From Bacillota bacterium (GTDB taxonomy: Bacteria; Bacillota; Sulfobacillia; JABLXB01), in assembly GCA_013178305.1 (NCBI GenBank), contig JABLXB010000001.1, forward strand, positions 204,203-268,202: a stretch of 64,000 nt of DNA, written 5' to 3'. Below the pieces are notes generated by a model. The model was not told the DNA's origin, made no database searches, and saw nothing but the letters and a program-made list of their open reading frames with translations. The stretch's first letter is position 1. Each line of letters opens with the position of its first letter. Shown here piece after piece: positions 1-64,000 of this stretch. The position numbers and the translations under genes are program-made.

Positions 1-602
1 GCCCGGAGATACTCGAGTTCATCCCTGTATTCGGGCCCCCATACAAGGCTCAACAGCTCCTCGTGAAGCATCACCCGCCCGGCGTTTATCGCCAGGTGAT
101 AGAGAAGGTTATACTCCGTATGTGTGAGCTTTATCTCCGTTGTCCCACGGAACACCCTTCTCTGGGAAAAGCTGACAAGAAGGTCTCCGGCTCTCAGGTC
201 CGTCGCTGAGCTGCTGAGATGCCTGCCGCCTGCACGCTTCAGCATTGCCTTGACCCGTTCAATCAGCTCCGCCGAGCTGAAGGGTTTAGTCACGTAGTCG
301 TCGGCGCCACTATGAAATCCTTCGATCTTCTCGTGTTCACGCGCCTTGGCGGTGAGCATGATGACCGGGACATCCGAGAATTCACGGATCCTCCGGCACA
401 GCGAGTAACCGTCCCCATCGGGCAACATCAAGTCCAACACGACGAGGTCAGGCATCTGCCTTTCGACAGCCGAAAGGCCGTCACGGGCAGTGAGCGCGTA
501 CGAAACGCGGTAGCCGACGGATTCGAGATTCGCTCTGAGCAGTCGAACGATCTTGGCCTCGTCCTCTATCACCAGGATCTTTTCCCCGTTCGCGGAACTC
601 AT
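1..602 (-). CDS. OmpR/KdpE-type response regulator (3' end outside window)
   Basis: Partner of the sensor kinase next to it; phosphorylated in the cytoplasm and then binds DNA. The visible 200 residues hold a full receiver domain (acidic pair in VIEDEAK near residue 14, phospho-acceptor Asp near 57 in VVLDLMLPDGDG, Lys in VTKPF) followed by the start of a winged-helix effector domain (TEIKLTHTEYNLLYHL). Its ATG overlaps the kinase stop by 4 bp (ATGA), so the two genes are co-translated. The C-terminus lies beyond base 1. The family call is secure; the target genes are unknown. Confidence 0.93.
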   Translation of the reverse strand, partial: MSSANGEKILVIEDEAKIVRLLRANLESVGYRVSYALTARDGLSAVERQMPDLVVLDLMLPDGDGYSLCRRIREFSDVPVIMLTAKAREHEKIEGFHSGADDYVTKPFSSAELIERVKAMLKRAGGRHLSSSATDLRAGDLLVSFSQRRVFRGTTEIKLTHTEYNLLYHLAINAGRVMLHEELLSLVWGPEYRDELEYLR

Positions 603-1831
603 TTGGGCTCCTCCCCACCCGCTTCAACCGGGAGAGTGAAGTATACGGTCGTCCCCTTACCTTCGACGCTCTCCGCCCAGATACGGCCTCCGTGCCCTTC
701 CACCAGTTGCCGCGCTATTGGGAGACCGAGCCCGACCCCATTGACCCGCTCAAGTGAGCCGATCCTGAAGAATTTCTCGAACAGCCTGTTGAGATGCTCG
801 GGCGGGATGCCCCTTCCCTGATCGGCAACGGCAATCACCACGCGGTCAGGAAGGACTCTACCGCTGACCACAATGAGGCCCCCGTCCGGAGAGTACTTGA
901 CGGCGTTGTCCAGCAGGTTATAGATAACCTGCTCAATCCTGAGGGGATCTACCACGGCCACCGGGAAACCGGGCTCGAAGTCTATCACAAACGTGTGTTT
1001 GGCGCTTTTCACGCCTATCTTCGAGACGGCGTCCGAAACCAGCCTCGGCATTACCGTCGGGCATTTCTCCAGAGAGACGTTGCCTGTCTCCATCGCCGCC
1101 ATATCCAGGATGCTGGACACCATCTTCTCGAGCTTATCGCTCTCGTCGCTGATAACCTGCAAGAACTCCAGTCTGGTTTGCTCATCCCATGTGACGTCGC
1201 TTCGCAAGAGTGCGGTAACGTAGCCCTTTATGCCGGCAAGCGGCGTCCTCATTTCATGTGAGAGCGTGGTCACCATTTCGGACCGCATCATTTGCAGGCG
1301 CCGCAAGGCGCGGTCCTCTATCCCGGCCTCCATGGATTCGAGCGAGCGCAAGGCAGTAGACCCCAGGTGGACCACGAAAGCCAGGGTGTTGAGGATCTCG
1401 CCTTCCCCGCGATCACTCAGCGCAGTGGAATGAACAACCATGGCCATGTCGTCCCCCTTCCGGGTTGGCGCCGACAATCCGTAGAAGGTGGAGCCATCCG
1501 CAAGCCGGCGAGTTAAAGCTTTCTTCGTCGCAAGCACATCCGTAATGAACGCCGTGAGGTCTGCTTCGACGCCCGGCTCAACCGGGGTTTCCGGATATGA
1601 GGCGATTCTGCTGAGTTTCCATTCGCCGACCTCTCGCACGTAACATGCGCAGTAGCGGACCGCGGGTATCTCAGCCAGGGCGCGGCAGACCTCACTCAGG
1701 CAATAGCCGGGGTCTCCCCACCGGGCGAGGGCCTCGCAGAGGCTGTGGAGAACGGGAATTGAAGTGATCTGCGCCTCGCGTGGAACTGGGCCAGACTCCT
1801 GCAGTCTCCCTGAGTCATTCAAGACCATCAC
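599..1831 (-). CDS. Soluble sensor histidine kinase with N-terminal GAF-like domain
   Basis: 410 aa. Residues about 25-160 look like a GAF-type sensor region. HisKA begins near 180 with the phospho-acceptor His192 in SHEMRTPL, followed by the ATPase boxes N (LLDNAVKYS), G1 (ADQGRGIP), F (LFEKFFRI) and G2 (GVGLGLPIA). I see no transmembrane segment or signal peptide, so it probably senses a cytoplasmic signal. It lies upstream of and overlaps the response regulator, and is divergent from the LevR-like gene at 2055, so it could report sugar or energy status to this locus; that link is only positional. Confidence 0.92.
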   Translation of the reverse strand: MMVLNDSGRLQESGPVPREAQITSIPVLHSLCEALARWGDPGYCLSEVCRALAEIPAVRYCACYVREVGEWKLSRIASYPETPVEPGVEADLTAFITDVLATKKALTRRLADGSTFYGLSAPTRKGDDMAMVVHSTALSDRGEGEILNTLAFVVHLGSTALRSLESMEAGIEDRALRRLQMMRSEMVTTLSHEMRTPLAGIKGYVTALLRSDVTWDEQTRLEFLQVISDESDKLEKMVSSILDMAAMETGNVSLEKCPTVMPRLVSDAVSKIGVKSAKHTFVIDFEPGFPVAVVDPLRIEQVIYNLLDNAVKYSPDGGLIVVSGRVLPDRVVIAVADQGRGIPPEHLNRLFEKFFRIGSLERVNGVGLGLPIARQLVEGHGGRIWAESVEGKGTTVYFTLPVEAGGEEPK

Positions 1832-1884
1832 ACCTCAAGCACCATTATAGCGCCTGGGACACTTCCTTGTCTTTCACTACCCGA

Positions 1885-1914
1885 TTGACAAATCCGACCG
1901 CTTATTGTCACAAT
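1885..1914 (+). promoter_or_regulatory. Possible sigma-70 promoter with small palindrome
   Basis: TTGACA at 1885-1890 is followed 18 bp later by CACAAT (1909-1914). The perfect 5+1+5 palindrome ATTGTCACAAT (1904-1914) covers the -10. It lies in the divergent spacer between the kinase and the LevR-like activator. The -10 match is only 4/6, and a better sigma-54 promoter lies downstream, so this may instead be an operator. Confidence 0.3.
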
Positions 1915-2013
1915 TGTTAGGCGCGATGTGTGGCCACCGGTTGTCGATCGGCGGACATCAAAAACCCTTCGGAGCCTGCCCATTCGCAGAAGGCGCCACC
2001 ACTGCGGACCTGT

Positions 2014-2028
2014 TGGTACGGCAATTGC
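2014..2028 (+). promoter_or_regulatory. Sigma-54 (-24/-12) promoter of the first LevR/Gat operon
   Basis: TGGTACGGCAATTGC matches the consensus TGGCACG-N4-TTGC with one change. The invariant GG (2015-2016) and GC (2027-2028) are 10 bases apart, as required. It sits 27 bp before the TTG codon at 2055, in the same arrangement as the promoter of the paralogous gene at 25.44 kb, which argues against chance. Confidence 0.8.
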
Positions 2029-2054
2029 GTGTACATGAGAGTGAGGTGTTCCGC

Positions 2055-5021
2055 TTGACGGTCAACGCTCAGTCAATCCAGGACGTCATAGCCGGAGAAG
2101 ACCCGAGAAGACCTTTCAGCGACCGGGAGATCGCAGAGCGGTTGTCAATTAGCCGTTCAATGGTTACTCTCATGCGGAAATCGGCCGGCATCGCCGATTC
2201 CCGGGCGCGCCTGCAGGCCCACCTCGTTTCCGCGATAGGAGAAGTCGCAGGCAACCGGCGCCTGAGTAACCGTGAACTGACCCTCCGCCTAAGGCAGCAG
2301 GGCTACAGTGTATCCAGGTCTGTCGTGAAGAAGACTGCTGAAACCCTGGGGCACGACCAGGTGTCCCACGGCGCTTCCGTGGAATCTGAGATGCCCGCAG
2401 CAGTGCCCAACACGCCCACGATTGCGCACAGGGGTACGAGACCCGCGGGAAAGGTGGACGAAGACGACCCGTTCTCTCGCTTGCTGGGCAGCAGCGGGAG
2501 CCTCAAGCCAATAATCCAGCAGGCGAAGGCGGCGGTACTCTACCCACCGCACGGCCTGCATACGCTTATCCTGGGTCCCGCAGGCGTCGGCAAGAACGAG
2601 CTGGCCGAGGCGATGTATCACTTCGCACAGGACATTCGTGGTCGCGCCATCCCGTTCGTCACTTTCAATTGCGCAGACTACGCCGAAAACCCCCAGCTGC
2701 TCCTTTCGCAGCTTTTCGGACACGTGAAGGGCGCATACACCGGCGCGGAAGCCGGCAAGATTGGACTGGTCGAGAAGGCGGATGGCGGTATAGTCTTCCT
2801 CGACGAGATTCACCGTCTCCCCGCGGAGGGCCAGGAGATCCTCTTCCACCTCATGGACCGCGGCAGGTTCCGCCGGCTTGGAGAGACCGAGACCCATCGA
2901 CATGCCGATGTAATGCTGATAGCTGCGACCACCGAGGACCCGCAGGCCTCGTTGCTGGGGACGTTCCGCCGGAGGATTCCCATGATGATCGAGGTCCCGG
3001 CGCTCGCGGACCGGCCGCTGGCCGAGCGCGCCGAGATGATCAGGCGCTTCTCCAGGGAGGAGGCCGTGCGCACGGGTACGGCCGTTCGCCTGATGAAAGA
3101 CGCCTTCCAGGCATTCATGCTCTATGATTGCCCGGGAAACGTGGGCCAGCTCAAGAGCGACATCCAGGTGGCCTGCGCCCGCGGGTTTCTCGTGCACGTC
3201 ACCGAAGCCACGCCGAGCGTAGAAATAGACGCCTCCCAGCTGCCCAGCCACGTCCGGCGCGGGCTGCTCAAGCTTCCGGGTCATCGCCAGGAAATCGAGA
3301 ACCTGGCCTCGGGCGACCTTACGATCCTGCCCGGCAAGGGGGAGCTCGCCCCGGCAAAAGACGATCTGTACACCCTCCCCGGCGACATATACCAGTACAT
3401 CGAACAGAGGTACGAGGAACTTCGCCGGGGCGGCTTCGCCGATTCCGAAATCAACACGCTGCTGGGCGCCGAGCTCGACGTCCAGTTCCGCCGCCACCTG
3501 AAACAGGTAGGGTCGCGCTCACAACAGGTTACCCGGGAGGACCTGGTCAGCGTGGTTGGCCGCGACATAGTGGGCCTGGTGGAGACCATTCTCCAGCGCG
3601 CACGCTCGAGATACCCACAGCTGGACCAGCACCTGTTCTATTGCCTGGCAATGCACCTGAGCGCCGCGGTCGAGCGCCTCCGCCAGGGGAAGCCCATCGT
3701 GAACCCTCACCTCGACGAGGTCAAGAAGGAATACGTGGCTGAGTTCAGCCTGGCCACCGAGATGCTCGAGATGATCAACAGGCGCCTCGGACTGAACTTC
3801 CCCGAGGACGAGGCGGGGTTCCTCGCGATGTACCTGCGAGGCTCCTTGATGAAAGACGAGGGTCCCAGGGAAGGCCGCGTCGGCGTGGTGGTCATCACCC
3901 ACGGGAAAGTGGCAAGCAGCATGGTGGACGTGGCTGCAAGGCTCCTCGGCGCCTCCCACGCGAGGTGCGTCGAGATGTCCCTCGATGAAGACCCAGAAGG
4001 CGCTCTTGCCCGGGCGATCTCCGCCGTAAAGGACGCCGATGAGGGCAAAGGGGTCCTGTTGCTGGTGGATATGGGGTCTTTGCTCACCTTCGGCGAGATC
4101 ATATCTGAACGTACCGGCATTCGGACGCGGACCGTTGACCGGATCGACACCCTCATGGTCATCGAGGCAATTCGCAGGGCGGATCTTCCCTCAGCTTCCC
4201 TCGACGAGCTCGCCGAGAACCTTGTCGCCTATCGCGGGTCGCTCGTGAAGGGAGAACGAGGCCTTGCCCCCACCGCCACGAAGACGATACTCACCCTGTG
4301 CCTGACCGGCAAGGGTGCTGCCGTGCGGCTCCAGAGCTTCCTGGAGCGGGTTCTCGAAGGACAGAACGTCGAGGTGCTGCCGCTGGGCGCGGTCACTCAG
4401 AAGGACGTGAACGCCGAGATCGCGCGCCTGTCGCGCGAACATCACATCGCGGCCATCGTGGGAACGGTGGACCCCGGTGTCCGCGGCATTCCGTTCATCC
4501 CCGTGGAGCAAGTGATGGCCATCGGCGACCCGGGCGAGGTGAGGAGGGCGCTCGGGGTCTCGCAGCCGTCCGCCGCCGATTTCCTGGTCGATGATTTCCT
4601 GGTCCCCCAGGCTGACTGGTCAACCCGGCAGGAGGTGCTGGATGGGCTGACGTCGCTTGTCATCAACGCCGGCTTCGTAACACAGGCATTCGCGACCGAC
4701 GTGTACCGGCGCGAGCTGTCCGGCCCGACGGTAATCGAGGGCGAAGTGGCCATTCCCCACGGTGATCCCTCCAGTGTGATCAGGCCCGCCATAGCCGTGG
4801 CCAGCCTTGCGGCTCCGGTGGACTGGGCCGGCTACAGGGTCAGACTTGTGTGCCTTCTCGCCCTGGGGACCCTGGGCAAAGAGGGATTCCGGACCATACG
4901 CCGGCTGCTTGGGCCCGGCGACCACCTCGAACGCCTCAAGTCCGCCAGGACCAGGTCGGAAATGAGGGCCGCCATCGAATGCGGATTGGGTTTGCAGGAG
5001 GAGCGTGCTGATTCGATATGA
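2055..5021 (+). CDS. levR: LevR-like sigma-54 activator with PTS regulation domains
   Basis: 988 aa with the revised start. Order: HTH resembling the sigma-54 RpoN-box domain (about 5-50), second HTH-like segment, AAA+ sigma-54 activator domain (Walker A GPAGVGKNE near 174, GAYTGA loop near 229), PRD (LAMHLSAAVERL near 529), EIIA-Man-like domain (VVITHGK near 613), EIIB-like domain (from LTLCLTGKG), and a C-terminal fructose-type EIIA domain (AIPHGD near 901). Phosphorylation by the PTS presumably gates activation. An open frame extends upstream to a TTG at 1905, but the sigma-54 promoter at 2014 and GAGGTG six bases before TTG 2055 favour the later start, which also aligns with the paralogue. 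It overlaps the EIIA gene by 4 bp and presumably activates its own operon. Confidence 0.9.
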   Translation: MTVNAQSIQDVIAGEDPRRPFSDREIAERLSISRSMVTLMRKSAGIADSRARLQAHLVSAIGEVAGNRRLSNRELTLRLRQQGYSVSRSVVKKTAETLGHDQVSHGASVESEMPAAVPNTPTIAHRGTRPAGKVDEDDPFSRLLGSSGSLKPIIQQAKAAVLYPPHGLHTLILGPAGVGKNELAEAMYHFAQDIRGRAIPFVTFNCADYAENPQLLLSQLFGHVKGAYTGAEAGKIGLVEKADGGIVFLDEIHRLPAEGQEILFHLMDRGRFRRLGETETHRHADVMLIAATTEDPQASLLGTFRRRIPMMIEVPALADRPLAERAEMIRRFSREEAVRTGTAVRLMKDAFQAFMLYDCPGNVGQLKSDIQVACARGFLVHVTEATPSVEIDASQLPSHVRRGLLKLPGHRQEIENLASGDLTILPGKGELAPAKDDLYTLPGDIYQYIEQRYEELRRGGFADSEINTLLGAELDVQFRRHLKQVGSRSQQVTREDLVSVVGRDIVGLVETILQRARSRYPQLDQHLFYCLAMHLSAAVERLRQGKPIVNPHLDEVKKEYVAEFSLATEMLEMINRRLGLNFPEDEAGFLAMYLRGSLMKDEGPREGRVGVVVITHGKVASSMVDVAARLLGASHARCVEMSLDEDPEGALARAISAVKDADEGKGVLLLVDMGSLLTFGEIISERTGIRTRTVDRIDTLMVIEAIRRADLPSASLDELAENLVAYRGSLVKGERGLAPTATKTILTLCLTGKGAAVRLQSFLERVLEGQNVEVLPLGAVTQKDVNAEIARLSREHHIAAIVGTVDPGVRGIPFIPVEQVMAIGDPGEVRRALGVSQPSAADFLVDDFLVPQADWSTRQEVLDGLTSLVINAGFVTQAFATDVYRRELSGPTVIEGEVAIPHGDPSSVIRPAIAVASLAAPVDWAGYRVRLVCLLALGTLGKEGFRTIRRLLGPGDHLERLKSARTRSEMRAAIECGLGLQEERADSI

Positions 5022-5509
5022 CCGATTGTTCGCTGCTGGTTTCACCTGCTCTAGTAAGGGTTGGTCTACAGGTTTCCTCGAGCGACCAGGTTCTGGATGA
5101 GCTGTCCACCCTGCTGGAACAGAACGGGGCGGTGAAACCATCGTACCGCCAGGCCGTCAGGGAGCGTGAACGGCTGTATCCTACCGGATTACCAACCAGG
5201 GAGGTGGGTGTGGCGATTCCCCACGCAGATGCCCAGCATGTTCTCAAACCGGCGATTGCGCTGGCGACGCTGGTAAACCCGGTGAGATTCGCCTGCATGG
5301 GCAACCCGGACACGCCGGTGGATGTCGGGGTGGTCCTCATGCTGGCCGTCAAGGATGCCGGTGGACAGGTGGGGATCCTGCAGAAGCTGGTGGAGGTCTT
5401 TCAGGCGCCGGGTTTCCTGCTGGAGCTGAGGTCGCAGCCGGATTCCACAGCCGCCGCCTCGATGCTGGAGGCGCGTCTCGGAAGCACTCCGGGCCAGGAA
5501 AGGGGGTGA
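5018..5509 (+). CDS. gatA: PTS EIIA component, galactitol/fructose type
   Basis: 163 aa cytoplasmic phosphocarrier that passes phosphate from HPr to EIIB. The phospho-His motif is VGVAIPHAD near residue 70, typical of the PTS_EIIA_2 family. The start overlaps the activator stop (ATGA). Next in the operon are the EIIB and EIIC genes, making a complete Gat-type transporter. The C-terminal domain of the upstream activator belongs to the same family. The substrate is not determined; galactitol or another polyol is usual for this class. Confidence 0.92.
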   Translation: MTDCSLLVSPALVRVGLQVSSSDQVLDELSTLLEQNGAVKPSYRQAVRERERLYPTGLPTREVGVAIPHADAQHVLKPAIALATLVNPVRFACMGNPDTPVDVGVVLMLAVKDAGGQVGILQKLVEVFQAPGFLLELRSQPDSTAAASMLEARLGSTPGQERG

Positions 5510-5515
5510 AAACGG

Positions 5516-5809
5516 GTGCGGGTTGTCAAACGTATCCTCGTCGCGTGTGGGACGGGCATAGCCACGTCCACGATGGTCGCCGACAAAGTAGCCGAGGCCT
5601 GCCGGAGCGCTGGGATCCAGGCTGACATAACGCAGTGCAAGGCGATAGAAGTCCCTTCGTATGCCGGCCAGGGAGTCGACCTTATCGTGACTACCACGCC
5701 GGTGTCGCCCAAGACCAAGGTCCCGGTCGTGAACGCCCTGCCATACCTGACGGGGATCGGCGCGGACGAGGTTTCCAAGCAGATCATCGAAAAGCTCAGG
5801 CACTCTTGA
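5516..5809 (+). CDS. gatB: PTS EIIB component, galactitol type
   Basis: 97 aa. The phosphorylated Cys11 sits in the P-loop-like motif VACGTGIATST, followed by the typical DLIVTTTPVS and GIGADEV segments of GatB proteins. It receives phosphate from the EIIA encoded just upstream and phosphorylates the sugar carried by EIIC. It starts at GTG six bases after the EIIA stop, with AAAGGGGGTG as the ribosome site inside the end of gatA. Confidence 0.93.
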   Translation: MRVVKRILVACGTGIATSTMVADKVAEACRSAGIQADITQCKAIEVPSYAGQGVDLIVTTTPVSPKTKVPVVNALPYLTGIGADEVSKQIIEKLRHS

Positions 5810-5858
5810 ATGACCTTGCGCGGAATCGTACCAAGCAAATTCAGAGGAGGCGAGACGG

Positions 5859-7109
5859 ATGTCGGTAATCAAGTTCATCCTTGACCTGGGCGCGACCGTA
5901 ATGCTCCCGATCATCATTTTCGTACTCGGACTGGCGCTCGGGCAGAAGCCGGGGAAAGCGTTTAGATCCGGCGTCGTCATCGGAATCGGCTTCGTCGGTA
6001 TAGGACTGGTCATCGGCGTATTGTGTGGGAACCTCGGCCCGGCTGCACAGGCGATGGTTAAGCGGCTGGGTATTCAATTGAATGTTGTTGACGTGGGTTG
6101 GCCGGCGGCCGCCGCAATCGCATTCGCATCGCAAGTTGGCGCCCTTGTCATCCCGGTCGGACTGGCAGTGAACGTCCTGATGCTTGCCACACGCACCACC
6201 CGGACGGTCAACGTAGACCTGTGGAATTTCTGGCACTTCGCGTTCACCGGCGCTCTCGTGACCGCGGCGACTAACAAGCTGTGGCTGGGGTTGGTTGCGG
6301 CCGCAGTGAACGCGGCGATCGTGTTGAAGCTCGGCGACTGGACTGCGCCCATGGTGCAGGAGTTCTACGGCGTACCCGGCATCTCGCTGCCCCACGGTTT
6401 CTCGGCAGCGTACGTCCCGATCGCAATCCCGCTCAACAAGGTCATCGACGCCATCCCGGGTCTCAACAAGATTTCAATTGATGCGGAATCGATACAGGAA
6501 AGATACGGAGTCGTAGGCGACCCCACCATCCTGGGGCTCGTGCTCGGGCTCATCCTCGGCCTGCTTGCAGGCTACGACTTGAAGCAGATGCTGAACCTGT
6601 CGATGTCGATGGCGGCCGTCATGTTCCTGATGCCCCGCATGGTCAAGATACTGATGGAGGGCCTGCTGCCCGTATCAGAAGCCGCGAGGGAGTTCATGCA
6701 GAAGCGGTTCGGAGGACGCTCGTTCTACATCGGTCTTGACTCGGCGATCGCCGTGGGTCACCCGGCGGCAATAGCGACAGCGATCATTCTCGTGCCCATC
6801 ACCATCCTTCTCGCCGCAGTAATCCCCGGCAACCGGGTTCTCCCGTTTGGCGACTTGGCCACGATTCCGTTCATGGTTGCCATGGTGGCCCCGATCGTGC
6901 GCGGGAACGTGTTCCGCTCGGTGCTCATCGGCGCAATCGTCATCGGTGTAGGCCTGCTGATAGCCACAAACGTTTCGCCATTGCACACTCAGGCAGCCAT
7001 CGAGGCACAGTTCAAATTCCCGGAGGGCGCAAGCCTCATATCCAGCATCTGTGACGGCGCGAACCCGCTGACGTGGCTATTGCTCAAGATAGCGTCGATC
7101 TTCGGCTGA
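5859..7109 (+). CDS. gatC: PTS EIIC permease, galactitol type
   Basis: 416 aa, strongly hydrophobic, with about ten membrane-spanning segments, beginning VIKFILDLGATVMLPIIIFVL as in GatC. It moves the polyol across the membrane while EIIB phosphorylates it. The start is an ATG preceded by AGGAGG at good distance. It is the last gene of the operon and is followed by a terminator at 7170. It is paralogous to the permease at 19740-21071, so the two transporters probably import different but related polyols. Confidence 0.93.
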   Translation: MSVIKFILDLGATVMLPIIIFVLGLALGQKPGKAFRSGVVIGIGFVGIGLVIGVLCGNLGPAAQAMVKRLGIQLNVVDVGWPAAAAIAFASQVGALVIPVGLAVNVLMLATRTTRTVNVDLWNFWHFAFTGALVTAATNKLWLGLVAAAVNAAIVLKLGDWTAPMVQEFYGVPGISLPHGFSAAYVPIAIPLNKVIDAIPGLNKISIDAESIQERYGVVGDPTILGLVLGLILGLLAGYDLKQMLNLSMSMAAVMFLMPRMVKILMEGLLPVSEAAREFMQKRFGGRSFYIGLDSAIAVGHPAAIATAIILVPITILLAAVIPGNRVLPFGDLATIPFMVAMVAPIVRGNVFRSVLIGAIVIGVGLLIATNVSPLHTQAAIEAQFKFPEGASLISSICDGANPLTWLLLKIASIFG

Positions 7110-7169
7110 ACCGTCTGAGGCGACAATGTGGCTGTTTGGTCGCGGACCAGGCGGCGCGTGAGCGACGAA

Positions 7170-7210
7170 GGGGCCGTCCCATAGGTAGATGGGATGGCCC
7201 CTGGGCTTTT
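7170..7210 (+). terminator. Intrinsic terminator after gatC
   Basis: A 13-bp stem (7170-7182 with 7189-7201, one G-U pair) with a 6-base loop is followed by TGGGCTTTT. The remaining bases to the next gene (7211-7420) show no coding feature I can support. The stem may also serve the convergent minus-strand operon. Confidence 0.75.
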
Positions 7211-7420
7211 GCGGCCAAGTCGGCTACAGATCGCAGTCCAGCAGGTTGGATAGCAATACCGCGGCCAGTTCGTTGACCCTGATTATGGGGGAACTTGCCG
7301 CCAGCATGTGCAATCCTGGTGAGTCGAGGCCACGATCCGCCTATACCGTCGATCACGTATGGGCCCGACCAGATTAACGAATCCTGGGAAGTGAAGGCGG
7401 CAGCCCTCAATCGGCTCCTG

Positions 7421-8965
7421 TCATTTCACATCGTACCGCAACCAGACGGCGCCGCCCTCCAATTGCCCGACATGCACAAACCTCAGGTCGATAGCATTCT
7501 CACCAGCCGCCAGGTCTGTGGCCCGGAAGATCGAACTCGGCGAGGCGCCCCCGACGATGGTGGGGTAAACCAGGATGCTGACCTCGGAAACGAGCCCTGC
7601 GCGCAACAGGACCGCGTTCAGCGTGCCGCCGCTGTCAACCCGGACCACCTTCACTCCGTAACGCGTATTGATCTCCTCGAGCGCGGCCCGGAAGTCGACG
7701 TGGTCGTCGCCGGCGATTATATAGTCAACATGCCTGTGCCTCAGATACTCGAGGTAATCCACCGGAGTGATCCTTGAGCACAGTACTACTGCTTCCCGCC
7801 AGTAGGGCTGCGTCCTCCAGTGGTGCCACGAGCGTATCCTACCCCTGCTGTCAGGAACCACAAGCAGTGGACGGGTGTCGCCTGGAACCCGGGCCGGCCG
7901 CTCGAACGCCTTCTGGTCTTCTTGAGGCACTTCCCCCGGGGCACTGAGCAAGGTGTCGGCCCCGACAAGCGTGGCGTCTTCTTTCCAGTGAGCGACCAGC
8001 CCGTAGAACTGACCGAGATCGGGAATAAACCCGCTGACCCGTTCAAGATCCGTAAGGGTAGAAAGCCAGCGGTCTGTGGCGTAATACACATCATCGTCCG
8101 GGGAGGGGGTGTTCAACAGCTGACGAAGGCCATCCCTCTGACCGGAGTCGAGGAGCCTCAGCATGCGCAGGATGGACATAGTGCTGTATCTCGCCTGTCT
8201 CAGCATTCGGATTATCCTGATGCGGTCGATATCCGCCCCGCTATAGAGGCGATACCCGTTATCGGGGTGCCGCCGGATTCGCACCAGACCGTTGCGCTCC
8301 CAGTTCCGTAGCATATCGGTTGTCACGTTGAGTCGCATGGCTACTTCACCGATACGAAGGCAGCCGACGCCGGCGGGTCCGGCAGCTGCTGCGCCCGGTG
8401 TTTCCCTGGCCCAACGCTCGAGGGATCCGGCAGCAGCCTCGGCCTGGGCCATCTCGGAGCGTACCAGAGCGAGCAGGTAGTGGGCTTTATCGAGGGCACC
8501 CTCGAGATTCCCCAACTTGGACGATTCAATGAGTCCGAGCCCCGTCCTGCGTATGTCGCCCCCCAGCCAGGTGCAACGCAGGGTCATCCAGACTACCCGA
8601 ATATGTTCGAGGTGGGCCTCAGTGAAGAGCCTGTAGCCGGCCGGGCTACGCGGGACAGGGGGCAAAAACCCCAGGGCTTCATACAGGCGAACCGTGTTGG
8701 GGTGGACCCCGATGACCCTCGCGATATCCGACGTCCGCAGGTACTTAACCGGGGCCTTCCTGTGCGTACGGGTTCTGCGGCCCGGTATCGCAGGCATCCG
8801 CCACTTCCCCTTCATTGTTGTCTGTTCCGCACGCGCGTTTGCCCGTACTCCTTCTATCCGGGCTTCAGACTCACCTCCCGGGGGGCTACGACCTTCTTGA
8901 AGTTCGTCCTGTCCCGTTGTCATTAGTTTGAAGCCGGCGCCCGGAGGCACCGGCTTCCTCACCAC
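7421..8965 (-). CDS. Double MerR-type HTH fused to RibD C-terminal/DHFR-like domain
   Basis: Up to 514 aa. Residues about 72-190 are a MerR-type HTH plus helical linker (YLRTSDIARVIGVHPNTVRLYE). About 208-290 is a second MerR HTH (LRIGEVAMRLNVTTDMLRNWE). About 335-510 matches the RibD C-terminal/dihydrofolate-reductase fold (ATLVGADTLL, DSGGTLNAVLLRAGLVSE, YPTIVGG). The reductase-like domain may act as a ligand-sensing module, or the protein may be a bifunctional enzyme. It starts four bases after the EIIA-Man gene, so it may belong to the mannose-type PTS operon. The start is uncertain: GTG 8965, ATG 8923 or ATG 8815; the first 70 residues look low in conservation. I do not know a described protein with this architecture. 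Confidence 0.8.
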   Translation of the reverse strand: MVRKPVPPGAGFKLMTTGQDELQEGRSPPGGESEARIEGVRANARAEQTTMKGKWRMPAIPGRRTRTHRKAPVKYLRTSDIARVIGVHPNTVRLYEALGFLPPVPRSPAGYRLFTEAHLEHIRVVWMTLRCTWLGGDIRRTGLGLIESSKLGNLEGALDKAHYLLALVRSEMAQAEAAAGSLERWARETPGAAAAGPAGVGCLRIGEVAMRLNVTTDMLRNWERNGLVRIRRHPDNGYRLYSGADIDRIRIIRMLRQARYSTMSILRMLRLLDSGQRDGLRQLLNTPSPDDDVYYATDRWLSTLTDLERVSGFIPDLGQFYGLVAHWKEDATLVGADTLLSAPGEVPQEDQKAFERPARVPGDTRPLLVVPDSRGRIRSWHHWRTQPYWREAVVLCSRITPVDYLEYLRHRHVDYIIAGDDHVDFRAALEEINTRYGVKVVRVDSGGTLNAVLLRAGLVSEVSILVYPTIVGGASPSSIFRATDLAAGENAIDLRFVHVGQLEGGAVWLRYDVK

Positions 8966-8968
8966 TGT

Positions 8969-9388
8969 TTACTCTACCTGTTGCTCCGTCAGCCGTAGTC
9001 TGACGTCGACGACACCCGCGTGACCCGCGTTGACCGCGATGGCGGCAAGGTCCCTCGCGGAGTTGCCAACCCGGTTCATGAGCACCTCGAGAATCAGCGG
9101 GAGGTTCGCCCCGGCAACGCATTGGTACCCGTGCCGCTCCGCGAGGAAAGCGGCGACGTTCATGGGTGTTCCCCCCAGCAGGTCGCATAGGAGGAGGATG
9201 CCGTCTTCCCCCGAGGCGACACCGGCGATCGCGGCCTCGACCTTGTCCTTGAAACTCTCGGGGGTGTCCTGGGGCGAGAGCTCCACCGCCGCAATGCCCT
9301 TCTGCCGGCCGGCTATCATCTGAGCAGCGTCCACGAGGCCGCCGGCGAACCTGCCGTGCCCAAGAACGACTATCCCGGTCACTGGCAT
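8969..9388 (-). CDS. PTS EIIA component, mannose family
   Basis: About 139 aa. The active His lies in IVVLGHGRFAGG at the N-terminus, and LLCDLLGGTPMNVAA is the second signature of EIIA-Man. It is a cytoplasmic phosphocarrier for the EIIB-EIIC-EIID encoded upstream in the same operon. Three starts are possible: GTG 9394, ATG 9388 and GTG 9382; the last overlaps the aldolase stop as GTGA and gives the family-typical beginning MTGIVVLGHG. The transporter is split, with the metabolic genes between EIID and EIIA. Confidence 0.9.
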   Translation of the reverse strand: MPVTGIVVLGHGRFAGGLVDAAQMIAGRQKGIAAVELSPQDTPESFKDKVEAAIAGVASGEDGILLLCDLLGGTPMNVAAFLAERHGYQCVAGANLPLILEVLMNRVGNSARDLAAIAVNAGHAGVVDVRLRLTEQQVE

Positions 9389-10245
9389 CCACACCCGAGC
9401 CAGGCCTTGCCTGCGGCCCCCAGGGTCTGAATCTTGTCCCTCGCGGTCTCCTTGAATGCGCGGTTCGCCGCGCCCCAGATCGCGGGAGCGAACAGCTTGT
9501 CGAACTCCTGAGTCCTGGCCATTTCCTTTACCTTTTCGCGGATCGGGATCTGCAGGTCGGTAAATATGTTCACCTTCGCGACCCCGAGACCCAGGGTTTT
9601 CTCTAGCCCGGGCGTCTGGGAACCGCCGTGAATAACCAGGGGGATTTTCACGAGCCCGGCGATCTCTTTAAGTCGCTCAACGTATATCTTTGGTTCGAAT
9701 CTGTACATGCCGTGAGCCGTCCCGACGGCGACCGCCAAAGCGTCCACCCCTGTCTCAGCCACGAACCGTTCGGCCTCACGCGGATCCGTCAAACCTTTTT
9801 CAACGTCGGTTTCATCGCCCTCACCCACGCCCACGTGGCCGATCTCGGCCTCGACCCCCACGCCGCAGGCATGTGCGACTTCAACGACCCGTCGAGTGAC
9901 CTCGGCGTTCCTGGTGTACTCGTACTCGGAGCCGTCGATCATGACCGACGTAAAGCCCGCACGGATGCAGCGCACGATCAGGTCGAAGGACTTTCCGTGG
10001 TCATAGTGGAGGGCAACCGGAACACCAGCGAGTTCCGAGGCCGCCCTGGCGATAGCGGCAAAATACTCGGGAGCGATCTTCGTTATCGTCGGTTCCGCGA
10101 TCTCGAGAAGGCACGGGGCCCTCTCCTCCTCACAGACCTCGAGGATAACCTGCGTACTCTGTAGATCCGTCACGTTGAACGCGGGAATCGCGTAGCCGTT
10201 GGCCCTCGCGTGCTTCAACAGGCCGATCATGTTTACGAGACTCAC
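9379..10245 (-). CDS. Class II fructose/tagatose-bisphosphate aldolase family
   Basis: About 288 aa TIM barrel. Catalytic and zinc-binding segments are visible: ALHYDHGKSFD (catalytic Asp and Zn His), EAEIGHVG, VGTAHGMY (Zn His) and VIHGGSQTP (Zn His), plus KVNIFTD for phosphate binding. It probably cleaves a ketose phosphate into dihydroxyacetone phosphate and an aldehyde, finishing breakdown of the sugar imported by the mannose-type PTS. An ATG at 10260 is also possible, but GGGGGTG lies six bases before GTG 10245, which gives the usual N-terminus (SLVNMIGLLKHAR). The substrate cannot be settled among GatY, KbaY and FbaA types. Confidence 0.88.
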   Translation of the reverse strand: MSLVNMIGLLKHARANGYAIPAFNVTDLQSTQVILEVCEEERAPCLLEIAEPTITKIAPEYFAAIARAASELAGVPVALHYDHGKSFDLIVRCIRAGFTSVMIDGSEYEYTRNAEVTRRVVEVAHACGVGVEAEIGHVGVGEGDETDVEKGLTDPREAERFVAETGVDALAVAVGTAHGMYRFEPKIYVERLKEIAGLVKIPLVIHGGSQTPGLEKTLGLGVAKVNIFTDLQIPIREKVKEMARTQEFDKLFAPAIWGAANRAFKETARDKIQTLGAAGKAWLGCGCQ

Positions 10246-10280
10246 CGGGAACACCCCCATCCAGTCATCGGGCCCTCATC

Positions 10281-11330
10281 TCAATCCAGCGAGACAATGA
10301 CTCTATAAGTGTCGGGTCTCAGGGCCGCTTCGAACGCTTCCTGGGCCTTATCCAGGGGGTAGACGCCCGAGATGAGCGAACGGACGCTTACTGCCGCCGA
10401 GGAGAGCATCTCTGTCGCCCTCAGGAAGTCGTCCCTGCTCTGGCTCATGGTCCCGATTATCTCGTACTCGTTATGGTGAACCTTGTTTACGTCCAGCGCC
10501 GCGGTTACAGGCGGATAGAACGCAGCGTACAGCACCAGGCGCCCGCCGCTCGTCAATGACTTGATGCCCTGAGCTATGGCGGCCTCTCCGCCACCCGTGA
10601 TGAACACGACGTCCGCACCGTATCCCGAGGTCATGTCCTTGACCGTTTTTGGCATGTCACCGTCGTTCGGGTCAATCACTGCGGCCGCGGGGAGGTTCTC
10701 GAGCGCGAACTTCCTGCGATCCGGGTTCGGCTCGCTCACGATGACACGGCAACCCATCATGCCTGCGAGTTTTGAGTGGAGGGCTCCCATGACGCCCGCG
10801 CCTATCACCAGCACCGACTCGCCGAACATAAGCCTGCTCCGGGTGATCGATCTGACCACGCAGGACAGGGGCTCGGATAACGAGGCCTCCTCGAATGGCA
10901 GGTTGGGCGACACCGGGTAGACCTGGTATCTCGGGGCTATGACATACTGCCCGAGGCCGCCCGGTCCGAAGATCTCCCCGGGGGTCCTTCCTTTGTGCAT
11001 GTTCTTGCAGAGGTTGTCGAAGCCGGTTCGGCAATTCCGGCATTGCCCGCAGCGCTCGATCCGCGCGACGGAAACGTGGTCTCCGGGCTTTATGGATTCA
11101 ACTACACCGGGACCGACTTCCTCGACCACTCCCGCAAACTCGTGCCCGCCCAAAAATGGGTAGTAGTCCTGCTGGGCACCGCTAAACGCCCTCTGTTCCC
11201 ACGTGCACAGGGCGCACGCGCGCACTCTGATGAGGACTTCCCCCGCGCCGGGGGAGCTGCGCGGGACGCCGGCGAGCCGAGTTTTCCTCGGACCCTCGAT
11301 TACCAGGGCCTTGAACGTCTTGTCTGCCAT
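10281..11330 (-). CDS. Zinc-dependent alcohol/polyol dehydrogenase (MDR family)
   Basis: 349 aa. Catalytic zinc ligands appear as Cys in CALCTWE and His-Glu in GGHEFAG. The structural zinc loop CGQCRNCRTGFDNLC is complete, and the Rossmann motif is VIGAGVMGAL. It resembles sorbitol/threonine dehydrogenases and probably oxidises a polyol phosphate to a ketose phosphate for the aldolase downstream. GGAGG precedes ATG 11330 at seven bases; an upstream in-frame start at 11345 is less likely. Confidence 0.88.
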   Translation of the reverse strand: MADKTFKALVIEGPRKTRLAGVPRSSPGAGEVLIRVRACALCTWEQRAFSGAQQDYYPFLGGHEFAGVVEEVGPGVVESIKPGDHVSVARIERCGQCRNCRTGFDNLCKNMHKGRTPGEIFGPGGLGQYVIAPRYQVYPVSPNLPFEEASLSEPLSCVVRSITRSRLMFGESVLVIGAGVMGALHSKLAGMMGCRVIVSEPNPDRRKFALENLPAAAVIDPNDGDMPKTVKDMTSGYGADVVFITGGGEAAIAQGIKSLTSGGRLVLYAAFYPPVTAALDVNKVHHNEYEIIGTMSQSRDDFLRATEMLSSAAVSVRSLISGVYPLDKAQEAFEAALRPDTYRVIVSLD

Positions 11331-11386
11331 CACGGTTCCTCCCATGCCTTCGCCTTCTTCCGGAACACTCCCCGGGGTCTGTGTTT

Positions 11387-12202
11387 CTAGAATACCTTGA
11401 TGAGACTACCGATAACGCCTGTCACGACGAGAATGACCATGACCGTGATCGGGTTGCGTCCCTTGCGCAGGAGCCATAGAGTCCCGAGCGTAAGGGCGAG
11501 GGGCAGCAGTCCGGGCATGATCTTGTTGAGAACGTCCTGTATTACGACATTCGTCTGGCCGATCTTAATCGCCAGCTTGGTGCTGAGCGTAACGAACCTG
11601 CCGACGAGGCCGCCGAGGACCATGGCGCCCACAATGCCCGACCCGTTCACGAGGTCCTGTAACCTGCCGCTTTCGAGGATTCGCTCAACCGCCGCCTTGC
11701 CGAGCCTGTAGCCCTGGCTGAACATGGTGTACGCAATACCCCAGATCGCGGCGGCGACGAGCAGTACGTACACGAGCGGACCTGCGAGATTCCCTTCCCT
11801 GGCGAGCCCCACACCGATCGCTATGAGGATCGGGGCGAGCGTCCCCTGAGTGATGCTGTCGCCCACTCCGGCCAGCGGTCCCATGAGGCCCATTTTCAAG
11901 GAGTTTATCGCCTCATCGGAGATGGGAGCCCCGCCTGCCCTCTGCTCCTCCATGGCGCCGGTTATGCCGTGGATCACGTGGCCGACGTTCGGCTCGGTGT
12001 TGAAGAACACCAGGTGGCGCTTGAGCGCTGCGGATATCTCTTCCCTGGTGTGATAGAGCTTCCGGATAACCGGCGTCATGGAGTGCGCGAATCCAAGCGC
12101 CTGCAGCCGCTCGTAGTTGTAGCACGAGTGTGAGAAGAACGTCCAGAGCAGCCACGACTTAGTAAGATCGCTCCGGCTGAGCCGCCTTTCCTCACCCTTC
12201 AT
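11387..12202 (-). CDS. PTS EIID component, mannose family
   Basis: 271 aa membrane subunit that works with EIIC. The N-terminus (SDLTKSWLLWTFFSHSCYNYERLQALGF split over two segments) and GPLAGVGDSI are hallmarks of EIID-Man. Hydrophobic segments occupy the C-terminal half. It overlaps the end of the EIIC gene by 11 bases, implying coupled translation. Confidence 0.93.
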   Translation of the reverse strand: MKGEERRLSRSDLTKSWLLWTFFSHSCYNYERLQALGFAHSMTPVIRKLYHTREEISAALKRHLVFFNTEPNVGHVIHGITGAMEEQRAGGAPISDEAINSLKMGLMGPLAGVGDSITQGTLAPILIAIGVGLAREGNLAGPLVYVLLVAAAIWGIAYTMFSQGYRLGKAAVERILESGRLQDLVNGSGIVGAMVLGGLVGRFVTLSTKLAIKIGQTNVVIQDVLNKIMPGLLPLALTLGTLWLLRKGRNPITVMVILVVTGVIGSLIKVF

Positions 12203-12953
12203 TCTGAACGCCTCCCTTCGCCGTCGCCTGGATCATCAGGAAAGCGAGCACCGCGGCAAAGGCGCCCACCGCGACTATGTCGAGCTTGAGGTAGACGACC
12301 AGGAAGAACCCCAGAAGAAAATAGGCAATAGTGCCCGGCCGCGATATGCCCATGAGGTTCATCGCAATGCCCAGCGCGGGAAGCATGCCGCCTACAACCA
12401 TGAGGGCCTTCAGCACCCCCTGGCCAAGAAGGTCAATGAACCCCTTCACGGCAGCCGGCCCATAGAGCACCGCGAAGTATACGGGGAAAAAGCTGATTAC
12501 GAACAGCAGTATCTGTGGGGGCACCACGTTGCAGAACACCACGCCGTTGATGTTACCGTCTTCCGCGTACCGGTCCGCCCAGTGTACGAAGATGGCTCCG
12601 CCGGTCATCCTCACGAACCAGATGACGGTTCCCAGCAGGCCGATCGGCACGGCGAGCGCGAGGGCCGCGTTGACATCAATACCGGAGGCAAGGGCAAGAG
12701 CGGTTCCGACGTAACCCGCCAGCGCGGGGTCCCCCGGAAGAGCCCCACCTGCCGAGATAAAGCCGAGGTAGATCAGGTTGATCGTCGCCCCGATGATTGC
12801 ACCCTGAACGGGATTCCCGAGTACGAACCCCACCAGGGTGCCAGCGACTAGAGGCCTGTACAAGGTCCAGTACCCAAGGCCCATGAGCCACGGGCCTTGT
12901 GCCAGATAGTAAAACAACGCGATCAGGCCAGCCTGAAAAGCACTGATGTGCAC
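12192..12953 (-). CDS. PTS EIIC component, mannose/sorbose family
   Basis: 253 aa integral membrane permease beginning VHISAFQAGLIALFYYLAQG. An open frame runs upstream to 13157, but that part overlaps the EIIB gene and is unlike the family. GTG 12953 has GGGAGG nine bases before it and gives the normal length. Several hydrophobic segments and the IGATINLIYLGFISAGGALPG region split here across a loop are typical. It forms the sugar channel with EIID. Confidence 0.92.
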   Translation of the reverse strand: MHISAFQAGLIALFYYLAQGPWLMGLGYWTLYRPLVAGTLVGFVLGNPVQGAIIGATINLIYLGFISAGGALPGDPALAGYVGTALALASGIDVNAALALAVPIGLLGTVIWFVRMTGGAIFVHWADRYAEDGNINGVVFCNVVPPQILLFVISFFPVYFAVLYGPAAVKGFIDLLGQGVLKALMVVGGMLPALGIAMNLMGISRPGTIAYFLLGFFLVVYLKLDIVAVGAFAAVLAFLMIQATAKGGVQNEG

Positions 12954-12979
12954 AGTCTGTTTCCTCCCTTCTTCACCTG

Positions 12980-13456
12980 CTACTTGATCACTGCGCTGAG
13001 CGCCGTCCCTCTTTCGTCTGGCACGATCCTGAATACCACCTCCACACCCGAGGCCTGAATCTCTTTGAGCAGTTCCACCTCCTCCGGTGACGCCGATACG
13101 TTGCGGAACAGTTGCTTCCGCCCCGGGCGGGCGCCCATCCCGCCCACGTTCAAGCACTCGATCTTGACGCCCGCTCTCACGAGCGCCGCAGCATTCCGGG
13201 GGTTTTTGACTAGAACGGTTGTCCTGGGGTTCTGAGCTTCAGGCGCGGACAGGATCCCAACGGAGTCACTCACCGAATAGACCTCAACCTTGACCCCGGG
13301 GGGAGCGGCAAGCCGCATCACTTTCTGAAGGAATGAGTCCTCTGCTACGTCGTCATCCGCAATGACGATCCGGTTGGTGCCGAGAGTCTTGCACCACACG
13401 GCCATAACCTGACCGTGAACCAGCCTGTCGTCGATGCGCACTAAACCGAATCCCAT
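12980..13456 (-). CDS. PTS EIIB component, mannose/sorbose family
   Basis: 158 aa. The phosphorylated His lies in the signature RIDDRLVHGQV at residues 7-17. It takes phosphate from the EIIA-Man encoded at 8969 and passes it to the sugar in EIIC/EIID. It is the first structural gene of the operon, preceded by AAGGAAGGTG and by the large inverted repeat at 13471. Its gene order EIIB-EIIC-EIID-dehydrogenase-aldolase-EIIA suggests uptake of a hexitol or ketose. Confidence 0.94.
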   Translation of the reverse strand: MGFGLVRIDDRLVHGQVMAVWCKTLGTNRIVIADDDVAEDSFLQKVMRLAAPPGVKVEVYSVSDSVGILSAPEAQNPRTTVLVKNPRNAAALVRAGVKIECLNVGGMGARPGRKQLFRNVSASPEEVELLKEIQASGVEVVFRIVPDERGTALSAVIK

Positions 13457-13470
13457 AGGTCACCTTCCTT

Positions 13471-13497
13471 GTGACATTTGTCAATAACAAATGTTAC
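13471..13497. promoter_or_regulatory. Inverted-repeat operator upstream of the mannose-type PTS operon
   Basis: GTGACATTTGT and ACAAATGTTAC are separated by CAATA, with 10 of 11 positions symmetric. It lies about 15 bp before the EIIB start and covers the probable promoter/leader. The SorC-family regulator encoded just upstream is the likely ligand; that is inferred from position. Confidence 0.65.
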
Positions 13498-13676
13498 GCC
13501 TATGCGATTCGCCGCTCCGGGCTAAATCCCTCTTTATCACCGCTGGAAATGTAATGGATGCAAACCGTGGGCCCGGGGAAACGGTAGGGAGGAGTCGTGG
13601 ACTGTGGGATGAGTGTCTCGAGACACGCCCGAAGGCGGACTGCAGGTACTAGACGAGGGCCTGGGCTGGCGCCACG

Positions 13677-14621
13677 TCAGCAGTCCTGATGAAGAATGGC
13701 CCGGGCAGTTGGTTCGTCAACAATCAGGGTATCGAGCCACCTACCGCGAAGCGCTGCGAGTATGGCATCCGCCTTATAGGTGCCGCCGGCTACCCCGACG
13801 ACGCGTTTGGCCGACCGGATCTGTTCGGGCGTCACGCCGACCAAATAGTCGCTTCGGGGGAACTCAATTCCGCGCCCATTCGGATCGAGGAGCCTGAGAC
13901 ACAGGTCGGCTACCGGCCTCACAGAGGAATAGCGTTGCGCCGCCTCAATATCTTTCGAATACAAGGGATCCCATGGTATCGAGGTACTCCCGACGCCAAT
14001 CAATATCCAATCGAGATTGTCCCAGTGCCGGACAACCTCCTCAATCTCGGGCAGATCCATCAACGCCCTGTAAGCTTCAAGGGTCAGAACCTTCGCGGGC
14101 GCGTGCAGGAAAAAGCATCTCCCGCCGAGGCGCTGGGCGGCAAACCGGCACATCTCGTTGACCTGGAATTCACTCAGGTCGCTACCCTCGCCCCCGCAGA
14201 GCGGGACCACTGTTACGTTCATGTGCCGTCTCGGTTCGAGATGGGTCACAGTCTGGTAGACCGTGCGCCCTCGGCCTATCCCAAGGGTTTCGCCGGAGTT
14301 CAGACGATCTTCGAGATAGCGCGCAGCCCACGAGCCAATTTTCATGGTCAACAGAGTGCGGTCATCTGTCGTGACGGGGACCACGACTGCTTCAGACAGG
14401 CCGTATCTTGCGGCCAGTTCGGCTCCCGTTTCGCCGGCCCGGGATACGGGGTGGCTAACGGAAATCCGGACAATACCCTGTTTTCTTGCCGCAGTCAGCA
14501 GTAGTGACACCTTCGGTCGCGATACGCCGAGCTTTTCGGCTATCTCGTGCTGGGTAAGGTCCAGTTCGTAGTAGAGCTCCGCAGCCTGCACCATGAGATT
14601 CAGTTCTGTCGCATCATCCAT
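13677..14621 (-). CDS. SorC/DeoR-family sugar-responsive transcriptional regulator
   Basis: 314 aa. N-terminal HTH at about 8-50 (LYYELDLTQHEIAEKLGVSRPKVSLLL), here listed as two pieces: LYYELDLTQHEIAEKLG and VSRPKVSLLL. The rest is the sugar-binding domain of the SorC family (LGIGRGRTVYQ, LIGVGS, VGVAGGTYKADAILAAL). A longer open frame starts at 14702, but GGTGAG precedes ATG 14621. It lies just upstream of the mannose-type PTS genes in the same direction and probably represses or activates them in response to a phosphorylated sugar intermediate, acting at the inverted repeat at 13471. Confidence 0.88.
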   Translation of the reverse strand: MDDATELNLMVQAAELYYELDLTQHEIAEKLGVSRPKVSLLLTAARKQGIVRISVSHPVSRAGETGAELAARYGLSEAVVVPVTTDDRTLLTMKIGSWAARYLEDRLNSGETLGIGRGRTVYQTVTHLEPRRHMNVTVVPLCGGEGSDLSEFQVNEMCRFAAQRLGGRCFFLHAPAKVLTLEAYRALMDLPEIEEVVRHWDNLDWILIGVGSTSIPWDPLYSKDIEAAQRYSSVRPVADLCLRLLDPNGRGIEFPRSDYLVGVTPEQIRSAKRVVGVAGGTYKADAILAALRGRWLDTLIVDEPTARAILHQDC

Positions 14622-14760
14622 ATGCTCACCGTTTTCCAATCCTTGATGTATGCTGCCTTTCGGCGTCCGCCAATTATGATCTGACATTACCACAGGCGTC
14701 AAGACGTTTCAATTGCGGCGGCCCGGCGTTGAGGGGCCTGGCAATCCTCGCCGCGACCGG

Positions 14761-15675
14761 TTATTCCAGCATCGCGAGGGCAGTCTCGAGAACACGCTTG
14801 GACCCCGCCACCACAAGGTCCGGATCCTCGCCCACCATCGGTTTCACCTCAAACGACACGGGGCGCCTGGTACCATTCCTGAGATACCCCACACGGCGGA
14901 GAAGGTCCAGGAACTCCGCAACCTCCGTGGGGCCGATCTCCCCTCCCTCGACCCCGAACCTGGGGTGCTGGTCACCGTATGCGGGGTGGGACCGGTCCCT
15001 GATGACGCAGTTGCCTATGTGAACGTGTACTGTGAACTGTCCGGCGGTCCGGACGCACTCCTCCACGGTCTCGCGCTGCTGGGGGATGTGGCTGAGGTCG
15101 ATCATCAGCCCGAACCACGGGTAGTCCCGCCGGAGATCCCCCACCAGGCGGGCCGCGTCGGCAGTCGACCCGACCAGTCGCTTCTTGTCCACCTCCCTGT
15201 CGAAAACCTCCAGGGCCACGGTGAGCCCCCCACGTCGTCCGGCGTATTCGCATATCTCCACCAGTGATTGCTTGAGGAGGATCAGCGCCTCCTCGCGGGC
15301 GCCGGGCATGTCCGGCCCGCTCAGGATACCGATGAACCTTGCGCCAAGCTCCAGCGCCTCGTCCACGCACGACTTGACCGCGGCGATGGCGCGCGCCCGC
15401 TCTTCGCCATCAGTCGAGTTCAGGTTCAGCTTCCGTCCCAACAGGACAGGCTGAGCGCCGTATCCAACCCTCATCCCCGCGATCCGAAGGTCATGAGCCA
15501 CCTTCTTTCTCATCACCGGGTCGTCAATGTGAGTCACCTCGATGCACGAGAAAAACTCGTCCGCCGCGACCTTCTGTATCGTCTCGTAGAACCAGTCCTT
15601 CCCCACTACGGTCTCGGGGTAGGCCATACTGTGAACGATCCCGGGTTCCATGAGCCCCCTGAAGCCTCCCGCCAT
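14761..15675 (-). CDS. Sugar phosphate isomerase/epimerase (TIM barrel, AP endonuclease 2 family)
   Basis: 304 aa with features of the xylose-isomerase-like family: metal-binding segments VALEVFD, LMIDLSHIP, FTVHVHIGNC and PVSFEVKPM, which carry the Glu, Asp, His and Glu expected. It probably epimerises or isomerises a keto sugar. It is the last gene of the long minus-strand operon headed by the second LevR-like activator. The exact substrate cannot be told. Internal starts are possible, since the first seven residues are not conserved in type. Confidence 0.82.
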   Translation of the reverse strand: MAGGFRGLMEPGIVHSMAYPETVVGKDWFYETIQKVAADEFFSCIEVTHIDDPVMRKKVAHDLRIAGMRVGYGAQPVLLGRKLNLNSTDGEERARAIAAVKSCVDEALELGARFIGILSGPDMPGAREEALILLKQSLVEICEYAGRRGGLTVALEVFDREVDKKRLVGSTADAARLVGDLRRDYPWFGLMIDLSHIPQQRETVEECVRTAGQFTVHVHIGNCVIRDRSHPAYGDQHPRFGVEGGEIGPTEVAEFLDLLRRVGYLRNGTRRPVSFEVKPMVGEDPDLVVAGSKRVLETALAMLE

Positions 15676-15724
15676 CGTACATCCGCCCCCGTCGCGGCCA
15701 CCGGCGAGTCGCCGCCGGCAGCCT

Positions 15725-16372
15725 TCAATCAGCTTTCAAGGACGATACAACCCTCTGAGCAAGGGCCATGATCCTGGGCCAATCCTTGCTCTGGACAGCC
15801 TCCTTCGGAACCAGCGAGCCGCCCATCCCGACCGCAAACGCACCGGCGCGAACGAACTCGCCGGCGTTGTCCGCCGTTATGCCGCCCGTGGCGACCAACC
15901 TTATATGCGGCAGCGGGCCTTTCATCTCGCGGAAAAACGCGGGCCCCACGACGCTAGCCGGAAACACCTTGACCGCGTCCGCACCCCACCTGGCAGCCAT
16001 GAGGACCTCCGTCGGGGTCATGGCCCCGGGGATGCACGCAGCGCCCATCATCCTGGCGGCGCGAACCACCCGCTCGTGGGCGTTGGGCGCGACGATGAAC
16101 CGGGCGCCTCGCTCGACGGCCGTGGCCACCTGTGACTCGACGAGCACCGTGCCCGCGCCGCACACCACCCCAGGCATCCTCGCGACGGCCTGTATCGACT
16201 CAGCGGCGCCGGGCGAGTTGAAGGTTACCTCGATCAGCTTTACTCCTCCACCCGCAAGCGCCTCTGCGACCGCCACTGACGCCTCGGGATCGAATCCTCT
16301 TATGATGGCGATGACCTTCGACTCTCCCAACAACTCCAGCACATCGGTCACCCTGAACACCTCCCGGGTCAT
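15725..16372 (-). CDS. eda: KDPG/KHG aldolase (2-dehydro-3-deoxy-phosphogluconate aldolase)
   Basis: 215 aa. Family motifs are KLIEVTFNSPGA (catalytic Glu), VCGAGTVL, FIVAPN and the Schiff-base Lys in DAVKVFPASV. It cleaves KDPG or a related keto-deoxy acid to pyruvate and an aldehyde. ATG 16372 overlaps the stop of the EIIB-like gene (TATGA), which fixes the start; an ORF extending to 16396 would lie inside that gene. Its presence implies that the operon handles a sugar acid or an oxidised polyol. Confidence 0.9.
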   Translation of the reverse strand: MTREVFRVTDVLELLGESKVIAIIRGFDPEASVAVAEALAGGGVKLIEVTFNSPGAAESIQAVARMPGVVCGAGTVLVESQVATAVERGARFIVAPNAHERVVRAARMMGAACIPGAMTPTEVLMAARWGADAVKVFPASVVGPAFFREMKGPLPHIRLVATGGITADNAGEFVRAGAFAVGMGGSLVPKEAVQSKDWPRIMALAQRVVSSLKAD

Positions 16373-16698
16373 ACCCGCTTTTCCGCGAGACAGCAACCCT
16401 CATCACAGCACCTTCTGAGGAGCGCCTCCACCTCGCCCTCGGCCATCATACCCATATACGCTTTCGGAAGCACAAGGACGCGCGCCCTGGTATCCGCGAG
16501 CACCGGCGACGGTGAGATGATGAGGTTCGAGGGCGAGTCCCAGTACCCAAAGGAGGCAAACTCCGCCTCTATCGCTCTGGTAGACCCTAGCCCCAGCCGC
16601 GCCAGGCAATGGGCCACCATGACGGCCACCGCGTGGGCGCGCGAGCTGCAGCACCCTTGGAGCACCACGACCGCGCTATACCCCAAGCGTATACCCAC
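16369..16698 (-). CDS. Small EIIB-like (GatB-related) protein
   Basis: About 109 aa. The opening SAVVVLQGCCSSRAHAVAVM looks like the phosphocysteine loop of GatB, but with two adjacent Cys displaced from the usual position. NLIISPSPVLADTRA and a C-terminal EGEVEALLRR resemble the matching parts of the two GatB proteins in this window. It overlaps the SDR gene and the KDPG aldolase gene by a few bases, so it is translationally coupled. It may be a regulatory or alternative EIIB; it is too diverged to assign. The start is uncertain (GTG 16698 overlaps the SDR 3' end). Confidence 0.6.
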   Translation of the reverse strand: MGIRLGYSAVVVLQGCCSSRAHAVAVMVAHCLARLGLGSTRAIEAEFASFGYWDSPSNLIISPSPVLADTRARVLVLPKAYMGMMAEGEVEALLRRCCDEGCCLAEKRV

Positions 16699-17449
16699 CG
16701 TCCACCGGAAGGATCGCCCCGGTGATGTAGGCAGCCTTCTCCGAAGCCAGGAACAGGATGGCCTCAGCGACTTCTTCGGGGGACGCCATCCTCTTTAGCG
16801 GTATCTTCTGGACCCTCTGCCTCTCCCTCTCACCCTCCTCGGGGTCGGCCAGCCTGGCCGCGATGCGCTCCGTGAGGGTCAGGCCCGGAGACACGGCGTT
16901 CGCCCTGATGCCGTAAGCAGCCATCTCCGCCGCCAGAGCCTTGGTCAGGACGTGCACGGCCCCTTTGGAGGTCGAGTAGTGCGCCCTCCCTGCCTTGGGG
17001 GCGATCCCCGCCGAGGAACCCACGTTGACGATCGCGCCGCGCCTGGAGGCGGATATCATCGCCCTGGCGAACGCCCGGGAGCAATAGAAGACCCCCGAGA
17101 GATTGACTCGCAAGGCGGCCTCCCAGGTCTCGTCGTCGATATCCGCGAACGGGATCCTCTGGGTCATCCCGCCCGCATTGTTCACTAGAACGTCCGGGAT
17201 CCCCATCTCCGAGACGACGGCCGCGGCGACCGCCTGCACAGCGCGGGGGTCCCCGACGTCGCACGGGTACCCCCTGGCCGTACGGCCCGTCGTCTTGCAC
17301 ATCTCGCGTGCGACCTCGCCCAACCTCGCCGCGTCGCGGGCAAGCATCGCCACCGCCGCGCCCTCCTCCGCGAACCGGCGGGCGACCGCGTAACCTATCC
17401 CGCGGCTCGCCCCCGTGATCACTACCACCCGCCCAGCGAATCCACCCAT
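16676..17449 (-). CDS. Short-chain dehydrogenase/reductase (FabG-like)
   Basis: 257 aa. NAD(P) motif TGASRGIG near 14-21, NNAG near 90, catalytic Ser in NVGSSAG and the YSTSK Tyr-Lys pair, and the C-terminal GAILPVDGG. In this operon it probably oxidises a sugar, polyol or sugar acid rather than acting in fatty acid synthesis. Length and motifs are normal for classical SDR enzymes. Confidence 0.9.
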   Translation of the reverse strand: MGGFAGRVVVITGASRGIGYAVARRFAEEGAAVAMLARDAARLGEVAREMCKTTGRTARGYPCDVGDPRAVQAVAAAVVSEMGIPDVLVNNAGGMTQRIPFADIDDETWEAALRVNLSGVFYCSRAFARAMISASRRGAIVNVGSSAGIAPKAGRAHYSTSKGAVHVLTKALAAEMAAYGIRANAVSPGLTLTERIAARLADPEEGERERQRVQKIPLKRMASPEEVAEAILFLASEKAAYITGAILPVDGGYTLGV

Positions 17450-17497
17450 AAGGTCACCCCCGAAATCCCATCCGCGCGGCGCACCGCTGCTGACTCG

Positions 17498-18541
17498 TCA
17501 TGCGTGTGGGTGTACCACCACTTTCAGGCCCACAGCCCTTTCTACCATGGAGAACCCCTCCAGGACGTCGTCCAGGGGGGGTTGCGCGGTGATGAGGCTC
17601 GACACGTCGACGATCCCCGCGGCGAGGAACCTGATTGTCTCGTCGTACTGGTTCGGGCCGGACCCGTTGGCCCCGAACAGGGCGAGCTGCTTGTAGTGGA
17701 TGAGGTTCGTGTCGAGCAGCGCCTCGGAGCGCCCATGAGGCAGCCCGGCAAAGAAGCTCACCCTCCCGCCCCTCCCCGCGATGTGAAGGGCCTGAGCCTG
17801 GGTCGCTCCGACGCCGCACGCCACTATGACCACGTCGAACCCCCTGTTCCCCGTCATCACCTTCGTAACCGCGACCGGGTCTTCGACCTGGGGGTCGACC
17901 ACCCTGTCGACGGCGAAAGCCGCCGCGGTCTTACGCCTCTCCGCCGACTGCTCGAACATCACCACCATGCCTGCGCCACGCGCCCGCGCCTGCAGGGCGT
18001 GCATTACACCGATTGGCCCTGCGCCGATAATGCATACCGTGACCCCGGGCGTTATGCCCAGCAGCGCCTGACCGTTGTACACCGCTGTAAACGGTTCTAT
18101 CAGACAGGCCTCCCTCAGACTCAGCCTTTCGGGAACCGCCCGGACGTTTCCCATCTCAACCGCTTCCGCGGGGATCCTCACGTACCCGGCGAAAGCGCCA
18201 TCGTAGTCGAAACCAATGATCCGCCTGTTCTCGCACAGGTTCTGCAGGCCTTTCTGGCAGAGATAGCAGCGCCCGCACGATATGCCGGGCACCACCATCA
18301 CGCGATCACCCTCCCTGAAGGAATGCACCCCCGGGCCCGCGCCTGCCACGGTCCCCGAGAATTCGTGGCCGATGACCCGCGGTCCCCTGATCCTGGGGTG
18401 CCCGTGCCTGTAGGTCCTCACGTCAGTGCCACACACCGAGCACGAGTCGACCTTGACCAGTATCTCACCGGCCCCTGCCTGCGGGACCGCCACCTCTTCA
18501 ACCCGGGCGTCGTTCACGCCCCTGAACACCAGGGCCTTCAA
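17498..18541 (-). CDS. Zinc-dependent alcohol/polyol dehydrogenase (MDR family)
   Basis: 347 aa. Catalytic zinc residues in SVCGTDVRTY and IGHEFSG; structural zinc loop CGRCYLCQKGLQNLC; NAD motif IIGAGPIGVMHAL. It resembles galactitol-1-phosphate and sorbitol dehydrogenases and could oxidise the polyol phosphate delivered by the Gat PTS of this operon. It is a distant paralogue of the enzyme at 10281. Confidence 0.9.
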   Translation of the reverse strand: MKALVFRGVNDARVEEVAVPQAGAGEILVKVDSCSVCGTDVRTYRHGHPRIRGPRVIGHEFSGTVAGAGPGVHSFREGDRVMVVPGISCGRCYLCQKGLQNLCENRRIIGFDYDGAFAGYVRIPAEAVEMGNVRAVPERLSLREACLIEPFTAVYNGQALLGITPGVTVCIIGAGPIGVMHALQARARGAGMVVMFEQSAERRKTAAAFAVDRVVDPQVEDPVAVTKVMTGNRGFDVVIVACGVGATQAQALHIAGRGGRVSFFAGLPHGRSEALLDTNLIHYKQLALFGANGSGPNQYDETIRFLAAGIVDVSSLITAQPPLDDVLEGFSMVERAVGLKVVVHPHA

Positions 18542-18572
18542 CTGGCCTTCACCCCTTTGGGCTTGCTGCAGG

Positions 18573-19637
18573 TCACAGCCCGAGGGCCGTGACCCTGATG
18601 CCCATCTCCCCCGCCTCTTTCTCGAGGTCCGCTACCACCTGCCGGGGCACCGGAATGCCATCGGCAAGCCGCCGCCTCTTCGTCTCTTCCTCGATTTCGC
18701 CCGGCAAAAGGACCCGTTCCGTCCCCTTCGCGGGGGGGCACGAACGTACCTTGGCAGCCACCGCCCGGACCGCCTCCTCGAAACACCCGTCCCCCGAGAT
18801 TACCGCCGGGTTCACGGCCGCAAGGAGGAACCCCACGTTCTGCCCCCTGTCCATCCGGTGGTGCAGCGACCCAACGCCGTCGAGGCACCCCGCTCCGGAG
18901 AGCGCCCCCGCCAGGATGTCCACCATCAACGAGATCCCGTACCCCTTGTGGCCGCCTAGCGGGAGCAGCGCCCCTTTGAGCGCCTCCTCGGGATCGGTGG
19001 TGGACCTTCCCTCGGAATCGACGGCCCAGCCAGGGGGAATCGGCTCACCCCTGTCGCGGGCCAGGTAGATCTTCGACTTCGCCGCCGCACTGGTGGCCAT
19101 GTCGAGGACGATAGGCGGCTGGTCCCCGGCGGGCACCGCGATCGACACGGGGTTCGTCCCCAGCAGGAAGACCCTGCCTCCCCACGGCGCCACACTCGGC
19201 GGGGCGTTGCACATGGTCACGCCTATCATGCCTTCCCCGGCGGCCATCATTGAATAGTAGAACGCGGCGCCGAAAGTGGTGTTGTTCCGGCAGAGGCACA
19301 GGTAGGCGCCCTTCTCACGGGCCTCTTCCACGGCTCGACGCATGGCGCGTACGGCGGTTATCGCGCCGAGCCCGTTGTCGCCATCGTACACCGCAAACGA
19401 CGCACCCTCGCGCACGATAGCCACCCGTGGCCGCGGGTTGGTGGCGCCGGCCCTCAGGCGCTTGAGGTAGGTCGGCAGTACGGAAACGCCATGGGAGTCG
19501 ACTCCACTGAGGTTCGCCTCGACGATGGTGTCGGCGACGGTTGCCGCGTCATCCGCACAGACGCCCGCGCCCACCAGCACTTCCTCGCAAACGCGTCTCA
19601 GCACCGGTTCGGGCGCCATCAGTATTTCAGACCCCAC
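18573..19637 (-). CDS. Ldh/malate dehydrogenase-like NAD(P) oxidoreductase (YlbC/AllD family)
   Basis: 354 aa. The family features are SGVDSHGVS near the N-terminus, VYDGDNGLGAITAVRAM, NNTTFGAAFYYS, LDMATSAAAKSKI and GGHKGYGISLMVDILAGAL. These enzymes reduce or oxidise 2-keto/2-hydroxy acids (L-lactate, malate, 2,3-diketogulonate, ureidoglycolate). With KDPG aldolase in the same operon, it hints at a sugar-acid branch. GTG 19637 with GGGGGTG upstream is preferred; ATG 19619 is an alternative. Confidence 0.86.
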   Translation of the reverse strand: MGSEILMAPEPVLRRVCEEVLVGAGVCADDAATVADTIVEANLSGVDSHGVSVLPTYLKRLRAGATNPRPRVAIVREGASFAVYDGDNGLGAITAVRAMRRAVEEAREKGAYLCLCRNNTTFGAAFYYSMMAAGEGMIGVTMCNAPPSVAPWGGRVFLLGTNPVSIAVPAGDQPPIVLDMATSAAAKSKIYLARDRGEPIPPGWAVDSEGRSTTDPEEALKGALLPLGGHKGYGISLMVDILAGALSGAGCLDGVGSLHHRMDRGQNVGFLLAAVNPAVISGDGCFEEAVRAVAAKVRSCPPAKGTERVLLPGEIEEETKRRRLADGIPVPRQVVADLEKEAGEMGIRVTALGL

Positions 19638-19739
19638 TCGAACACCCCCAAGGCAAGCCGGGGGCCGGCGCACAGCCGCTCCGAGGTCTCATGGCCGGCC
19701 CCACTCGCGTTTCTATCCCAGACTAACCCGCGTTCAGGC

Positions 19740-21071
19740 TCACTCCTTGCCGCCCTGGAACTGCGTCTTCAGCACCCAGAGTCCAAGCACGAGGAATCCA
19801 GCGAACACAAGAATGCCGGCGACGTTGCCCTTCGCCAGTTCGATGACTCCCCAGATGACCGGACTGGTCTTGAGCCAGGTGATCTCCGTCACGCCCTGCG
19901 GGAATTTCACCCCGACCTGGGCGGCGAGCGCGGTGAACGAGGGAGCCACGGCGCTGGCACCCCAGAGGCTGACAGCCAGGATGACCACCCCCAGGATCAG
20001 CGCGCGCACCATGTCGCCACCGACCAGCGCGACCGCCGGAGCCATGAGGCAGCCGAAATTGCCCAGGTCTCCGAACGGGAGCGTCGTATTGCCGGGTAGC
20101 GTTATGGAGAGCCCGATGAGCGCCGGGATCAGCAGCACGGCCGAGGTGATGGTCGTGGGGTGACCGGCGAGGACCGGCCAGTCGAGACCGATGTAGATCT
20201 CGCGCCCGGGGAACCGCCGCTTCATGAAATCCGCAGCGGCTTCGGACACAGGCATCAGGGCCTCCATGAAGATCGTGACCATCCTCGGCATGAGCAGCAT
20301 GACCGATGCCACAGTGATACCCAGCTTGAGGATCTGGTCGAATTTGTAGCCGGCAAGCAGGCCGATGATGAGCCCCATGAGGAGCCCGATGATCATGTTC
20401 TCGCCGAGGAATCCTACCTTCTTCTGGATCGCTTCCGGATCCGCCTTGACCTTCTTGAGGCCGGGTATCCTGTCGAGGATGGCCGCCACCGGGGCTGCGG
20501 CGAGCAGCCAGGTGGCGCAGGCGTGGGGTACCGAAATCCCGGGTATACCGCTCAGCTCCTGAACCTTCCTGGCGGTAAGATCGCCGATCTTGAGTTCGAT
20601 CACGATGAGTGCGATGGCAACGACGAACGACCACACCAGGTTACCGGTTATGCCGAGTACGACGGCGCCGGCGAACACCTTCTGCCACACATTCCAGAGG
20701 TCGACGTTGAGGCTCTTGGTGAATCCGACGGCGATCAGGAGAAGGTTCAGCAGGATCTGGAGCGGGAACATGATGGCGGCGTACGGCCACGCCCAGCTGA
20801 TTGCGGAGGCCGCCGGCCAGCCCACGTCCATGGCGTTGAGGTGCAGGCCCGTGCGGTTGATCATCGCCTGCGCCGCAGGGGCGACCTGTCCCACAAGAAG
20901 CTGCCCCACAACCAGGTTAATACCGGTAAAGGCGATGCCCAGGGTCAGTCCAGCCCTGGCCGCGCGTCCCGGCTTCAGTCCGACGGTCAGGCCCAACAGG
21001 AATATGATCACGGGCAGGAAAACGTTCGCTCCCAAACCGACGATATACTTCACCACATCCAGAAGGGTCAC
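19740..21071 (-). CDS. gatC: PTS EIIC permease, galactitol type (second copy)
   Basis: 443 aa polytopic membrane protein, starting TLLDVVKYIVGLGANVFLPV. It is paralogous along its length to the permease at 5859 (shared DVGWPAA, GIPGISVPHA and MEALMPVSEAA-type segments). The GTG start overlaps the EIIB stop as GTGA. It is the membrane channel of the second Gat-type transporter. Confidence 0.93.
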   Translation of the reverse strand: MTLLDVVKYIVGLGANVFLPVIIFLLGLTVGLKPGRAARAGLTLGIAFTGINLVVGQLLVGQVAPAAQAMINRTGLHLNAMDVGWPAASAISWAWPYAAIMFPLQILLNLLLIAVGFTKSLNVDLWNVWQKVFAGAVVLGITGNLVWSFVVAIALIVIELKIGDLTARKVQELSGIPGISVPHACATWLLAAAPVAAILDRIPGLKKVKADPEAIQKKVGFLGENMIIGLLMGLIIGLLAGYKFDQILKLGITVASVMLLMPRMVTIFMEALMPVSEAAADFMKRRFPGREIYIGLDWPVLAGHPTTITSAVLLIPALIGLSITLPGNTTLPFGDLGNFGCLMAPAVALVGGDMVRALILGVVILAVSLWGASAVAPSFTALAAQVGVKFPQGVTEITWLKTSPVIWGVIELAKGNVAGILVFAGFLVLGLWVLKTQFQGGKE

Positions 21072-21367
21072 TGGGATTCACCTCCGCGAAGTAGTCCTGC
21101 GATCTCGTCGAGAACCGCCTTTTCCCCCACCCCGGTCAGCAGCGGCACGCCGTTGACTACAGGTATCCCGGCGGGCGACTTGAGCCCCGGGGTGATCGAC
21201 ACTATGAGGTCCGCCTTGCCGATCTCGCCCTGCAATTCCCTGAACGCCAGCTGCTTGACTTCGACATCCACCCCCCTTTCCGCGCAACCCCTTCGGATTT
21301 TCTGAGCGCACACCGTCGAAGACGCGATCCCGGAGCCACACGGCACAAGAATGCGCCTCTTACCCAC
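21068..21367 (-). CDS. gatB: PTS EIIB component, galactitol type (second copy)
   Basis: 99 aa. The phosphorylated Cys lies in LVPCGSGIASSTV; DLIVSITPGLKSP and GVGEKAVLDEIAGLL follow. It starts with GTG one base after the EIIA stop region and ends overlapping gatC, so EIIA, EIIB and EIIC form a tightly coupled unit. Paralogue of the gene at 5516. Confidence 0.93.
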   Translation of the reverse strand: MGKRRILVPCGSGIASSTVCAQKIRRGCAERGVDVEVKQLAFRELQGEIGKADLIVSITPGLKSPAGIPVVNGVPLLTGVGEKAVLDEIAGLLRGGESQ

Positions 21368-21368
21368 C

Positions 21369-21866
21369 TTAAACCGCCCCCTCTCGTGCTCCCCCTTGCC
21401 AGCCGCAAACGTACGGCTGGATGATACCGATCAGATCCCCCGGTTCACGGGCCCCCTTTATCTGGAGCAGCCGCTGCGGGTCGCTGAACATCCCCGTCAG
21501 CCTGGCCAGGAATTCGGCCTGCCGGCCTGCGTCCGTGAGGGCAAGCAGGAATACCACCCCCACGTCGACGCACTTGCAGTCGTCCCCCATCAGCCCGAAT
21601 TTCACCGGCCTCGCCAGGGTTGCCGCGGCCATCGACGCCGAAAGGCAGTGAACTGCGTCGGCGTGGGGTATCGCAACCCCGACGGGGGTTGTAGGCAACC
21701 CCGTCGGAAACCGCTCCTCCCTGGATAACACCGCGGGCCCGAAACTCGGCTTGACGTATCCCCTCCTTTCCAGGAGCCTTGCGAGGGACAGGACAACCTC
21801 GGCCTTATCACGAGCCTCAAGGTTAATCAGAACTAGATCTTTTGTGACGTGCACTGCCGCGTTCAT
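21369..21866 (-). CDS. gatA: PTS EIIA component, galactitol/fructose type (second copy)
   Basis: 165 aa. The phospho-His motif VGVAIPHADAVH is nearly identical to that of the copy at 5018, as are FPTGLPT and FGLMGDD. The ATG overlaps the upstream aldolase stop (AATGA). It carries phosphate to the EIIB encoded next. Confidence 0.92.
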   Translation of the reverse strand: MNAAVHVTKDLVLINLEARDKAEVVLSLARLLERRGYVKPSFGPAVLSREERFPTGLPTTPVGVAIPHADAVHCLSASMAAATLARPVKFGLMGDDCKCVDVGVVFLLALTDAGRQAEFLARLTGMFSDPQRLLQIKGAREPGDLIGIIQPYVCGWQGGAREGAV

Positions 21867-22540
21867 TTCCTCTCCACCTTTTGGCCGTAGATGGTTAGAT
21901 ATTTGTGCCTGAGCCGTTGCACTTCGCCCTCGCCCAGGACCCCGGGGGTTCCCAGCCCCACCGCGATGGCGTATATCCTGGCGGCGTTCTCGACCACCTC
22001 CGCCACCGTGTAGGCCTCATCGACAGACGAGCCCGTCGCCACGACCCAGTGGTTCCCCAGGAGGACGGCGGCGCGATCCCCCATCGCCTCCAGCGCCCTC
22101 CCCCCGAACTCCTCGCTCCCCGACGGGAAGTAAGGAGCCACGGACACCGCCCCACCGACCGCGCTCCCGAGGGTGGCGATGACGACGGGTATCTCCCGGC
22201 CCGCACAGGCGAACGCTGTGGCGTAGAGCGAATGCGTGTGGGCTATCCCCCACACCCCGGGTTTCCGCCTGTAGAAGATACAGTGGAGGGGCGTCTCCGT
22301 GCTCGGTTTCCACCTGCACTCGACGGGGGCGCCGTTTACGTCCACCACGCACATGTCGTCACCGGAGAGTTCCTCGTATGGCATGCCACTCGGCGTGATG
22401 ACTACCAGGCCCGTGCCCGGGTCGCGCCCGCTGACGTTTCCCCACGTCGCCGGCGCCATCCCCGATCTCGACATCTTGAGAGCGACCTGGAGCACCCTCT
22501 CCCGCAGCGCTTTGAGACCGCCGGTAGGCCTGTGAGCCAT
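21863..22540 (-). CDS. Class II aldolase/adducin family (L-fuculose-phosphate aldolase-like)
   Basis: 225 aa. Zinc and catalytic residues are visible: Glu in STETPLH, the pair in IAHTHSLYATAFA and the third His in LLGNHWVVA. GNVSGRDPGTGLVVITPSGMPYEEL is the phosphate-binding start, here quoted in parts: GNVSGRDP and ITPSGMPYEEL. It likely splits a ketose 1-phosphate to dihydroxyacetone phosphate and an aldehyde. ATG 22540 is preceded by GGGGGG; the longer ORF to 22573 would overlap the activator gene end. First enzyme gene after the LevR-like regulator. Confidence 0.87.
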   Translation of the reverse strand: MAHRPTGGLKALRERVLQVALKMSRSGMAPATWGNVSGRDPGTGLVVITPSGMPYEELSGDDMCVVDVNGAPVECRWKPSTETPLHCIFYRRKPGVWGIAHTHSLYATAFACAGREIPVVIATLGSAVGGAVSVAPYFPSGSEEFGGRALEAMGDRAAVLLGNHWVVATGSSVDEAYTVAEVVENAARIYAIAVGLGTPGVLGEGEVQRLRHKYLTIYGQKVERK

Positions 22541-22580
22541 GACGTTGAACCCCCCAATTCCAGGCTGCCGCAATCACCCT

Positions 22581-25421
22581 TTAGCCGAGGAGCGCCCGCG
22601 CAAACGAGGCCGGATCATCGGACGATTCGAGCGCCTTCCTTACGCGGTCGTCCGCAAACCGTTCGTACATCTCCACCACGGCGTCGAGGCACTCAGGGGT
22701 CAGGGCCATCAGCATGACGAATCTCGCCTGCTCGTTTCCCCAGGGACACGGCTTTGCGAGGCGTGCCGCCGCGACGGCCGGCCTCACGACGTACTGGACA
22801 TCCCCGTGGGGGATCGCAACGCCGTAGCCGATGTACGTGGGTCCGATCATCTCTCGTTCCAACGCTGAAGCCGCGAATCCGGGCGTGACCAACCCCCGTT
22901 TCTCGAGCAGGCCGCTCAGATACCGAATTACCTCGTCCCGGTCCCCCCCATGAAGCCCCACGAAGATGAGGTCTTCGCGGATGAGGTCGCGCAGATCCGC
23001 GCCGGAGATCGCGGCCTTCAGTTCACTCATCCTGCGACCGGAGAGGACCTCCGATGCCGGGAAAAACCTTATCCCCGGTAGCTTCGGGTCCACGGATCCG
23101 ACCGCGGCGACAACGTTCTCCAGCCCTACATTCCTCACCACATCGGGGACCTGGACGGGCGAACAGGGAATCAGAGTGACGCCGGCCTTATCGGCCTCGA
23201 AGACGCTCCGGAGTTCCCCCGCCAGCCTGTCCGCCAGGCCCCTGCCCGTGAGGCAGGTGACGAGCACCGTCTTCGCGCGGGGTTCGGAGCGCCTCGGCCT
23301 GTGTACAGCCACTCCCGGCTCTTTCCCCAGGGCGTCGGCGATGTCGTCCAGCGAAGCGCCGGCAGCCATAGCACGCCTGGTGGCTTCTATGGCAAAGGGT
23401 GACGTGAGAGGGGTTATCGTCCGCGTAGGTACGCCGGTTTTCTCCGAGATGACGTCGCCCATCGCAAGCACGCTTCCCATGTCGGCGAGGATCAGCACAC
23501 CCGCGCCCTTGTCGGCGCGCCTGACGGCCTCGATCGCCCGCGGGAGGCCGTCCTGGGGGCTCTCATTGAGGTCGAGCTCAAATACCTCCACGCAGGAAGC
23601 GGGGAGCAGGGCCCGCGTAACCTCCGCAACAGCCGAGGCGACCTTGCCGTGGCTCATGAGGACGACTCCCACAGCCGGGGAATCATCCTGGTCAGAGAAC
23701 GACGACCTCAGGTACATGGCCACGAAGGCGCGCTCGTCCTCCGAGAGGAAAACCCCCGTGGCGCACTCCACGGCCTCAAGGAGTTGCCCGGCGAGGCGGT
23801 ACTCCTCGGGATACTGGGCCTTGACCTCCTGCATCTTGGGGTTAGGCACCGGCCTTCCCTCGCGCACCCTCTCGGTCGAGGCGCTGAGGTGAATGGCCAG
23901 GCAGGCCACCAGCGACTCATCCCATGGCCCGCGGCCCGCCCTCTCCTGGGCAAGGAACCCCTGCACGGCCTGCAGCACAACCGGGTCCACCATGCGCGAA
24001 AGCTCGAGGGCCTTCATGGTGCCGCTCCTCAACCCCGCGGCCCTGATGTGTTTCCGTATCATTCCTTCGAGTTCCCGGCCGATCGCCTCAGGTATAGCGG
24101 AGCGGTCGCTCCCCTGCCTTTCAAGCTCCCTCGTCCGTTCCTCGATCCACTCGTAGATGTTCGCCGGAAGGGAATAGGCGTCTGCCCTGGACGCGCCGCC
24201 CTCCTCACCGGCCGGTGTAATAATGAGATCCTGGTTGACGTAACGTGGCAGCCCCAGATGGGCTTCCGTCCTCACGAACAGGCCCCTGGCGACGTGCGGC
24301 GCCAGATCCTCGACCTGGATTACGACCATCTCGCCATCGTCCGAGGTCAGGGCGCGCAGGAAAGCGCGCGCGCACGCAACCTGTGTGTCGGATTTCATCT
24401 GTCCGGCGTTCCCCGGACAGTGGTAGTTCAGGAACGCCTGGACCGCGCCGCCGCTCACCCTGACCGGCCGGTTCAGCTTCGCGGATTCCTGCTTGAAGAA
24501 CGCACGGAGCATGTCCATCCGCTCGGCGATAGGCCGTTCGTTCAGCCCAGGTATCCTGATAACCACAGGTATCCGTCTTACAAAGGCCTCCAGCAGCGAC
24601 GAGCCGGGGTCGGCGCACGTAGCGCCTATCAGCATGAACTCGGAGTTGTACTCCTGCCCCGTCTCGCCGAGGCGCCGGAACGTGCCCCTGTCTAGCAGCG
24701 TGAACAGCATCTCCTGTCCCTGCGGGGGCATCCTGTGGATCTCGTCGAGGAAGAGCACTCCGCCGTCCGCGATCTCAACGAGACCACGCCTGTCTTCGGT
24801 CGCGCCCGTGTACGCCCCTTTGACCTGCCCGAAGAGGTGACTCATCAGCAGTTGAGGGTTATCCGCGTAGTCGGCGCAGTTCATCACCACGAACGGAGAC
24901 CCGGCGGGAAGCACGCCCACGCGGACGCCGTACCTGTACATGCGGGTGGCAAGCTCGCTCTTGCCCGACCCCGTCGGGCCCAGGATCAGGGTGTTCAGAC
25001 TCCTGGGAGGGTACATGACGGCTGCCTTGGCGAGCTGGATGCAGGACTTGAGGCTACCGGAGGCGCCGACCAGATCCTCGAAATCATCGCCGCTTCCGGA
25101 ACCGCCAGAGTACCCGCGCGACACCGCCCTTGCCACGACCCCTCTTATGCTCGTGTGGCTCACGCGGAACCCTCCGGAGCGGAGCCTCCTCGCCAGCTCC
25201 CTTCCCGAGACCCCCTGCCCATCGATGGCCCCATGAACGACCCGCGCGATGCCGCGCGCGCGCCGCTCGCGGGAGTTGGGTATGTTCAGCCTCAACCTTA
25301 TATCGGTCACGGTCGAACGTGGCAGCCCGATCATCCGCGCGATCTCCAGGTCGGAGAGCGGCGAAGCTGGGTCCTCACCCCTGATCAGGGAGCGCATCTT
25401 CTCTTCCGCGCTTTTGTTCAC
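22581..25421 (-). CDS. levR: LevR-like sigma-54 activator with PTS regulation domains (second copy)
   Basis: 946 aa with the revised start. Same layout as the paralogue at 2055: RpoN-box-like HTH ([19 protein letters not shown]), second HTH ([20 protein letters not shown]), AAA+ domain (Walker [10 protein letters not shown] near 148, GAYTGA loop), PRD ([13 protein letters not shown]), EIIA-Man-like ([13 protein letters not shown]), EIIB-like ([14 protein letters not shown]) and C-terminal fructose-type EIIA (GVAIPHGD). An ATG at 25460 in the same frame overlaps the -24 element of a sigma-54 promoter, so translation more likely starts at GTG 25421, eight bases after AAAGGGGTGG. It probably activates its own 10.7-kb operon in response to PTS phosphorylation. 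Confidence 0.9.
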
Positions 25422-25443
25422 AGGCAACACCACCCCTTTGTCG

Positions 25444-25459
25444 TGCAATAGCCGTGCCA
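25444..25459 (-). promoter_or_regulatory. Sigma-54 (-24/-12) promoter of the long Gat operon
   Basis: On the minus strand TGGCACGGCTATTGCA is a perfect match to TGGCACG-N4-TTGCA. The -24 GG and -12 GC have the required 10-base separation. It would start transcription near 25434, just upstream of the GTG start at 25421. Confidence 0.9.
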
Positions 25460-25500
25460 TGCGCTGAATCCCGGCGCACGCAGGGCTTCCCCGCCTGCGG

Positions 25501-25534
25501 TCGACATTGCCGGTCGGGAGGTCGGCATTGCCGG
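25501..25534. promoter_or_regulatory. Paired direct repeats, candidate enhancer for the LevR-like activator
   Basis: TCGACATTGCCGG (25501-25513) and TCGGCATTGCCGG (25522-25534) differ at one base and are 21 bp apart, two helical turns. They lie 43-76 bp upstream of the -24 element, where activators of sigma-54 often bind. The rest of the spacer up to 25919 shows no gene I can support. Confidence 0.55.
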
Positions 25535-25919
25535 CTCTTCTGCGGCACTGTGCTTCATCCCGGTAATGAACCAGGTACAGGAATAACCCCCAGGCTAACC
25601 AGGAGTATTAAGTCGTCTCGAGTCAACACGCGTCAAGGGACCATTCGCGACACACCGAGTTCGGGGAAAGGAGTCATTGACGGGTTCGCTTGTAGGAAAT
25701 TTGCATGGCGGGGATTGAAGGCGAAGTCGAATGAATCCATGGGTCGAATAACCGCGTGGAGCAGCTCATTTCAGGGCAACATGCTGTGGACGACAACAGC
25801 CCCGAGCAGGCCTGCTGCTGTGGCCGACAACAGGTTGGAAGTCCCATGAGCACACTCTTGCCGCGGAAAACGTCGACGATGTCCGGCCCGGGGCCATGCC
25901 GGCGTACACTGAACCCCGA

Positions 25920-26741
25920 TCAGACCCTGATCGATTTGAACCTCCTCACCTGTTCGGTGATAGCCAGCTCGGCCGGCAGGCGTTCCATCGACGACGCGCC
26001 AAAGAACCCGACAACATCGTGGGTCCTGGACAGCACGTACTGGGCGTCGTCGGGTTCGGCTATCGGGCCGCCGTGGCACAGCACCATAACGTCCGGGTTG
26101 ACCGCTTTGGCCGCGTCGCACATGGCCTGTACCCGCTTCACCGATTCATCCAGCGTTATCGCCGTCTTAGCGCCGATACTCCCCTTCGTCGTGAGTCCCA
26201 TGTGCGGAACGACGACGTCAGCCCCCGCACGCGCCATCTTATCTGCGTCAGTGGGGGTGAAAACATACGGGCAAGTGAGGAGGTCCATCTCGTGGGCGAG
26301 CTGGACCATTTTCACCTCGAGATCGAAGCCCATGCCCGTTTCCTCGAGATTCTGGCGGAACACCCCGTCAAACAGGCCGACGGTGGGGAAGTTCTGAACC
26401 CCCGTAAAGCCGGCGTCCTTTACCTCCCGGAGAAACACCCGCATCAGGCGGAACGGGTCTGTCCCGCACACGCCCGCCAGGACCGGCGTCCGCTGTACTA
26501 TCGGGAGAACCTCCCTACCCATTTCCAGTACGATAGCGTTAGCGTCGCCGTACGGGAGAAGGCCGGCGAGCGAACCCCGTCCAGCCATCCTGTACCTGCC
26601 CGAGTTGTAGATGATGATGATGTCGGCCCCTCCCACTTCGGCGCACTTCGCGGAGATTCCGGTGCCCGCACCCGCGCCGATGATGGGCTTTCCCGAGCTA
26701 ATCTGCCTTCTCAAGGACTCCAGGGCTTCCTGCCTCGTCAT
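25920..26741 (-). CDS. TIM-barrel protein of the PEP_hydrolase family
   Basis: 273 aa. Begins with GKPIIGAGAGTGISAKCAE and has IIIIYNSGRYRMAGRGSLAG, then FPTVGLFDG, and GADVVVPHMGLTTKGSIGAK, as in the family annotated as phosphoenolpyruvate hydrolase-like or TIM-barrel signal-transduction protein. Function is not proven; in plants a homologous half is joined to the UPF0261 half in Tm-1-type proteins. Here it overlaps the UPF0261 gene upstream by 4 bases (ATGA), so the two probably form a complex or act in one step. A second copy is the sensor domain of the activator at 28173. Confidence 0.85.
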   Translation of the reverse strand: MTRQEALESLRRQISSGKPIIGAGAGTGISAKCAEVGGADIIIIYNSGRYRMAGRGSLAGLLPYGDANAIVLEMGREVLPIVQRTPVLAGVCGTDPFRLMRVFLREVKDAGFTGVQNFPTVGLFDGVFRQNLEETGMGFDLEVKMVQLAHEMDLLTCPYVFTPTDADKMARAGADVVVPHMGLTTKGSIGAKTAITLDESVKRVQAMCDAAKAVNPDVMVLCHGGPIAEPDDAQYVLSRTHDVVGFFGASSMERLPAELAITEQVRRFKSIRV

Positions 26742-27964
26742 CTGTTTCCCACCTCCTGTCGGCCTATAAAATCCAGAAGCATCGACGCAACCTGGTCGGC
26801 GAACTCAGGGGCGTTTATGTGATAATCCATCTCGACCAGGCGCGCCGGCGGTTTCACGCTCCTCCGGAGCGCATTGAACAATGCCTCGTTGGAATCGGGT
26901 GCGTAGAACGGCTTGCCCGGCGCGTCGATAGCGGACACGCCCTTCAATGGGACAATCACCACGGTTGGGCCTTTGGCGGCGCTTACCTTGCTTCCGATGA
27001 TCTCGCCGATCTTTGCAGCCTCTTCGGGAGTAGTCCTCATCAGCGTTACTGTCGGGTTGTGGACGTACAGGTTCCTGTGCTTGTAGTGATCTGGGACAGT
27101 GTCCATCGGCCCGAAGTTGCACATGTCCAGAGCCCCTGGGACAACCACCTGGGGGATGCCTTTCTTCGCGGCGGCATCGAGCCTGGTGGGGCCGGCGGAC
27201 AACACCCCGCCGCAGACCTCGTCGACCCACTCGGTGGTCGTTATGTCGGCCACGGCTGAAATAAACCCGTCTTCGATGAGGCCTTCCATGGCCTGGCCCC
27301 CAGTCCCTGTCGCGTGGAAAACGAGCACCTCGTACCCGTTCTGCTCGAGGGCCTGCCTCACGCGGGTCACGCACGGAGTCGTCACACCGAACATCGTCGC
27401 GCCGATCAGCGGCTTATCCTCCGTGGGGGGGACCTGCGTCTCCACCATGCCGCACACAGCCCCGGCCGCATTGGCGATCACCTTCCGCGACAGCCGGTTG
27501 AGGCCTGCGATGTCCACGATGGAGTAGGTCATGGTGAGGTCCTTGGTGCCCACGTACGGCCTCGTATTCCCCGAGGCCAGCGTCGACACCATCACTTTGG
27601 GAACGCCTGCAGGCAGAAGGCGCATTGCGGTGGTGCCGATCGTGGTTCCCGCGGATCCGCCGAGGCTCACCACGCCGTCGATCCTGCCCTGATCGTAAAG
27701 GCCTCGCACCACATTCGCGGCGCCCTCGGCCATTACGGTGATCGCGTGCCCCCTGTCGTTCCTGGCAACGAGGTCCGCGATGTTCGAATCCCCCGCATTC
27801 GCCACTTCGTCACGAGTCACATCCGGTGTGAAGTGGGGCGGGCCCAGGACGCCGGCATCGATGACTATGCACCTGTGCCCTCTCGCCTCGATCTGCTGTT
27901 TGAGGAACTCGAATTCGGGCCCCTTAGTATCCAGCGTGCCGACTACTGCCACGGTCTTGGCCAT
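26738..27964 (-). CDS. UPF0261 / Tm-1-like ATP-binding domain protein
   Basis: 408 aa. VAVVGTLDTKGPEFEFL at the start, VSLGGSAGTTIGTTAMR, and GTGGQAMEGLIEDG are typical of the UPF0261 family. In tomato Tm-1 this domain is joined to a TIM-barrel domain like that of the next gene and binds ATP. The bacterial role is unknown. GGAGG lies eight bases before ATG 27964; a GTG at 27973 overlaps the ribosome site and is unlikely. A sigma-54 promoter lies at 28007. Confidence 0.87.
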   Translation of the reverse strand: MAKTVAVVGTLDTKGPEFEFLKQQIEARGHRCIVIDAGVLGPPHFTPDVTRDEVANAGDSNIADLVARNDRGHAITVMAEGAANVVRGLYDQGRIDGVVSLGGSAGTTIGTTAMRLLPAGVPKVMVSTLASGNTRPYVGTKDLTMTYSIVDIAGLNRLSRKVIANAAGAVCGMVETQVPPTEDKPLIGATMFGVTTPCVTRVRQALEQNGYEVLVFHATGTGGQAMEGLIEDGFISAVADITTTEWVDEVCGGVLSAGPTRLDAAAKKGIPQVVVPGALDMCNFGPMDTVPDHYKHRNLYVHNPTVTLMRTTPEEAAKIGEIIGSKVSAAKGPTVVIVPLKGVSAIDAPGKPFYAPDSNEALFNALRRSVKPPARLVEMDYHINAPEFADQVASMLLDFIGRQEVGNR

Positions 27965-28006
27965 CCCGCACACCTCCAGGAAGGAATTGGGTCGCCAGCT
28001 GTATAA

Positions 28007-28022
28007 TGCAATCGCTGTGCCC
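28007..28022 (-). promoter_or_regulatory. Sigma-54 (-24/-12) promoter of the UPF0261/TIM-barrel operon
   Basis: Minus-strand GGGCACAGCGATTGCA has GGCAC-N5-TTGCA with correct 10-base GG to GC spacing; only the base before GG differs from consensus. It is 43 bp upstream of the ATG at 27964 and divergent from the sigma-54 activator gene, the expected partner. Confidence 0.8.
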
Positions 28023-28120
28023 GTATGACGCGGAGCCCGCGCGAGCCGTTGAACTGCGCATCAGTGTCCGGACGAGAAGCGGGACGCCTTTCTTTGAGAA
28101 GATCTCTTCCCATTGAGTGT

Positions 28121-28141
28121 GAAAGGCGAGTACTACCTTTC
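28121..28141. promoter_or_regulatory. Short inverted repeat in the divergent spacer
   Basis: GAAAGG and CCTTTC are separated by nine bases. It is about 100 bp upstream of the sigma-54 promoter and 30 bp before the activator start, a position suitable for enhancer binding and autoregulation. It is weak evidence on its own. Confidence 0.25.
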
Positions 28142-28172
28142 CCACCCCGTGCACAGGCCAGGGGGTCTGTCT

Positions 28173-30014
28173 ATGATGGGTACGGTGGCTGACCTGGACC
28201 GAGAAGCGATCGTTACGCAACTTGAGCTTGTGGTGAGAACTGGACGGCCCATCATAGGCGCCGGTGTAGGAAACGGGTTTGCCGCTAGACACGCTCAGGA
28301 AGGCGGCGCCGACATCATCTTCCTCTTTAACTCAGGACGATTCAGAATGGCAGGAGTAACCTCGCTAGCAGGCTATCTTCCGTACACGAATGCGAATCAA
28401 CAGGTTATGGATTTCGGGGTCCGCGAGGTACTCCCGCGAGTGAAAGGTATCCCTGTTGTGTTCGGGGCGTGCGCGAGCGACCCCTCCCTCTCCCACGCCG
28501 AGTTGCTCAAGCGGCTACAGGATGCCGGGTTCCACGGCGTCATCAACTTTCCGACGATGTGCATCATGGACGGCGCCTTCAGGGAAATGGCGGAGGAAGA
28601 GGGTCTGGGGTTCCAGCGGGAGGTCGAAATGATCGACCTCGCGAGGCGACGCGGGCTCTTCACGGTCGCATTCGCCCAGACCCCGGAGGAAGCCCGCGCC
28701 ATGGTGAAAGCCGGCGCAGACGTCCTTTGCGTTCATTTTGGTTTCACCCACTCGGGTGAGGGCGGATTGAGAACCTGCATTCCCATGGACAAGGCCATAG
28801 CGCTGTACCAGAAGGTGGTCGAGTCGACCCAGGGGATCCGGACCGGCCTGGTCTACATGGCATACGGAGGGCCGCTCGCCGACTCGCACAGCATTCGGGA
28901 ATTCACCCAGTCGGTGAAAGTGCATGGTTATGGAGGTGGTTCGAGCATTGACAGCATTTTCGTCCGGAGAACCATAAGTGGCACGACTCAGTTACTAAAG
29001 AACATCGTCCATGACGAAGTGAACGGCCCTGGCGACCTGGTCGGCAGTTCGCCCCCTATGAAGCAGGTCTACGAGGTAATCCGGAAGGTCGCTCCCAGCG
29101 ATGTCACCGTCCTGGTAACCGGCGAAAGCGGGACCGGAAAGGAACTCGCGGTGGAGGCCATCCACAGCCTGAGCCACCGCAGGAATAAACCCCTCCTCAA
29201 GATCAACTGCGCCAACCTGCCCGAGCAGCTGCTCGAGAGCGAATTGTTTGGCCACGAGGCGGGCGCTTTCACCGGCGCGGTGCGTAGTCGCGTGGGCAGG
29301 TTCGAGCAGGCCAACGGGGGAACCCTCGTCCTCGACGAGATCGGCGAACTGCCACTGGCGATGCAGCCCAAGCTGCTTCGCGCCATCTGGCGACAGGAGT
29401 TCGAGCGGATCGGCGGAAACCGGACCATCAAGGTTGACGTTCGCATCATTGCCTGCACCAACCGGGACCTGGCGGCGATGGTACGGGAAGGAAAGTTCAG
29501 GGAGGACCTGTTCTGGCGCCTTAACGTCGTCAACATAAACATGCCCCCGCTCAGGGTGCGGCCATCGGACATACCGCTGCTGGTCCCGAGGCTTGTGGAA
29601 AGACTGTGCGCGCGGTTGGGCAGGGCGGTGCCACACGTCGATCCGGCGTTGGTGGCTGAGCTCTCGCGACACCAGTGGCCCGGCAACGTCAGGGAGATTG
29701 AGAACTTCCTCCAGCGGCTGCTGGTTCTTTCAAGCGGTGACACGCTGACCCTGAACTCGTTGACCCCCGAGCTATCGAATTCAGGCGCTGTGATTACGGG
29801 TGCGTACGCCGTTCCCAGGCCCAGTGGCGGTCTCCAGCCAGCGTCGATCCAGGAGGCCAGGGACGAATGGGAGTCCGCGACGATACTCGACGCCCTACGG
29901 CGCTGCGCGTATAACCGTACCGACACGGCGAGGCTCCTCGGCATAAGCAGGCGTACCCTGTACAATAAACTCAAGAGGCTCGGGATGACTCCCGGGCAGA
30001 ACCGCCAGCAGTGA
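28173..30014 (+). CDS. Sigma-54 activator with a PEP_hydrolase TIM-barrel as sensor domain
   Basis: 613 aa. Residues about 1-265 are a paralogue of the TIM-barrel protein at 25920 (GRPIIGAGVGNGFAARHAQ, FNSGRFRMAGVTSLAGYLP). About 285-515 is an AAA+ sigma-54 activator (GESGTGKE, GAFTGA loop, LVLDEIGEL, NREIEN-type end WPGNVREIENF). The C-terminus is a Fis-type HTH (NRTDTARLLGISRRTLYNKL). It probably senses the ligand of the neighbouring enzyme and activates that operon from the sigma-54 promoter at 28007. An open frame begins at TTG 28113, but ATG 28173 has AGGGGG seven bases before it. Confidence 0.9.
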   Translation: MMGTVADLDREAIVTQLELVVRTGRPIIGAGVGNGFAARHAQEGGADIIFLFNSGRFRMAGVTSLAGYLPYTNANQQVMDFGVREVLPRVKGIPVVFGACASDPSLSHAELLKRLQDAGFHGVINFPTMCIMDGAFREMAEEEGLGFQREVEMIDLARRRGLFTVAFAQTPEEARAMVKAGADVLCVHFGFTHSGEGGLRTCIPMDKAIALYQKVVESTQGIRTGLVYMAYGGPLADSHSIREFTQSVKVHGYGGGSSIDSIFVRRTISGTTQLLKNIVHDEVNGPGDLVGSSPPMKQVYEVIRKVAPSDVTVLVTGESGTGKELAVEAIHSLSHRRNKPLLKINCANLPEQLLESELFGHEAGAFTGAVRSRVGRFEQANGGTLVLDEIGELPLAMQPKLLRAIWRQEFERIGGNRTIKVDVRIIACTNRDLAAMVREGKFREDLFWRLNVVNINMPPLRVRPSDIPLLVPRLVERLCARLGRAVPHVDPALVAELSRHQWPGNVREIENFLQRLLVLSSGDTLTLNSLTPELSNSGAVITGAYAVPRPSGGLQPASIQEARDEWESATILDALRRCAYNRTDTARLLGISRRTLYNKLKRLGMTPGQNRQQ

Positions 30015-30080
30015 CGGAGTCTCCGAGCCTCCAAAGTTGAGGTGCGGCAGGGGTGGTAAGGGACACGCGCGAACACCACC

Positions 30081-31013
30081 TCAGAGGGCCAGTTCCCATG
30101 TCTCCCCGATAAGGTCGTGACCGAAGCTGTGGTGTGCTTCCTGGGCGACGAGTGTGAAGCCCACTTTCTCGTAGATGTGCCTGGCTTCTTCGAGCACGCT
30201 GTTGGTCCAGAGCACGAGCTTCTTGTAGCCGGTGCGCCTTGCAAAGCGAATGCACTCTTCGACGAGCCGGGTACCGAGACCTAAGCCCCGCGCCTTGGGC
30301 TCGACCAGCAGGAGCCGGAGCTTGGCGACCGTCTCGCTGGCCTCCACGACGAATACTGAGCCGACGATCTCACCGTTCATTTCCGCGATCCAGCATCGTT
30401 CACGTGCCGGTTTGAAGTTGTTGATGAAATCCGCGACAATCTGGGCCACGAGCGCCTCGAAGCGTTCATCCCAGCCGTACTCTTGAGCATAAAGCACGCC
30501 GTGCCGGTGGGTGACCCAGCCCATGTCACCCGGCTCGTGCGGTCGCAAGAAGAAGGGCTCGGAGAACTTGAATCTCTTCCTGTCGAGGATGCTCTCAATG
30601 GTATGTATGGCCTTCAGGAGGCGCTGTTGGTCCTCTTCGCTGAGGTCGTTCAGCATCTCGGCTACTTCGTCGCGTGAACGCCGGTCGAGGAGCGAGAAGG
30701 CATTCTTGCCCTCCTCGGTGAGGCGCAGGAGTCGCTGGCGCCCGTCCTGTTCTGAACGGACCCTTTCAATAAGTCCCTGTTCTTCAAACCGCGCCAGGGT
30801 GCGGCTGAGGTAACCCGCGTCCAGGCCCAACTCACGGACAAGCTCGGAAGCGGTCAGGTTGTCGCGGTGCGCGAGTTCAAATAGGATGCGGGCCTCGGTC
30901 AGGGAGTAGGGGCTGTGCAGGAGGCCCTCGCGCAGCACGCCGATCTGCCGGGTGAAGAAGCGGTTGAAGTGCCGTACGGCGGAAATCCTGTCTTCGAGGG
31001 TGTCAGCCGGCAT
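30081..31013 (-). CDS. MarR-type regulator fused to GNAT acetyltransferase
   Basis: 310 aa. Residues about 10-150 form a MarR winged helix (LTASELVRELGLDAGYLSRT, GLIERVRSEQDGRQRLLRLT split here in two). About 155-310 is a GNAT domain with the acetyl-CoA loop RGLGLGTRLVEE. Such fusions are known in bacteria, with uncharacterised acetylation targets. ATG 31040 lies inside the -10 element, so the start is ATG 31013, preceded by AAGGGGG at seven bases. It is probably autoregulated through the operator at 31049. Confidence 0.92.
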   Translation of the reverse strand: MPADTLEDRISAVRHFNRFFTRQIGVLREGLLHSPYSLTEARILFELAHRDNLTASELVRELGLDAGYLSRTLARFEEQGLIERVRSEQDGRQRLLRLTEEGKNAFSLLDRRSRDEVAEMLNDLSEEDQQRLLKAIHTIESILDRKRFKFSEPFFLRPHEPGDMGWVTHRHGVLYAQEYGWDERFEALVAQIVADFINNFKPARERCWIAEMNGEIVGSVFVVEASETVAKLRLLLVEPKARGLGLGTRLVEECIRFARRTGYKKLVLWTNSVLEEARHIYEKVGFTLVAQEAHHSFGHDLIGETWELAL

Positions 31014-31038
31014 GAGCTCATCCCCCTTTTTGTTTGCC

Positions 31039-31073
31039 ATTATATACTATTTAGTTGCCTTTGTCAACTAAAT
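31039..31073 (-). promoter_or_regulatory. Consensus sigma-70 promoter with overlapping MarR operator
   Basis: On the minus strand TTGACA (31062-31067) and TATAAT (31039-31044) are both perfect and 17 bp apart. The inverted repeat ATTTAGTTG - 7 bases - CAACTAAAT (31049-31073) covers the -35 and spacer, as expected for repression by the MarR-GNAT protein encoded downstream. Confidence 0.9.
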
Positions 31074-31129
31074 GGAGTTGAGGCATTGCGCATCGCGCAT
31101 TTTAGCTATCAGGGGAGTGTTCGTGATCC

Positions 31130-31258
31130 TCAGTATTGCGAGGGGAAATCACCGATCCATCTCACGTCATATCGTTCCACCAGAACAGATTGGAGGAACC
31201 GCCGGTCCGCAGTCCAGAGGGGATACGACCTCTCTTCCGCTGCAGCCAGATACGCCGC
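31130..31258 (-). pseudogene. C-terminal remnant of a VapC (PIN) toxin
   Basis: In a frame shifted relative to the antitoxin ORF, the minus strand encodes AAYLAAAEERSYPLWTADRR and continues with a RWIGDF ending and a stop at 31130. This is the end of a PIN domain, including the last acidic position (TAD). The N-terminal two thirds are gone; the remnant joins directly to the 3' part of the antitoxin gene. The toxin is surely inactive. Confidence 0.7.
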
Positions 31259-31515
31259 CCCTCATCAATCAGGTCGCGAGCAGACAGGCCCAAGCGCCCA
31301 ATTCTTGCCCGGCGTTCATCCATACGCTGTGCCGCTCGAATCGCCCCGGCTATCCGGTCCACTCCTTCCTCGAGGTCAATCTTCTCCCTGACTGCTTCTT
31401 CGCAGAACTGGCTGAGACTCATGTCGCGGCGTGCTGCAGCCACTTTGGCGCGGCGGCGCAACTCGGCATCGTCTATATAAATGCTCAGTTTCTGGCGCCG
31501 CGTGGTCCCTGACAC
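31162..31515 (-). CDS. Ribbon-helix-helix antitoxin-like protein (orphan)
   Basis: 117 aa with N-terminal RHH signature (RQKLSIYIDDAELRRRAKVA, MSLSQFCEEAVREKI). GTG 31515 has GGAGG seven bases upstream; the longer ORF to 31761 runs back through IS-like sequence. The last ~20 residues are read out of frame through the remnant of its former VapC partner, so the C-terminus is altered by a deletion. It may still bind its own promoter, but it has no functional toxin here. Confidence 0.7.
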   Translation of the reverse strand: MSGTTRRQKLSIYIDDAELRRRAKVAAARRDMSLSQFCEEAVREKIDLEEGVDRIAGAIRAAQRMDERRARIGRLGLSARDLIDEGRRIWLQRKRGRIPSGLRTGGSSNLFWWNDMT

Positions 31516-31559
31516 AAAACCACCTCCGCCTCGATTGTAGCGCCTTGACGCTAGCAGCG

Positions 31560-31795
31560 TTAACGCCCGGTGAAAATCTGGGTCACGCAACGAGGTGGGG
31601 GGTACAGCAGAAAGACTCTCAAGACGCGCCAGGGTGAAATGGAGTATGCCCGTGAGGGAATGGGCAAACTGCATGTCGCAGTTCGTCCTCCAGTTCGGTG
31701 ACAGGATGGAGGTGGACGGGGTCATAGCGTGAGGCGCCCGGAGAATACCGGCAGAGACCATTTACACAGAATTATTCACACTCCCTCAAGACAGT
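31560..31795 (+). mobile_element. 3' remnant of an IS256/mutator-type element
   Basis: The plus strand encodes RNEVGGTAERLSRRARVKWS and then MPVREWANCM and FVLQFGDRM before a stop at 31730-31732. This matches the C-terminal style of mutator-type transposases. About 30 bp later, a sequence containing TTTACACAGAATTATT resembles the outer end of such elements. The 5' part of the transposase is absent. I infer an old, truncated insertion next to the antitoxin gene. Confidence 0.45.
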
Positions 31796-31923
31796 CACAG
31801 TCATGGACAACCCGATGGGGCTCAAGAACCTCATCCTCCAGCTGAACAAGCCCGGAGTAGCGGCCCTTGCTATAAAACCGGGGTCTTTCATCGCGGAGCT
31901 GCCGCCGGAGGTCGTAGCGCCCC

Positions 31924-32364
31924 TCAAACGACAAGCCTTGCATAAGACTTCTGCGCGCTCACCTGGTTGAAAAGCTTCTCGTCGGCTGTCCAAAACTCAC
32001 AAACCGCTCCCGCCTCTTCCGCAGCGGTTTCCGCAACTGCCAGGTACGCGGCGTCGTACAGCGTGGGAAGGCGGAGTTGCCTGCTGGTGTCCCAGGCCTT
32101 GTCCGCATAACGCTGGGATCCCATATATCCGATGATTTGGAGCCTGCGAAACCAATGCCAGGCCTTATCCGCCTGCTCGACCGTAATGAGCTCTCTGTGC
32201 GTCTTTTGCCTCAAGACGCTGCCGACCTCTAGCAGAGCAAAGTCGGGAAGAACGATGGGCCTTTCCTGTTCAATTGCGTCTTCAAGGAGCCTCGTCGCCG
32301 CCTCGCTGTGTTCCTCCCTGGTCAGCACTTTTACTATAACGCTTGCGTCGAGGCATAGCGGCAT
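31924..32364 (-). CDS. vapC: PIN-domain toxin (VapC-like)
   Basis: 146 aa ribonuclease-type toxin. All four acidic positions are visible: LDASVIV, ALLEVGSV, TLYDAAYLA and FWTADEKLF. The ATG at 32364 lies just after the antitoxin stop (a GTG at 32370 overlaps it). With the Phd/YefM-like gene upstream it forms a complete toxin-antitoxin pair. It looks intact, unlike the two other PIN genes nearby. Confidence 0.88.
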   Translation of the reverse strand: MPLCLDASVIVKVLTREEHSEAATRLLEDAIEQERPIVLPDFALLEVGSVLRQKTHRELITVEQADKAWHWFRRLQIIGYMGSQRYADKAWDTSRQLRLPTLYDAAYLAVAETAAEEAGAVCEFWTADEKLFNQVSAQKSYARLVV

Positions 32365-32366
32365 GG

Positions 32367-32663
32367 TCACTGAGATCTCCTTTCTCGGAGCTCACGAATC
32401 AAGGCTACGGAGTCTCCGGTGTCTTCTCGCATGCTCGCTCGCAGATTAGCCAGTTCCTCCAGAGCCATCCTGCTTTCGTTCAGGCGCACGATCTTCTCCG
32501 CCTCGTCAAGCCTTCTCTGCGTAGCCTCATAACTTGCCGCATCGACGATGTAGGCAACCGGTCTGGACCTTTGCATCACTACAACGGGCTGCTTAGTCCG
32601 CACAGCACGTGAGATCACCCTTGCTGGGTTCTGCCTCATTTCTGTGATGTTAGCAATCTCCAT
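32367..32663 (-). CDS. Phd/YefM-family antitoxin
   Basis: 98 aa. MEIANITEMRQNPARVISRA and PVVVMQRSRPVAYIVDAASY are typical of the Phd/YefM fold, followed by a charged helical tail for toxin binding. AAGGAGG lies six bases before ATG 32663. It should neutralise the PIN toxin next to it and repress the promoter at 32697. Confidence 0.88.
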   Translation of the reverse strand: MEIANITEMRQNPARVISRAVRTKQPVVVMQRSRPVAYIVDAASYEATQRRLDEAEKIVRLNESRMALEELANLRASMREDTGDSVALIRELRERRSQ

Positions 32664-32696
32664 AACGGTCCTCCTTTTCACAACCCTGCTGTCTAT

Positions 32697-32725
32697 AGTA
32701 TATCTTTTGATGCCTCGTCTGTTAA
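32697..32725 (-). promoter_or_regulatory. Sigma-70 promoter of the Phd-VapC module
   Basis: TTAACA (32720-32725) and TATACT (32697-32702), each 5/6 to consensus, are separated by exactly 17 bp and lie about 35 bp upstream of the antitoxin start. The stretch 32726-32892 shows nothing else I can support. Confidence 0.7.
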
Positions 32726-32892
32726 TCGTACACTGAACATCGCTGGCCAACGAAATGCTTTAGCACGTCTTACTGTTAGAGCATGTCTTATTGCTGTTCA
32801 TGAATCCGATACACCCGCCCATCGAAGGATGCCGCCAGACACTGAACCTGTCCCTCGTGATCTGTTCATGATCTACATGACGCTTCCAAAGT

Positions 32893-32918
32893 ATAAAAAA
32901 AGGGCCTCTTCCCGGCCC
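32893..32918 (-). terminator. Terminator downstream of a stranded tRNA 3' end
   Basis: On the minus strand GGGCC-7 bases-GGCCC is followed by seven T. It follows the partial tRNA-Leu end at 32917-32948 exactly as another terminator follows the intact tRNA at 58.3 kb. Confidence 0.75.
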
Positions 32919-32948
32919 ACAAATAAAAATGGTGCCGAAGGTGGGATT
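32917..32948. repeat. 32-bp direct repeat, distal attachment-site candidate
   Basis: Identical over 32 bases and in the same orientation to 58330-58361. It contains the last 19 bases of tRNA-Leu, including CCA (read on the minus strand), plus 13 bases of downstream flank. No other tRNA part is present here, so it is a displaced tRNA 3' end, as left by site-specific integration into a tRNA gene. Confidence 0.8.
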
Positions 32949-33152
32949 CCAGGAAGCCACTTGTGTGTGGTGCCATGTGGTCCCTCAAATGCCGTTCTAT
33001 CTGGCTTTCTCTCCCCTACTCATGTTGTCTGTTCCCTGCCTTGATGCTGGAGACCGGCAAGTTCGTGATCTGTTTGTGAGCTGTCGCGATCTGGTGCGAC
33101 AACACTGAAAGGGCAATCACGCAGGAAGTATCGAGAAAAAATCTCTTTGCGG

Positions 33153-33383
33153 TCATGACCGTTCGACGTAAAGATACTCTTCAACGCGCCGCGACCCGTC
33201 ACTGGGGCCATCCAGTTTAAGCGAAAGGGCAGTCTCCAGGAACGACCGCCTGGCGACCTTACCGGCAGCCTTCTTCTCGGCAACCCTGATGGTAAGCGTC
33301 ACTCTAGTGTCGGGCTTGATGTCAATCGGCTCTTCCGGCCGCAGAGCCTGTCCGTCGAACACCGCTCTCACGGTCCTGGTCAT
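33153..33383 (-). CDS. AF2212-like antitoxin family protein
   Basis: 76 aa. TRTVRAVFDGQALRPEEPID is the hallmark start of this small beta-rich antitoxin family, usually paired with PIN toxins. AAGGGGCGG precedes ATG 33383. The PIN gene lies downstream in map coordinate but upstream in transcription, ending inside the 5' part of this frame region at 33428, so toxin precedes antitoxin here or they are adjacent by rearrangement. Confidence 0.7.
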   Translation of the reverse strand: MTRTVRAVFDGQALRPEEPIDIKPDTRVTLTIRVAEKKAAGKVARRSFLETALSLKLDGPSDGSRRVEEYLYVERS

Positions 33384-33427
33384 CGTTTCCGCCCCTTTTC
33401 GCGGCTTCTTGCGCGGTATGTCTGTAA

Positions 33428-33778
33428 TCACGCCTGGGGTGTATCACATTCTCCAATCCAGAGGAGTTCAACTTCATCTTGGGCTCGGAGTTCGGGATCT
33501 CCCGTCACCAGGACCGCGCCCAGTTGCCTCGCGAGGGCCAGGGCAAAGCAATCAGCGTAGGACATCCTGTATGCCGCTTTGTAGTGCGCCGCCTGGAGGG
33601 TCACCTCACGGGAGGCGTTCACCTGCTTGACCGGGAGGCCGTCAATGGTCGCTAGCGCTATCTGCGCGGCCTGAACTGATTCCTCCCGTTCGATGATGTA
33701 GAGAACCTCGCCCAGATTGACCACACAAACACTGAGCAGAGTGTCTCCACGCCTCGCCCTTTCAAGGAGATCCGCCAC
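33428..33778 (-). pseudogene. PIN-domain toxin lacking its N-terminus
   Basis: 116 aa remain. Three acidic positions are present (VNLGEVLYI, SYADCFALALA, VTGDPEL), but the N-terminal strand with the first catalytic Asp is absent. Just upstream another frame reads NVLLLSPVAFL, resembling that missing strand in degraded form, so a small deletion with frameshift is likely. A GTG at 33778 could still start a shortened protein, which would lack nuclease activity. 33779-33935 shows nothing else. Confidence 0.6.
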
Positions 33779-33935
33779 AGGAAAGCGACAGGCGACAACA
33801 AGAGGACATTACCGGGATACCACGGCAGGCCCTCTTTCACTACTTCAACCGGGTGGACGTTTTCGGCTCGCGTTGTCTCGCGCTTTCACCGTCCAACGGC
33901 ACGGCAGTGCTGGCCTGCTGGGACTTAGCCGGGGT

Positions 33936-34721
33936 CTAGTCCTTGCTCACAAACTCGATTACCGTGGTAGCTTGGGGCAAGTACCTCGTGAACCCGGACC
34001 GGTCGCGGGGGGCGTCTTCGTCCAGCGTTGCCCTGGCAGCGGCCAACAGCGTTTCAAGTACCCGCTCGCCATCAGACAGCTGCGGGCTATCACCTACTAA
34101 TCCAAAGATCCAATGATCCAGCGAGTAAGACTCTGCAGCCGATGCCTCGCTGAACCAGAGGGGGGTTGGGTCATCGGTAGTTTGGAATACGATGTAGTGT
34201 GGTGAGTCCGAATAGCCCGGGGCGGACTTTAGCGGGACTAGCCGCAGCTGCTGTGAATTCGGGGGGTACCACAGATCTGACCGGTCGAAAATCATCGGGC
34301 AGGCATAATCCACCGACGCGTTTTCGATCTGTGCGATTCTTCTAAGAGTCTCATGTTGGGACAAACCGGTCGCCTCATCAACGTCTAGCTTCAATTTGCT
34401 CCTGTAGTAAGGGGTATGGTACCCGGGCGGCAGCCTACGGGACCTCACCATAGGCTCTACTTTCTTAAACTGGAGAAAGTAGGCAACATAGAAGAGGCGA
34501 GGCCGGGAGAGCTGGTTCTTTGCTGCACTCCTCAGGCGCCTGTAGAACTCTCTTTCAGAAAGATGTGTTCTGACAAAAGCCTTGTCGAACCCAACCCAAG
34601 CTTCGTATCGCGGATCAGGCTTGAACACCTGTAGTATCGGCCCGTACAAGAGTGAAAACCTTTCCATTAGCAAGCTGTGGAAATGGTGTTCAAGCAATGC
34701 CTCTGTGATGTCGGTCTTCAT
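33936..34721 (-). CDS. Unrecognised soluble protein
   Basis: 261 aa, no signal peptide or membrane segment, rich in aromatic and Arg residues (FLQFKKVEPMVRSRRLPPGY, SDSPHYIVFQTTDDPTPLWF). An ATG with AGGGGGATC upstream starts it. I do not recognise the family. Its lower-GC, isolated position between a toxin remnant and a secreted protein fits accessory DNA. Confidence 0.6.
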   Translation of the reverse strand: MKTDITEALLEHHFHSLLMERFSLLYGPILQVFKPDPRYEAWVGFDKAFVRTHLSEREFYRRLRSAAKNQLSRPRLFYVAYFLQFKKVEPMVRSRRLPPGYHTPYYRSKLKLDVDEATGLSQHETLRRIAQIENASVDYACPMIFDRSDLWYPPNSQQLRLVPLKSAPGYSDSPHYIVFQTTDDPTPLWFSEASAAESYSLDHWIFGLVGDSPQLSDGERVLETLLAAARATLDEDAPRDRSGFTRYLPQATTVIEFVSKD

Positions 34722-34817
34722 ATGATCCCCCTACAAGGTCAAAGTCGTGGCCGGTTACGACTCGTTCCTGTTCGGAAATATGCCGAACCACGTCTGATCA
34801 GCGTGTAACCTGCGCGC

Positions 34818-36026
34818 CTAATCCCCCATGATAAGTTCCTCGAATCCCGGGTCGAGCGACCCCTCCAGGGCTGCGAACTCCACGGGGAATTCCTGGATTC
34901 CCGCCACGTACGGAGTGTATTCGTACAGCTGGAAGTAGACGACCACCGAACCATCCTGGGTGTAGAAGTCCTGGTCCTTGCGGATCGCCTCAAACGGACG
35001 CAACAGGAAAATGTCGCCGCCACGAGCGGCGATCTGCTTCTTCACCTCGTCGCTCATCAGCATGACGTAGTCAATGTCGCTCTTGAACAGGTCGGAGAGT
35101 GCGTACACCTGGCCGGTCTGTATGTTCATCGTGTACGAACTCTGGACTGTCATACCGTGAGCGCCGCCGGTGTATTCGAACTGCGTCAACACGATGCTGA
35201 TGATGCCGTCGCGGTTGTACGCCACCCTGTAGTCAAGCCACTCCTGCACCTGAATCACCCTGGGATCGGTGCTGTTGGGCTGGCCCTTGAGGTCCTTCTC
35301 GGTTTTCTCGCCCGCAGCGCGGCAGGCGGCTGCAGCCTTCCGGAAATGCTCGTTGAAGGCGGCCTCAGCGTCTTTGTTCGCAAGCCCCCCGATCCTGGGG
35401 TACTGTATGTTTACCTGGAGAGTCTCCGTCTCCGAGATGTCCTTTACCGTGTCTATCTTGAGGGGATTCTCCTCGACCCGGAACAATGCGACCGAGCGCG
35501 CGGTGGCGTCCCACACAACCCTGAATCCCATGTTCTCCGCCATGAACCGCAGGGGCGCGTAAGTCTGCCCGTCCAGGAACATTGCACCCGGCGACACCTG
35601 CGTCCGGTGGTCTCCGACCGTGGCGGTGTTCTTGCCGACATCGAATGAAACGGTCCTGGTCCCACCGGTGATCTCAGCAGTGCCGGCGTCGGCGTGGATG
35701 TTGACGCCCATGCGCATTTCGCCGCCGAAACCCTTGAGGGACACCATGGTCCGGCCATCCACCAGCCGACCCCTGGTCTGCAGAGGCGTCCCGTCCACCC
35801 ACATGGGGACAGTGTCATCGGCCTCTGCGAGGGCGAGGTTAGTCGCGGGCGCTACCGCGGCGGGCGCTGCCGCAGAGGGCGGTGCCAGAGAGGGCGCCTC
35901 CTCCACGGGCGCGGGGACCAGCGTCTCTGCGGAAGCTCCCCCTGCGGCCGAAGTCGCCGCGCATGAAGACGCAACTAAGGAGGCGCACATCACGATGGCT
36001 GCAGCCAACTTTCGTTCTCTGGTCAA
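34818..36026 (-). CDS. Secreted lipoprotein-like protein: copper-amine-oxidase N-terminal domain plus RsiV-like DUF3298
   Basis: 402 aa. The N-terminus KLAAAIVMCASLVASSCAAT is a signal peptide with a possible lipobox Cys. An Ala/Pro-rich linker follows, then a copper-amine-oxidase N1-type stalk domain (MWVDGTPLQTRGRLVDGRTM, TYAPLRFMAENMGFRVVWD). The C-terminal 200 residues resemble the RsiV/DUF3298 beta-rich domain (YTGGAHGMTV, FQLYEYTPYVAG). TTG 36026 with GGAGGTG seven bases before it is preferred; the ORF extension to 36128 carries no signal peptide start. Probable cell-surface role; ligand unknown. Confidence 0.8.
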   Translation of the reverse strand: MTRERKLAAAIVMCASLVASSCAATSAAGGASAETLVPAPVEEAPSLAPPSAAAPAAVAPATNLALAEADDTVPMWVDGTPLQTRGRLVDGRTMVSLKGFGGEMRMGVNIHADAGTAEITGGTRTVSFDVGKNTATVGDHRTQVSPGAMFLDGQTYAPLRFMAENMGFRVVWDATARSVALFRVEENPLKIDTVKDISETETLQVNIQYPRIGGLANKDAEAAFNEHFRKAAAACRAAGEKTEKDLKGQPNSTDPRVIQVQEWLDYRVAYNRDGIISIVLTQFEYTGGAHGMTVQSSYTMNIQTGQVYALSDLFKSDIDYVMLMSDEVKKQIAARGGDIFLLRPFEAIRKDQDFYTQDGSVVVYFQLYEYTPYVAGIQEFPVEFAALEGSLDPGFEELIMGD

Positions 36027-36149
36027 TCCATAGCACCTCCAATGCCGTGCGTGGTATCGGTCATATTGACTTGCGCGCGGCACCGGAGGTTCCCCCTTGA
36101 CTTCGCGGTGAGACCTCTCGACTTGCACCCTCGCGCACCCTGTCCACCT

Positions 36150-36390
36150 GGGACTAGATCTCCGAGGGGAGCTCGATGAGCTTCAGTTCCAGCCCCTCCC
36201 CTTGCAACTGGCTGACTCCTCAAGGACTATCCCAAACACCTTCGACGCAATCCACTCACCTACGTGACCCACAGCGCGGGACGCCCTGTGATGCTGGCGA
36301 TCTCGGCGTCCAGCGCATTTTTCTCGCGGATCAGGTTGGCAAGCCGCACCAGGTCGTCCACTCGAATCCCCCCAGAACGATGCATGCAAC
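36150..36390 (-). pseudogene. Frameshifted fragment of an uncharacterised conserved protein
   Basis: One frame reads VDDLVRLANLIREKNALDAE and IASITGRPALW; the next frame continues GHVGEWIASKVFGIVLEESA-SCKG. Together they look like the N-terminal part of a protein family in which GRPA-x-x-GHVGEWIA is continuous, so a single-base shift and loss of the rest are likely. I do not know its function. 36391-36943 shows no gene I can support. Confidence 0.5.
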
Positions 36391-36943
36391 GTGGCACTGC
36401 AAGAGTTCGACAGCGGATCAGCCCCACCTTTGGATTACCGTCGCGGCGGCTCTCAATCGGACGTCCGCGTTACGGGATGTCAGCTTGTTCCGTGCCAAAT
36501 CTACGCTCGCAGACTCTCTCAGAGCAGCCCGAATCGCTGGGCGCGCCGAACTAACGTTGTTCGTGCTACTGACGCCGCGGCTCTACCGTGAGAATCCCAG
36601 CAGTCGGCTTTACGGGTGGCTGATCGACAACTACTGACGGTGCCCGGATGCACCGGCGCGCGACCCCACCCATAGGAAGGGTGTGGACTGGGCCGGTGTC
36701 AGCAAGCGTCTTGGATGGTTGACGTGGGAGGAGTGCGAGGACGTTAGAGCCGGCACCTGCGCGTGGCTCAGGCAGAGCCGTTGCGGCTGACTACAGAACG
36801 GATGGGGGGCTTGCCACACGGACCCTGCGTTCCTGTACCGAGAAACCCACAAAACATCTCCGGTCAGTTGAGGTCTTCCCGTTTCACGGCCGGATTCGTC
36901 GGGATTGCCTCAACAACTGCTTCATCAGGCGTAATTGTCCTTC

Positions 36944-37203
36944 TTACTCCTCGGCGGGCACCATCTGTGGCGCCAGCGCTCGAACAAGATCCCGAATTGT
37001 TCTTGCACTATTGAGCGCCTGTCTCATGTCGTGTTCTTCCAGCATCAGCTCAAATGGATACCGCGCCTGAACGCCACATATTGCTGGCAATGGTAGCAGA
37101 CGATCTCGACAGGAACAGGGCGCATGTTCAGAAGATACTCGGCAGCGTCCAGGTCCATCTCGGCGAGTCTCAACCACTCTCGTGCTTTCTTGAGCTTATC
37201 CAT
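36944..37203 (-). pseudogene. HEPN-domain gene with internal deletion/frameshift
   Basis: The 5' part (MDKLKKAREWLRLAEMDLDA, VCYHCQQ) and the 3' part in another frame (RYPFELMLEEHDMRQALNSA) are the two ends of a HEPN protein. The middle, with the expected catalytic R-x4-6-H region, is missing. It overlaps the nucleotidyltransferase gene by 8 bases, the normal MNT-HEPN toxin-antitoxin layout. The HEPN toxin is therefore inactive. Confidence 0.7.
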
Positions 37204-37519
37204 ACAGCACCATACTCTCGTGTGCAATTTCCCTCTCAATGCCCGGAGCCAATTTGCGCTGGTCGAACTTGCTTCTCTTGCTGACGATCACGTCGACAGC
37301 CATCGTCTTCTTGTTGCGGATTGCCTTCCGTATCAGTCTCATAGCGTCAATTTCCCTGATGGCAGCGTTGTCCGGCATCACTACACAGATGTCCAAGTCC
37401 GAATCGATGTGCGGCGAGCCGCCTGCATGCGATCCGAACACGAATATCCGCTCCACGGGCACAGTGTTCACTATGATGTCCCTGAGGATGTTCAGTTCAT
37501 CCTGTACTCGCTTTTCCAT
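37196..37519 (-). CDS. MNT-type nucleotidyltransferase (antitoxin of MNT-HEPN pair)
   Basis: 107 aa. The nucleotidyltransferase motif FVFGSHAGGSPHIDSDLDIC carries the GS-x10-DxD signature. In MNT-HEPN systems this enzyme AMPylates and silences the HEPN ribonuclease. ATG 37519 begins the conserved part; upstream in the same frame lies only fragment DNA. It seems intact although its partner is broken. Confidence 0.85.
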   Translation of the reverse strand: MEKRVQDELNILRDIIVNTVPVERIFVFGSHAGGSPHIDSDLDICVVMPDNAAIREIDAMRLIRKAIRNKKTMAVDVIVSKRSKFDQRKLAPGIEREIAHESMVLYG

Positions 37520-37569
37520 GTTGAAACCTTCCTTCCCTCTGCCCCCAAACTCACCACGGAACAGAGTGC

Positions 37570-37749
37570 CCTCCGGTGCTTTCGAAGCGTCGTGAAAAGA
37601 TACCTCAGAACCGCCCTGACTGCTTCTGTTGCGTACCCATGCCCCTGATGGGCGGGTGCTATCGTGAACCCGATTTCGACCTGTGAGTCGTCGCCGGCGG
37701 GGAAGCGAATCCCACAATCCCCGATGAGAGTCCCGAAGTCTTTCCTCAC
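37570..37749 (-). pseudogene. Fragment of a RimJ/RimL-type GNAT acetyltransferase
   Basis: The minus strand reads DFGTLIGDCGIRFPAGDDSQ then EIGFTIAPAHQGHGYATEAV, the acetyl-CoA-binding core of GNAT proteins (QGHGYAT). Both ends of the domain are absent, and the reading frame runs into unrelated sequence on each side. Confidence 0.7.
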
Positions 37750-37763
37750 GGACAACAGGTTCC

Positions 37764-37870
37764 CTCTGCGCCGCAAACACAAAGGCCTGGAAACTGACGG
37801 GGTCACTGACCTCTCCGACGGAGCAAAGAAGCCGTGCGACTTCCCTGCGGCCCGCACCGAGGGTTAGCCC
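37764..37870 (-). pseudogene. Fragment duplicated from the YwgA-like gene at 39591
   Basis: The minus strand reads GRREVARLLCSVGEVSDPVS and FQAFVFAAQR, close to GRRREVAKFLYSIGKASDPV in the protein at 39591. The DNA copies share a run of 27 identical bases and are similar over about 105 bp. It is joined directly to the GNAT fragment. Confidence 0.65.
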
Positions 37871-38024
37871 TCTATTTGTGTGCTCGCTCGGGTGGATGCC
37901 TTCTGGCAGACCCACGCGGGACCTATTGAGCGCTTCGCCGACAGAGTGAATGATCCGAATAACTGGAGCAAGAGGGCACAGCCGCCCCACGTCGAACACT
38001 GGAGGAGTCTGGAGGCGTTGTGTA

Positions 38025-38726
38025 ATGAAGTCTGTCGACGCACCGTACGTCAAGAGCGCCGCCGCGCGGCTCGGCGCCGACCTCTGCGGCATAGCGCCCG
38101 TCGCCCGTTTTGAGAACGCTCCGGAAGGCTTCCACCCGCAGGACATCCTGCGGGGCTCCAAATCGGTGGCCGTGCTGGCCGCGAGGTTTCCACGCAGCTG
38201 CCTGCGATCCTCGTCCCCGATCCCCTACACATTCGCCAGGAACATGATGGTGCACAAGATGGATTCCATCTCGTTCCGGTTATGCGAAGACCTGGAGGCC
38301 TGCGGAATCGACTCCGTGTCCGTACCCGCCTCCGACCCGTACGAATACTGGGACCCCGCGCGCAGGCACGGAAGGGGCATCCTGTCTCTCAAGCACGCCG
38401 GGCAGATAGCGGGACTGGGCAAGATCGGCAAGAACACCTTGCTCGTAAACGAAACGTACGGGAACATGATATGGATGAGCGCCGTGCTGGTGTCGGAGGA
38501 GCTCGAGGCGGATCGTTTGGCGGACTATGAGCCGTGTATGCCTGGATGCAGCCTGTGCCTGGAGGCCTGCCCCGCCGGCGCGCTCGACGGTGTGACCATC
38601 GATCAGCGCCGGTGCAGGGAGCGGTCGAATCGCTGCACAGAGGGTGGAGGATTCTACCTCTCCTGCCACGAGTGCCGGACGGTGTGCCCCAACCACCTTG
38701 GGTTGGTGAGAACCCGGGAGGAATGA
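38025..38726 (+). CDS. Epoxyqueuosine reductase (QueG)-like iron-sulfur protein
   Basis: 233 aa. Two cysteine clusters are visible near the C-terminus: CMPGCSLCLEACPAGAL and CHECRTVCPNH, a ferredoxin-like arrangement. GQIAGLGKIGKNTLLVNETY is the segment shared with QueG-family proteins. It is shorter than QueG and lacks the C-terminal HEAT-like part, so it could be a paralogue with another redox role. ATG 38025 with GGAGG nine bases upstream is preferred to the ORF start at 37950. Confidence 0.78.
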   Translation: MKSVDAPYVKSAAARLGADLCGIAPVARFENAPEGFHPQDILRGSKSVAVLAARFPRSCLRSSSPIPYTFARNMMVHKMDSISFRLCEDLEACGIDSVSVPASDPYEYWDPARRHGRGILSLKHAGQIAGLGKIGKNTLLVNETYGNMIWMSAVLVSEELEADRLADYEPCMPGCSLCLEACPAGALDGVTIDQRRCRERSNRCTEGGGFYLSCHECRTVCPNHLGLVRTREE

Positions 38727-38729
38727 CTG

Positions 38730-39542
38730 ATGCCGGAGTTGCCCGAGACCTTCAACCTCGCAAGACAGATGGACGTAGAACTGAAGGGCCGCAAGGTGGC
38801 GGCGGTGGAAGTCCGGCAGGGCAAGTGCCTGAATACGGGCGTGGATGAATTTAAGTCCCTCGTCGAGGGCAAGACGTTCGCGGGTGTCCGGCACCGGGGG
38901 AAGTGGGTCGTCGCGGACCTCGAGCCGGGAGTCCTCTTCCTCCTCAGCCTGGGGATGGGGGGTGACGTGTTGTTCCACCCAACGCCGCAAGGACTGCCTC
39001 CCAAGTACCAGGTTAGGTTCGATTTCGAGGACGGCGCCGTCCTCACGATGGGGTTCTGGTGGTTCGGGTACGCCCACGCGGTGCCAGGGGACGCCGCGCA
39101 TACCCACAAGATGACCGCGGAATTGGGGCTCGATCCGCTGGACAGCCGGACATTCACGTTCACGCGCTTCAGCGAGTTGCTTCGGAAGAAGAGGGGCGCC
39201 GTCAAGCCGGTGTTGATGGACCAGAGGTGCATCGCGGGGATCGGGAACGTCTACATCCAGGACATCCTCTTCAAGGCGCGCCTGCATCCTGACAGGCCGG
39301 TCCCCTCGATCTCCGAGGCCGAGATGAAGTCCCTCTACAATACGGTTGTCGACGTCCTCAGCACCGCGGCCGGACTCGGCGGGCTGGCCTATGAGAAGGA
39401 CCTGTACGGCAGGCCGGGGGGATTCAAGGATTTCCTCGTGGGGTACAGGGAAGGCAAGCCTTGCCCGGTTTGCGGGGGTTTGATCGAGAAGATCAAGACC
39501 GGGTCGACGGCGTCGTTTGTGTGCCCGGGGTGTCAGAGATGA
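38730..39542 (+). CDS. mutM: Formamidopyrimidine-DNA glycosylase family (MutM/Fpg)
   Basis: 270 aa base-excision repair enzyme. N-terminal catalytic PELPE, helix-two-turn-helix MDQRCIAGIGNVYIQDILF, and a C-terminal zinc finger with CPVCGG and CPGC are all present. The fifth position after the start is PET rather than the common PEV, so it may be a MutM-like subfamily (as with Nei or Bacillota paralogues). It follows the QueG-like gene by 3 bases and is probably co-transcribed. Confidence 0.88.
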   Translation: MPELPETFNLARQMDVELKGRKVAAVEVRQGKCLNTGVDEFKSLVEGKTFAGVRHRGKWVVADLEPGVLFLLSLGMGGDVLFHPTPQGLPPKYQVRFDFEDGAVLTMGFWWFGYAHAVPGDAAHTHKMTAELGLDPLDSRTFTFTRFSELLRKKRGAVKPVLMDQRCIAGIGNVYIQDILFKARLHPDRPVPSISEAEMKSLYNTVVDVLSTAAGLGGLAYEKDLYGRPGGFKDFLVGYREGKPCPVCGGLIEKIKTGSTASFVCPGCQR

Positions 39543-39590
39543 GGTGTCGCTGGGCGGGTTATTCCTCACACCCCCGCGCTGGGCCGCTAC

Positions 39591-40115
39591 TCAGTCACGG
39601 CACGGTGCCTGCAACTGGAAGTAGGCCTTGTACAGCTCCTCGGCTGCGTGAACACACTCTGGACGGATCATGCCCTTCTCCACCAGCAACCGGCCAGCTT
39701 CATCCAGAGGAATGCCCCTGTCCTGGGTCAGCCAGATGAGTCTCGCGAGCGTGAGGACCGCTGGGGGGTCGGTCGTGGCCAGTCTTTCCACGAGTGGTGA
39801 TTCGACCCTGTCCAGGGTCTTGCCGAGATCATCGCGAACGAGGATGGCATTCCCGCGCCGTTCGTCGATGATGATGCCGTCATGCATAAGACCCTCTAAG
39901 TCCCAGGTGAGGTCAACGCTCAGCGGCAGGTTGCGGGAGAAATCGAACTCGTACTCTGAGGAGAGGGCGTTTCCTCTCTGCGCCACGAACACGAAGGCCT
40001 GGAAACTGACGGGGTCACTGGCCTTTCCGATGGAGTAAAGAAACTTTGCGACTTCCCTGCGGCGCCCAACCAGGGTTTGTCCTTCACCAGAAGCGAGGAC
40101 CGCGCCGGATATCAT
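39591..40115 (-). CDS. YwgA-like uncharacterised protein
   Basis: 174 aa soluble protein. REVAKFLYSIGKASDPVSFQ, then EYEFDFSRNLPLSVDLTWDL, resembles YwgA-type proteins, whose function is unknown. The C-terminal half is helical (TLARLIWLTQDRGIPLDEAG). GGGAGGTG precedes ATG 40115. A 105-bp piece of the same gene is duplicated at 37764. Confidence 0.55.
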   Translation of the reverse strand: MISGAVLASGEGQTLVGRRREVAKFLYSIGKASDPVSFQAFVFVAQRGNALSSEYEFDFSRNLPLSVDLTWDLEGLMHDGIIIDERRGNAILVRDDLGKTLDRVESPLVERLATTDPPAVLTLARLIWLTQDRGIPLDEAGRLLVEKGMIRPECVHAAEELYKAYFQLQAPCRD

Positions 40116-40231
40116 CTGTACACCTCCCGGATGGTGAGTCGCGGTTGAGTATGGAAACTTCTCCGGGTCGAAGGCAGAATCCTCCAGGATCGGAGCCGGC
40201 GGACGTCACGAGTGCGCACAATAGCAAGTGT

Positions 40232-40322
40232 GTTCGATTCCGACGGAGTGACCGTTCGATTTTAGTCGGAATTGGCGTTTGATTTGAGCTGGAATCGGTG
40301 TTCGGCTTCAGTCGAAATACGC
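40232..40322. repeat. Four degenerate tandem repeats, IS21-like end
   Basis: Units begin at 40232, 40254, 40277 and 40300 (period 22-23) with a core like GTTCGATTTTAGTCGGAAT. IS21-family elements carry such multiple terminal repeats for transposase binding. No istA or istB gene is next to it, so this would be a solitary end. The rest of 40116-40456 shows no gene. Confidence 0.55.
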
Positions 40323-40456
40323 AGCTCGAGAAAGCGATTTCGGAGAGTTCATCAGCCTTGCAGACCGGAGTCGCAACAATGGGCCCCGTTGTTGCAGTTG
40401 GTAGCCGGGATCCTCCCGATGCCTGCCCATGTTCTGCATTCGTCTATTGTCAGTGG

Positions 40457-43243
40457 TCATCTCTCTATTGCCAAAAGTGCCAGAAGCGACGCCGAATAGT
40501 CCGCTCCTTCGGAGATAATTCCCTGGTAAAACAGCTCCCGATGAAGCATCTCCTGCAGACGAGCCTTATTCCTCATCGCAATGTCCTTCCATGTTCCTGT
40601 AGCCGAGCCCCCCGCCTCGGACATACTGGCCAAGCGAGCCCCCAGTCGCTCCAGCCAGGGCGCGCGCTCTCCCTCACGGGTGATCCCTATTCGAACCACG
40701 TGACGGCCGGGCTTACCGTTAGCGGAATTCACAGTGACCAGCCAGACCGAGAGAAGGCCTCCCTCAGGCAGGGCGCTAATCTTGCCGATGAGTCCTCGAC
40801 CCGCTTCAGGGAGTCCGAGGCAGGTCTTAAAGCGCTCCCGTACTACCGGGTGTTCAAGCCCCATCAGATGTAAATCTTCGTTTTGCAGGGCACGTTCGCG
40901 ATCTGAGGTGAATAGCAGGGGGGTGTCACTCTGCCAGAGTTCCCACAGTGTTGCATCCCTCTGCTTCATCTGCCGCTCCGTAAGTCTCTCGACGCGGCTC
41001 ATGAATGAGACGAGCCGTTCCATCCCACGACCTTGATCATCTTGCTTCATGTAGTCTCCAAGATCGAACCGCTCAAGATCCTGGAACAGCTCAAAAACGA
41101 CTTGCCTTGCCTTGTCCGCGTTCGAGAGAGCCACCTCAAGTTCCAGTCGGGTGCGTTTAAGCGTGGGATCTGACAAAGCGTCCTGGTATAGCCGATCATA
41201 GCTTAGCTGGCTGCCCAATTGCCCCAGCACCTGTCCACGCAGATCCTCAGCGATTTGACCGTGTTCATCCATTTTGCCGAGAGCGCGGGCGATGTCGTTA
41301 AGTTTCTGTTCCAACAGTAGGAAAATCTGGCCCTCAATCGTGTCCGCGGCCACCAGATTGTATACTTGGGCGGTCGACTCTTGCCCATACCGGTGAATCC
41401 TACCGATTCGTTGCTCGATGTCCATGGGGTTCCAGGGCAGATCGTAATTGAACAAGATTCGGGCGAATTGCAGGTTGATCCCTTCGCGACCTGCGGCAGT
41501 GCACACCAGCACTCTGGGCCCGTCCTTTCGACGGAAGCGTTTCATGGCGGCAACCTTTGCGCCATGATCGCCGCCTTTGAGCACCTCAACGTCATTACCG
41601 TGGAATGTTTCATCGAGATGGCGCCGGATGGTCTCAACCGTTCCAAGATAGGTCGCAAAGATGACAACCTTTTCTTCAGGATTCTGGCCCCAGATTTGTT
41701 TCAGCGCATGGATCAGAATCTGAGACTTGGTTTCGACTCCAGACGGATATTGGGAGAGAAGGGTGCAAATTCGCTTTCTCTCCTCTGGTAATGACGCCAG
41801 CGCAAGAGTGGTTGCGAATTCTTCACCTGCGGCCGCAGCTGCCTCGGCGTCTAAGAGGCACTCGATCGACTGCATATAGTCTTGGGCTTCAGTCCTCTTC
41901 TTCAGCAGCTTAACCCTGGCCTCAGCCAAGATCCGCTCGGTCTGAGCATTTCCTACTTGGTCATACGGAAGGTCATGGATTCTTCGGATGATCTCTCGCG
42001 CTTCATCAAGAAGGCGGTCTCGACCGTCTACATCCAACAAGTCATCCCGCTCCATAGCCTCCTGGATTGTCAACGCCAACAGGCGTTTTTGGAGGGTAAG
42101 CTTTATCGCGGCAAAGCTGCTGGCCGCAATCTTCTGGAACACAGACATCACAAAGCCAAGCGCGCGGCCTTTCGAGCCCTGCCTGGCAGCTAAACCGTAT
42201 CCATCTCTGAGATAGGTAAGAAGATCGTCATAGAATTCCTTCTCACTGGCTGAAAGCGAGAAAGCCTCTGTATGGACAGTGCGACATGCAAACAGAGGGC
42301 TACCATCAGCTGCACACGCATCTGCTTTGGTGCGTCGGATCACCACCGCATTGAGACGATGGCGATTTTCTACCATATCGGCCACATTCTCGAACAGCCC
42401 CGGCGCCAAGAGGCGTATGAGAGCCCAGAATCGAAAATGGTCGCCCTGATGCGGCGTCGCGGAAAGCAGGAGGAGATCCCGGCAATGACCGCGCAGCGCC
42501 TCCGCCAGCTTGAAATTCTCAGTCTTGGTAACACTATTGCCACTACGGTATACGCTCAGGTGGTGAGCTTCGTCAAAGACTATTAGATCCCAGGGTGGGG
42601 CTTCAAGTAGTCTCCTGATTCGGCTCCTCCGCTTAAGGGTGTCGATGGAAGCGATGAGCATGTTATGCCTGGAAAAAGCGTTCGATTTGCGATCGGTGAC
42701 GTCTCCCTCACTGCCGAACACCTCAAAATCCAGGCCGAACACATCGTTCAATTCGCTGCGCCAGTTCTCTACGAGGCCTGCGGGTACAATCATCAGGGCT
42801 CGGTGGAGTTCGCCACGAGACATGAGTTCACGCAGAATGAGCGCAGTCTCGATAGTCTTGCCAAGACCGACCTCATCAGCCACCAAGAATCGTCTGGGGC
42901 TGGCATTCGCAATGCGGTGCACTAGCACAACCTGGTGAGGTAACAGGTCCACTTTGGCCGAGGTAAGAGTTGCGGCGTTGCCCACTAGCGGGAGTTCTTC
43001 CGCTTCAATCGCAAGACAGAGCCTCTCAAGACGTTCAGGAGACACTGGAGTGAGTCCCGATACTATTTGGTCATATCGATCCGCAGACAGAGCTAAGGCT
43101 GCGGATGGGACTCTTCTCTCACCCACGGATTGGAAGAAGACCGTCACATAACCCGCAGGTTCGACGCCAACGACGACGCCTTCGCCAAGGTCGCGATGCG
43201 AAACCCGAACTCCCGGCTTCAAGTCAGGAGAGGCGTCCGACAT
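40457..43243 (-). CDS. SNF2-type DEAD/H helicase (BrxHII-like) of a BREX-like cassette
   Basis: 928 aa. Walker A DEVGLGKTIETAL, Walker B FDEAHHLS, motif III LLSATPHQGD, motif V AAGREGINLQFARI and motif VI EQRIGRIHRYGQ define a RapA/SNF2-family ATPase; the N-terminus has a small SH3-like segment (PGVRVSHRDLGEGVVVGV). The C-terminal 250 residues are not recognised. It is last in the five-gene run from 51130 and overlaps the 166-aa gene by 20 bases. Such helicases accompany DUF1156 methylases in type 3 BREX and related systems. Confidence 0.88.
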   Translation of the reverse strand: MSDASPDLKPGVRVSHRDLGEGVVVGVEPAGYVTVFFQSVGERRVPSAALALSADRYDQIVSGLTPVSPERLERLCLAIEAEELPLVGNAATLTSAKVDLLPHQVVLVHRIANASPRRFLVADEVGLGKTIETALILRELMSRGELHRALMIVPAGLVENWRSELNDVFGLDFEVFGSEGDVTDRKSNAFSRHNMLIASIDTLKRRSRIRRLLEAPPWDLIVFDEAHHLSVYRSGNSVTKTENFKLAEALRGHCRDLLLLSATPHQGDHFRFWALIRLLAPGLFENVADMVENRHRLNAVVIRRTKADACAADGSPLFACRTVHTEAFSLSASEKEFYDDLLTYLRDGYGLAARQGSKGRALGFVMSVFQKIAASSFAAIKLTLQKRLLALTIQEAMERDDLLDVDGRDRLLDEAREIIRRIHDLPYDQVGNAQTERILAEARVKLLKKRTEAQDYMQSIECLLDAEAAAAAGEEFATTLALASLPEERKRICTLLSQYPSGVETKSQILIHALKQIWGQNPEEKVVIFATYLGTVETIRRHLDETFHGNDVEVLKGGDHGAKVAAMKRFRRKDGPRVLVCTAAGREGINLQFARILFNYDLPWNPMDIEQRIGRIHRYGQESTAQVYNLVAADTIEGQIFLLLEQKLNDIARALGKMDEHGQIAEDLRGQVLGQLGSQLSYDRLYQDALSDPTLKRTRLELEVALSNADKARQVVFELFQDLERFDLGDYMKQDDQGRGMERLVSFMSRVERLTERQMKQRDATLWELWQSDTPLLFTSDRERALQNEDLHLMGLEHPVVRERFKTCLGLPEAGRGLIGKISALPEGGLLSVWLVTVNSANGKPGRHVVRIGITREGERAPWLERLGARLASMSEAGGSATGTWKDIAMRNKARLQEMLHRELFYQGIISEGADYSASLLALLAIER

Positions 43244-43724
43244 AGTAGCCCACGATCACCTCTTGGTTGGGGTCATCACCCGCACGGACGATTCGCTTGA
43301 TGTACCCAGGTGCGCTCCCATTCCATAGCCCATCAGAGAGGTTGATGATGTGGCGGTCGCGACGGTGGAATAAGACTGCATCATCCATTGGGGTTTCGGT
43401 GAAGGCCTTCTGATGGGCCGCAAAACCGAACACTACTCCGTGTTCCGGCCACCTGCCCTGAATCTCTTTGATCAACGGCTCCACACGATTGACCAGGAAC
43501 CGGGTCACCTCTTCCGGTGGAAGTGTTTCGACCAACGCCTGAAGTCCCGAAATGAGGACCGTGCGGCCGGGGACTGGCAGGGCAGATGGGGGTTCTCGCA
43601 GCCAGCCTAGCGCCTCGCGAAGGGACACCACGGCGCCCTCGGAAATGAGGGGCCCGAGGACGGCTCCATCGAAAACCACGCTGGACCCTTTCCGCTGCCA
43701 CACTGAGCTCGAAAGCGTCTCCAT
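43224..43724 (-). CDS. Unrecognised 166-aa protein of the BREX-like cassette
   Basis: Soluble, no clear Walker motif. It has a central alpha/beta-like stretch (GRTVLISGLQALVETLPPEE, then EHGVVFGF) and ends DDPNQEVIVGYYVGRLS. Its start overlaps the methylase stop by one base (TAATG) and its end overlaps the helicase start, so it is translated with them and is likely a subunit of the system. It holds the position of a small accessory subunit such as BrxF, but I cannot show homology. Confidence 0.65.
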   Translation of the reverse strand: METLSSSVWQRKGSSVVFDGAVLGPLISEGAVVSLREALGWLREPPSALPVPGRTVLISGLQALVETLPPEEVTRFLVNRVEPLIKEIQGRWPEHGVVFGFAAHQKAFTETPMDDAVLFHRRDRHIINLSDGLWNGSAPGYIKRIVRAGDDPNQEVIVGYYVGRLS

Positions 43725-46700
43725 TATTCGTCTTCCTCCAGTAGGTCAAGCCTCATCTGAGCCGATATGGAAGGAACCTTGCGATTGCGCCAGTGTTGGA
43801 CGATCCCGTAAGCGGTTTGGGCTGCTTCCCTGATCCTGCTATCGGTGTCGACCGTGACGTACCACTTGAGAATATCGTCAACAGACTTCCTGAGATGGAA
43901 GTTGGGATTATTGAGTTCATCGTCAATTCTTACTCCCGAGTCATGTAGGGCTGCTCCCATCAAGAAGTGAGCCTGATCGAGATCGGTCTTGATAGCCTTT
44001 CGGTTGCGGCCCGGCTGCGTGAACCAGGCAAACCGGTCGGCAATGGGAACGACGTGCACAGTCTTGCCAACTCCACGTATCCATCCCCGTGATTCCAGAT
44101 CACTCTGGCTGTACCCCGTTCCCCGCAGGGTCTTGTGTAGATCGTCACGTTCCATCTCGCAACGCCCAAGAAACACTCGCAGATACAGACGGGTCGGCGG
44201 CTCCGCGTTGGCTGGCGGCCTCTGATGCAGCGTTGACGACTCTTCGTTGAGATCGTCCAGCAACTGGTTGATGCCCAACAGCGCATCCCTGACGTCAAGC
44301 GCCTGGCCGTCGCCGGTGAAGACCTTGCCGTAGTGGCGACTGTAGAATTCGAGGGCCTTGCCGGTGAGGACCACTTTCAGGTCTGATTGCGAGAGGTCCT
44401 TCCCGTGAGACTGCTCCAACAGCCCTTTCAATCGCCCAGTCTCGTCCTTGACCCAGCGTCTCATACGGGCCCAGCTTACAGGCTGTAATTCCTCCAGTCG
44501 CTTCCGGCATACGTGGATGATGTCGTATTCAATTTTGCGGGATCCAAACGCGCCCGACTCTCCTTTAGACTCGTCGCTACGCACCGGGTAGGTAGCTACC
44601 AAGACGTAGCCAGCATCGAATAGGGCCCTGAGCACTTCGATCCACGGCTCGTATTCACTGTGGTGGAACGTGAAGGCCATAATGCCACCGTCTTTGAGCA
44701 ATCGACCGGCCTCTGCCCAGCAGGCAGTCAAGGTCTGCCGGTAGAAATCTCCAGATGGTTCAGGCCTGTAGAGCGGGTTTCGGTCATTCTGCTGCAATGA
44801 GCCGTCACCGGTAATATCTCTTATGATCTGGAGATGGGAGGCCGGAATCAACATCGACTTCTCGTACTCCTCGCGATCATCCGGGTGTTCTACCGAGTTG
44901 TCAACTACCTCCAGGCTGTGAGGTGTTCGTTCTGGCTCAAAGTAGCGCCGCTCTGGCAACCCCTCATACCACTTCAATAGCGGTATCCTCAGCCAGACAT
45001 AGAAGAAGTCGGCCAGGTCCGCGTAGAACAGGTTGTTGCCAAATGGAGGATCAGTGATAACGAGGTCAAAGGGTGCACTATCCAAAGCTGGTAGATCGGT
45101 CGAGGAACCGCACAGCACACTTGAACTGCCTGGAATCACCGGGTCCCCCGGCGCCTCTCGGAGGCTTCTCTTCTTCTCCACTTCATCGGGGAGAACCACG
45201 TCCCAAGGGTTCCTTGCCCACGCGACCCCGTCAAGGGTGGAAGCCACGTTTGATCGCCAATTGCCGCGTCCAAGTCCTGGGAAGACACAGTTCTCGACAA
45301 CCAGGCTCTTTGGGTGATAGTTGGCATTTGACATCATGGGCACCAATTTGTCGTAGCCTGTATCCCAGAAACAGAACATGTTCTGATTCCGGAGGTATTG
45401 CTGAAAAGCCCCAAGTGCCTGTTCTCGCACATCCAGCGGCCATGCTTCTCCTGAGGCCCCCATGATTGCCTTCAGCAGCTGGGTATGGACCAAGAGCTGG
45501 CGCGAATTGAACATTTTCCACCAGTGGGTATAGCCCCAGTTTGGGATTCCTCCATTGAGCTTGTGAGTCATGTACGAGACCCACAACTCGGCCTTGGGCC
45601 AGAAGTCCTTCAGATCGTCTTCCTTCCGGAAAGACCATTCGAATTCACTCGCATTTAAGCGTGTAATGTCCTGCATATCAGGCACTTTAAAGTACCGTCC
45701 GCCGTAGTTGTAGCCTTCAGCTTCGCATTCCGGACAATAGCACTGGAGTGCATAGACTGCCACCGGGGCTGTATGACCGCTGGCTCGCACAGACTCCAAG
45801 ACGTTTGCCCTTCTGCCGCACGAAGCGCAAGTGAACTCCGCTTTTCGTGGGACCGTGCCATCGGTCGTGCTGATGACCGATAGATCCGCAAGCCTTATGG
45901 TATCAGGCAGGGTTTTGCCGCGCACCTCGACGATCCTGCAGTCAGCAAGGCGTAGAAGGTTCCAACGAGCCGTATCATCCGGCATTGCGCCAGCCCAGCC
46001 GCCAAGTTCCCTCCCATTCTCCACGCCTGAAGAGCCTTTCAGCCAGTCCGGGTGAATGAGAAGGTACATCTGCACTTGCTTGCGCCTGATGCCAAACGCC
46101 TTCTTCTTACGCTCTGACGACTTCGCGGACGGCCTAGCATGGCGATCGAGTATGTCAGCCAACCGTCTCCCAGCGAATGCCCCACAACTCGGGCAGTACA
46201 AGCCTGGCTCGTCTCGTAGAAGTTCCCTCAACTTCAGCGTCCGCTCGTACGTGTCATCCGAGCTTCCCCTATCGTACTCGGACAGAAGCGTCGCAAATGG
46301 TTGTGAGAGTTCGGTGAATAGGCCTTCTGAATCGAGCACAACCCGCTCGGCTCCGGGCGCCATTCGTGTCTCGCCTAACTCGGCATGGAAGGCCATTCCG
46401 CACTTTGGACAAGTGATCTCCAGGTAGTCGGTAGAGAGACCCTTCTCAGCAATTAATGGGGAACGAAAAACCGGTGTCCGGTGCCCGCAGCCGTGCGCCT
46501 GACAAGGCCCGTGCTTAGCCCAGAACGTGTATATGACCTCAGGCCCCTGCCACCGATAGCGTGATCGCGCCTCGGGCGGTAGCACAATAGGATCAACTTC
46601 TACAGTCTCCCCGGACTCGTTGTCTATCCAATGCCCCTCATGCCCCCTTGGGCAGGTTGTGATGTAGAAGGGTTGAATCTGCGGCTTGACGTGCTTCTCT

Positions 46701-47290
46701 ATTTCGACAAAGAAGGCTTTCACCTGTTCCGGGTCGCTGCAGGCAATCTCGTTCTTTACGACAAACCAGGCAATCGGGTTGAGATCAACGCCAACCATCT
46801 GCATGCCTAGGCGAGAACCCTCCACGAGGGTCGTGCCTCCGCCCATAAAGCAATCGAGCACCCGCAAGTTCTTGAAGGAGCCTGCCTTTTGATGGTTGCA
46901 GTAATAGTGATCCCATATCCTCTTTGCGGCCTCACCCGGGTCGTCAGGGGCCTGTGTAGCCGCTCCGATCAGCATCGCACGGAAGACACTACTCCTCCGG
47001 CGCGCCCACCACTTCGACATCTGATAGATGGGCTTGCCGGCGTTTCCTTCAAGTTGCGAGACGGCGTTGATCTGCGCAATAGGAAAGTCGAGTTCAAGAC
47101 AGGTGGGTTTCCGTTCAGGATTGCCAAAATCCGGCACCGGAAGCCGGATCGCCTTACCGAGGTTCGGCGCAATTGGATCTTCGTCGCCTAGCTCTTTGTG
47201 TGAGCGTCCCCGCTGTTCTCGCCTCACGTCCTGTGCGCCCACTTCGTTTCCGAATAGGTCGATTGCCTTCGAACGCTCCATGGCTCTCAC
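43724..47290 (-). CDS. DUF1156 adenine-specific DNA methyltransferase (PglXI-like)
   Basis: 1188 aa. S-adenosylmethionine motif VLDCFMGGGTTLVEGSRLGM near residue 145, catalytic ITDPPFGNNLFYADL near 755, and several CxxC zinc ribbons between (CPSCGAF, CASCGRRAN, CYCPECEAEG). An AHGCGH-type zinc segment lies near 267. This is the COG1743/DUF1156 type that modifies host DNA in type 3 BREX-like systems. GTG 47290 overlaps the PglZ stop (GTGA). The modification probably marks self DNA against the rest of the cassette. Confidence 0.9.
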   Translation of the reverse strand: MRAMERSKAIDLFGNEVGAQDVRREQRGRSHKELGDEDPIAPNLGKAIRLPVPDFGNPERKPTCLELDFPIAQINAVSQLEGNAGKPIYQMSKWWARRRSSVFRAMLIGAATQAPDDPGEAAKRIWDHYYCNHQKAGSFKNLRVLDCFMGGGTTLVEGSRLGMQMVGVDLNPIAWFVVKNEIACSDPEQVKAFFVEIEKHVKPQIQPFYITTCPRGHEGHWIDNESGETVEVDPIVLPPEARSRYRWQGPEVIYTFWAKHGPCQAHGCGHRTPVFRSPLIAEKGLSTDYLEITCPKCGMAFHAELGETRMAPGAERVVLDSEGLFTELSQPFATLLSEYDRGSSDDTYERTLKLRELLRDEPGLYCPSCGAFAGRRLADILDRHARPSAKSSERKKKAFGIRRKQVQMYLLIHPDWLKGSSGVENGRELGGWAGAMPDDTARWNLLRLADCRIVEVRGKTLPDTIRLADLSVISTTDGTVPRKAEFTCASCGRRANVLESVRASGHTAPVAVYALQCYCPECEAEGYNYGGRYFKVPDMQDITRLNASEFEWSFRKEDDLKDFWPKAELWVSYMTHKLNGGIPNWGYTHWWKMFNSRQLLVHTQLLKAIMGASGEAWPLDVREQALGAFQQYLRNQNMFCFWDTGYDKLVPMMSNANYHPKSLVVENCVFPGLGRGNWRSNVASTLDGVAWARNPWDVVLPDEVEKKRSLREAPGDPVIPGSSSVLCGSSTDLPALDSAPFDLVITDPPFGNNLFYADLADFFYVWLRIPLLKWYEGLPERRYFEPERTPHSLEVVDNSVEHPDDREEYEKSMLIPASHLQIIRDITGDGSLQQNDRNPLYRPEPSGDFYRQTLTACWAEAGRLLKDGGIMAFTFHHSEYEPWIEVLRALFDAGYVLVATYPVRSDESKGESGAFGSRKIEYDIIHVCRKRLEELQPVSWARMRRWVKDETGRLKGLLEQSHGKDLSQSDLKVVLTGKALEFYSRHYGKVFTGDGQALDVRDALLGINQLLDDLNEESSTLHQRPPANAEPPTRLYLRVFLGRCEMERDDLHKTLRGTGYSQSDLESRGWIRGVGKTVHVVPIADRFAWFTQPGRNRKAIKTDLDQAHFLMGAALHDSGVRIDDELNNPNFHLRKSVDDILKWYVTVDTDSRIREAAQTAYGIVQHWRNRKVPSISAQMRLDLLEEDE

Positions 47291-48258
47291 AACTCAGTCA
47301 ACTCCACAAAAGGGACTGCTACTTCAAGCAGACTCATGCCGCCGTGACAGATATGCGGGAAGCCCCCTTGGACCTTCCATTTCCATTGTCCCATGATCAC
47401 GTGGTGTTGGTTGTGCGACATGACCAACGGTGGCATGAACCTTCGGTCCCACTCCTGTTCAGCCGATTTGTACCGCGATGCCCCAAATGCATTTCGCAGC
47501 AGATCGTGCGCCTCCGGGTCGGTTACCTCCGAAGAAAACAGCTTGCTGACAGCGTAGCCGTGATCAGAAGTGATGACCAGTCTCCTGCCCTTACGAATCT
47601 TGTTGACGAATTTCCAGAATCCGTCGCCCTGAAGCACGGAACTGGCGCTCGCGGCAACCTGCTCGGGAAGCCGGTTCTGAAGATGTATCAGGTCATCTAG
47701 CCAGGTGTGCCATACAATTATGTTTGGAGAATGGGGTATTGGATAGTCCTCAAATGGAACACCAGTCACGTCAGTGTAGACATCGCCTGCGAAAAGAAGC
47801 AAAGTGCCCGGTTTGGCGTCGTTCGCCAAAGCCCCACGGCTTGAACACCCCAGAGCTCTGGCAAATTGGTCGGTCAAAGAGGGTACCTCTGCGCCTGTAA
47901 CCTGGATCGACTGTATTTGGATGCCGTGTTGTCTTGCCCCTCTAAGCAGCATGGGGAGTTCACGAAGTGACAGGGCGTCGAGAACGAGAACGGCTCGGCC
48001 GCCGGCTGATGGGCCACTGCACCACTCCCTTAGCGTTTGCGTCGTCCGAGTCGCAACTTGAGGATACGCCTGCCACAACTCCCATGCCGCCTCCGAAATG
48101 AGGCGGTCGGCGCTCACAGTCTCATCATGAAGCGCGAAAGGGGTTGCCGAGTTCTTCGCTATGTCAAGCAACGCGGCAAAAATGGACTGCCAGGTTTGCG
48201 CAGGGGACACCGAATCGAAGATGATTTCAGCCCAATTCAAGTCACTTCTCGCCTCCAT
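47287..48258 (-). CDS. pglZ: Short PglZ-domain protein
   Basis: About 323 aa. Alkaline-phosphatase-fold motifs are visible: AVLVLDALSLRELPML (metal Asp), VITSDHGYAVSKLF (metal Asp-His) and HICHGGMSLLEVAVPFVEL (His and closing strand). It is much shorter than PglZ of classic BREX loci, which usually has additional N-terminal regions. The start could be ATG 48258 or TTG 48240; an upstream frame to 48366 lies inside the ATPase gene. It overlaps the methylase gene. Confidence 0.8.
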   Translation of the reverse strand: MEARSDLNWAEIIFDSVSPAQTWQSIFAALLDIAKNSATPFALHDETVSADRLISEAAWELWQAYPQVATRTTQTLREWCSGPSAGGRAVLVLDALSLRELPMLLRGARQHGIQIQSIQVTGAEVPSLTDQFARALGCSSRGALANDAKPGTLLLFAGDVYTDVTGVPFEDYPIPHSPNIIVWHTWLDDLIHLQNRLPEQVAASASSVLQGDGFWKFVNKIRKGRRLVITSDHGYAVSKLFSSEVTDPEAHDLLRNAFGASRYKSAEQEWDRRFMPPLVMSHNQHHVIMGQWKWKVQGGFPHICHGGMSLLEVAVPFVELTEL

Positions 48259-51130
48259 CCTTCCACGTGATTTCGAGGTTGGCCAAGTAGGCTGATGGAA
48301 TGCGTTGGAGGACTTGCCTGATCTGTTGAACGGTAAGCCCGGTGAATTCGACTCTGGCCGTTTCAATCACTTGCGAAGCGTGCACTCCCCACGTTTCAAG
48401 GCACCCTGAGAGATTGAGCCCAGTAGCCGGCTTGTCGGTGCGCCTGGTCTTGGCAATCACAGCGGCCTTGGGATCATTCGCGTGGGCGTCCGTTTCGTCT
48501 CTTGATTCCTGAGAGATTGGGGTGTGCGAGCCACACCCAGTCAGGTATTGCGCCCCGCCGTTTTTCGCCTTGGGATCATGCACATCGCCTGGAACCGCTT
48601 TAGCGCTCGGGATCTGGGGGACGCCCACAGCCCCAGGAACCGCGGCCCCACCGACAGCACCGGGCAATCCCAACTGGATCGACCGCATCTCCTGCCCTGT
48701 GCGAAACGCCTTCGATTTGATGTGTTGGAGAGCAGATTTGCTGTCTGTGTCTTCAGGCCTTCGAGTGATCCAGGTACCTCCAACGTTCAGAGCGATCTTG
48801 CCCTCGGCGGCAATCTCAAGCACCTTCTCGAACATTCTGGTCTCGCCCAAGAATGGAAGGACGTCACCTGAGCCTGGCGGTGGCGGTTCAATCAGGTCAT
48901 CCATTACCGCCCCAATGAATTCGGAGTCGCCGGCTCTTTCAATCACAAAGGAGCGGAATACGTCCTGGTCAAAGAAGTCCCTGGCAACCCGGTCTTCTAT
49001 GGCACTTGGAATCCCGTTACCCTCATCCGAGAACGTAGCGACGTCGAATTCGCAGTTGTGAGGCTGCTGGTAGTCCCATTTCCGCAAGATCGCAAACCTG
49101 GTAAACCGGGTCTTGAGAGCAGTCCTCAGGGGACGGTCAAACTCCTGATGCAGAGTCCTGTAGACCCCGTCGGTCCCCCAAGCCTCTCGCGAGCACAGGT
49201 AGCTGCATCGCGCCAAGTACATCAGCCCTGCGTCATCAAATAAGCCAGGACTGTCGAGCCCAAGGAGCAGAAAACGAACACTATTCCGTCGCGAAGTCAC
49301 TTGCTTGGCGAGCCATTGGCCCAGACGGGCATGGAGAGTGAGCGTACCCGATTCAACCTTCTCAGGGATAACCAGTAACACCGGCTGTTGCCAGCAGGCA
49401 GGCTTGTCTACGTCCTCTACCTCACTCCACGGGTCAGACTCCCAGTGCGGCCCCAATACGATCACACGCGATGGCGGCTCATGAGTCTCGCTCACCAGGA
49501 CGTGCTTCAGAGTACGCCTGATATGCTCGATATCCTTGCCCGGGTACACAGCCTGCCCTGCGACGGCCTCTCCAGTTCCACGCCACAACTTGTCATTCTT
49601 GGCGCACGCACGGACCTTGGACCTGGGGTTCTCCTCCAGGGCAAACCACAGCGGACCGCCAAGTACGTCGTCGCCATGAATGTTAATGCTATTCTCGATG
49701 ACATGCGTGATCTCCGCCTGGAATGCGTTATCATCCACAGGCTGCTTTCGCGTAATGTCGAGATGTAGCTCAGATGGAGTGGCACCGGCTCGTTTCGCCG
49801 GAGACATTGAATGCATCCAGATCGAACTGACTAACTCTCGAGCGTGCGGCATCGCCAGCCCAGTATTCAACAATGATTCGAGGTTTCGTCGCGCGACTTC
49901 GCGCAGCTTCTCCTGCCCAACTTGACTGGCGATAGCATCGATGAGCGACTGGACTTCTTCGGACTCTCCATCCACGAAGAAATCGGCAGGTGTAATAATT
50001 GGGACCGACTCACCCCGTCCCCGATAGGCATGGGCGAGAATCCGGATCAGGTCGCGCGTCTCCTGGGCAGCCTGTGACAACAGGATCTGATCCTCAAGCA
50101 AACGTAACAATTCAGGACTGAACGGCCAGCACTCCACGACTTCTTGGGCGATTCTATCACGCTCGGCCTCAGATCTGTCGGCATACAGAAGCCGAAACCG
50201 CTCATTGGCATATGGTTCAGAGATAGTAGCGATCTCGTTATCCGGGATATTCGCCCTGTTTTCGAACAAGCGGTGGAGAAGTAATCTCTGCCGATCCTTC
50301 TTCGACGTCGGGCCACGGAAATCGATGAGCACAGGACTCTGTCTGTGAACTTGACGGAAGGCTTCGTTCTGGTTATCAAAGACTGAGATCACAAAGATGA
50401 GGTTCTCCGGACAATCCCTGGCAATCTCTGAGAGAATCTGGACGAAGTTCGAAGCCCATTGACGAAGTCTTAGTCCAGTCTTGGGGTCCTCCTCGGGCAA
50501 ACCCGTGAACCACGTCTGGAACTCGTCCAGAATCAGGCAAGTGGGCTGGTCCTGAAACATCTTCTCGAGTAGTGTCCTTGGCGGGAATGGCTGGGCCATC
50601 TGTTCAAACTGACCGCGATAGTACTGCCCTTTGGAATGCCTGTCAAAGAGGAGATCCCACAACTGCGGGTACTCATGGTTATGCACGGGTTCGCTAATGG
50701 CCTTGAAGCCCTTAACTATCTGGATGCCCCGCATCTCGTCGCTGGCTAGTCTGTCCGCCCAGCCATGGATCCACTGCTCCACTACCGCGGGTGATTCAAT
50801 AGCATGATGCATCACCGCTAAGATATGGGATTTGCCCCGACCACGATCACCCATAACAACAATTGGCCGACCACTGCGCTTGGTACTGATAGCTCTCAGC
50901 GCCGTCTGAATGTCCGCCGTGGGGTAGGTAATAGGCAGAATGTGTTCAGCCGGTTTCTGGACCGCCCCTTGATTGTCGCTGGTACGAAGCGAGATCGCCG
51001 TGCCTCTCATCTCGGGGCCCCTGAATTCGGCCCTCAGGCTCAGTCCAAGCATAGGATCATCTCCAACATGTATTCGAGGGTTACCACGATCGCTGTGATT
51101 CACATCCAGGGTTTCCATAAGGTCGCACAC
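48242..51130 (-). CDS. DUF499-type P-loop ATPase (BrxC/PglY-like)
   Basis: 962 aa. Walker A GDRGRGKSHI at residues 94-103, Walker B CLILDEFQTWF near 186, and sensor-like VISVFDNQNE. Residues about 830-890 are a low-complexity Gly/Pro/Val linker (LPGAVGGAAVPGAVG); the C-terminal 60 residues form a small separate domain with a PSAYLANLEITWKDGG end. It is the first gene of the cassette and starts with GTG. In BREX and DUF499 systems the large ATPase is essential, though its action is not known. Confidence 0.85.
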   Translation of the reverse strand: MCDLMETLDVNHSDRGNPRIHVGDDPMLGLSLRAEFRGPEMRGTAISLRTSDNQGAVQKPAEHILPITYPTADIQTALRAISTKRSGRPIVVMGDRGRGKSHILAVMHHAIESPAVVEQWIHGWADRLASDEMRGIQIVKGFKAISEPVHNHEYPQLWDLLFDRHSKGQYYRGQFEQMAQPFPPRTLLEKMFQDQPTCLILDEFQTWFTGLPEEDPKTGLRLRQWASNFVQILSEIARDCPENLIFVISVFDNQNEAFRQVHRQSPVLIDFRGPTSKKDRQRLLLHRLFENRANIPDNEIATISEPYANERFRLLYADRSEAERDRIAQEVVECWPFSPELLRLLEDQILLSQAAQETRDLIRILAHAYRGRGESVPIITPADFFVDGESEEVQSLIDAIASQVGQEKLREVARRNLESLLNTGLAMPHARELVSSIWMHSMSPAKRAGATPSELHLDITRKQPVDDNAFQAEITHVIENSINIHGDDVLGGPLWFALEENPRSKVRACAKNDKLWRGTGEAVAGQAVYPGKDIEHIRRTLKHVLVSETHEPPSRVIVLGPHWESDPWSEVEDVDKPACWQQPVLLVIPEKVESGTLTLHARLGQWLAKQVTSRRNSVRFLLLGLDSPGLFDDAGLMYLARCSYLCSREAWGTDGVYRTLHQEFDRPLRTALKTRFTRFAILRKWDYQQPHNCEFDVATFSDEGNGIPSAIEDRVARDFFDQDVFRSFVIERAGDSEFIGAVMDDLIEPPPPGSGDVLPFLGETRMFEKVLEIAAEGKIALNVGGTWITRRPEDTDSKSALQHIKSKAFRTGQEMRSIQLGLPGAVGGAAVPGAVGVPQIPSAKAVPGDVHDPKAKNGGAQYLTGCGSHTPISQESRDETDAHANDPKAAVIAKTRRTDKPATGLNLSGCLETWGVHASQVIETARVEFTGLTVQQIRQVLQRIPSAYLANLEITWKDGGEK

Positions 51131-51148
51131 TGAATTGTTCTCTCAGAA

Positions 51149-51445
51149 TTGCCATCTCCCTTCAAATCTCTCGACAATTGCTGGTTCAGGGGCAATCTTC
51201 CATTTGACAACAGACTCTCGCTTCTGGAGTGGCTGCGCAAGACCGGCATGGACAAGGACTGTAACTTCCTTAGGGAGTCGGTGCAGGTGCTCGCCCGAGC
51301 GTTGATTGACCTTGAGGCTGCGGAGCGGATCGGCGCCGGCGCCTACGAGAGGACTCCGGACCGGCTCACTTATCGCAATGGTTACCGGGCCAGGGAATGG
51401 GATACCCGGGTCGGGACGGTGAACCCGAGCATCCCCAACCGCTGA
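51149..51445 (+). pseudogene. 5' fragment of an IS256/mutator-type transposase
   Basis: 98 aa. LLEWLRKTGMDKDCNFLRES, AAERIGAGAYERTPDR and YRNGYRAREWDTRVGT are the N-terminal signature of mutator-type transposases. It stops after about 95 residues, before the DDE catalytic core. Coming right before the defence ATPase start, it marks an insertion scar. 51446-51647 shows no gene. Confidence 0.85.
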
Positions 51446-51647
51446 GATGAGCCATTTCGCCACCTCCGAACCCCTGAGTCGCCACCTTTGAGCGTATTCT
51501 AGGTATTCCAGGCATCCCCTGTGAGCCGCAAGTCAATCTGTTCCTGGGAATCCCAGCGTTGCTTCCACACACTCCTGGCGCTCAGGGCCTTAGCCCCTCG
51601 TTCCTACAGGCTGACCACCCGTACTCACGCTTGGTCTTTTTGAAGTG

Positions 51648-53245
51648 TCAAGTGCGGTTCCTTAGGCGATGTCTCTTCGTGCTCACCTGGGCCATGCTCC
51701 GTGCTTTCGACGCCGGATTCGGTTCACGACCCTCCCAGCGTCTACATATCTCCTCAACCGGTACGTCCGGAGTCTCGTCGAGAGTCCAGTACTTGTAGAA
51801 CTTAGGATCACGACTCCGAGGAAGGGGGTGTGCATCGCGAATTCTCAGCAACGCCGGAGCCCTAACGCACTCCCCCAAGACAAGCGCTGTCTGTGGCGCC
51901 AATGCCGGAAGCTGGTCCAGGAGTCCTCCGTAGATACCCGGAACGATGTCCTTGAAGTACCGCAAGTCCTCCGGATTCTGAAGCCGATGCACGATGAAGC
52001 TGCTGCATTGCGAGAGCACTGTTCTTGAGAGCTCGCTCGGGCGTTGCGAACTCACCACTAGTCCGAGACCGTATTTCCGTCCCTCACGAGCGATTCGCTC
52101 AAACACCTCACGAGAAATGGACTCGTCGTCACTGCGCGTTCGTTCGTGAATGTAGTTCTGCGCTTCCTCAAGGACTAGCACGACCGGAAGAGATCCCCGC
52201 GCCTTCTCGCCACCATACTCACCAAGCCGTTGCAGGAACTCCAGGACAAGTCGACCGATGAGTGCGGTGACATTCTCCAACACCTCTGCCGCTAGCAGGC
52301 TGAGGTCAATAATCACTACATGATGCCCATCAGTGCTGGCCCGCTGACGATCGTAGAACGGAAGCACGCCCTTCTTCACAGCGTTCTCGTCAGACAACGG
52401 CGGATTGGGGTTCTTCGCTGATTGGAGACCCATGACATCCCTTAGAAAGGTGGCCAACGAGTGAGTCGCATAAGGCATCTGGGCACTAACTGGCCCCATA
52501 AGGAACTCATACCTGGTATCGGCCAGCAGCCTGTCTATCCGTCGGACGGGATGTGTAAACACCGCCATCTGTCTATCTGGGACCATGATTCGTTCTCATG
52601 CCGAAGCTGAAAGGCCGAACGGTATTCTCCGTTCGTGTCGAGGATCACGAAGTTGGTCCGGCGGATCTCTTCCCGGCCAAGGATTGATTGGATCAGAGAT
52701 GCAATCGTACAAGACTTCCCCGAACCGGTGGAACCTAGGACCGCTACATGCTTTCCGAAAAGCACGTCCGGGTCAACGTTGACGGCCCTTCCTTTGAACA
52801 GGGCCGATTCACCGATCTCCACACAGTACCCCGGTTCGTCAGGATCCGGCCTACCCTGTTGTCTGCCGAAGACTACGTCGAGATCCTGCTTGGCCGCCAG
52901 CAGAACTGGGTTATCAAGAACCGGAAACAGGTAGACTCCCTGAGTAAAGGATTGGCCGCTAATGGTTCCGATGAGGGTCGCCTTCATGAGCCGGCGCGAC
53001 GATGGCAGAGTAACCATGGTGCGATCAGCTCGGACTTCCGCCTCTTCGGAAATTGAGACGCGGGTTACCATTGCGACCAATCTGTGGGCGCCTACGGGCA
53101 TTATCACGTACGAGTTGATGCGCCCAACTTCCTGCACCCCTTCGGGTGTAGTGCGTGTCAGTGCCCGCAAGTCTCTGTTTAGCTCTATTGTTACCTGAGC
53201 GGTGTCCACTGCCACGACCCGCCCGATTTCGAAGTCATCGGCCAT
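51648..53245 (-). pseudogene. herA: HerA-type hexameric helicase split by a frameshift
   Basis: The 5' frame (52535-53245) has the HAS-barrel and Walker A LGSTGSGKSCTIASL then FVILDTNGEYRSAF and stops at 52535. A second frame (51648-52586) continues ADTRYEFLMGPVSA with Walker B PVVLVLEEAQNYI and VVSSQRPSELS. The central insert of HerA between them seems short, so a deletion with frameshift is likely; a sequencing error or programmed shift is possible. Its partner SIR2 gene overlaps it by 11 bases. If truly broken, the SIR2-HerA defence pair is inactive. Confidence 0.75.
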
Positions 53246-54668
53246 TAGTTGAATCCCCCTCGAAAGACACCCGGTCCGTATTGAGGGCTCGTTGCGTGGA
53301 CGCGATCTGTCGTCTTATTCCCTCATCTCGCAAGTCAGGTAGTGCGTGCTCGACGAATCCGGCAAAAGTCCCATACTCCTTCCCAGAAAAGACCCACACG
53401 CGTGGGTCTTTCGCCGCACGTAAGGTCTCGACAAACTCGCTCCGCGGATTGGGATCGACTATAACGAGAGTGAAACTTGGCACTCCAAGTGCCTGTCGGA
53501 CGATGGTGTTAACGTGGTCGTCCCCAAAACCGTAGCCGACTACAAAGAGTGTAGACTGGGGCCTCACTATGCTGGCAGCGAAACGACGGAACATCTCAGA
53601 ATAAGGGAGGCCGAGCGTCTCCCCATACTTGAGGGGAGTCGGATAGATCACTACTAGTTCATCATCAGAGGCGTTGGCGGTTCCGGCAAGGCCATACGGG
53701 TTGTCCATGCTCATGGGCTCCGAAATCCATGTGAGTGACCCGTGAAGCTTGCAGAGGTGGGCCACTCGATCGTGACGGTGAACACGACCCTCGGTGGTTT
53801 CGGCCGGGAAATATAGGTCCTGATCGTAGCACTCGGGGCGGAAAACCCTCCTTAGCGTCCCGACGAACCCATCGATGAGCACGAGTCCCTCAGCATCGGC
53901 CGCCTGCTCCACCAAGGTGTCGTAGTTAAGGGAGAAGATGTGGACCCGCTTTAGGTTAAGTGGGCGGGTCAGTATCTTCCGAATGAATTCCTTGTATGTC
54001 TCCAGACCGCTTTCTTTCCCCGGAGAAGGCAGCCTACAACGGCGAGCAAGCGACCGCTTTGCACGACGCAGGCACTCATCTATCTCTTGTGAGCGGAAAT
54101 CAGCGTTTGGATTGTCGAATAAGCGAAGGCGACCGCCCTTTTCAGGTATGGCCGCTCGCCAGCGATATAGGGTTGAGAGGAGTGTCTCGTAGTTGGCAGC
54201 GATCGCGATTGCTTGTCCTCCGTCTAGAGCCTGCCGCCGAAGCAATATCTCGCCCTTTGCCGTGGGGACAACCACGTTCGACCTGACTACTTGTTTTGCA
54301 GCCAAATAGAAGTATCGGAGCCACGTGCTCACACGGGGATGTCTGGTGCCTCTGACGCCTTCACTGACGAGATCGCGTTCCACCTCAAGGGGAATCGACC
54401 CGATCAAGACTCCCCCACAGCCTGTCGATGCCCCTGCTCCAAGCAGGAAAGACACCGTGTCGGTCTTCAGCAATGTTCCAACCCGAATCCGAACGTCTGT
54501 GGAGGCCTCCCGGAGAATTCCCTTCAGCTTATTCTCATCCGTTTCTGCTAGGGCCTTGGCGCGAATCTCAGTAAGTTGGTCTTCTCCTCCGATCTCGAAG
54601 CGGAATTCCTCGAGAAGGCGAGACCGCACATCCACATCGTGAGAGGCTCCCGGACCCACATTTCCCAA
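53235..54668 (-). CDS. SIR2-family NAD-binding defence protein
   Basis: 477 aa. The NAD-binding LLGAGASTGCGG near 74-85, FSLNYDTLVEQAA and the likely catalytic His in LCKLHGSLTW are present; VVGYGFGDDHVNTIV is the SIR2_2-type signature. Known SIR2-HerA pairs stop phage growth by NAD+ loss and nuclease action. Here the HerA partner is frameshifted, so the protein may act alone or not at all. It lies upstream of herA in the operon. 54669-55118 shows no gene. Confidence 0.85.
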   Translation of the reverse strand: MGNVGPGASHDVDVRSRLLEEFRFEIGGEDQLTEIRAKALAETDENKLKGILREASTDVRIRVGTLLKTDTVSFLLGAGASTGCGGVLIGSIPLEVERDLVSEGVRGTRHPRVSTWLRYFYLAAKQVVRSNVVVPTAKGEILLRRQALDGGQAIAIAANYETLLSTLYRWRAAIPEKGGRLRLFDNPNADFRSQEIDECLRRAKRSLARRCRLPSPGKESGLETYKEFIRKILTRPLNLKRVHIFSLNYDTLVEQAADAEGLVLIDGFVGTLRRVFRPECYDQDLYFPAETTEGRVHRHDRVAHLCKLHGSLTWISEPMSMDNPYGLAGTANASDDELVVIYPTPLKYGETLGLPYSEMFRRFAASIVRPQSTLFVVGYGFGDDHVNTIVRQALGVPSFTLVIVDPNPRSEFVETLRAAKDPRVWVFSGKEYGTFAGFVEHALPDLRDEGIRRQIASTQRALNTDRVSFEGDSTNGR

Positions 54669-55118
54669 GGCAGTGTACCTCCTTCAGAGACCTCTCTCCC
54701 ATGCGACTGCTATCATTGACCAGGTACTGAATCTGTGGGAAGACACTGATTGTCCTCAAGTAATCCGGGTCCAAGGTCTTGTGCGAACTGGCTACGTCCC
54801 TTGATGCTGACGTGCACCCTCCTATTCCATGTTGCACCTAGCGGTTCCTTCTTCTGTCAACCCTTGAAGCGGCACTGCGCTGCCGCCGGCCCTTCGCACT
54901 GCCGTTTGATTCCTCCGCCCGAATCTGGCTTAATGGTAATGACGGCTGCCGGCGGTGGCCATGCAGGACTCCGCTCAGGGTACTGCCCGGGACACCGCGC
55001 AGGCCACGACCATCGAAGGACGCCCGAAGTCCGCCGGCTCGCATGGCCACGTCGGCTTCGAGGACCAAGCCGACCTTGAAGCGGGCAGGCTGATGGACAA
55101 TCAGGGAGGAAACAAGCC

Positions 55119-55604
55119 TTGAGCATAGAGTCGGTCAGGCGCTTTTTACAGGAACGAGGTTACACAGAACCCATCATGGAGATGCCGCAATCCAGCGCGA
55201 CCGTCGCCCTTGCGGCAGCCGCGCTTGGGGTTGAAGAATGCCGGATCGCCAAGACCCTGTCCTTCGCCGACGGCGAGGGCGCGATGGTAATCGTCGTCGC
55301 GGGCGACGCAAGACTCAACAACGCCAAGTTCAAACGTCGTTTCGGCTTCAAGCCCAGGATGTTGCCCACAGACCAGGTGGCGGGATTGACCGGCCATCCG
55401 GTGGGAGGGGTGTGCCCGTTCGCCCTACGCAGGACAATCCCCGTATATCTCGACGTTTCCCTCAGGCGTTTCGACGTGGTTTTCCCCGCCGCGGGCGGCA
55501 CCAACACGGCGGTCCGGATGACCCCGGAGCAACTTGAGAAGACAAGCGGCGGCGAATGGGTGGATGTGTGCAGGGTTCCCGGGGAAGAGGACGCGGCGAG
55601 CTGA
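55119..55604 (+). CDS. YbaK/EbsC-family aminoacyl-tRNA deacylase
   Basis: 161 aa. ATVALAAAALGVEECRIAKT, NAKFKRRFGFKPRML, GHPVGGVCPFAL and FPAAGGTNTAVRM are characteristic of the YbaK/ProX editing fold that hydrolyses mischarged Cys- or Ala-tRNA(Pro). The start is TTG, with GGGAGG at good distance. It stands alone. Confidence 0.92.
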   Translation: MSIESVRRFLQERGYTEPIMEMPQSSATVALAAAALGVEECRIAKTLSFADGEGAMVIVVAGDARLNNAKFKRRFGFKPRMLPTDQVAGLTGHPVGGVCPFALRRTIPVYLDVSLRRFDVVFPAAGGTNTAVRMTPEQLEKTSGGEWVDVCRVPGEEDAAS

Positions 55605-55705
55605 GCAGTAGTTTCCTCCGCCTCGAATTCCCCCGGCTTAAATGCAGGGCCGCAATGCTGCCGCGTGGCCGCGGTCAAGCAGGCTCACCATGCTATGCCC
55701 GCCTA

Positions 55706-55869
55706 CCCCCCGAGCCCAAGCAGTCTCCTCGCCTGCTCCACGCGGTCCCCATTTGGGTACTCCCTGAATAACGACCGCCAGGCCTGCTCGTAGGTATTGG
55801 ATTGACCAGCGGAGAACCACTCATACCGTCGTGGCGGATTCCCCTGGAGGATGACGACGTATGCTCGAT
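55706..55869 (-). pseudogene. 3' fragment of an unrecognised protein
   Basis: The minus strand reads DRAYVVILQGNPPRRYEWFS then YEQAWRSLFREYP and ARRLLGLGG before a stop at 55706. The ending is of tetratricopeptide style. There is no start: a stop codon precedes it at once, where the arginase fragment begins on the other strand. Confidence 0.35.
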
Positions 55870-56298
55870 CTCATGCTCTCCGAATACGCACCCCCGCTGC
55901 AGGCCGGCGATGTCGTGGACGAGGGTGGCTCGCTCGGCCCCAGGACGTTGCTGAACGCCGGTCTTCTTCCATCGCTCTCGCGTACGGGAGTCAACGTGAC
56001 AGACGCGGCGGTAATCCCGGGGGGCCTCCCGGATAGCCCGGAGGTTGCAGGGATGGCGCTCGACCAGCGGCAACGCCGCCTGTTCTCCTGTACGCGCCAG
56101 CTCGCCGAACGGATCGATCGCTCCATCACCCAGGGGCACCTTCCCCTCATCCTGGGAGACTGCACGGCGGGTGTGGGCGCGTTCGCCGGCCTGAAGCGGC
56201 GCTGGGATGACGTCGCAGTGATCGTGCGCGTCGCTATTGCGTCCGGCGCGCGGCCGATTCCTGGTCTCCACCAGGAATTCCCGTGGACCCAAAGATAA
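55861..56298 (+). pseudogene. Truncated arginase/agmatinase-family gene
   Basis: 145 aa against about 300 for the family. LGPRTLLNAGLL and LPLILGDCTAGVGAFAGLKR resemble the first metal-site region, but one Gly of the normal GGD is absent. After DDVAVI the expected DAH motif is missing and the frame diverges. The metal site is incomplete, so no activity is expected. 56299-56560 shows no gene. Confidence 0.6.
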
Positions 56299-56561
56299 CG
56301 CTGACCTATTCCTCTAGCCTCGCCCTCCCGAGTCCATGCCTCGCCGCGTTCCGTTAGGTCGGACTGCCAACCCCAATATCACACGATTGCAAAACCGCCG
56401 CTCGCCAAAACCACTGCTCCTGTAAGGAAATCGGACTCGTCCGAGGCGTAGTATCCCACCCTACAATTCTGAAGCGGCTGGAGAGCGAGGGTTTTCCAAC
56501 CGGGGAGTCTGATGGTGATGACGGGCGAATGATTCGCCACGCGGTTGCAGGCGATGGTATC

Positions 56562-56570
56562 TGGTATAAT
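56562..56570 (+). promoter_or_regulatory. Extended -10 promoter of rubrerythrin
   Basis: TGGTATAAT is a perfect extended -10 (TGn-TATAAT). No good -35 is seen, which such promoters do not need. It lies 45 bp upstream of the GTG start. Confidence 0.7.
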
Positions 56571-56614
56571 GAAACCATGTTTCAGAGAAATAACCAGGGA
56601 TGGAGGGGGATTGT

Positions 56615-57148
56615 GTGAACTTCAAAGGCACGCAAACCGAGAAGAACCTGCTAGCTGCATTTGCGGGTGAATCCCAGGCACGGAACAAGTACACGTACTT
56701 TGCCGCAATCGCCAAGAAGGAAGGCCATGAGAAGGTCGCTGCCGTGTTCCAGGAAACCGCCGACAACGAGAAAGAGCACGCGAAGATCTGGGCCAAACTG
56801 CTGGGAATGATAGGCGACACCTCTGCAAACCTCCAAGAAGCCGCGCAGGGCGAGAATTACGAATGGACCGAGATGTACAAAGGGTTCGCCGAGACAGCGG
56901 ATGAAGAAGGATTCAAGCAAATCGCCGAGCTGTTCCGGAAGGTTGCCGAGATCGAGAAGTCGCACGAGGCAAGATACCGGAAGCTCCTGCAATCAGTGAG
57001 CGACGGCACCGAGTTCAGCCGGGCCGAATCCGTGGAGTGGGTGTGCAGGAACTGCGGCCACGTGCACAAGGGGGCAAAGGCTCCCGAGGTGTGTCCTGTG
57101 TGCTCCCACCCGAAAGCGTTTTTTGAGGTGAGATGTGAGGAGCGCTGA
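56615..57148 (+). CDS. rbr: Rubrerythrin
   Basis: 177 aa non-haem iron peroxidase that removes hydrogen peroxide in anaerobes. The ferritin-like domain carries the metal ligands in [28 protein letters not shown] and [16 protein letters not shown]; the C-terminal rubredoxin domain has [12 protein letters not shown] and CPVCSHP. GTG 56615 ([12 protein letters not shown]) with GGAGGGGG upstream is preferred to ATG 56600. Stand-alone gene with its own promoter. 57149-57326 shows nothing. Confidence 0.95.
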
Positions 57149-57326
57149 ACCGCGCCCGAAACCATGTTAAGGCCGTCCGGCCCCAGAAAGCATTGCGGCG
57201 GCAGGTTTCCCCCAATGACGGTGGACAACCTGCCGCATCGGCCAGCGGGAGTTCAACCGGAAGGCTTCCCACAGGCTGGCGTCGAAGTACGCTGCGACTA
57301 TTTCCTCGTTTACCTGGGTCTTGAGG

Positions 57327-57626
57327 TCACTGCAGATGCGAGATGAATGGAGTCAAAGGCTCTCCTGATTCCAGTGCTTGTGATGTCTCGTCTATCATCC
57401 TACGACGTCTGGCCTCTGACCGACGACACGAAGCATTATAGGTGACTCTGAGCAGCCATGCCTCCACATCTCTTAGGCCGGGCAGCCTCAGTCTAAGCCA
57501 GAGTTTGACAAAGGATTCCTGTACAACGTCCTCAGCGTCCATCTTGTCTCTGCAGACAGCGTACGCCACCCTGTAGGCCTTTTTCCAGGTGTCTTCGTAG
57601 ACCCCAGGGCCCATCTGGTTCCACAT
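57327..57626 (-). pseudogene. Truncated ECF sigma factor (region 2 only)
   Basis: 99 aa. AYAVCRDKMDAEDVVQESFV and LRDVEAWLLRVTYNASCRR are region 2 of an extracytoplasmic-function sigma factor. Region 4, needed to bind the -35, is missing. It is either a pseudogene or a minimal protein; no anti-sigma gene is next to it. Confidence 0.65.
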
Positions 57627-58022
57627 AGTGAGGAACCATGCCGATTATCAAGTATATGCGGTCACGGAATAGAGTCCCTCGAGTGCCCTTCAGGAGAACC
57701 AACGGTAAGCACCAGTGTGGCCACCTGCGCGTCCAGGAATTCGTGATGACAGGCAGCACCGCTACTCCCTTTGCCTTCCATGGAACGGCGAAGAACCTGA
57801 ACGCCTCAGGTTACCCCCACCCCCTATAACCTCGACGCCGACGGCCTCGAAACAATGGCTGAGATCCACAAGACTCATCGCCGGATCCTCCTTGCAGCCT
57901 CGGCTACCTGCTCGTATGTCAAAGGTCAGCCAATTCACCGGGGGTACGCCACGTGATTCACCCGTCCCATACCGCCATCTTCGCACCACCACCGCCGTGC
58001 CCACACCGCCGTGTTGCCTTTG

Positions 58023-58163
58023 TTGCACCGGCGCACGGGTCCCCCGCGTATCCGTGCGCCAGAGCTGCAATCTTGCGGAGATTGGTGCGCCGGGGCAGCG
58101 ATTTGGCTGAGATTGGTGCGCCGGGGCAATCCACCGGCTGTCCGTTGCACCGGCGCACCAATC
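58023..58163. repeat. Direct and inverted GC-rich repeats
   Basis: GATTGGTGCGCCGGGGCA occurs at 58080-58097 and 58111-58128, 31 bp apart. Inverted forms of the same core (TTGCACCGGCGCAC) occur at 58023 and 58145. They can form alternative hairpins, like REP elements. The surrounding 57627-58300 carries no gene I can support. Confidence 0.65.
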
Positions 58164-58300
58164 CCGGCAGAATTGCTGCCCTGGAACACGCACGACCCTC
58201 ACAAAGCTGCCCCTGCGCAACAAACCTCCGCTGCAGCCCGTTCCAAAACAGCATGATGTCGGCGCCATACCAGGGTCGGTGGGTCCGCGCAGAATCAAAA

Positions 58301-58321
58301 GGGGGCCTCTACATGGCCCCC
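58301..58321 (-). terminator. Terminator of tRNA-Leu
   Basis: On the minus strand a perfect 7-bp stem GGGGGCC/GGCCCCC with a 7-base loop is followed by TTTTGATT, just downstream of the tRNA 3' end. Confidence 0.75.
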
Positions 58322-58329
58322 AAGCATCT

Positions 58330-58361
58330 CCACAAATAAAAATGGTGCCGAAGGTGGGATT
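58330..58361. repeat. 32-bp direct repeat, proximal attachment-site candidate
   Basis: Same 32 bases as 32917-32948, here forming the 3' end of an intact tRNA-Leu. Integration at tRNA 3' ends normally leaves this arrangement. Confidence 0.8.
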
Positions 58362-58429
58362 TGAACCCACACAGGCGTTCGCCTACGGCGCCCTGAACAC
58401 CGCGTGTCTGCCATTTCCACCACTTCGGC
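58343..58429 (-). tRNA. tRNA-Leu (anticodon CAG)
   Basis: 87 bases with encoded CCA. The acceptor stem GCCGAAG/CTTCGGC, anticodon stem CGGTG/CGCCG with loop TTCAGGG (anticodon CAG), a long variable arm AGGCGAACGCCT, and T-arm GTGGG-TTCAAAT-CCCAC are all present. The long variable arm is the class II type of Leu tRNAs. Confidence 0.95.
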
Positions 58430-58487
58430 ACTGCAAGTGCATCACCTATATTAGCACAGCCTGCACCGGCAATCAAGGGCCACACTC

Positions 58488-58543
58488 TTGACCACGTGGT
58501 CAATATGTAGTATATTGGGCTCGAATTTGACCATGTGGTCAAA
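58488..58543 (+). promoter_or_regulatory. TetR operators and promoter of the ABC exporter operon
   Basis: Two palindromes, TTGACCACGTGGTCAA (58488-58503) and TTTGACCATGTGGTCAAA (58526-58543), are centred 39 bp apart. The first overlaps the -35 TTGACC, with TATATT as -10 (58511-58516) at 17 bp; the second lies downstream of the start of transcription. This fits repression by the TetR protein encoded next. Confidence 0.9.
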
Positions 58544-58557
58544 GGGGGTCACTCGCT

Positions 58558-59211
58558 GTGGTGGACCGGGGTACGGGCGGGGTCACGGGCCAGACAAACG
58601 AGACGCCTTTGGATGAGAAAAGGAAGCAGATCCTTCAGGCCGCTCTCAAGGAGTTCGCCCGAAGCGGCTACGAGGGCGCGTCGACGAACCGCATCATCAA
58701 GGATGCCGGTGTTTCGAAGGGGCTGCTGTTCTATTACTTCGAGAGCAAGAAAGACCTCTACCTGGAGACTGCGGACATGTGTTTGCAGTACTTCGAGTTG
58801 CGAGTTGGCCGCGAGCTCACGACTATGTCCGACGACATCGTGGACCGCATCGTGGAGATCGGCAGGGTGAAGCTGAAAACCGCAGCGGAACAACCACTCA
58901 TGTACCGGCTGCTGTCGGACGTGTTCCTCGATCCTCCGGAGGACCTGAAGGAAGAGCTGGATGCCCTCCAGTCGAGGCTGCGCATCAAGTACCTGCCTTA
59001 CCTGACCGAGAATATCGACTGGTCTCGCTTCAGGGACGGGGTTGACCGTCAGAAGGCCGTGGGTCTTATCACGCTCGTGGTTGACAGTATCGGGGGACAA
59101 TACGCCAGGGCGTACAGGGACTCGGGCTACAAGCACTCGTCCGACCTGGATGATGCAATTCACGAGATTCAAATCTATCTCGACATGCTCAAACATGGCG
59201 TGTACAAATGA
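58558..59211 (+). CDS. TetR-family transcriptional regulator
   Basis: 217 aa. The N-terminal HTH is KRKQILQAALKEFARSGYEG then GASTNRIIKDAGVSKGLLFY; the rest is a helical ligand-binding domain. Starts at GTG with GGGGG nine bases before it. It is the first gene of an operon with an ABC exporter and two palindromic operators lie in its promoter, so it probably represses the exporter until a drug or metabolite binds. Confidence 0.93.
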   Translation: MVDRGTGGVTGQTNETPLDEKRKQILQAALKEFARSGYEGASTNRIIKDAGVSKGLLFYYFESKKDLYLETADMCLQYFELRVGRELTTMSDDIVDRIVEIGRVKLKTAAEQPLMYRLLSDVFLDPPEDLKEELDALQSRLRIKYLPYLTENIDWSRFRDGVDRQKAVGLITLVVDSIGGQYARAYRDSGYKHSSDLDDAIHEIQIYLDMLKHGVYK

Positions 59212-59294
59212 GTGGCGGCTGCCGGGGTCTCCAGGCTGACCCGGTGGACCGCCGAGACCGCCATCAGGAGCCGCACCAAGGAGGGGGCATTCGG

Positions 59295-60149
59295 ATGATT
59301 CAGGTAAGGGGGCTCTCGTTCAGGTACCGTGGAAGCGCCAATCTCGCAGTAGACGGCGTGAGCTTCGAGGTCGAAAGAGGCGAGATATTCGGCTTTCTCG
59401 GCCCAAACGGCGCAGGCAAGAGCACGACCCAGAAGATCCTCATTCGTCTCCTGAAAGGGTACGGAGGGGAGATCCAGGTGCTCCGCAGGGACTTGAGGCA
59501 GTGGGGACCCGACTATTATTCGAAAATCGGGGTGGGCTTCGAAACGCCGTCTCACTACCAGAAGCTTACGGGCCTCGAGAATCTCCAGTTCTTCCGTTCG
59601 CTTCACGGGCCCGACACCGAGGATCCGCTGAGACTCCTCGAAATGGTCGGCCTCAAGGGCGACGCGGGAACGCGCGTCGGCGCCTACTCGAAAGGTATGC
59701 AGATGCGCCTGAACTTAGCGAGGGCCTTGCTCAACAAGCCGGAGGTCCTGTTCCTGGACGAACCGACATCGGGCCTGGACCCGGCCGGTTCACGCGGGAT
59801 CCGCGACCTCATACTTGAACAGAAGGCGATGGGCCACACGGTGTTCCTCACGACACATAACATGTTCATAGCCGACGAGATCTGCGACAGGGTTGCGTTC
59901 ATCGTGGACGGCAAGATCGCACTGATTGACGCTCCCCGGAAGCTTAAAATCGAGCATGGTGAGCACGTGGTGTCGGTTGGGTTTGAGCGGAACGGGCAGA
60001 TGGCTGAGAGAGAGTTTCCTCTAAAGGAACTCGCCGATAACGCGGGGTTCATAGAAACACTGAGAAACGAGAGGGTGCTGACGATCCACAGCAAGGAGCC
60101 TACCCTGGAGGACGTTTTCATCCGGGTCACCGGGAGGCGACTGCAGTGA
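59295..60149 (+). CDS. ABC transporter ATP-binding protein
   Basis: 284 aa. Walker A GPNGAGKSTT near 40, signature YSKGMQMRLNLARALL, Walker B LFLDEPTSGLD and His switch TTHN. The C-terminal 60 residues form the tail of the DrrA/CcmA exporter group. GGAGGGGG lies seven bases before ATG 59295. It energises the two permeases that follow. Confidence 0.94.
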   Translation: MIQVRGLSFRYRGSANLAVDGVSFEVERGEIFGFLGPNGAGKSTTQKILIRLLKGYGGEIQVLRRDLRQWGPDYYSKIGVGFETPSHYQKLTGLENLQFFRSLHGPDTEDPLRLLEMVGLKGDAGTRVGAYSKGMQMRLNLARALLNKPEVLFLDEPTSGLDPAGSRGIRDLILEQKAMGHTVFLTTHNMFIADEICDRVAFIVDGKIALIDAPRKLKIEHGEHVVSVGFERNGQMAEREFPLKELADNAGFIETLRNERVLTIHSKEPTLEDVFIRVTGRRLQ

Positions 60150-60856
60150 AGCACCTGCCTACGATGCTGAAGATGGACATCAGTCTCCAGGCGCGATACG
60201 GGTTCTACTACGCCGCGTTGTTCGTCGTGCTGCTGTGGATTTCGGTGATACGGGCCTTGCCGCAAGAGATCCTCGACATGGCGGCCACATTCGTGGTGTT
60301 CGCAGACCTCGGTATTGTCGGGTTGATGTTCATCGCGGGCCAGGTATTGTTCGAAAAGGGCGAGAGGACGCTGTATGTCCTGGTGACGACGCCACTCACG
60401 TTCGCCGAGTATCTGACATCCAAGCTCGTGTCGTTGACGGTGCTCGCCTGGCTAATCAGTGTGGCGATGGTGACGGCGACATATGGGCCAGGGTATAACC
60501 TCGCGATACTGACGGCTGGAATTGTTCCGATGTCGGTGATCGCCCTGCTGGTCGGGCTGATCGCTGTGTCACCATACACGTCAATCAGCAATTTCACTGT
60601 GGTCATCCCACTTTACGTATTCGTGCTGAGCCTGCCACTGCTGGACTACTTCGGGTGGGTCAGGAGCCCGCTGATGTACCTGGTGCCAACGCAGGGCTCG
60701 CTTCTACTACTGCAGGGCGCGTTCAGGCCCGTCGCAGGCTGGGAGATAGCCGGTGCGCTGGCGCACCAGGTCGTATGGATTGCGGTCCTGGTTCACTGGG
60801 CGAAGGCCAGGTTCGAACGGTACGTAATCGCGCGCGAGGGAGGGCGCTCCACATGA
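60146..60856 (+). CDS. ABC-2 type permease (first)
   Basis: 236 aa with about six membrane segments (YGFYYAALFVVLLWISVI, FVVFADLGIVGLMFIAG, AWLISVAMVTA). GTG 60146 overlaps the ATPase stop (GTGA). VLFEKGERTLYVLVTTPL is typical of ABC-2 exporters. It probably pairs with the next permease as a heterodimer. Confidence 0.88.
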   Translation: MKHLPTMLKMDISLQARYGFYYAALFVVLLWISVIRALPQEILDMAATFVVFADLGIVGLMFIAGQVLFEKGERTLYVLVTTPLTFAEYLTSKLVSLTVLAWLISVAMVTATYGPGYNLAILTAGIVPMSVIALLVGLIAVSPYTSISNFTVVIPLYVFVLSLPLLDYFGWVRSPLMYLVPTQGSLLLLQGAFRPVAGWEIAGALAHQVVWIAVLVHWAKARFERYVIAREGGRST

Positions 60857-61590
60857 GATTCGCACGGGCATTTGCGTTGAACGACCTGAGGAACATTCCC
60901 AGGGAGCCCCTGATTGTGTTCATGCTACTGGCCCCCTGGGTTTACGTGGTCCTGCTCAGGCTGGCGTTGCCGGTCGCCGGTGAGTGGCTAATGGCGACTT
61001 ATGGCGTATCCGTCGTCGATTACTACCCTCTCATTATGACCGCCTTCACCCTGCCGATACCGCTGTTCATAGGGATCGTGTACGGCCTTCTCCTCCTCGA
61101 CGAGAGGGACGACCGCGTGTTCCCTGCTCTCCAGGTTACGCGCGTTTCGCTCGATGCTTACCTGGCCTACCGGCTCGTCGCGGCCGCCTGCGTCAGCGTT
61201 CCTTACAGCGCGTTCTACGCCTGGGCAACGGGACTTGTGCCGCCCCGGACGGTGTTAGCGACGCTCCCGGCGCTGGTGCTCGGGGCGGCTGTCTCCGCGT
61301 TCACGATGCTGTTCCTCGTCGCGTTCGCGTCCAACAAGGTGGAGGGACTGGCGCTGCTGAAAGTCCTGGGAACCCTGATCATGTTTGGGCCGATGGTGGC
61401 GTTCTTCTGGCGGTCTCCGTGGCAGCTCGTGCTGGGGATCATACCGAGCTACTGGCCGGCGAAGGCGTACTGGCTCCTGTACCGTGGTGAGGCGGCGTGG
61501 GGCTACATCGCTACCGGCTCCCTGTACGGACTGCTTCTCTGCGCCGCTTTGTACTCCGTGATGCTCCGCAAAATCAGGAACCTTGTGTAA
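60853..61590 (+). CDS. ABC-2 type permease (second)
   Basis: 245 aa, about six membrane segments (LIVFMLLAPWVYVVLLRLAL, LFIGIVYGLLLLDE). DERDDRVFPALQVTRVSLDA resembles the cytoplasmic segment of the first permease. ATG overlaps its stop (ATGA). The exported substrate is unknown. Confidence 0.88.
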   Translation: MRFARAFALNDLRNIPREPLIVFMLLAPWVYVVLLRLALPVAGEWLMATYGVSVVDYYPLIMTAFTLPIPLFIGIVYGLLLLDERDDRVFPALQVTRVSLDAYLAYRLVAAACVSVPYSAFYAWATGLVPPRTVLATLPALVLGAAVSAFTMLFLVAFASNKVEGLALLKVLGTLIMFGPMVAFFWRSPWQLVLGIIPSYWPAKAYWLLYRGEAAWGYIATGSLYGLLLCAALYSVMLRKIRNLV

Positions 61591-61606
61591 GGGATACAGT
61601 GCGTGG

Positions 61607-61636
61607 GGGTCCGGTCGAGGAGGTTCGGCCGGACCC
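61607..61636. terminator. Bidirectional terminator between convergent genes
   Basis: GGGTCCGG and CCGGACCC (8-bp perfect stem) frame a 14-base loop, and TACTCTTTAA follows. It separates the ABC operon from the convergent dehydrogenase whose stop is at 61644. Confidence 0.7.
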
Positions 61637-61643
61637 ATACTCT

Positions 61644-62606
61644 TTAATACCCGCGGCGCTTGTCCACCACGTTGAGCAACGGTTCGCCGGCGATCCACCG
61701 GCGGAGATTTTCGGCGAAGTGCTCGGCGAGGACCTCGCGGTGGTTGGGGATCGCCCCCGCGACGTGCGGCGTAATGAGCAGGTTCTCGAGCGCCCAGAGC
61801 GGGCTGTCAGCCGGGAGGGGTTCCTCAGCGAACACGTCAAAGGCCGCGCCCGCCAGGTGGCCTGTGGTGAGCGCCTCGACCAGCGCGGTCTCGTCGACTA
61901 TGCCGCCTCGGGCGATGTTGACGAGGTACGAGCCCTTCTTAATCGAGAAGATATTCGACCTATCGAAGAATCCCCTGGTTCTCGCCGTCAACGGAACGCA
62001 GATGGCGACATAATCCGACTGAGCCAGTACCTGCGCCATCGCCTCGGGCCCAAGCACCTGGCCGTCGCGGCCGGCGCGGGCCGCCGCCCCGACCGCCAGC
62101 ACCTTCATCCCGAACGCGCGGGCGCGCCGCGCCAGTTCGCGGCCTATACTGCCGAATCCGATGATGCCCAGCACCTTGCCCGCCAGGATATCGCCCGTCC
62201 CGCGTTGCCAGACCCTGCCCACCTGCTGCCGGCCATAAACATGAAAACACTTGGCCAGCGTGAGGATTTGCGCGAAAGCGTGCTCCGTTACGGGTACGGC
62301 GTGGACGTCGCGGGCGTTGGTGACAGTGATGTCCGACTCCACGAGCTCGGGTATAAGGGCTTTCTCCACCCCGGTGCTCCCGACGTGGATCCAGCGGAGC
62401 CGCGCCCCGGCCGCGAGGATCCCGGCGTCGAGCGGGACGCCGTTCCAGACGAAATACATGGCCTCGGCGTCGCGAACCATCTCCAGGAGCTCGTCGCGGT
62501 TTGCGGCCCCGGTCACCGGCACCCCTGGTACTACGCGGGCAATTGCGTCGAGCTGGCTATGTTCCAGCGGTTTCGTGGATATGACCTTTATGGCGCCCAC
62601 CCCCAC
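61644..62606 (-). CDS. D-isomer-specific 2-hydroxyacid dehydrogenase
   Basis: 320 aa. NAD motif LGIIGFGSIGRELARRA near 147, Arg in VNIARGGIVDE, Glu in FAEEPLP and His in LLITPHVAGA make the catalytic set Arg-Glu-His. It resembles glyoxylate/phosphoglycerate dehydrogenase-like proteins; the keto acid is not known. GTG start at 62606 is likely. Confidence 0.9.
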   Translation of the reverse strand: MGVGAIKVISTKPLEHSQLDAIARVVPGVPVTGAANRDELLEMVRDAEAMYFVWNGVPLDAGILAAGARLRWIHVGSTGVEKALIPELVESDITVTNARDVHAVPVTEHAFAQILTLAKCFHVYGRQQVGRVWQRGTGDILAGKVLGIIGFGSIGRELARRARAFGMKVLAVGAAARAGRDGQVLGPEAMAQVLAQSDYVAICVPLTARTRGFFDRSNIFSIKKGSYLVNIARGGIVDETALVEALTTGHLAGAAFDVFAEEPLPADSPLWALENLLITPHVAGAIPNHREVLAEHFAENLRRWIAGEPLLNVVDKRRGY

Positions 62607-62641
62607 CTGACGCGGGTTAACAGAATTCGACGAGAAGGAAC

Positions 62642-63232
62642 TCAGCGGAAGTACAGCGGGTAAATGACGCGGTAGATCCGGCGGTACAACCGGACTCTCT
62701 CGATGAACCGTCTGGTTTCCGGGAATTGTATGTCCTCAGGCCAGAGAAACCTCCTGGGGCCGGGCGTGGGCGACCCTCCGTTCGAGCGGCCGGGCTGTGT
62801 CCACTCGAGGACATTGCCGAGCCCACAGTTGTACGCCGCAAGAGCGGCCGTGACGTCCTCGCCGAACAGGTCCAGGAGGTGTCTCATGTAGTACGACCCA
62901 ATGCGGATGTTCTTCTCCGGATCGAACAGGGCTTCCTCGGAGAACGGGATGCCGAGCTGGGAGGCAACCCATGACCCCGTCCTCGGCATGACCTGCATCA
63001 GGCCGAGTGCGCCGCTGGACGAACGCGCGCGCGGCATAAACCCGCTCTCCGCCTTTATGACCGCGTAAAGTAGCGAGCGCTCGATACTGAATTCGGCGGA
63101 GTACTTCTCCACAGCGCCGGAGTAACCGAGTGGATACGTCACGCGCAGCACAACGAGCGAGACAATTAGGGTGGCAGACGCAACACCGATTGCGAGGGGA
63201 ATCACCCCGAAACGCCGGCAGAACTCCCGCAA
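62642..63232 (-). CDS. Membrane-anchored lytic transglycosylase (SLT family)
   Basis: 196 aa. An N-terminal membrane anchor (FGVIPLAIGVASATLIVSLV) precedes the SLT domain: catalytic Glu in IKAESGFMPRARS, GALGLMQVMP, and AAYNCGLGNV. It cleaves peptidoglycan outside the membrane. TTG 63232 with GGAGAG ten bases upstream is the likely start. It lies between coaE and the dehydrogenase in the same direction, as in many Bacillota. Confidence 0.9.
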   Translation of the reverse strand: MREFCRRFGVIPLAIGVASATLIVSLVVLRVTYPLGYSGAVEKYSAEFSIERSLLYAVIKAESGFMPRARSSSGALGLMQVMPRTGSWVASQLGIPFSEEALFDPEKNIRIGSYYMRHLLDLFGEDVTAALAAYNCGLGNVLEWTQPGRSNGGSPTPGPRRFLWPEDIQFPETRRFIERVRLYRRIYRVIYPLYFR

Positions 63233-63326
63233 AGGCCAACACTCTCCGCGCCCTGGACTATTCGACCGGGCCGCCGCTTCGCTGATCCGCTCCTACCGCG
63301 CCATACCCGGATGCTTTCTATCAAGA

Positions 63327-63965
63327 CTATATTTCTAGGCCCCTGCGTTCTTCCCTGTACAGCCTATCAATTAGTGAATCCCAGAGCGATCTCACGCGCC
63401 GCGCCAGGTCTCCGGGGGAGTCCGTATTGTCGATTATGACGTGCTCCGGACGAATGGGCCGCGCTACGGACGCCTGCGACTCGATCCTCGCCAGCGCAGC
63501 CTCCCGCGGCATCCCATCGCGGGCCATGAGTCGCCGCAGCTGCGTCTCCCTGTCCACCGTGACGACCCACACCTCGTCGACGAGATCATCCATTCCGGCC
63601 TCAAGCAGCACCGCGGCGTCCACGACCACGACCGGCGGGGGACCGCCGGGACGCGAACGTGCCTGCTCGATCCCCCCGGCGACCACACGCTTTATTTCGG
63701 GGTGGGTAAGCCGGTTGAGCTTGCGGAGCTCCTCCGGCCTGGAGAACACAAGCGCGCCGAGTTTACGGCGATCAATACTGCCATCCGGCATGAGGATCCC
63801 GTCGCCGAACTCGCGGCGGATGGCCTTCCAGGTGGGAGAACCCTGCCTGACGATCTCCCGCCCGATGTCGTCGCCGTCTATGATTTCGGCCCCGAGATCC
63901 TTCAGTATCCCGGATACTGTTGATTTTCCGCTTGCGATCTTGCCTGTGAGTCCTATGACAACCAT
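63327..63965 (-). CDS. coaE: Dephospho-CoA kinase
   Basis: 212 aa. P-loop GLTGKIASGKSTV near 5-17, IIDGDDIGREI, and the lid region LMARDGMPREAALARIESQ. It phosphorylates dephospho-CoA in the last step of coenzyme A synthesis. Two unusual points are Lys-Ile in place of Gly-Gly in the P-loop start and a short C-terminal tail. ATG 63965 is the clear start; 63966-64000 is too short to judge. Confidence 0.95.
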   Translation of the reverse strand: MVVIGLTGKIASGKSTVSGILKDLGAEIIDGDDIGREIVRQGSPTWKAIRREFGDGILMPDGSIDRRKLGALVFSRPEELRKLNRLTHPEIKRVVAGGIEQARSRPGGPPPVVVVDAAVLLEAGMDDLVDEVWVVTVDRETQLRRLMARDGMPREAALARIESQASVARPIRPEHVIIDNTDSPGDLARRVRSLWDSLIDRLYREERRGLEI

Positions 63966-64000
63966 GTTCGTTGGGTTGAGCGATCGCTCCTACGTAGTTT

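Follow-up and report, generated by a model that had tools for sequence, protein, structure and literature searches.

A Five-Gene Operon with a Minimal PglZ in a Bacillota Genome, Very Probably a Type-3 BREX-Related System

Organization of the Locus

The window, i.e., the whole stretch of 64,000 nucleotides that was analyzed, contains at positions 40457-51130 an operon of five genes, every one of which lies on the minus strand and overlaps with the adjacent gene by 1-20 nt. These encode, in order, a DUF499/BrxC-like AAA+ ATPase, a stand-alone PglZ, a DUF1156 methylase, a protein of 166 aa, and an SNF2-family helicase. The original prediction had placed five overlapping genes here, with a DUF499/PglY-like ATPase, a minimal PglZ of ~323 aa, a zinc-ribbon DUF1156 methylase, and an SNF2 helicase among the products, and the comparisons below agree with these assignments. 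None of the five core reading frames is truncated, and the catalytic motifs of the ATPase, PglZ, methylase, and helicase are intact; the inactivating changes in the methylase or ATPase that had been named as possible counter-evidence are absent. A scan for promoters and terminators upstream of the operon gave a signal no greater than chance.

Outside the core, a SIR2-HerA pair, also on the minus strand, is located upstream of the ATPase gene at a distance of about 0.5 kb. The SIR2-family defense protein (53235..54668) matches the PADLOC SIR2 model with an E-value of 8e-77, while the HerA gene (51648..53245) is broken into an N-terminal part (52535-53245) and a C-terminal part (51648-52586), which lie in different frames, as two overlapping ORFs, with the middle of the protein missing. 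The two pieces match residues 9-233 and 416-642 of the 654-residue PADLOC model; relative to intact relatives of ~597 residues, the regions of about 8-213 and about 311/348 onward are kept. The pair is probably a decayed system, generated through an internal deletion combined with a frame change, the alternative being an assembly error. The missing middle of HerA shows that part of the island is in decay, and we have considered whether the core operon is likewise a relic, or silent despite its intact genes. With five full-length frames and every catalytic motif conserved, such a scenario is very unlikely.

On the helicase side of the operon, a 108-nt direct repeat, 85% identical, is found at 37764-37871 and 39976-40083, within two minus-strand ORFs that share the segment GRREVAK..SDPVSFQAFVF and represent a partial duplication of an unknown gene. 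The region 37199-37525 encodes a minimal domain of the nucleotidyltransferase type (Pfam NTP_transf_2) that may be antitoxin-like and has no obvious HEPN partner.

Relatives and Gene Order

With an alignment of five PglZ sequences as the query, 202 relatives were found in a genome set that holds one representative for each species. From these, 80 loci were kept, and the profiles of all five proteins were run on them and on three plasmid loci. The order ATPase, PglZ, methylase, 166-aa protein, and helicase, on one strand, is found in 66/66 complete five-gene loci, an arrangement far beyond chance. The hosts include Pseudomonadota, Thermodesulfobacteriota, Chloroflexota, Acidobacteriota, Nitrospirota, Bacillota (Moorella), and one archaeon, Methanococcoides.

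Inserts of more than 300 bp are present at the PglZ-methylase junction in 22/78 cases, at the junction of the methylase with the 166-aa gene in 8/67, and between the latter and the helicase in 7/67, while the ATPase-PglZ junction is never interrupted (0/82), which suggests that these two proteins must stay coupled. Where a tested insert had a match, this was mostly to another defense gene (HEC-01A/B, PD-T4-4-like, IetS, and a Schlafen-type protein). In three loci (L007, L064, and L071), a SIR2-HerA pair is nested inside the operon, between the PglZ and methylase genes, in contrast to its position upstream of the ATPase in the window. Defense genes embedded in BREX-Related (BR) and Hma operons are already known (PMC12988326), and PMC12839542 describes them as back-up effectors; SIR2 neighbors are not mentioned in the main text of the latter paper.

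One of these three loci, L007, is the Klebsiella michiganensis plasmid pK518_KPC, which is conjugative and carries blaKPC-2 along with the homologous operon. Plasmid records with related PglZ genes number 37; 28 are from Klebsiella, and 32 are typed as conjugative. A relative of the window PglZ is also present on seven viral-classed IMG/VR contigs (L147-L153); either the operon resides on mobile elements or these contigs are misclassified. Just upstream of the ATPase, eight loci (L046, L048, L050, L051, L053, L054, L062, and L082) encode a WYL-domain protein, absent from the window, which is likely a regulator of the operon. A divergent locus, L010:1350-7871, consists of an ATPase, a 309-aa PglZ, a methylase with a DPPY motif, and a 142-aa gene in the position of the 166-aa gene, with no adjacent helicase within the remaining 1.8 kb of the contig. 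In L012:10831-14445, the methylase frame is cut into three pieces by in-frame stops, and this locus is possibly a decayed copy.

The ATPase and PglZ

The ATPase gene (48242..51052, minus strand) encodes 936 aa from a conserved ATG, although the open frame reaches a GTG at 51130 (962 aa). The homologues begin at MLGL, which is residue 27 of the 962-aa frame, and residues 1-23 of that frame have a pLDDT below 50 in the structure model, so that the true start is probably at 51052 rather than 51130. The window copy has the Walker A motif GDRGRGKSH and the Walker B motif LILDEFQ, of which GDRGRGKSH and LILDE are conserved in 47 relatives. The best PDB match of the model is the BrxC dimer 9zdx of an Acinetobacter BREX system (E 8.8e-6), followed by origin-recognition (ORC) ATPases. 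The protein is thus of the DUF499 type with a BrxC-like ORC/Cdc6 AAA+ core, the Pfam DUF499 match coming from its relatives (3/4 aligned family members) and not from the window ATPase itself. At the C-terminus, a disordered linker is followed by a small beta-alpha-beta-alpha-beta domain at 894-957, with a pLDDT of about 55-74.

PglZ is the hallmark common to all BREX systems. In the window, its gene (47287..48258, minus strand) encodes 323 aa from an ATG that falls within the final codons of the ATPase gene, with the open frame extending to 48366. The protein matches the PADLOC PglZ model (E 2.4e-5) and, as its single NCBIfam match, BREX_PglZ_3 (E 1.3e-4), and its profile matches the PglZ domain of PorX (E 6.6e-6). 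It corresponds to the core domain alone, without the N-terminal extension of full-length PglZ. Residues D94, T129, D188, H192, D232, H233, and H305 are present in the window copy and invariant in 51 relatives, which preserves the metal site. The computed alignment to PorX, for which we used a sequence that is a full-length match to PDB entry 8ted, covers the C-terminal half with the DHG and HGG motifs, and the other ligands were assigned by inspection, from their motifs and from the D-to-T spacing of 35 residues found in both proteins; in the global PorX alignment, the N-terminal half is misplaced.

The type I BREX PglZ is a metal-dependent nuclease, the loss of which lowers defense; when its active site is mutated by T538A, defense drops by about three logs and methylation is retained (PMC12205998). 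By analogy, the stand-alone PglZ of the window is a putative metal-dependent nuclease/phosphodiesterase. The PglZ-BrxB-BrxC sub-complex of type I BREX (PMC12205998; PDB 9zll and 9zdx) resembles the operon in the BrxC-closest ATPase model, in the PglZ catalytic residues, and in having a small P-loop-like partner. However, type I BREX uses an N-terminal region of PglZ to bind BrxB (PMC12205998), and this region is missing from the window PglZ, so that any contact between PglZ and the 166-aa protein must have another basis.

The Methylase and Helicase

The methylase gene (43724..47290, minus strand) encodes 1188 aa that score above the Pfam cut-offs for both DUF1156 (28.8 bits, cut-off 24) and N6_N4_Mtase (30.5 bits, cut-off 26.7), and the motifs FMGGGTT and DPPF are intact in the window copy and conserved in 39 sequences. 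The same set conserves the cysteines 263/268/294/297 and 366/369/488/491, i.e., two four-cysteine zinc fingers located in the target-recognition insert. From these sequence features, the enzyme is a probable N6-adenine amino-methyltransferase.

In the maximum-likelihood tree, the window methylase and those of 23 other five-gene loci form one clade with 100% support, which is separated from the BREX-3 methylases (a 100% clade of their own), from Hma, and from the DUF1156/PLD methylases. The closest methylases to the window copy are found in Methanococcoides and in Desulfuromonadaceae, and this suggests a history of horizontal transfer.

The helicase (40457..43243, minus strand, 928 aa) contains the Pfam domains SNF2-rel_dom and Helicase_C, with no nuclease domain found by Pfam, and its motifs GLGKT, DEAH, and QRIGRIHR are intact in the window copy. 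The top PADLOC match is BrxHI/BrxHII (E 2.1e-98), in agreement with a BrxH-like protein. At the N-terminus, residues H16, G20, G22, G31, F37, G41, and E42 are invariant in 35 relatives, which may hint at a Tudor domain; Pfam gave no match to such a domain in this region.

The PADLOC models HmaA and DrmD also score high on the helicase, and HmaB is the best-scoring PADLOC model on the methylase. DISARM and Hma were weighed for this reason, the alternative being that the operon is a variant of Hma (Type-1 BR) or DISARM into which a PglZ gene was inserted by chance. Hma shares with it the helicase, the methylase, the DUF499 ATPase, and the hosting of nested defense genes (HEC), but is a system of three genes without PglZ, usually with a fused helicase-nuclease and with a methylase of another clade (PADLOC; PMC8565338). 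For DISARM, the similarity of the DrmD/DrmA type is confined to the helicase, and the operon contains no separate DrmA or DrmB gene. A chance insertion is furthermore at odds with the presence of PglZ in all of the relatives found, in a search that began from PglZ, and with the uninterrupted ATPase-PglZ junction. On gene content and the methylase tree, both systems were ruled out, and a variant of either is extremely improbable.

The type 3 BREX genes are BrxF, BrxC, PglXI/BrxXI, BrxHII, PglZ, and BrxA. The operon resembles such a system in its DUF1156-like methylase, SNF2/RapA-like helicase, PglZ catalytic core, and ORC-like ATPase, and BREX_PglZ_3 is the sole NCBIfam match of its PglZ, which would be consistent with a rearranged type 3 BREX, reduced by the loss of BrxA and BrxF and of the N-terminal PglZ region. 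However, the methylase groups with 23 loci of the same five-gene order, outside the PglXI/BrxXI clade; the BrxF model has no match at the locus, the single weak match of the genome being on another contig; and the core-only PglZ and the different gene order are common to the group across Bacteria and Archaea, which argues against a local loss. We therefore consider a reduced type 3 BREX to be equally improbable. The original prediction had set the cassette apart from type 3 BREX, in agreement with these results. It had further noted the absence of the usual companions, which is correct for full-length PglZ; for BrxA, there is no match genome-wide, a weak negative considering that the control genomes gave no match either.

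Likely Assignment to the Type-3 BREX-Related Systems

A Type-3 BR system was described by Rakesh and Krishnan in 569 taxa (NAR, January 2026; PMC12839542). According to the main text of that paper, it comprises a DUF499 ATPase with a C-terminal RRM/ferredoxin-like domain, a stand-alone active PglZ, a DUF1156 methylase that in a subset bears two 4C zinc fingers, and an SNF2 helicase that lacks the nuclease and carries an N-terminal Tudor domain. A small separate gene for an inactive STAND protein (iSTAND), characterized by eroded Walker motifs and a three-stranded cap after strand 4, is reported there in 82% of taxa.

The window operon agrees with this description in the type of ATPase, the stand-alone PglZ, the DUF1156 methylase with the doubled zinc finger, the nuclease-free helicase, and the additional small gene, and we are confident that it is a Type-3 BR operon, which would act against phages in a manner akin to restriction-modification. 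The assignment rests on gene content, the main text of PMC12839542 being silent on gene order. One difference is that each of the 66 complete relatives found here carries the small gene, as compared to 82% of taxa in the main text of that paper, so that the two sets may not coincide exactly. The suggestion that the cassette may be a distinct subtype is thus correct as to distinctness but not as to novelty, because on gene content all five proteins fall within this one subtype published in January 2026, the text of which gives no order for comparison (PMC12839542). The locus is an ordinary member of a widespread, recently recognized relative of BREX, and not a new system.

The 166-aa Protein

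The fourth gene (43224..43724, minus strand) has a counterpart at the same position in all 66 complete loci, with lengths of 164-174 aa and moderate conservation. The 166-aa protein is thus a conserved core subunit and not a passenger. It has no match in Pfam, PADLOC, or NCBIfam, its profile found none in a sequence search of the PDB, and the Walker A pattern GxxxxGK[ST] occurs in 0/47 sequences of the family. The 142-aa gene of the divergent locus L010 scores 6.5 bits against the profile, compared to 2.3 for the best of 200 shuffles.

The structure model has a pLDDT of 93.5, and in it a strand at 96-100 is followed by three antiparallel strands, in line with the description of iSTAND. None of the matches of the model to the PDB reaches significance (best E 0.12, with a TM of about 0.3). 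In this search, run without a control, P-loop NTPase folds account for about 40 of the 50 best matches, and BrxB from the BrxC-BrxB-PglZ complex (9zll) is at rank 17. The viral structure library likewise gave no significant match, with an AAA domain protein on top. In hhalign, the profile aligns to BrxB (PF08747) and BrxF (NF033453) with probabilities of 0.4% and 0.8%, respectively. The BrxB and BrxF profiles give no sequence signal between each other either, and sequence can therefore not decide the relation of the 166-aa protein to them.

These results make the 166-aa protein the probable iSTAND component of the published system, i.e., an inactive P-loop sensor or scaffold. The original prediction had considered it a candidate new subunit; it is indeed a subunit of the core, but most likely the published iSTAND and not a new one. 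An unrelated new subunit, for example a specificity factor or a restrainer of PglZ, would fit with the undetectable sequence kinship to BrxB and BrxF, with the lack of a significant structural match, and with the uniform length and moderate conservation. The first of these points is weakened by BrxB and BrxF themselves having no detectable kinship, while the P-loop folds among the top matches, the rank of BrxB (both without a control run), and the three strands that follow the strand at 96-100 favor iSTAND, and we regard the unrelated subunit as unlikely. More improbable still is an extended proposal, in which such a non-iSTAND subunit would restrain or aim the minimal PglZ and the operon would act as a docking platform, with an unbreakable ATPase-PglZ pair and three other junctions that take interchangeable back-up modules (HEC-01, PD-T4-4-like, IetS, Schlafen, or SIR2-HerA).

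Proposed Mechanism and Implications

The gene set, its fixed order, the intact catalytic motifs, the family, and the clade are shown for the locus itself. By analogy with the relatives, on which the roles in DNA methylation, of PglZ in DNA cleavage, of the 166-aa protein in sensing, and in defense as such are modeled, the Type-3 BR operon very probably labels the DNA of its own cell and attacks phage DNA that lacks the label. The DUF1156 enzyme would methylate a specific motif in the host DNA as the mark of self. The BrxC-like AAA+ ATPase would serve as a scaffold and recognize unmarked invading DNA jointly with the 166-aa protein, which would act as a P-loop-derived sensor or adaptor. The SNF2 helicase would translocate on this DNA or remodel it. 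The stand-alone PglZ would then be the effector that cuts or nicks the DNA, in place of the helicase-fused nuclease of Hma (Type-1 BR).

With a PglZ that is cut down to its catalytic core, the Type-3 BR locus would offer a compact system in which to study the activation of PglZ. The fixed gene order, in combination with junctions that accept inserts, provides a testable prediction on which of the subunits must be made together.
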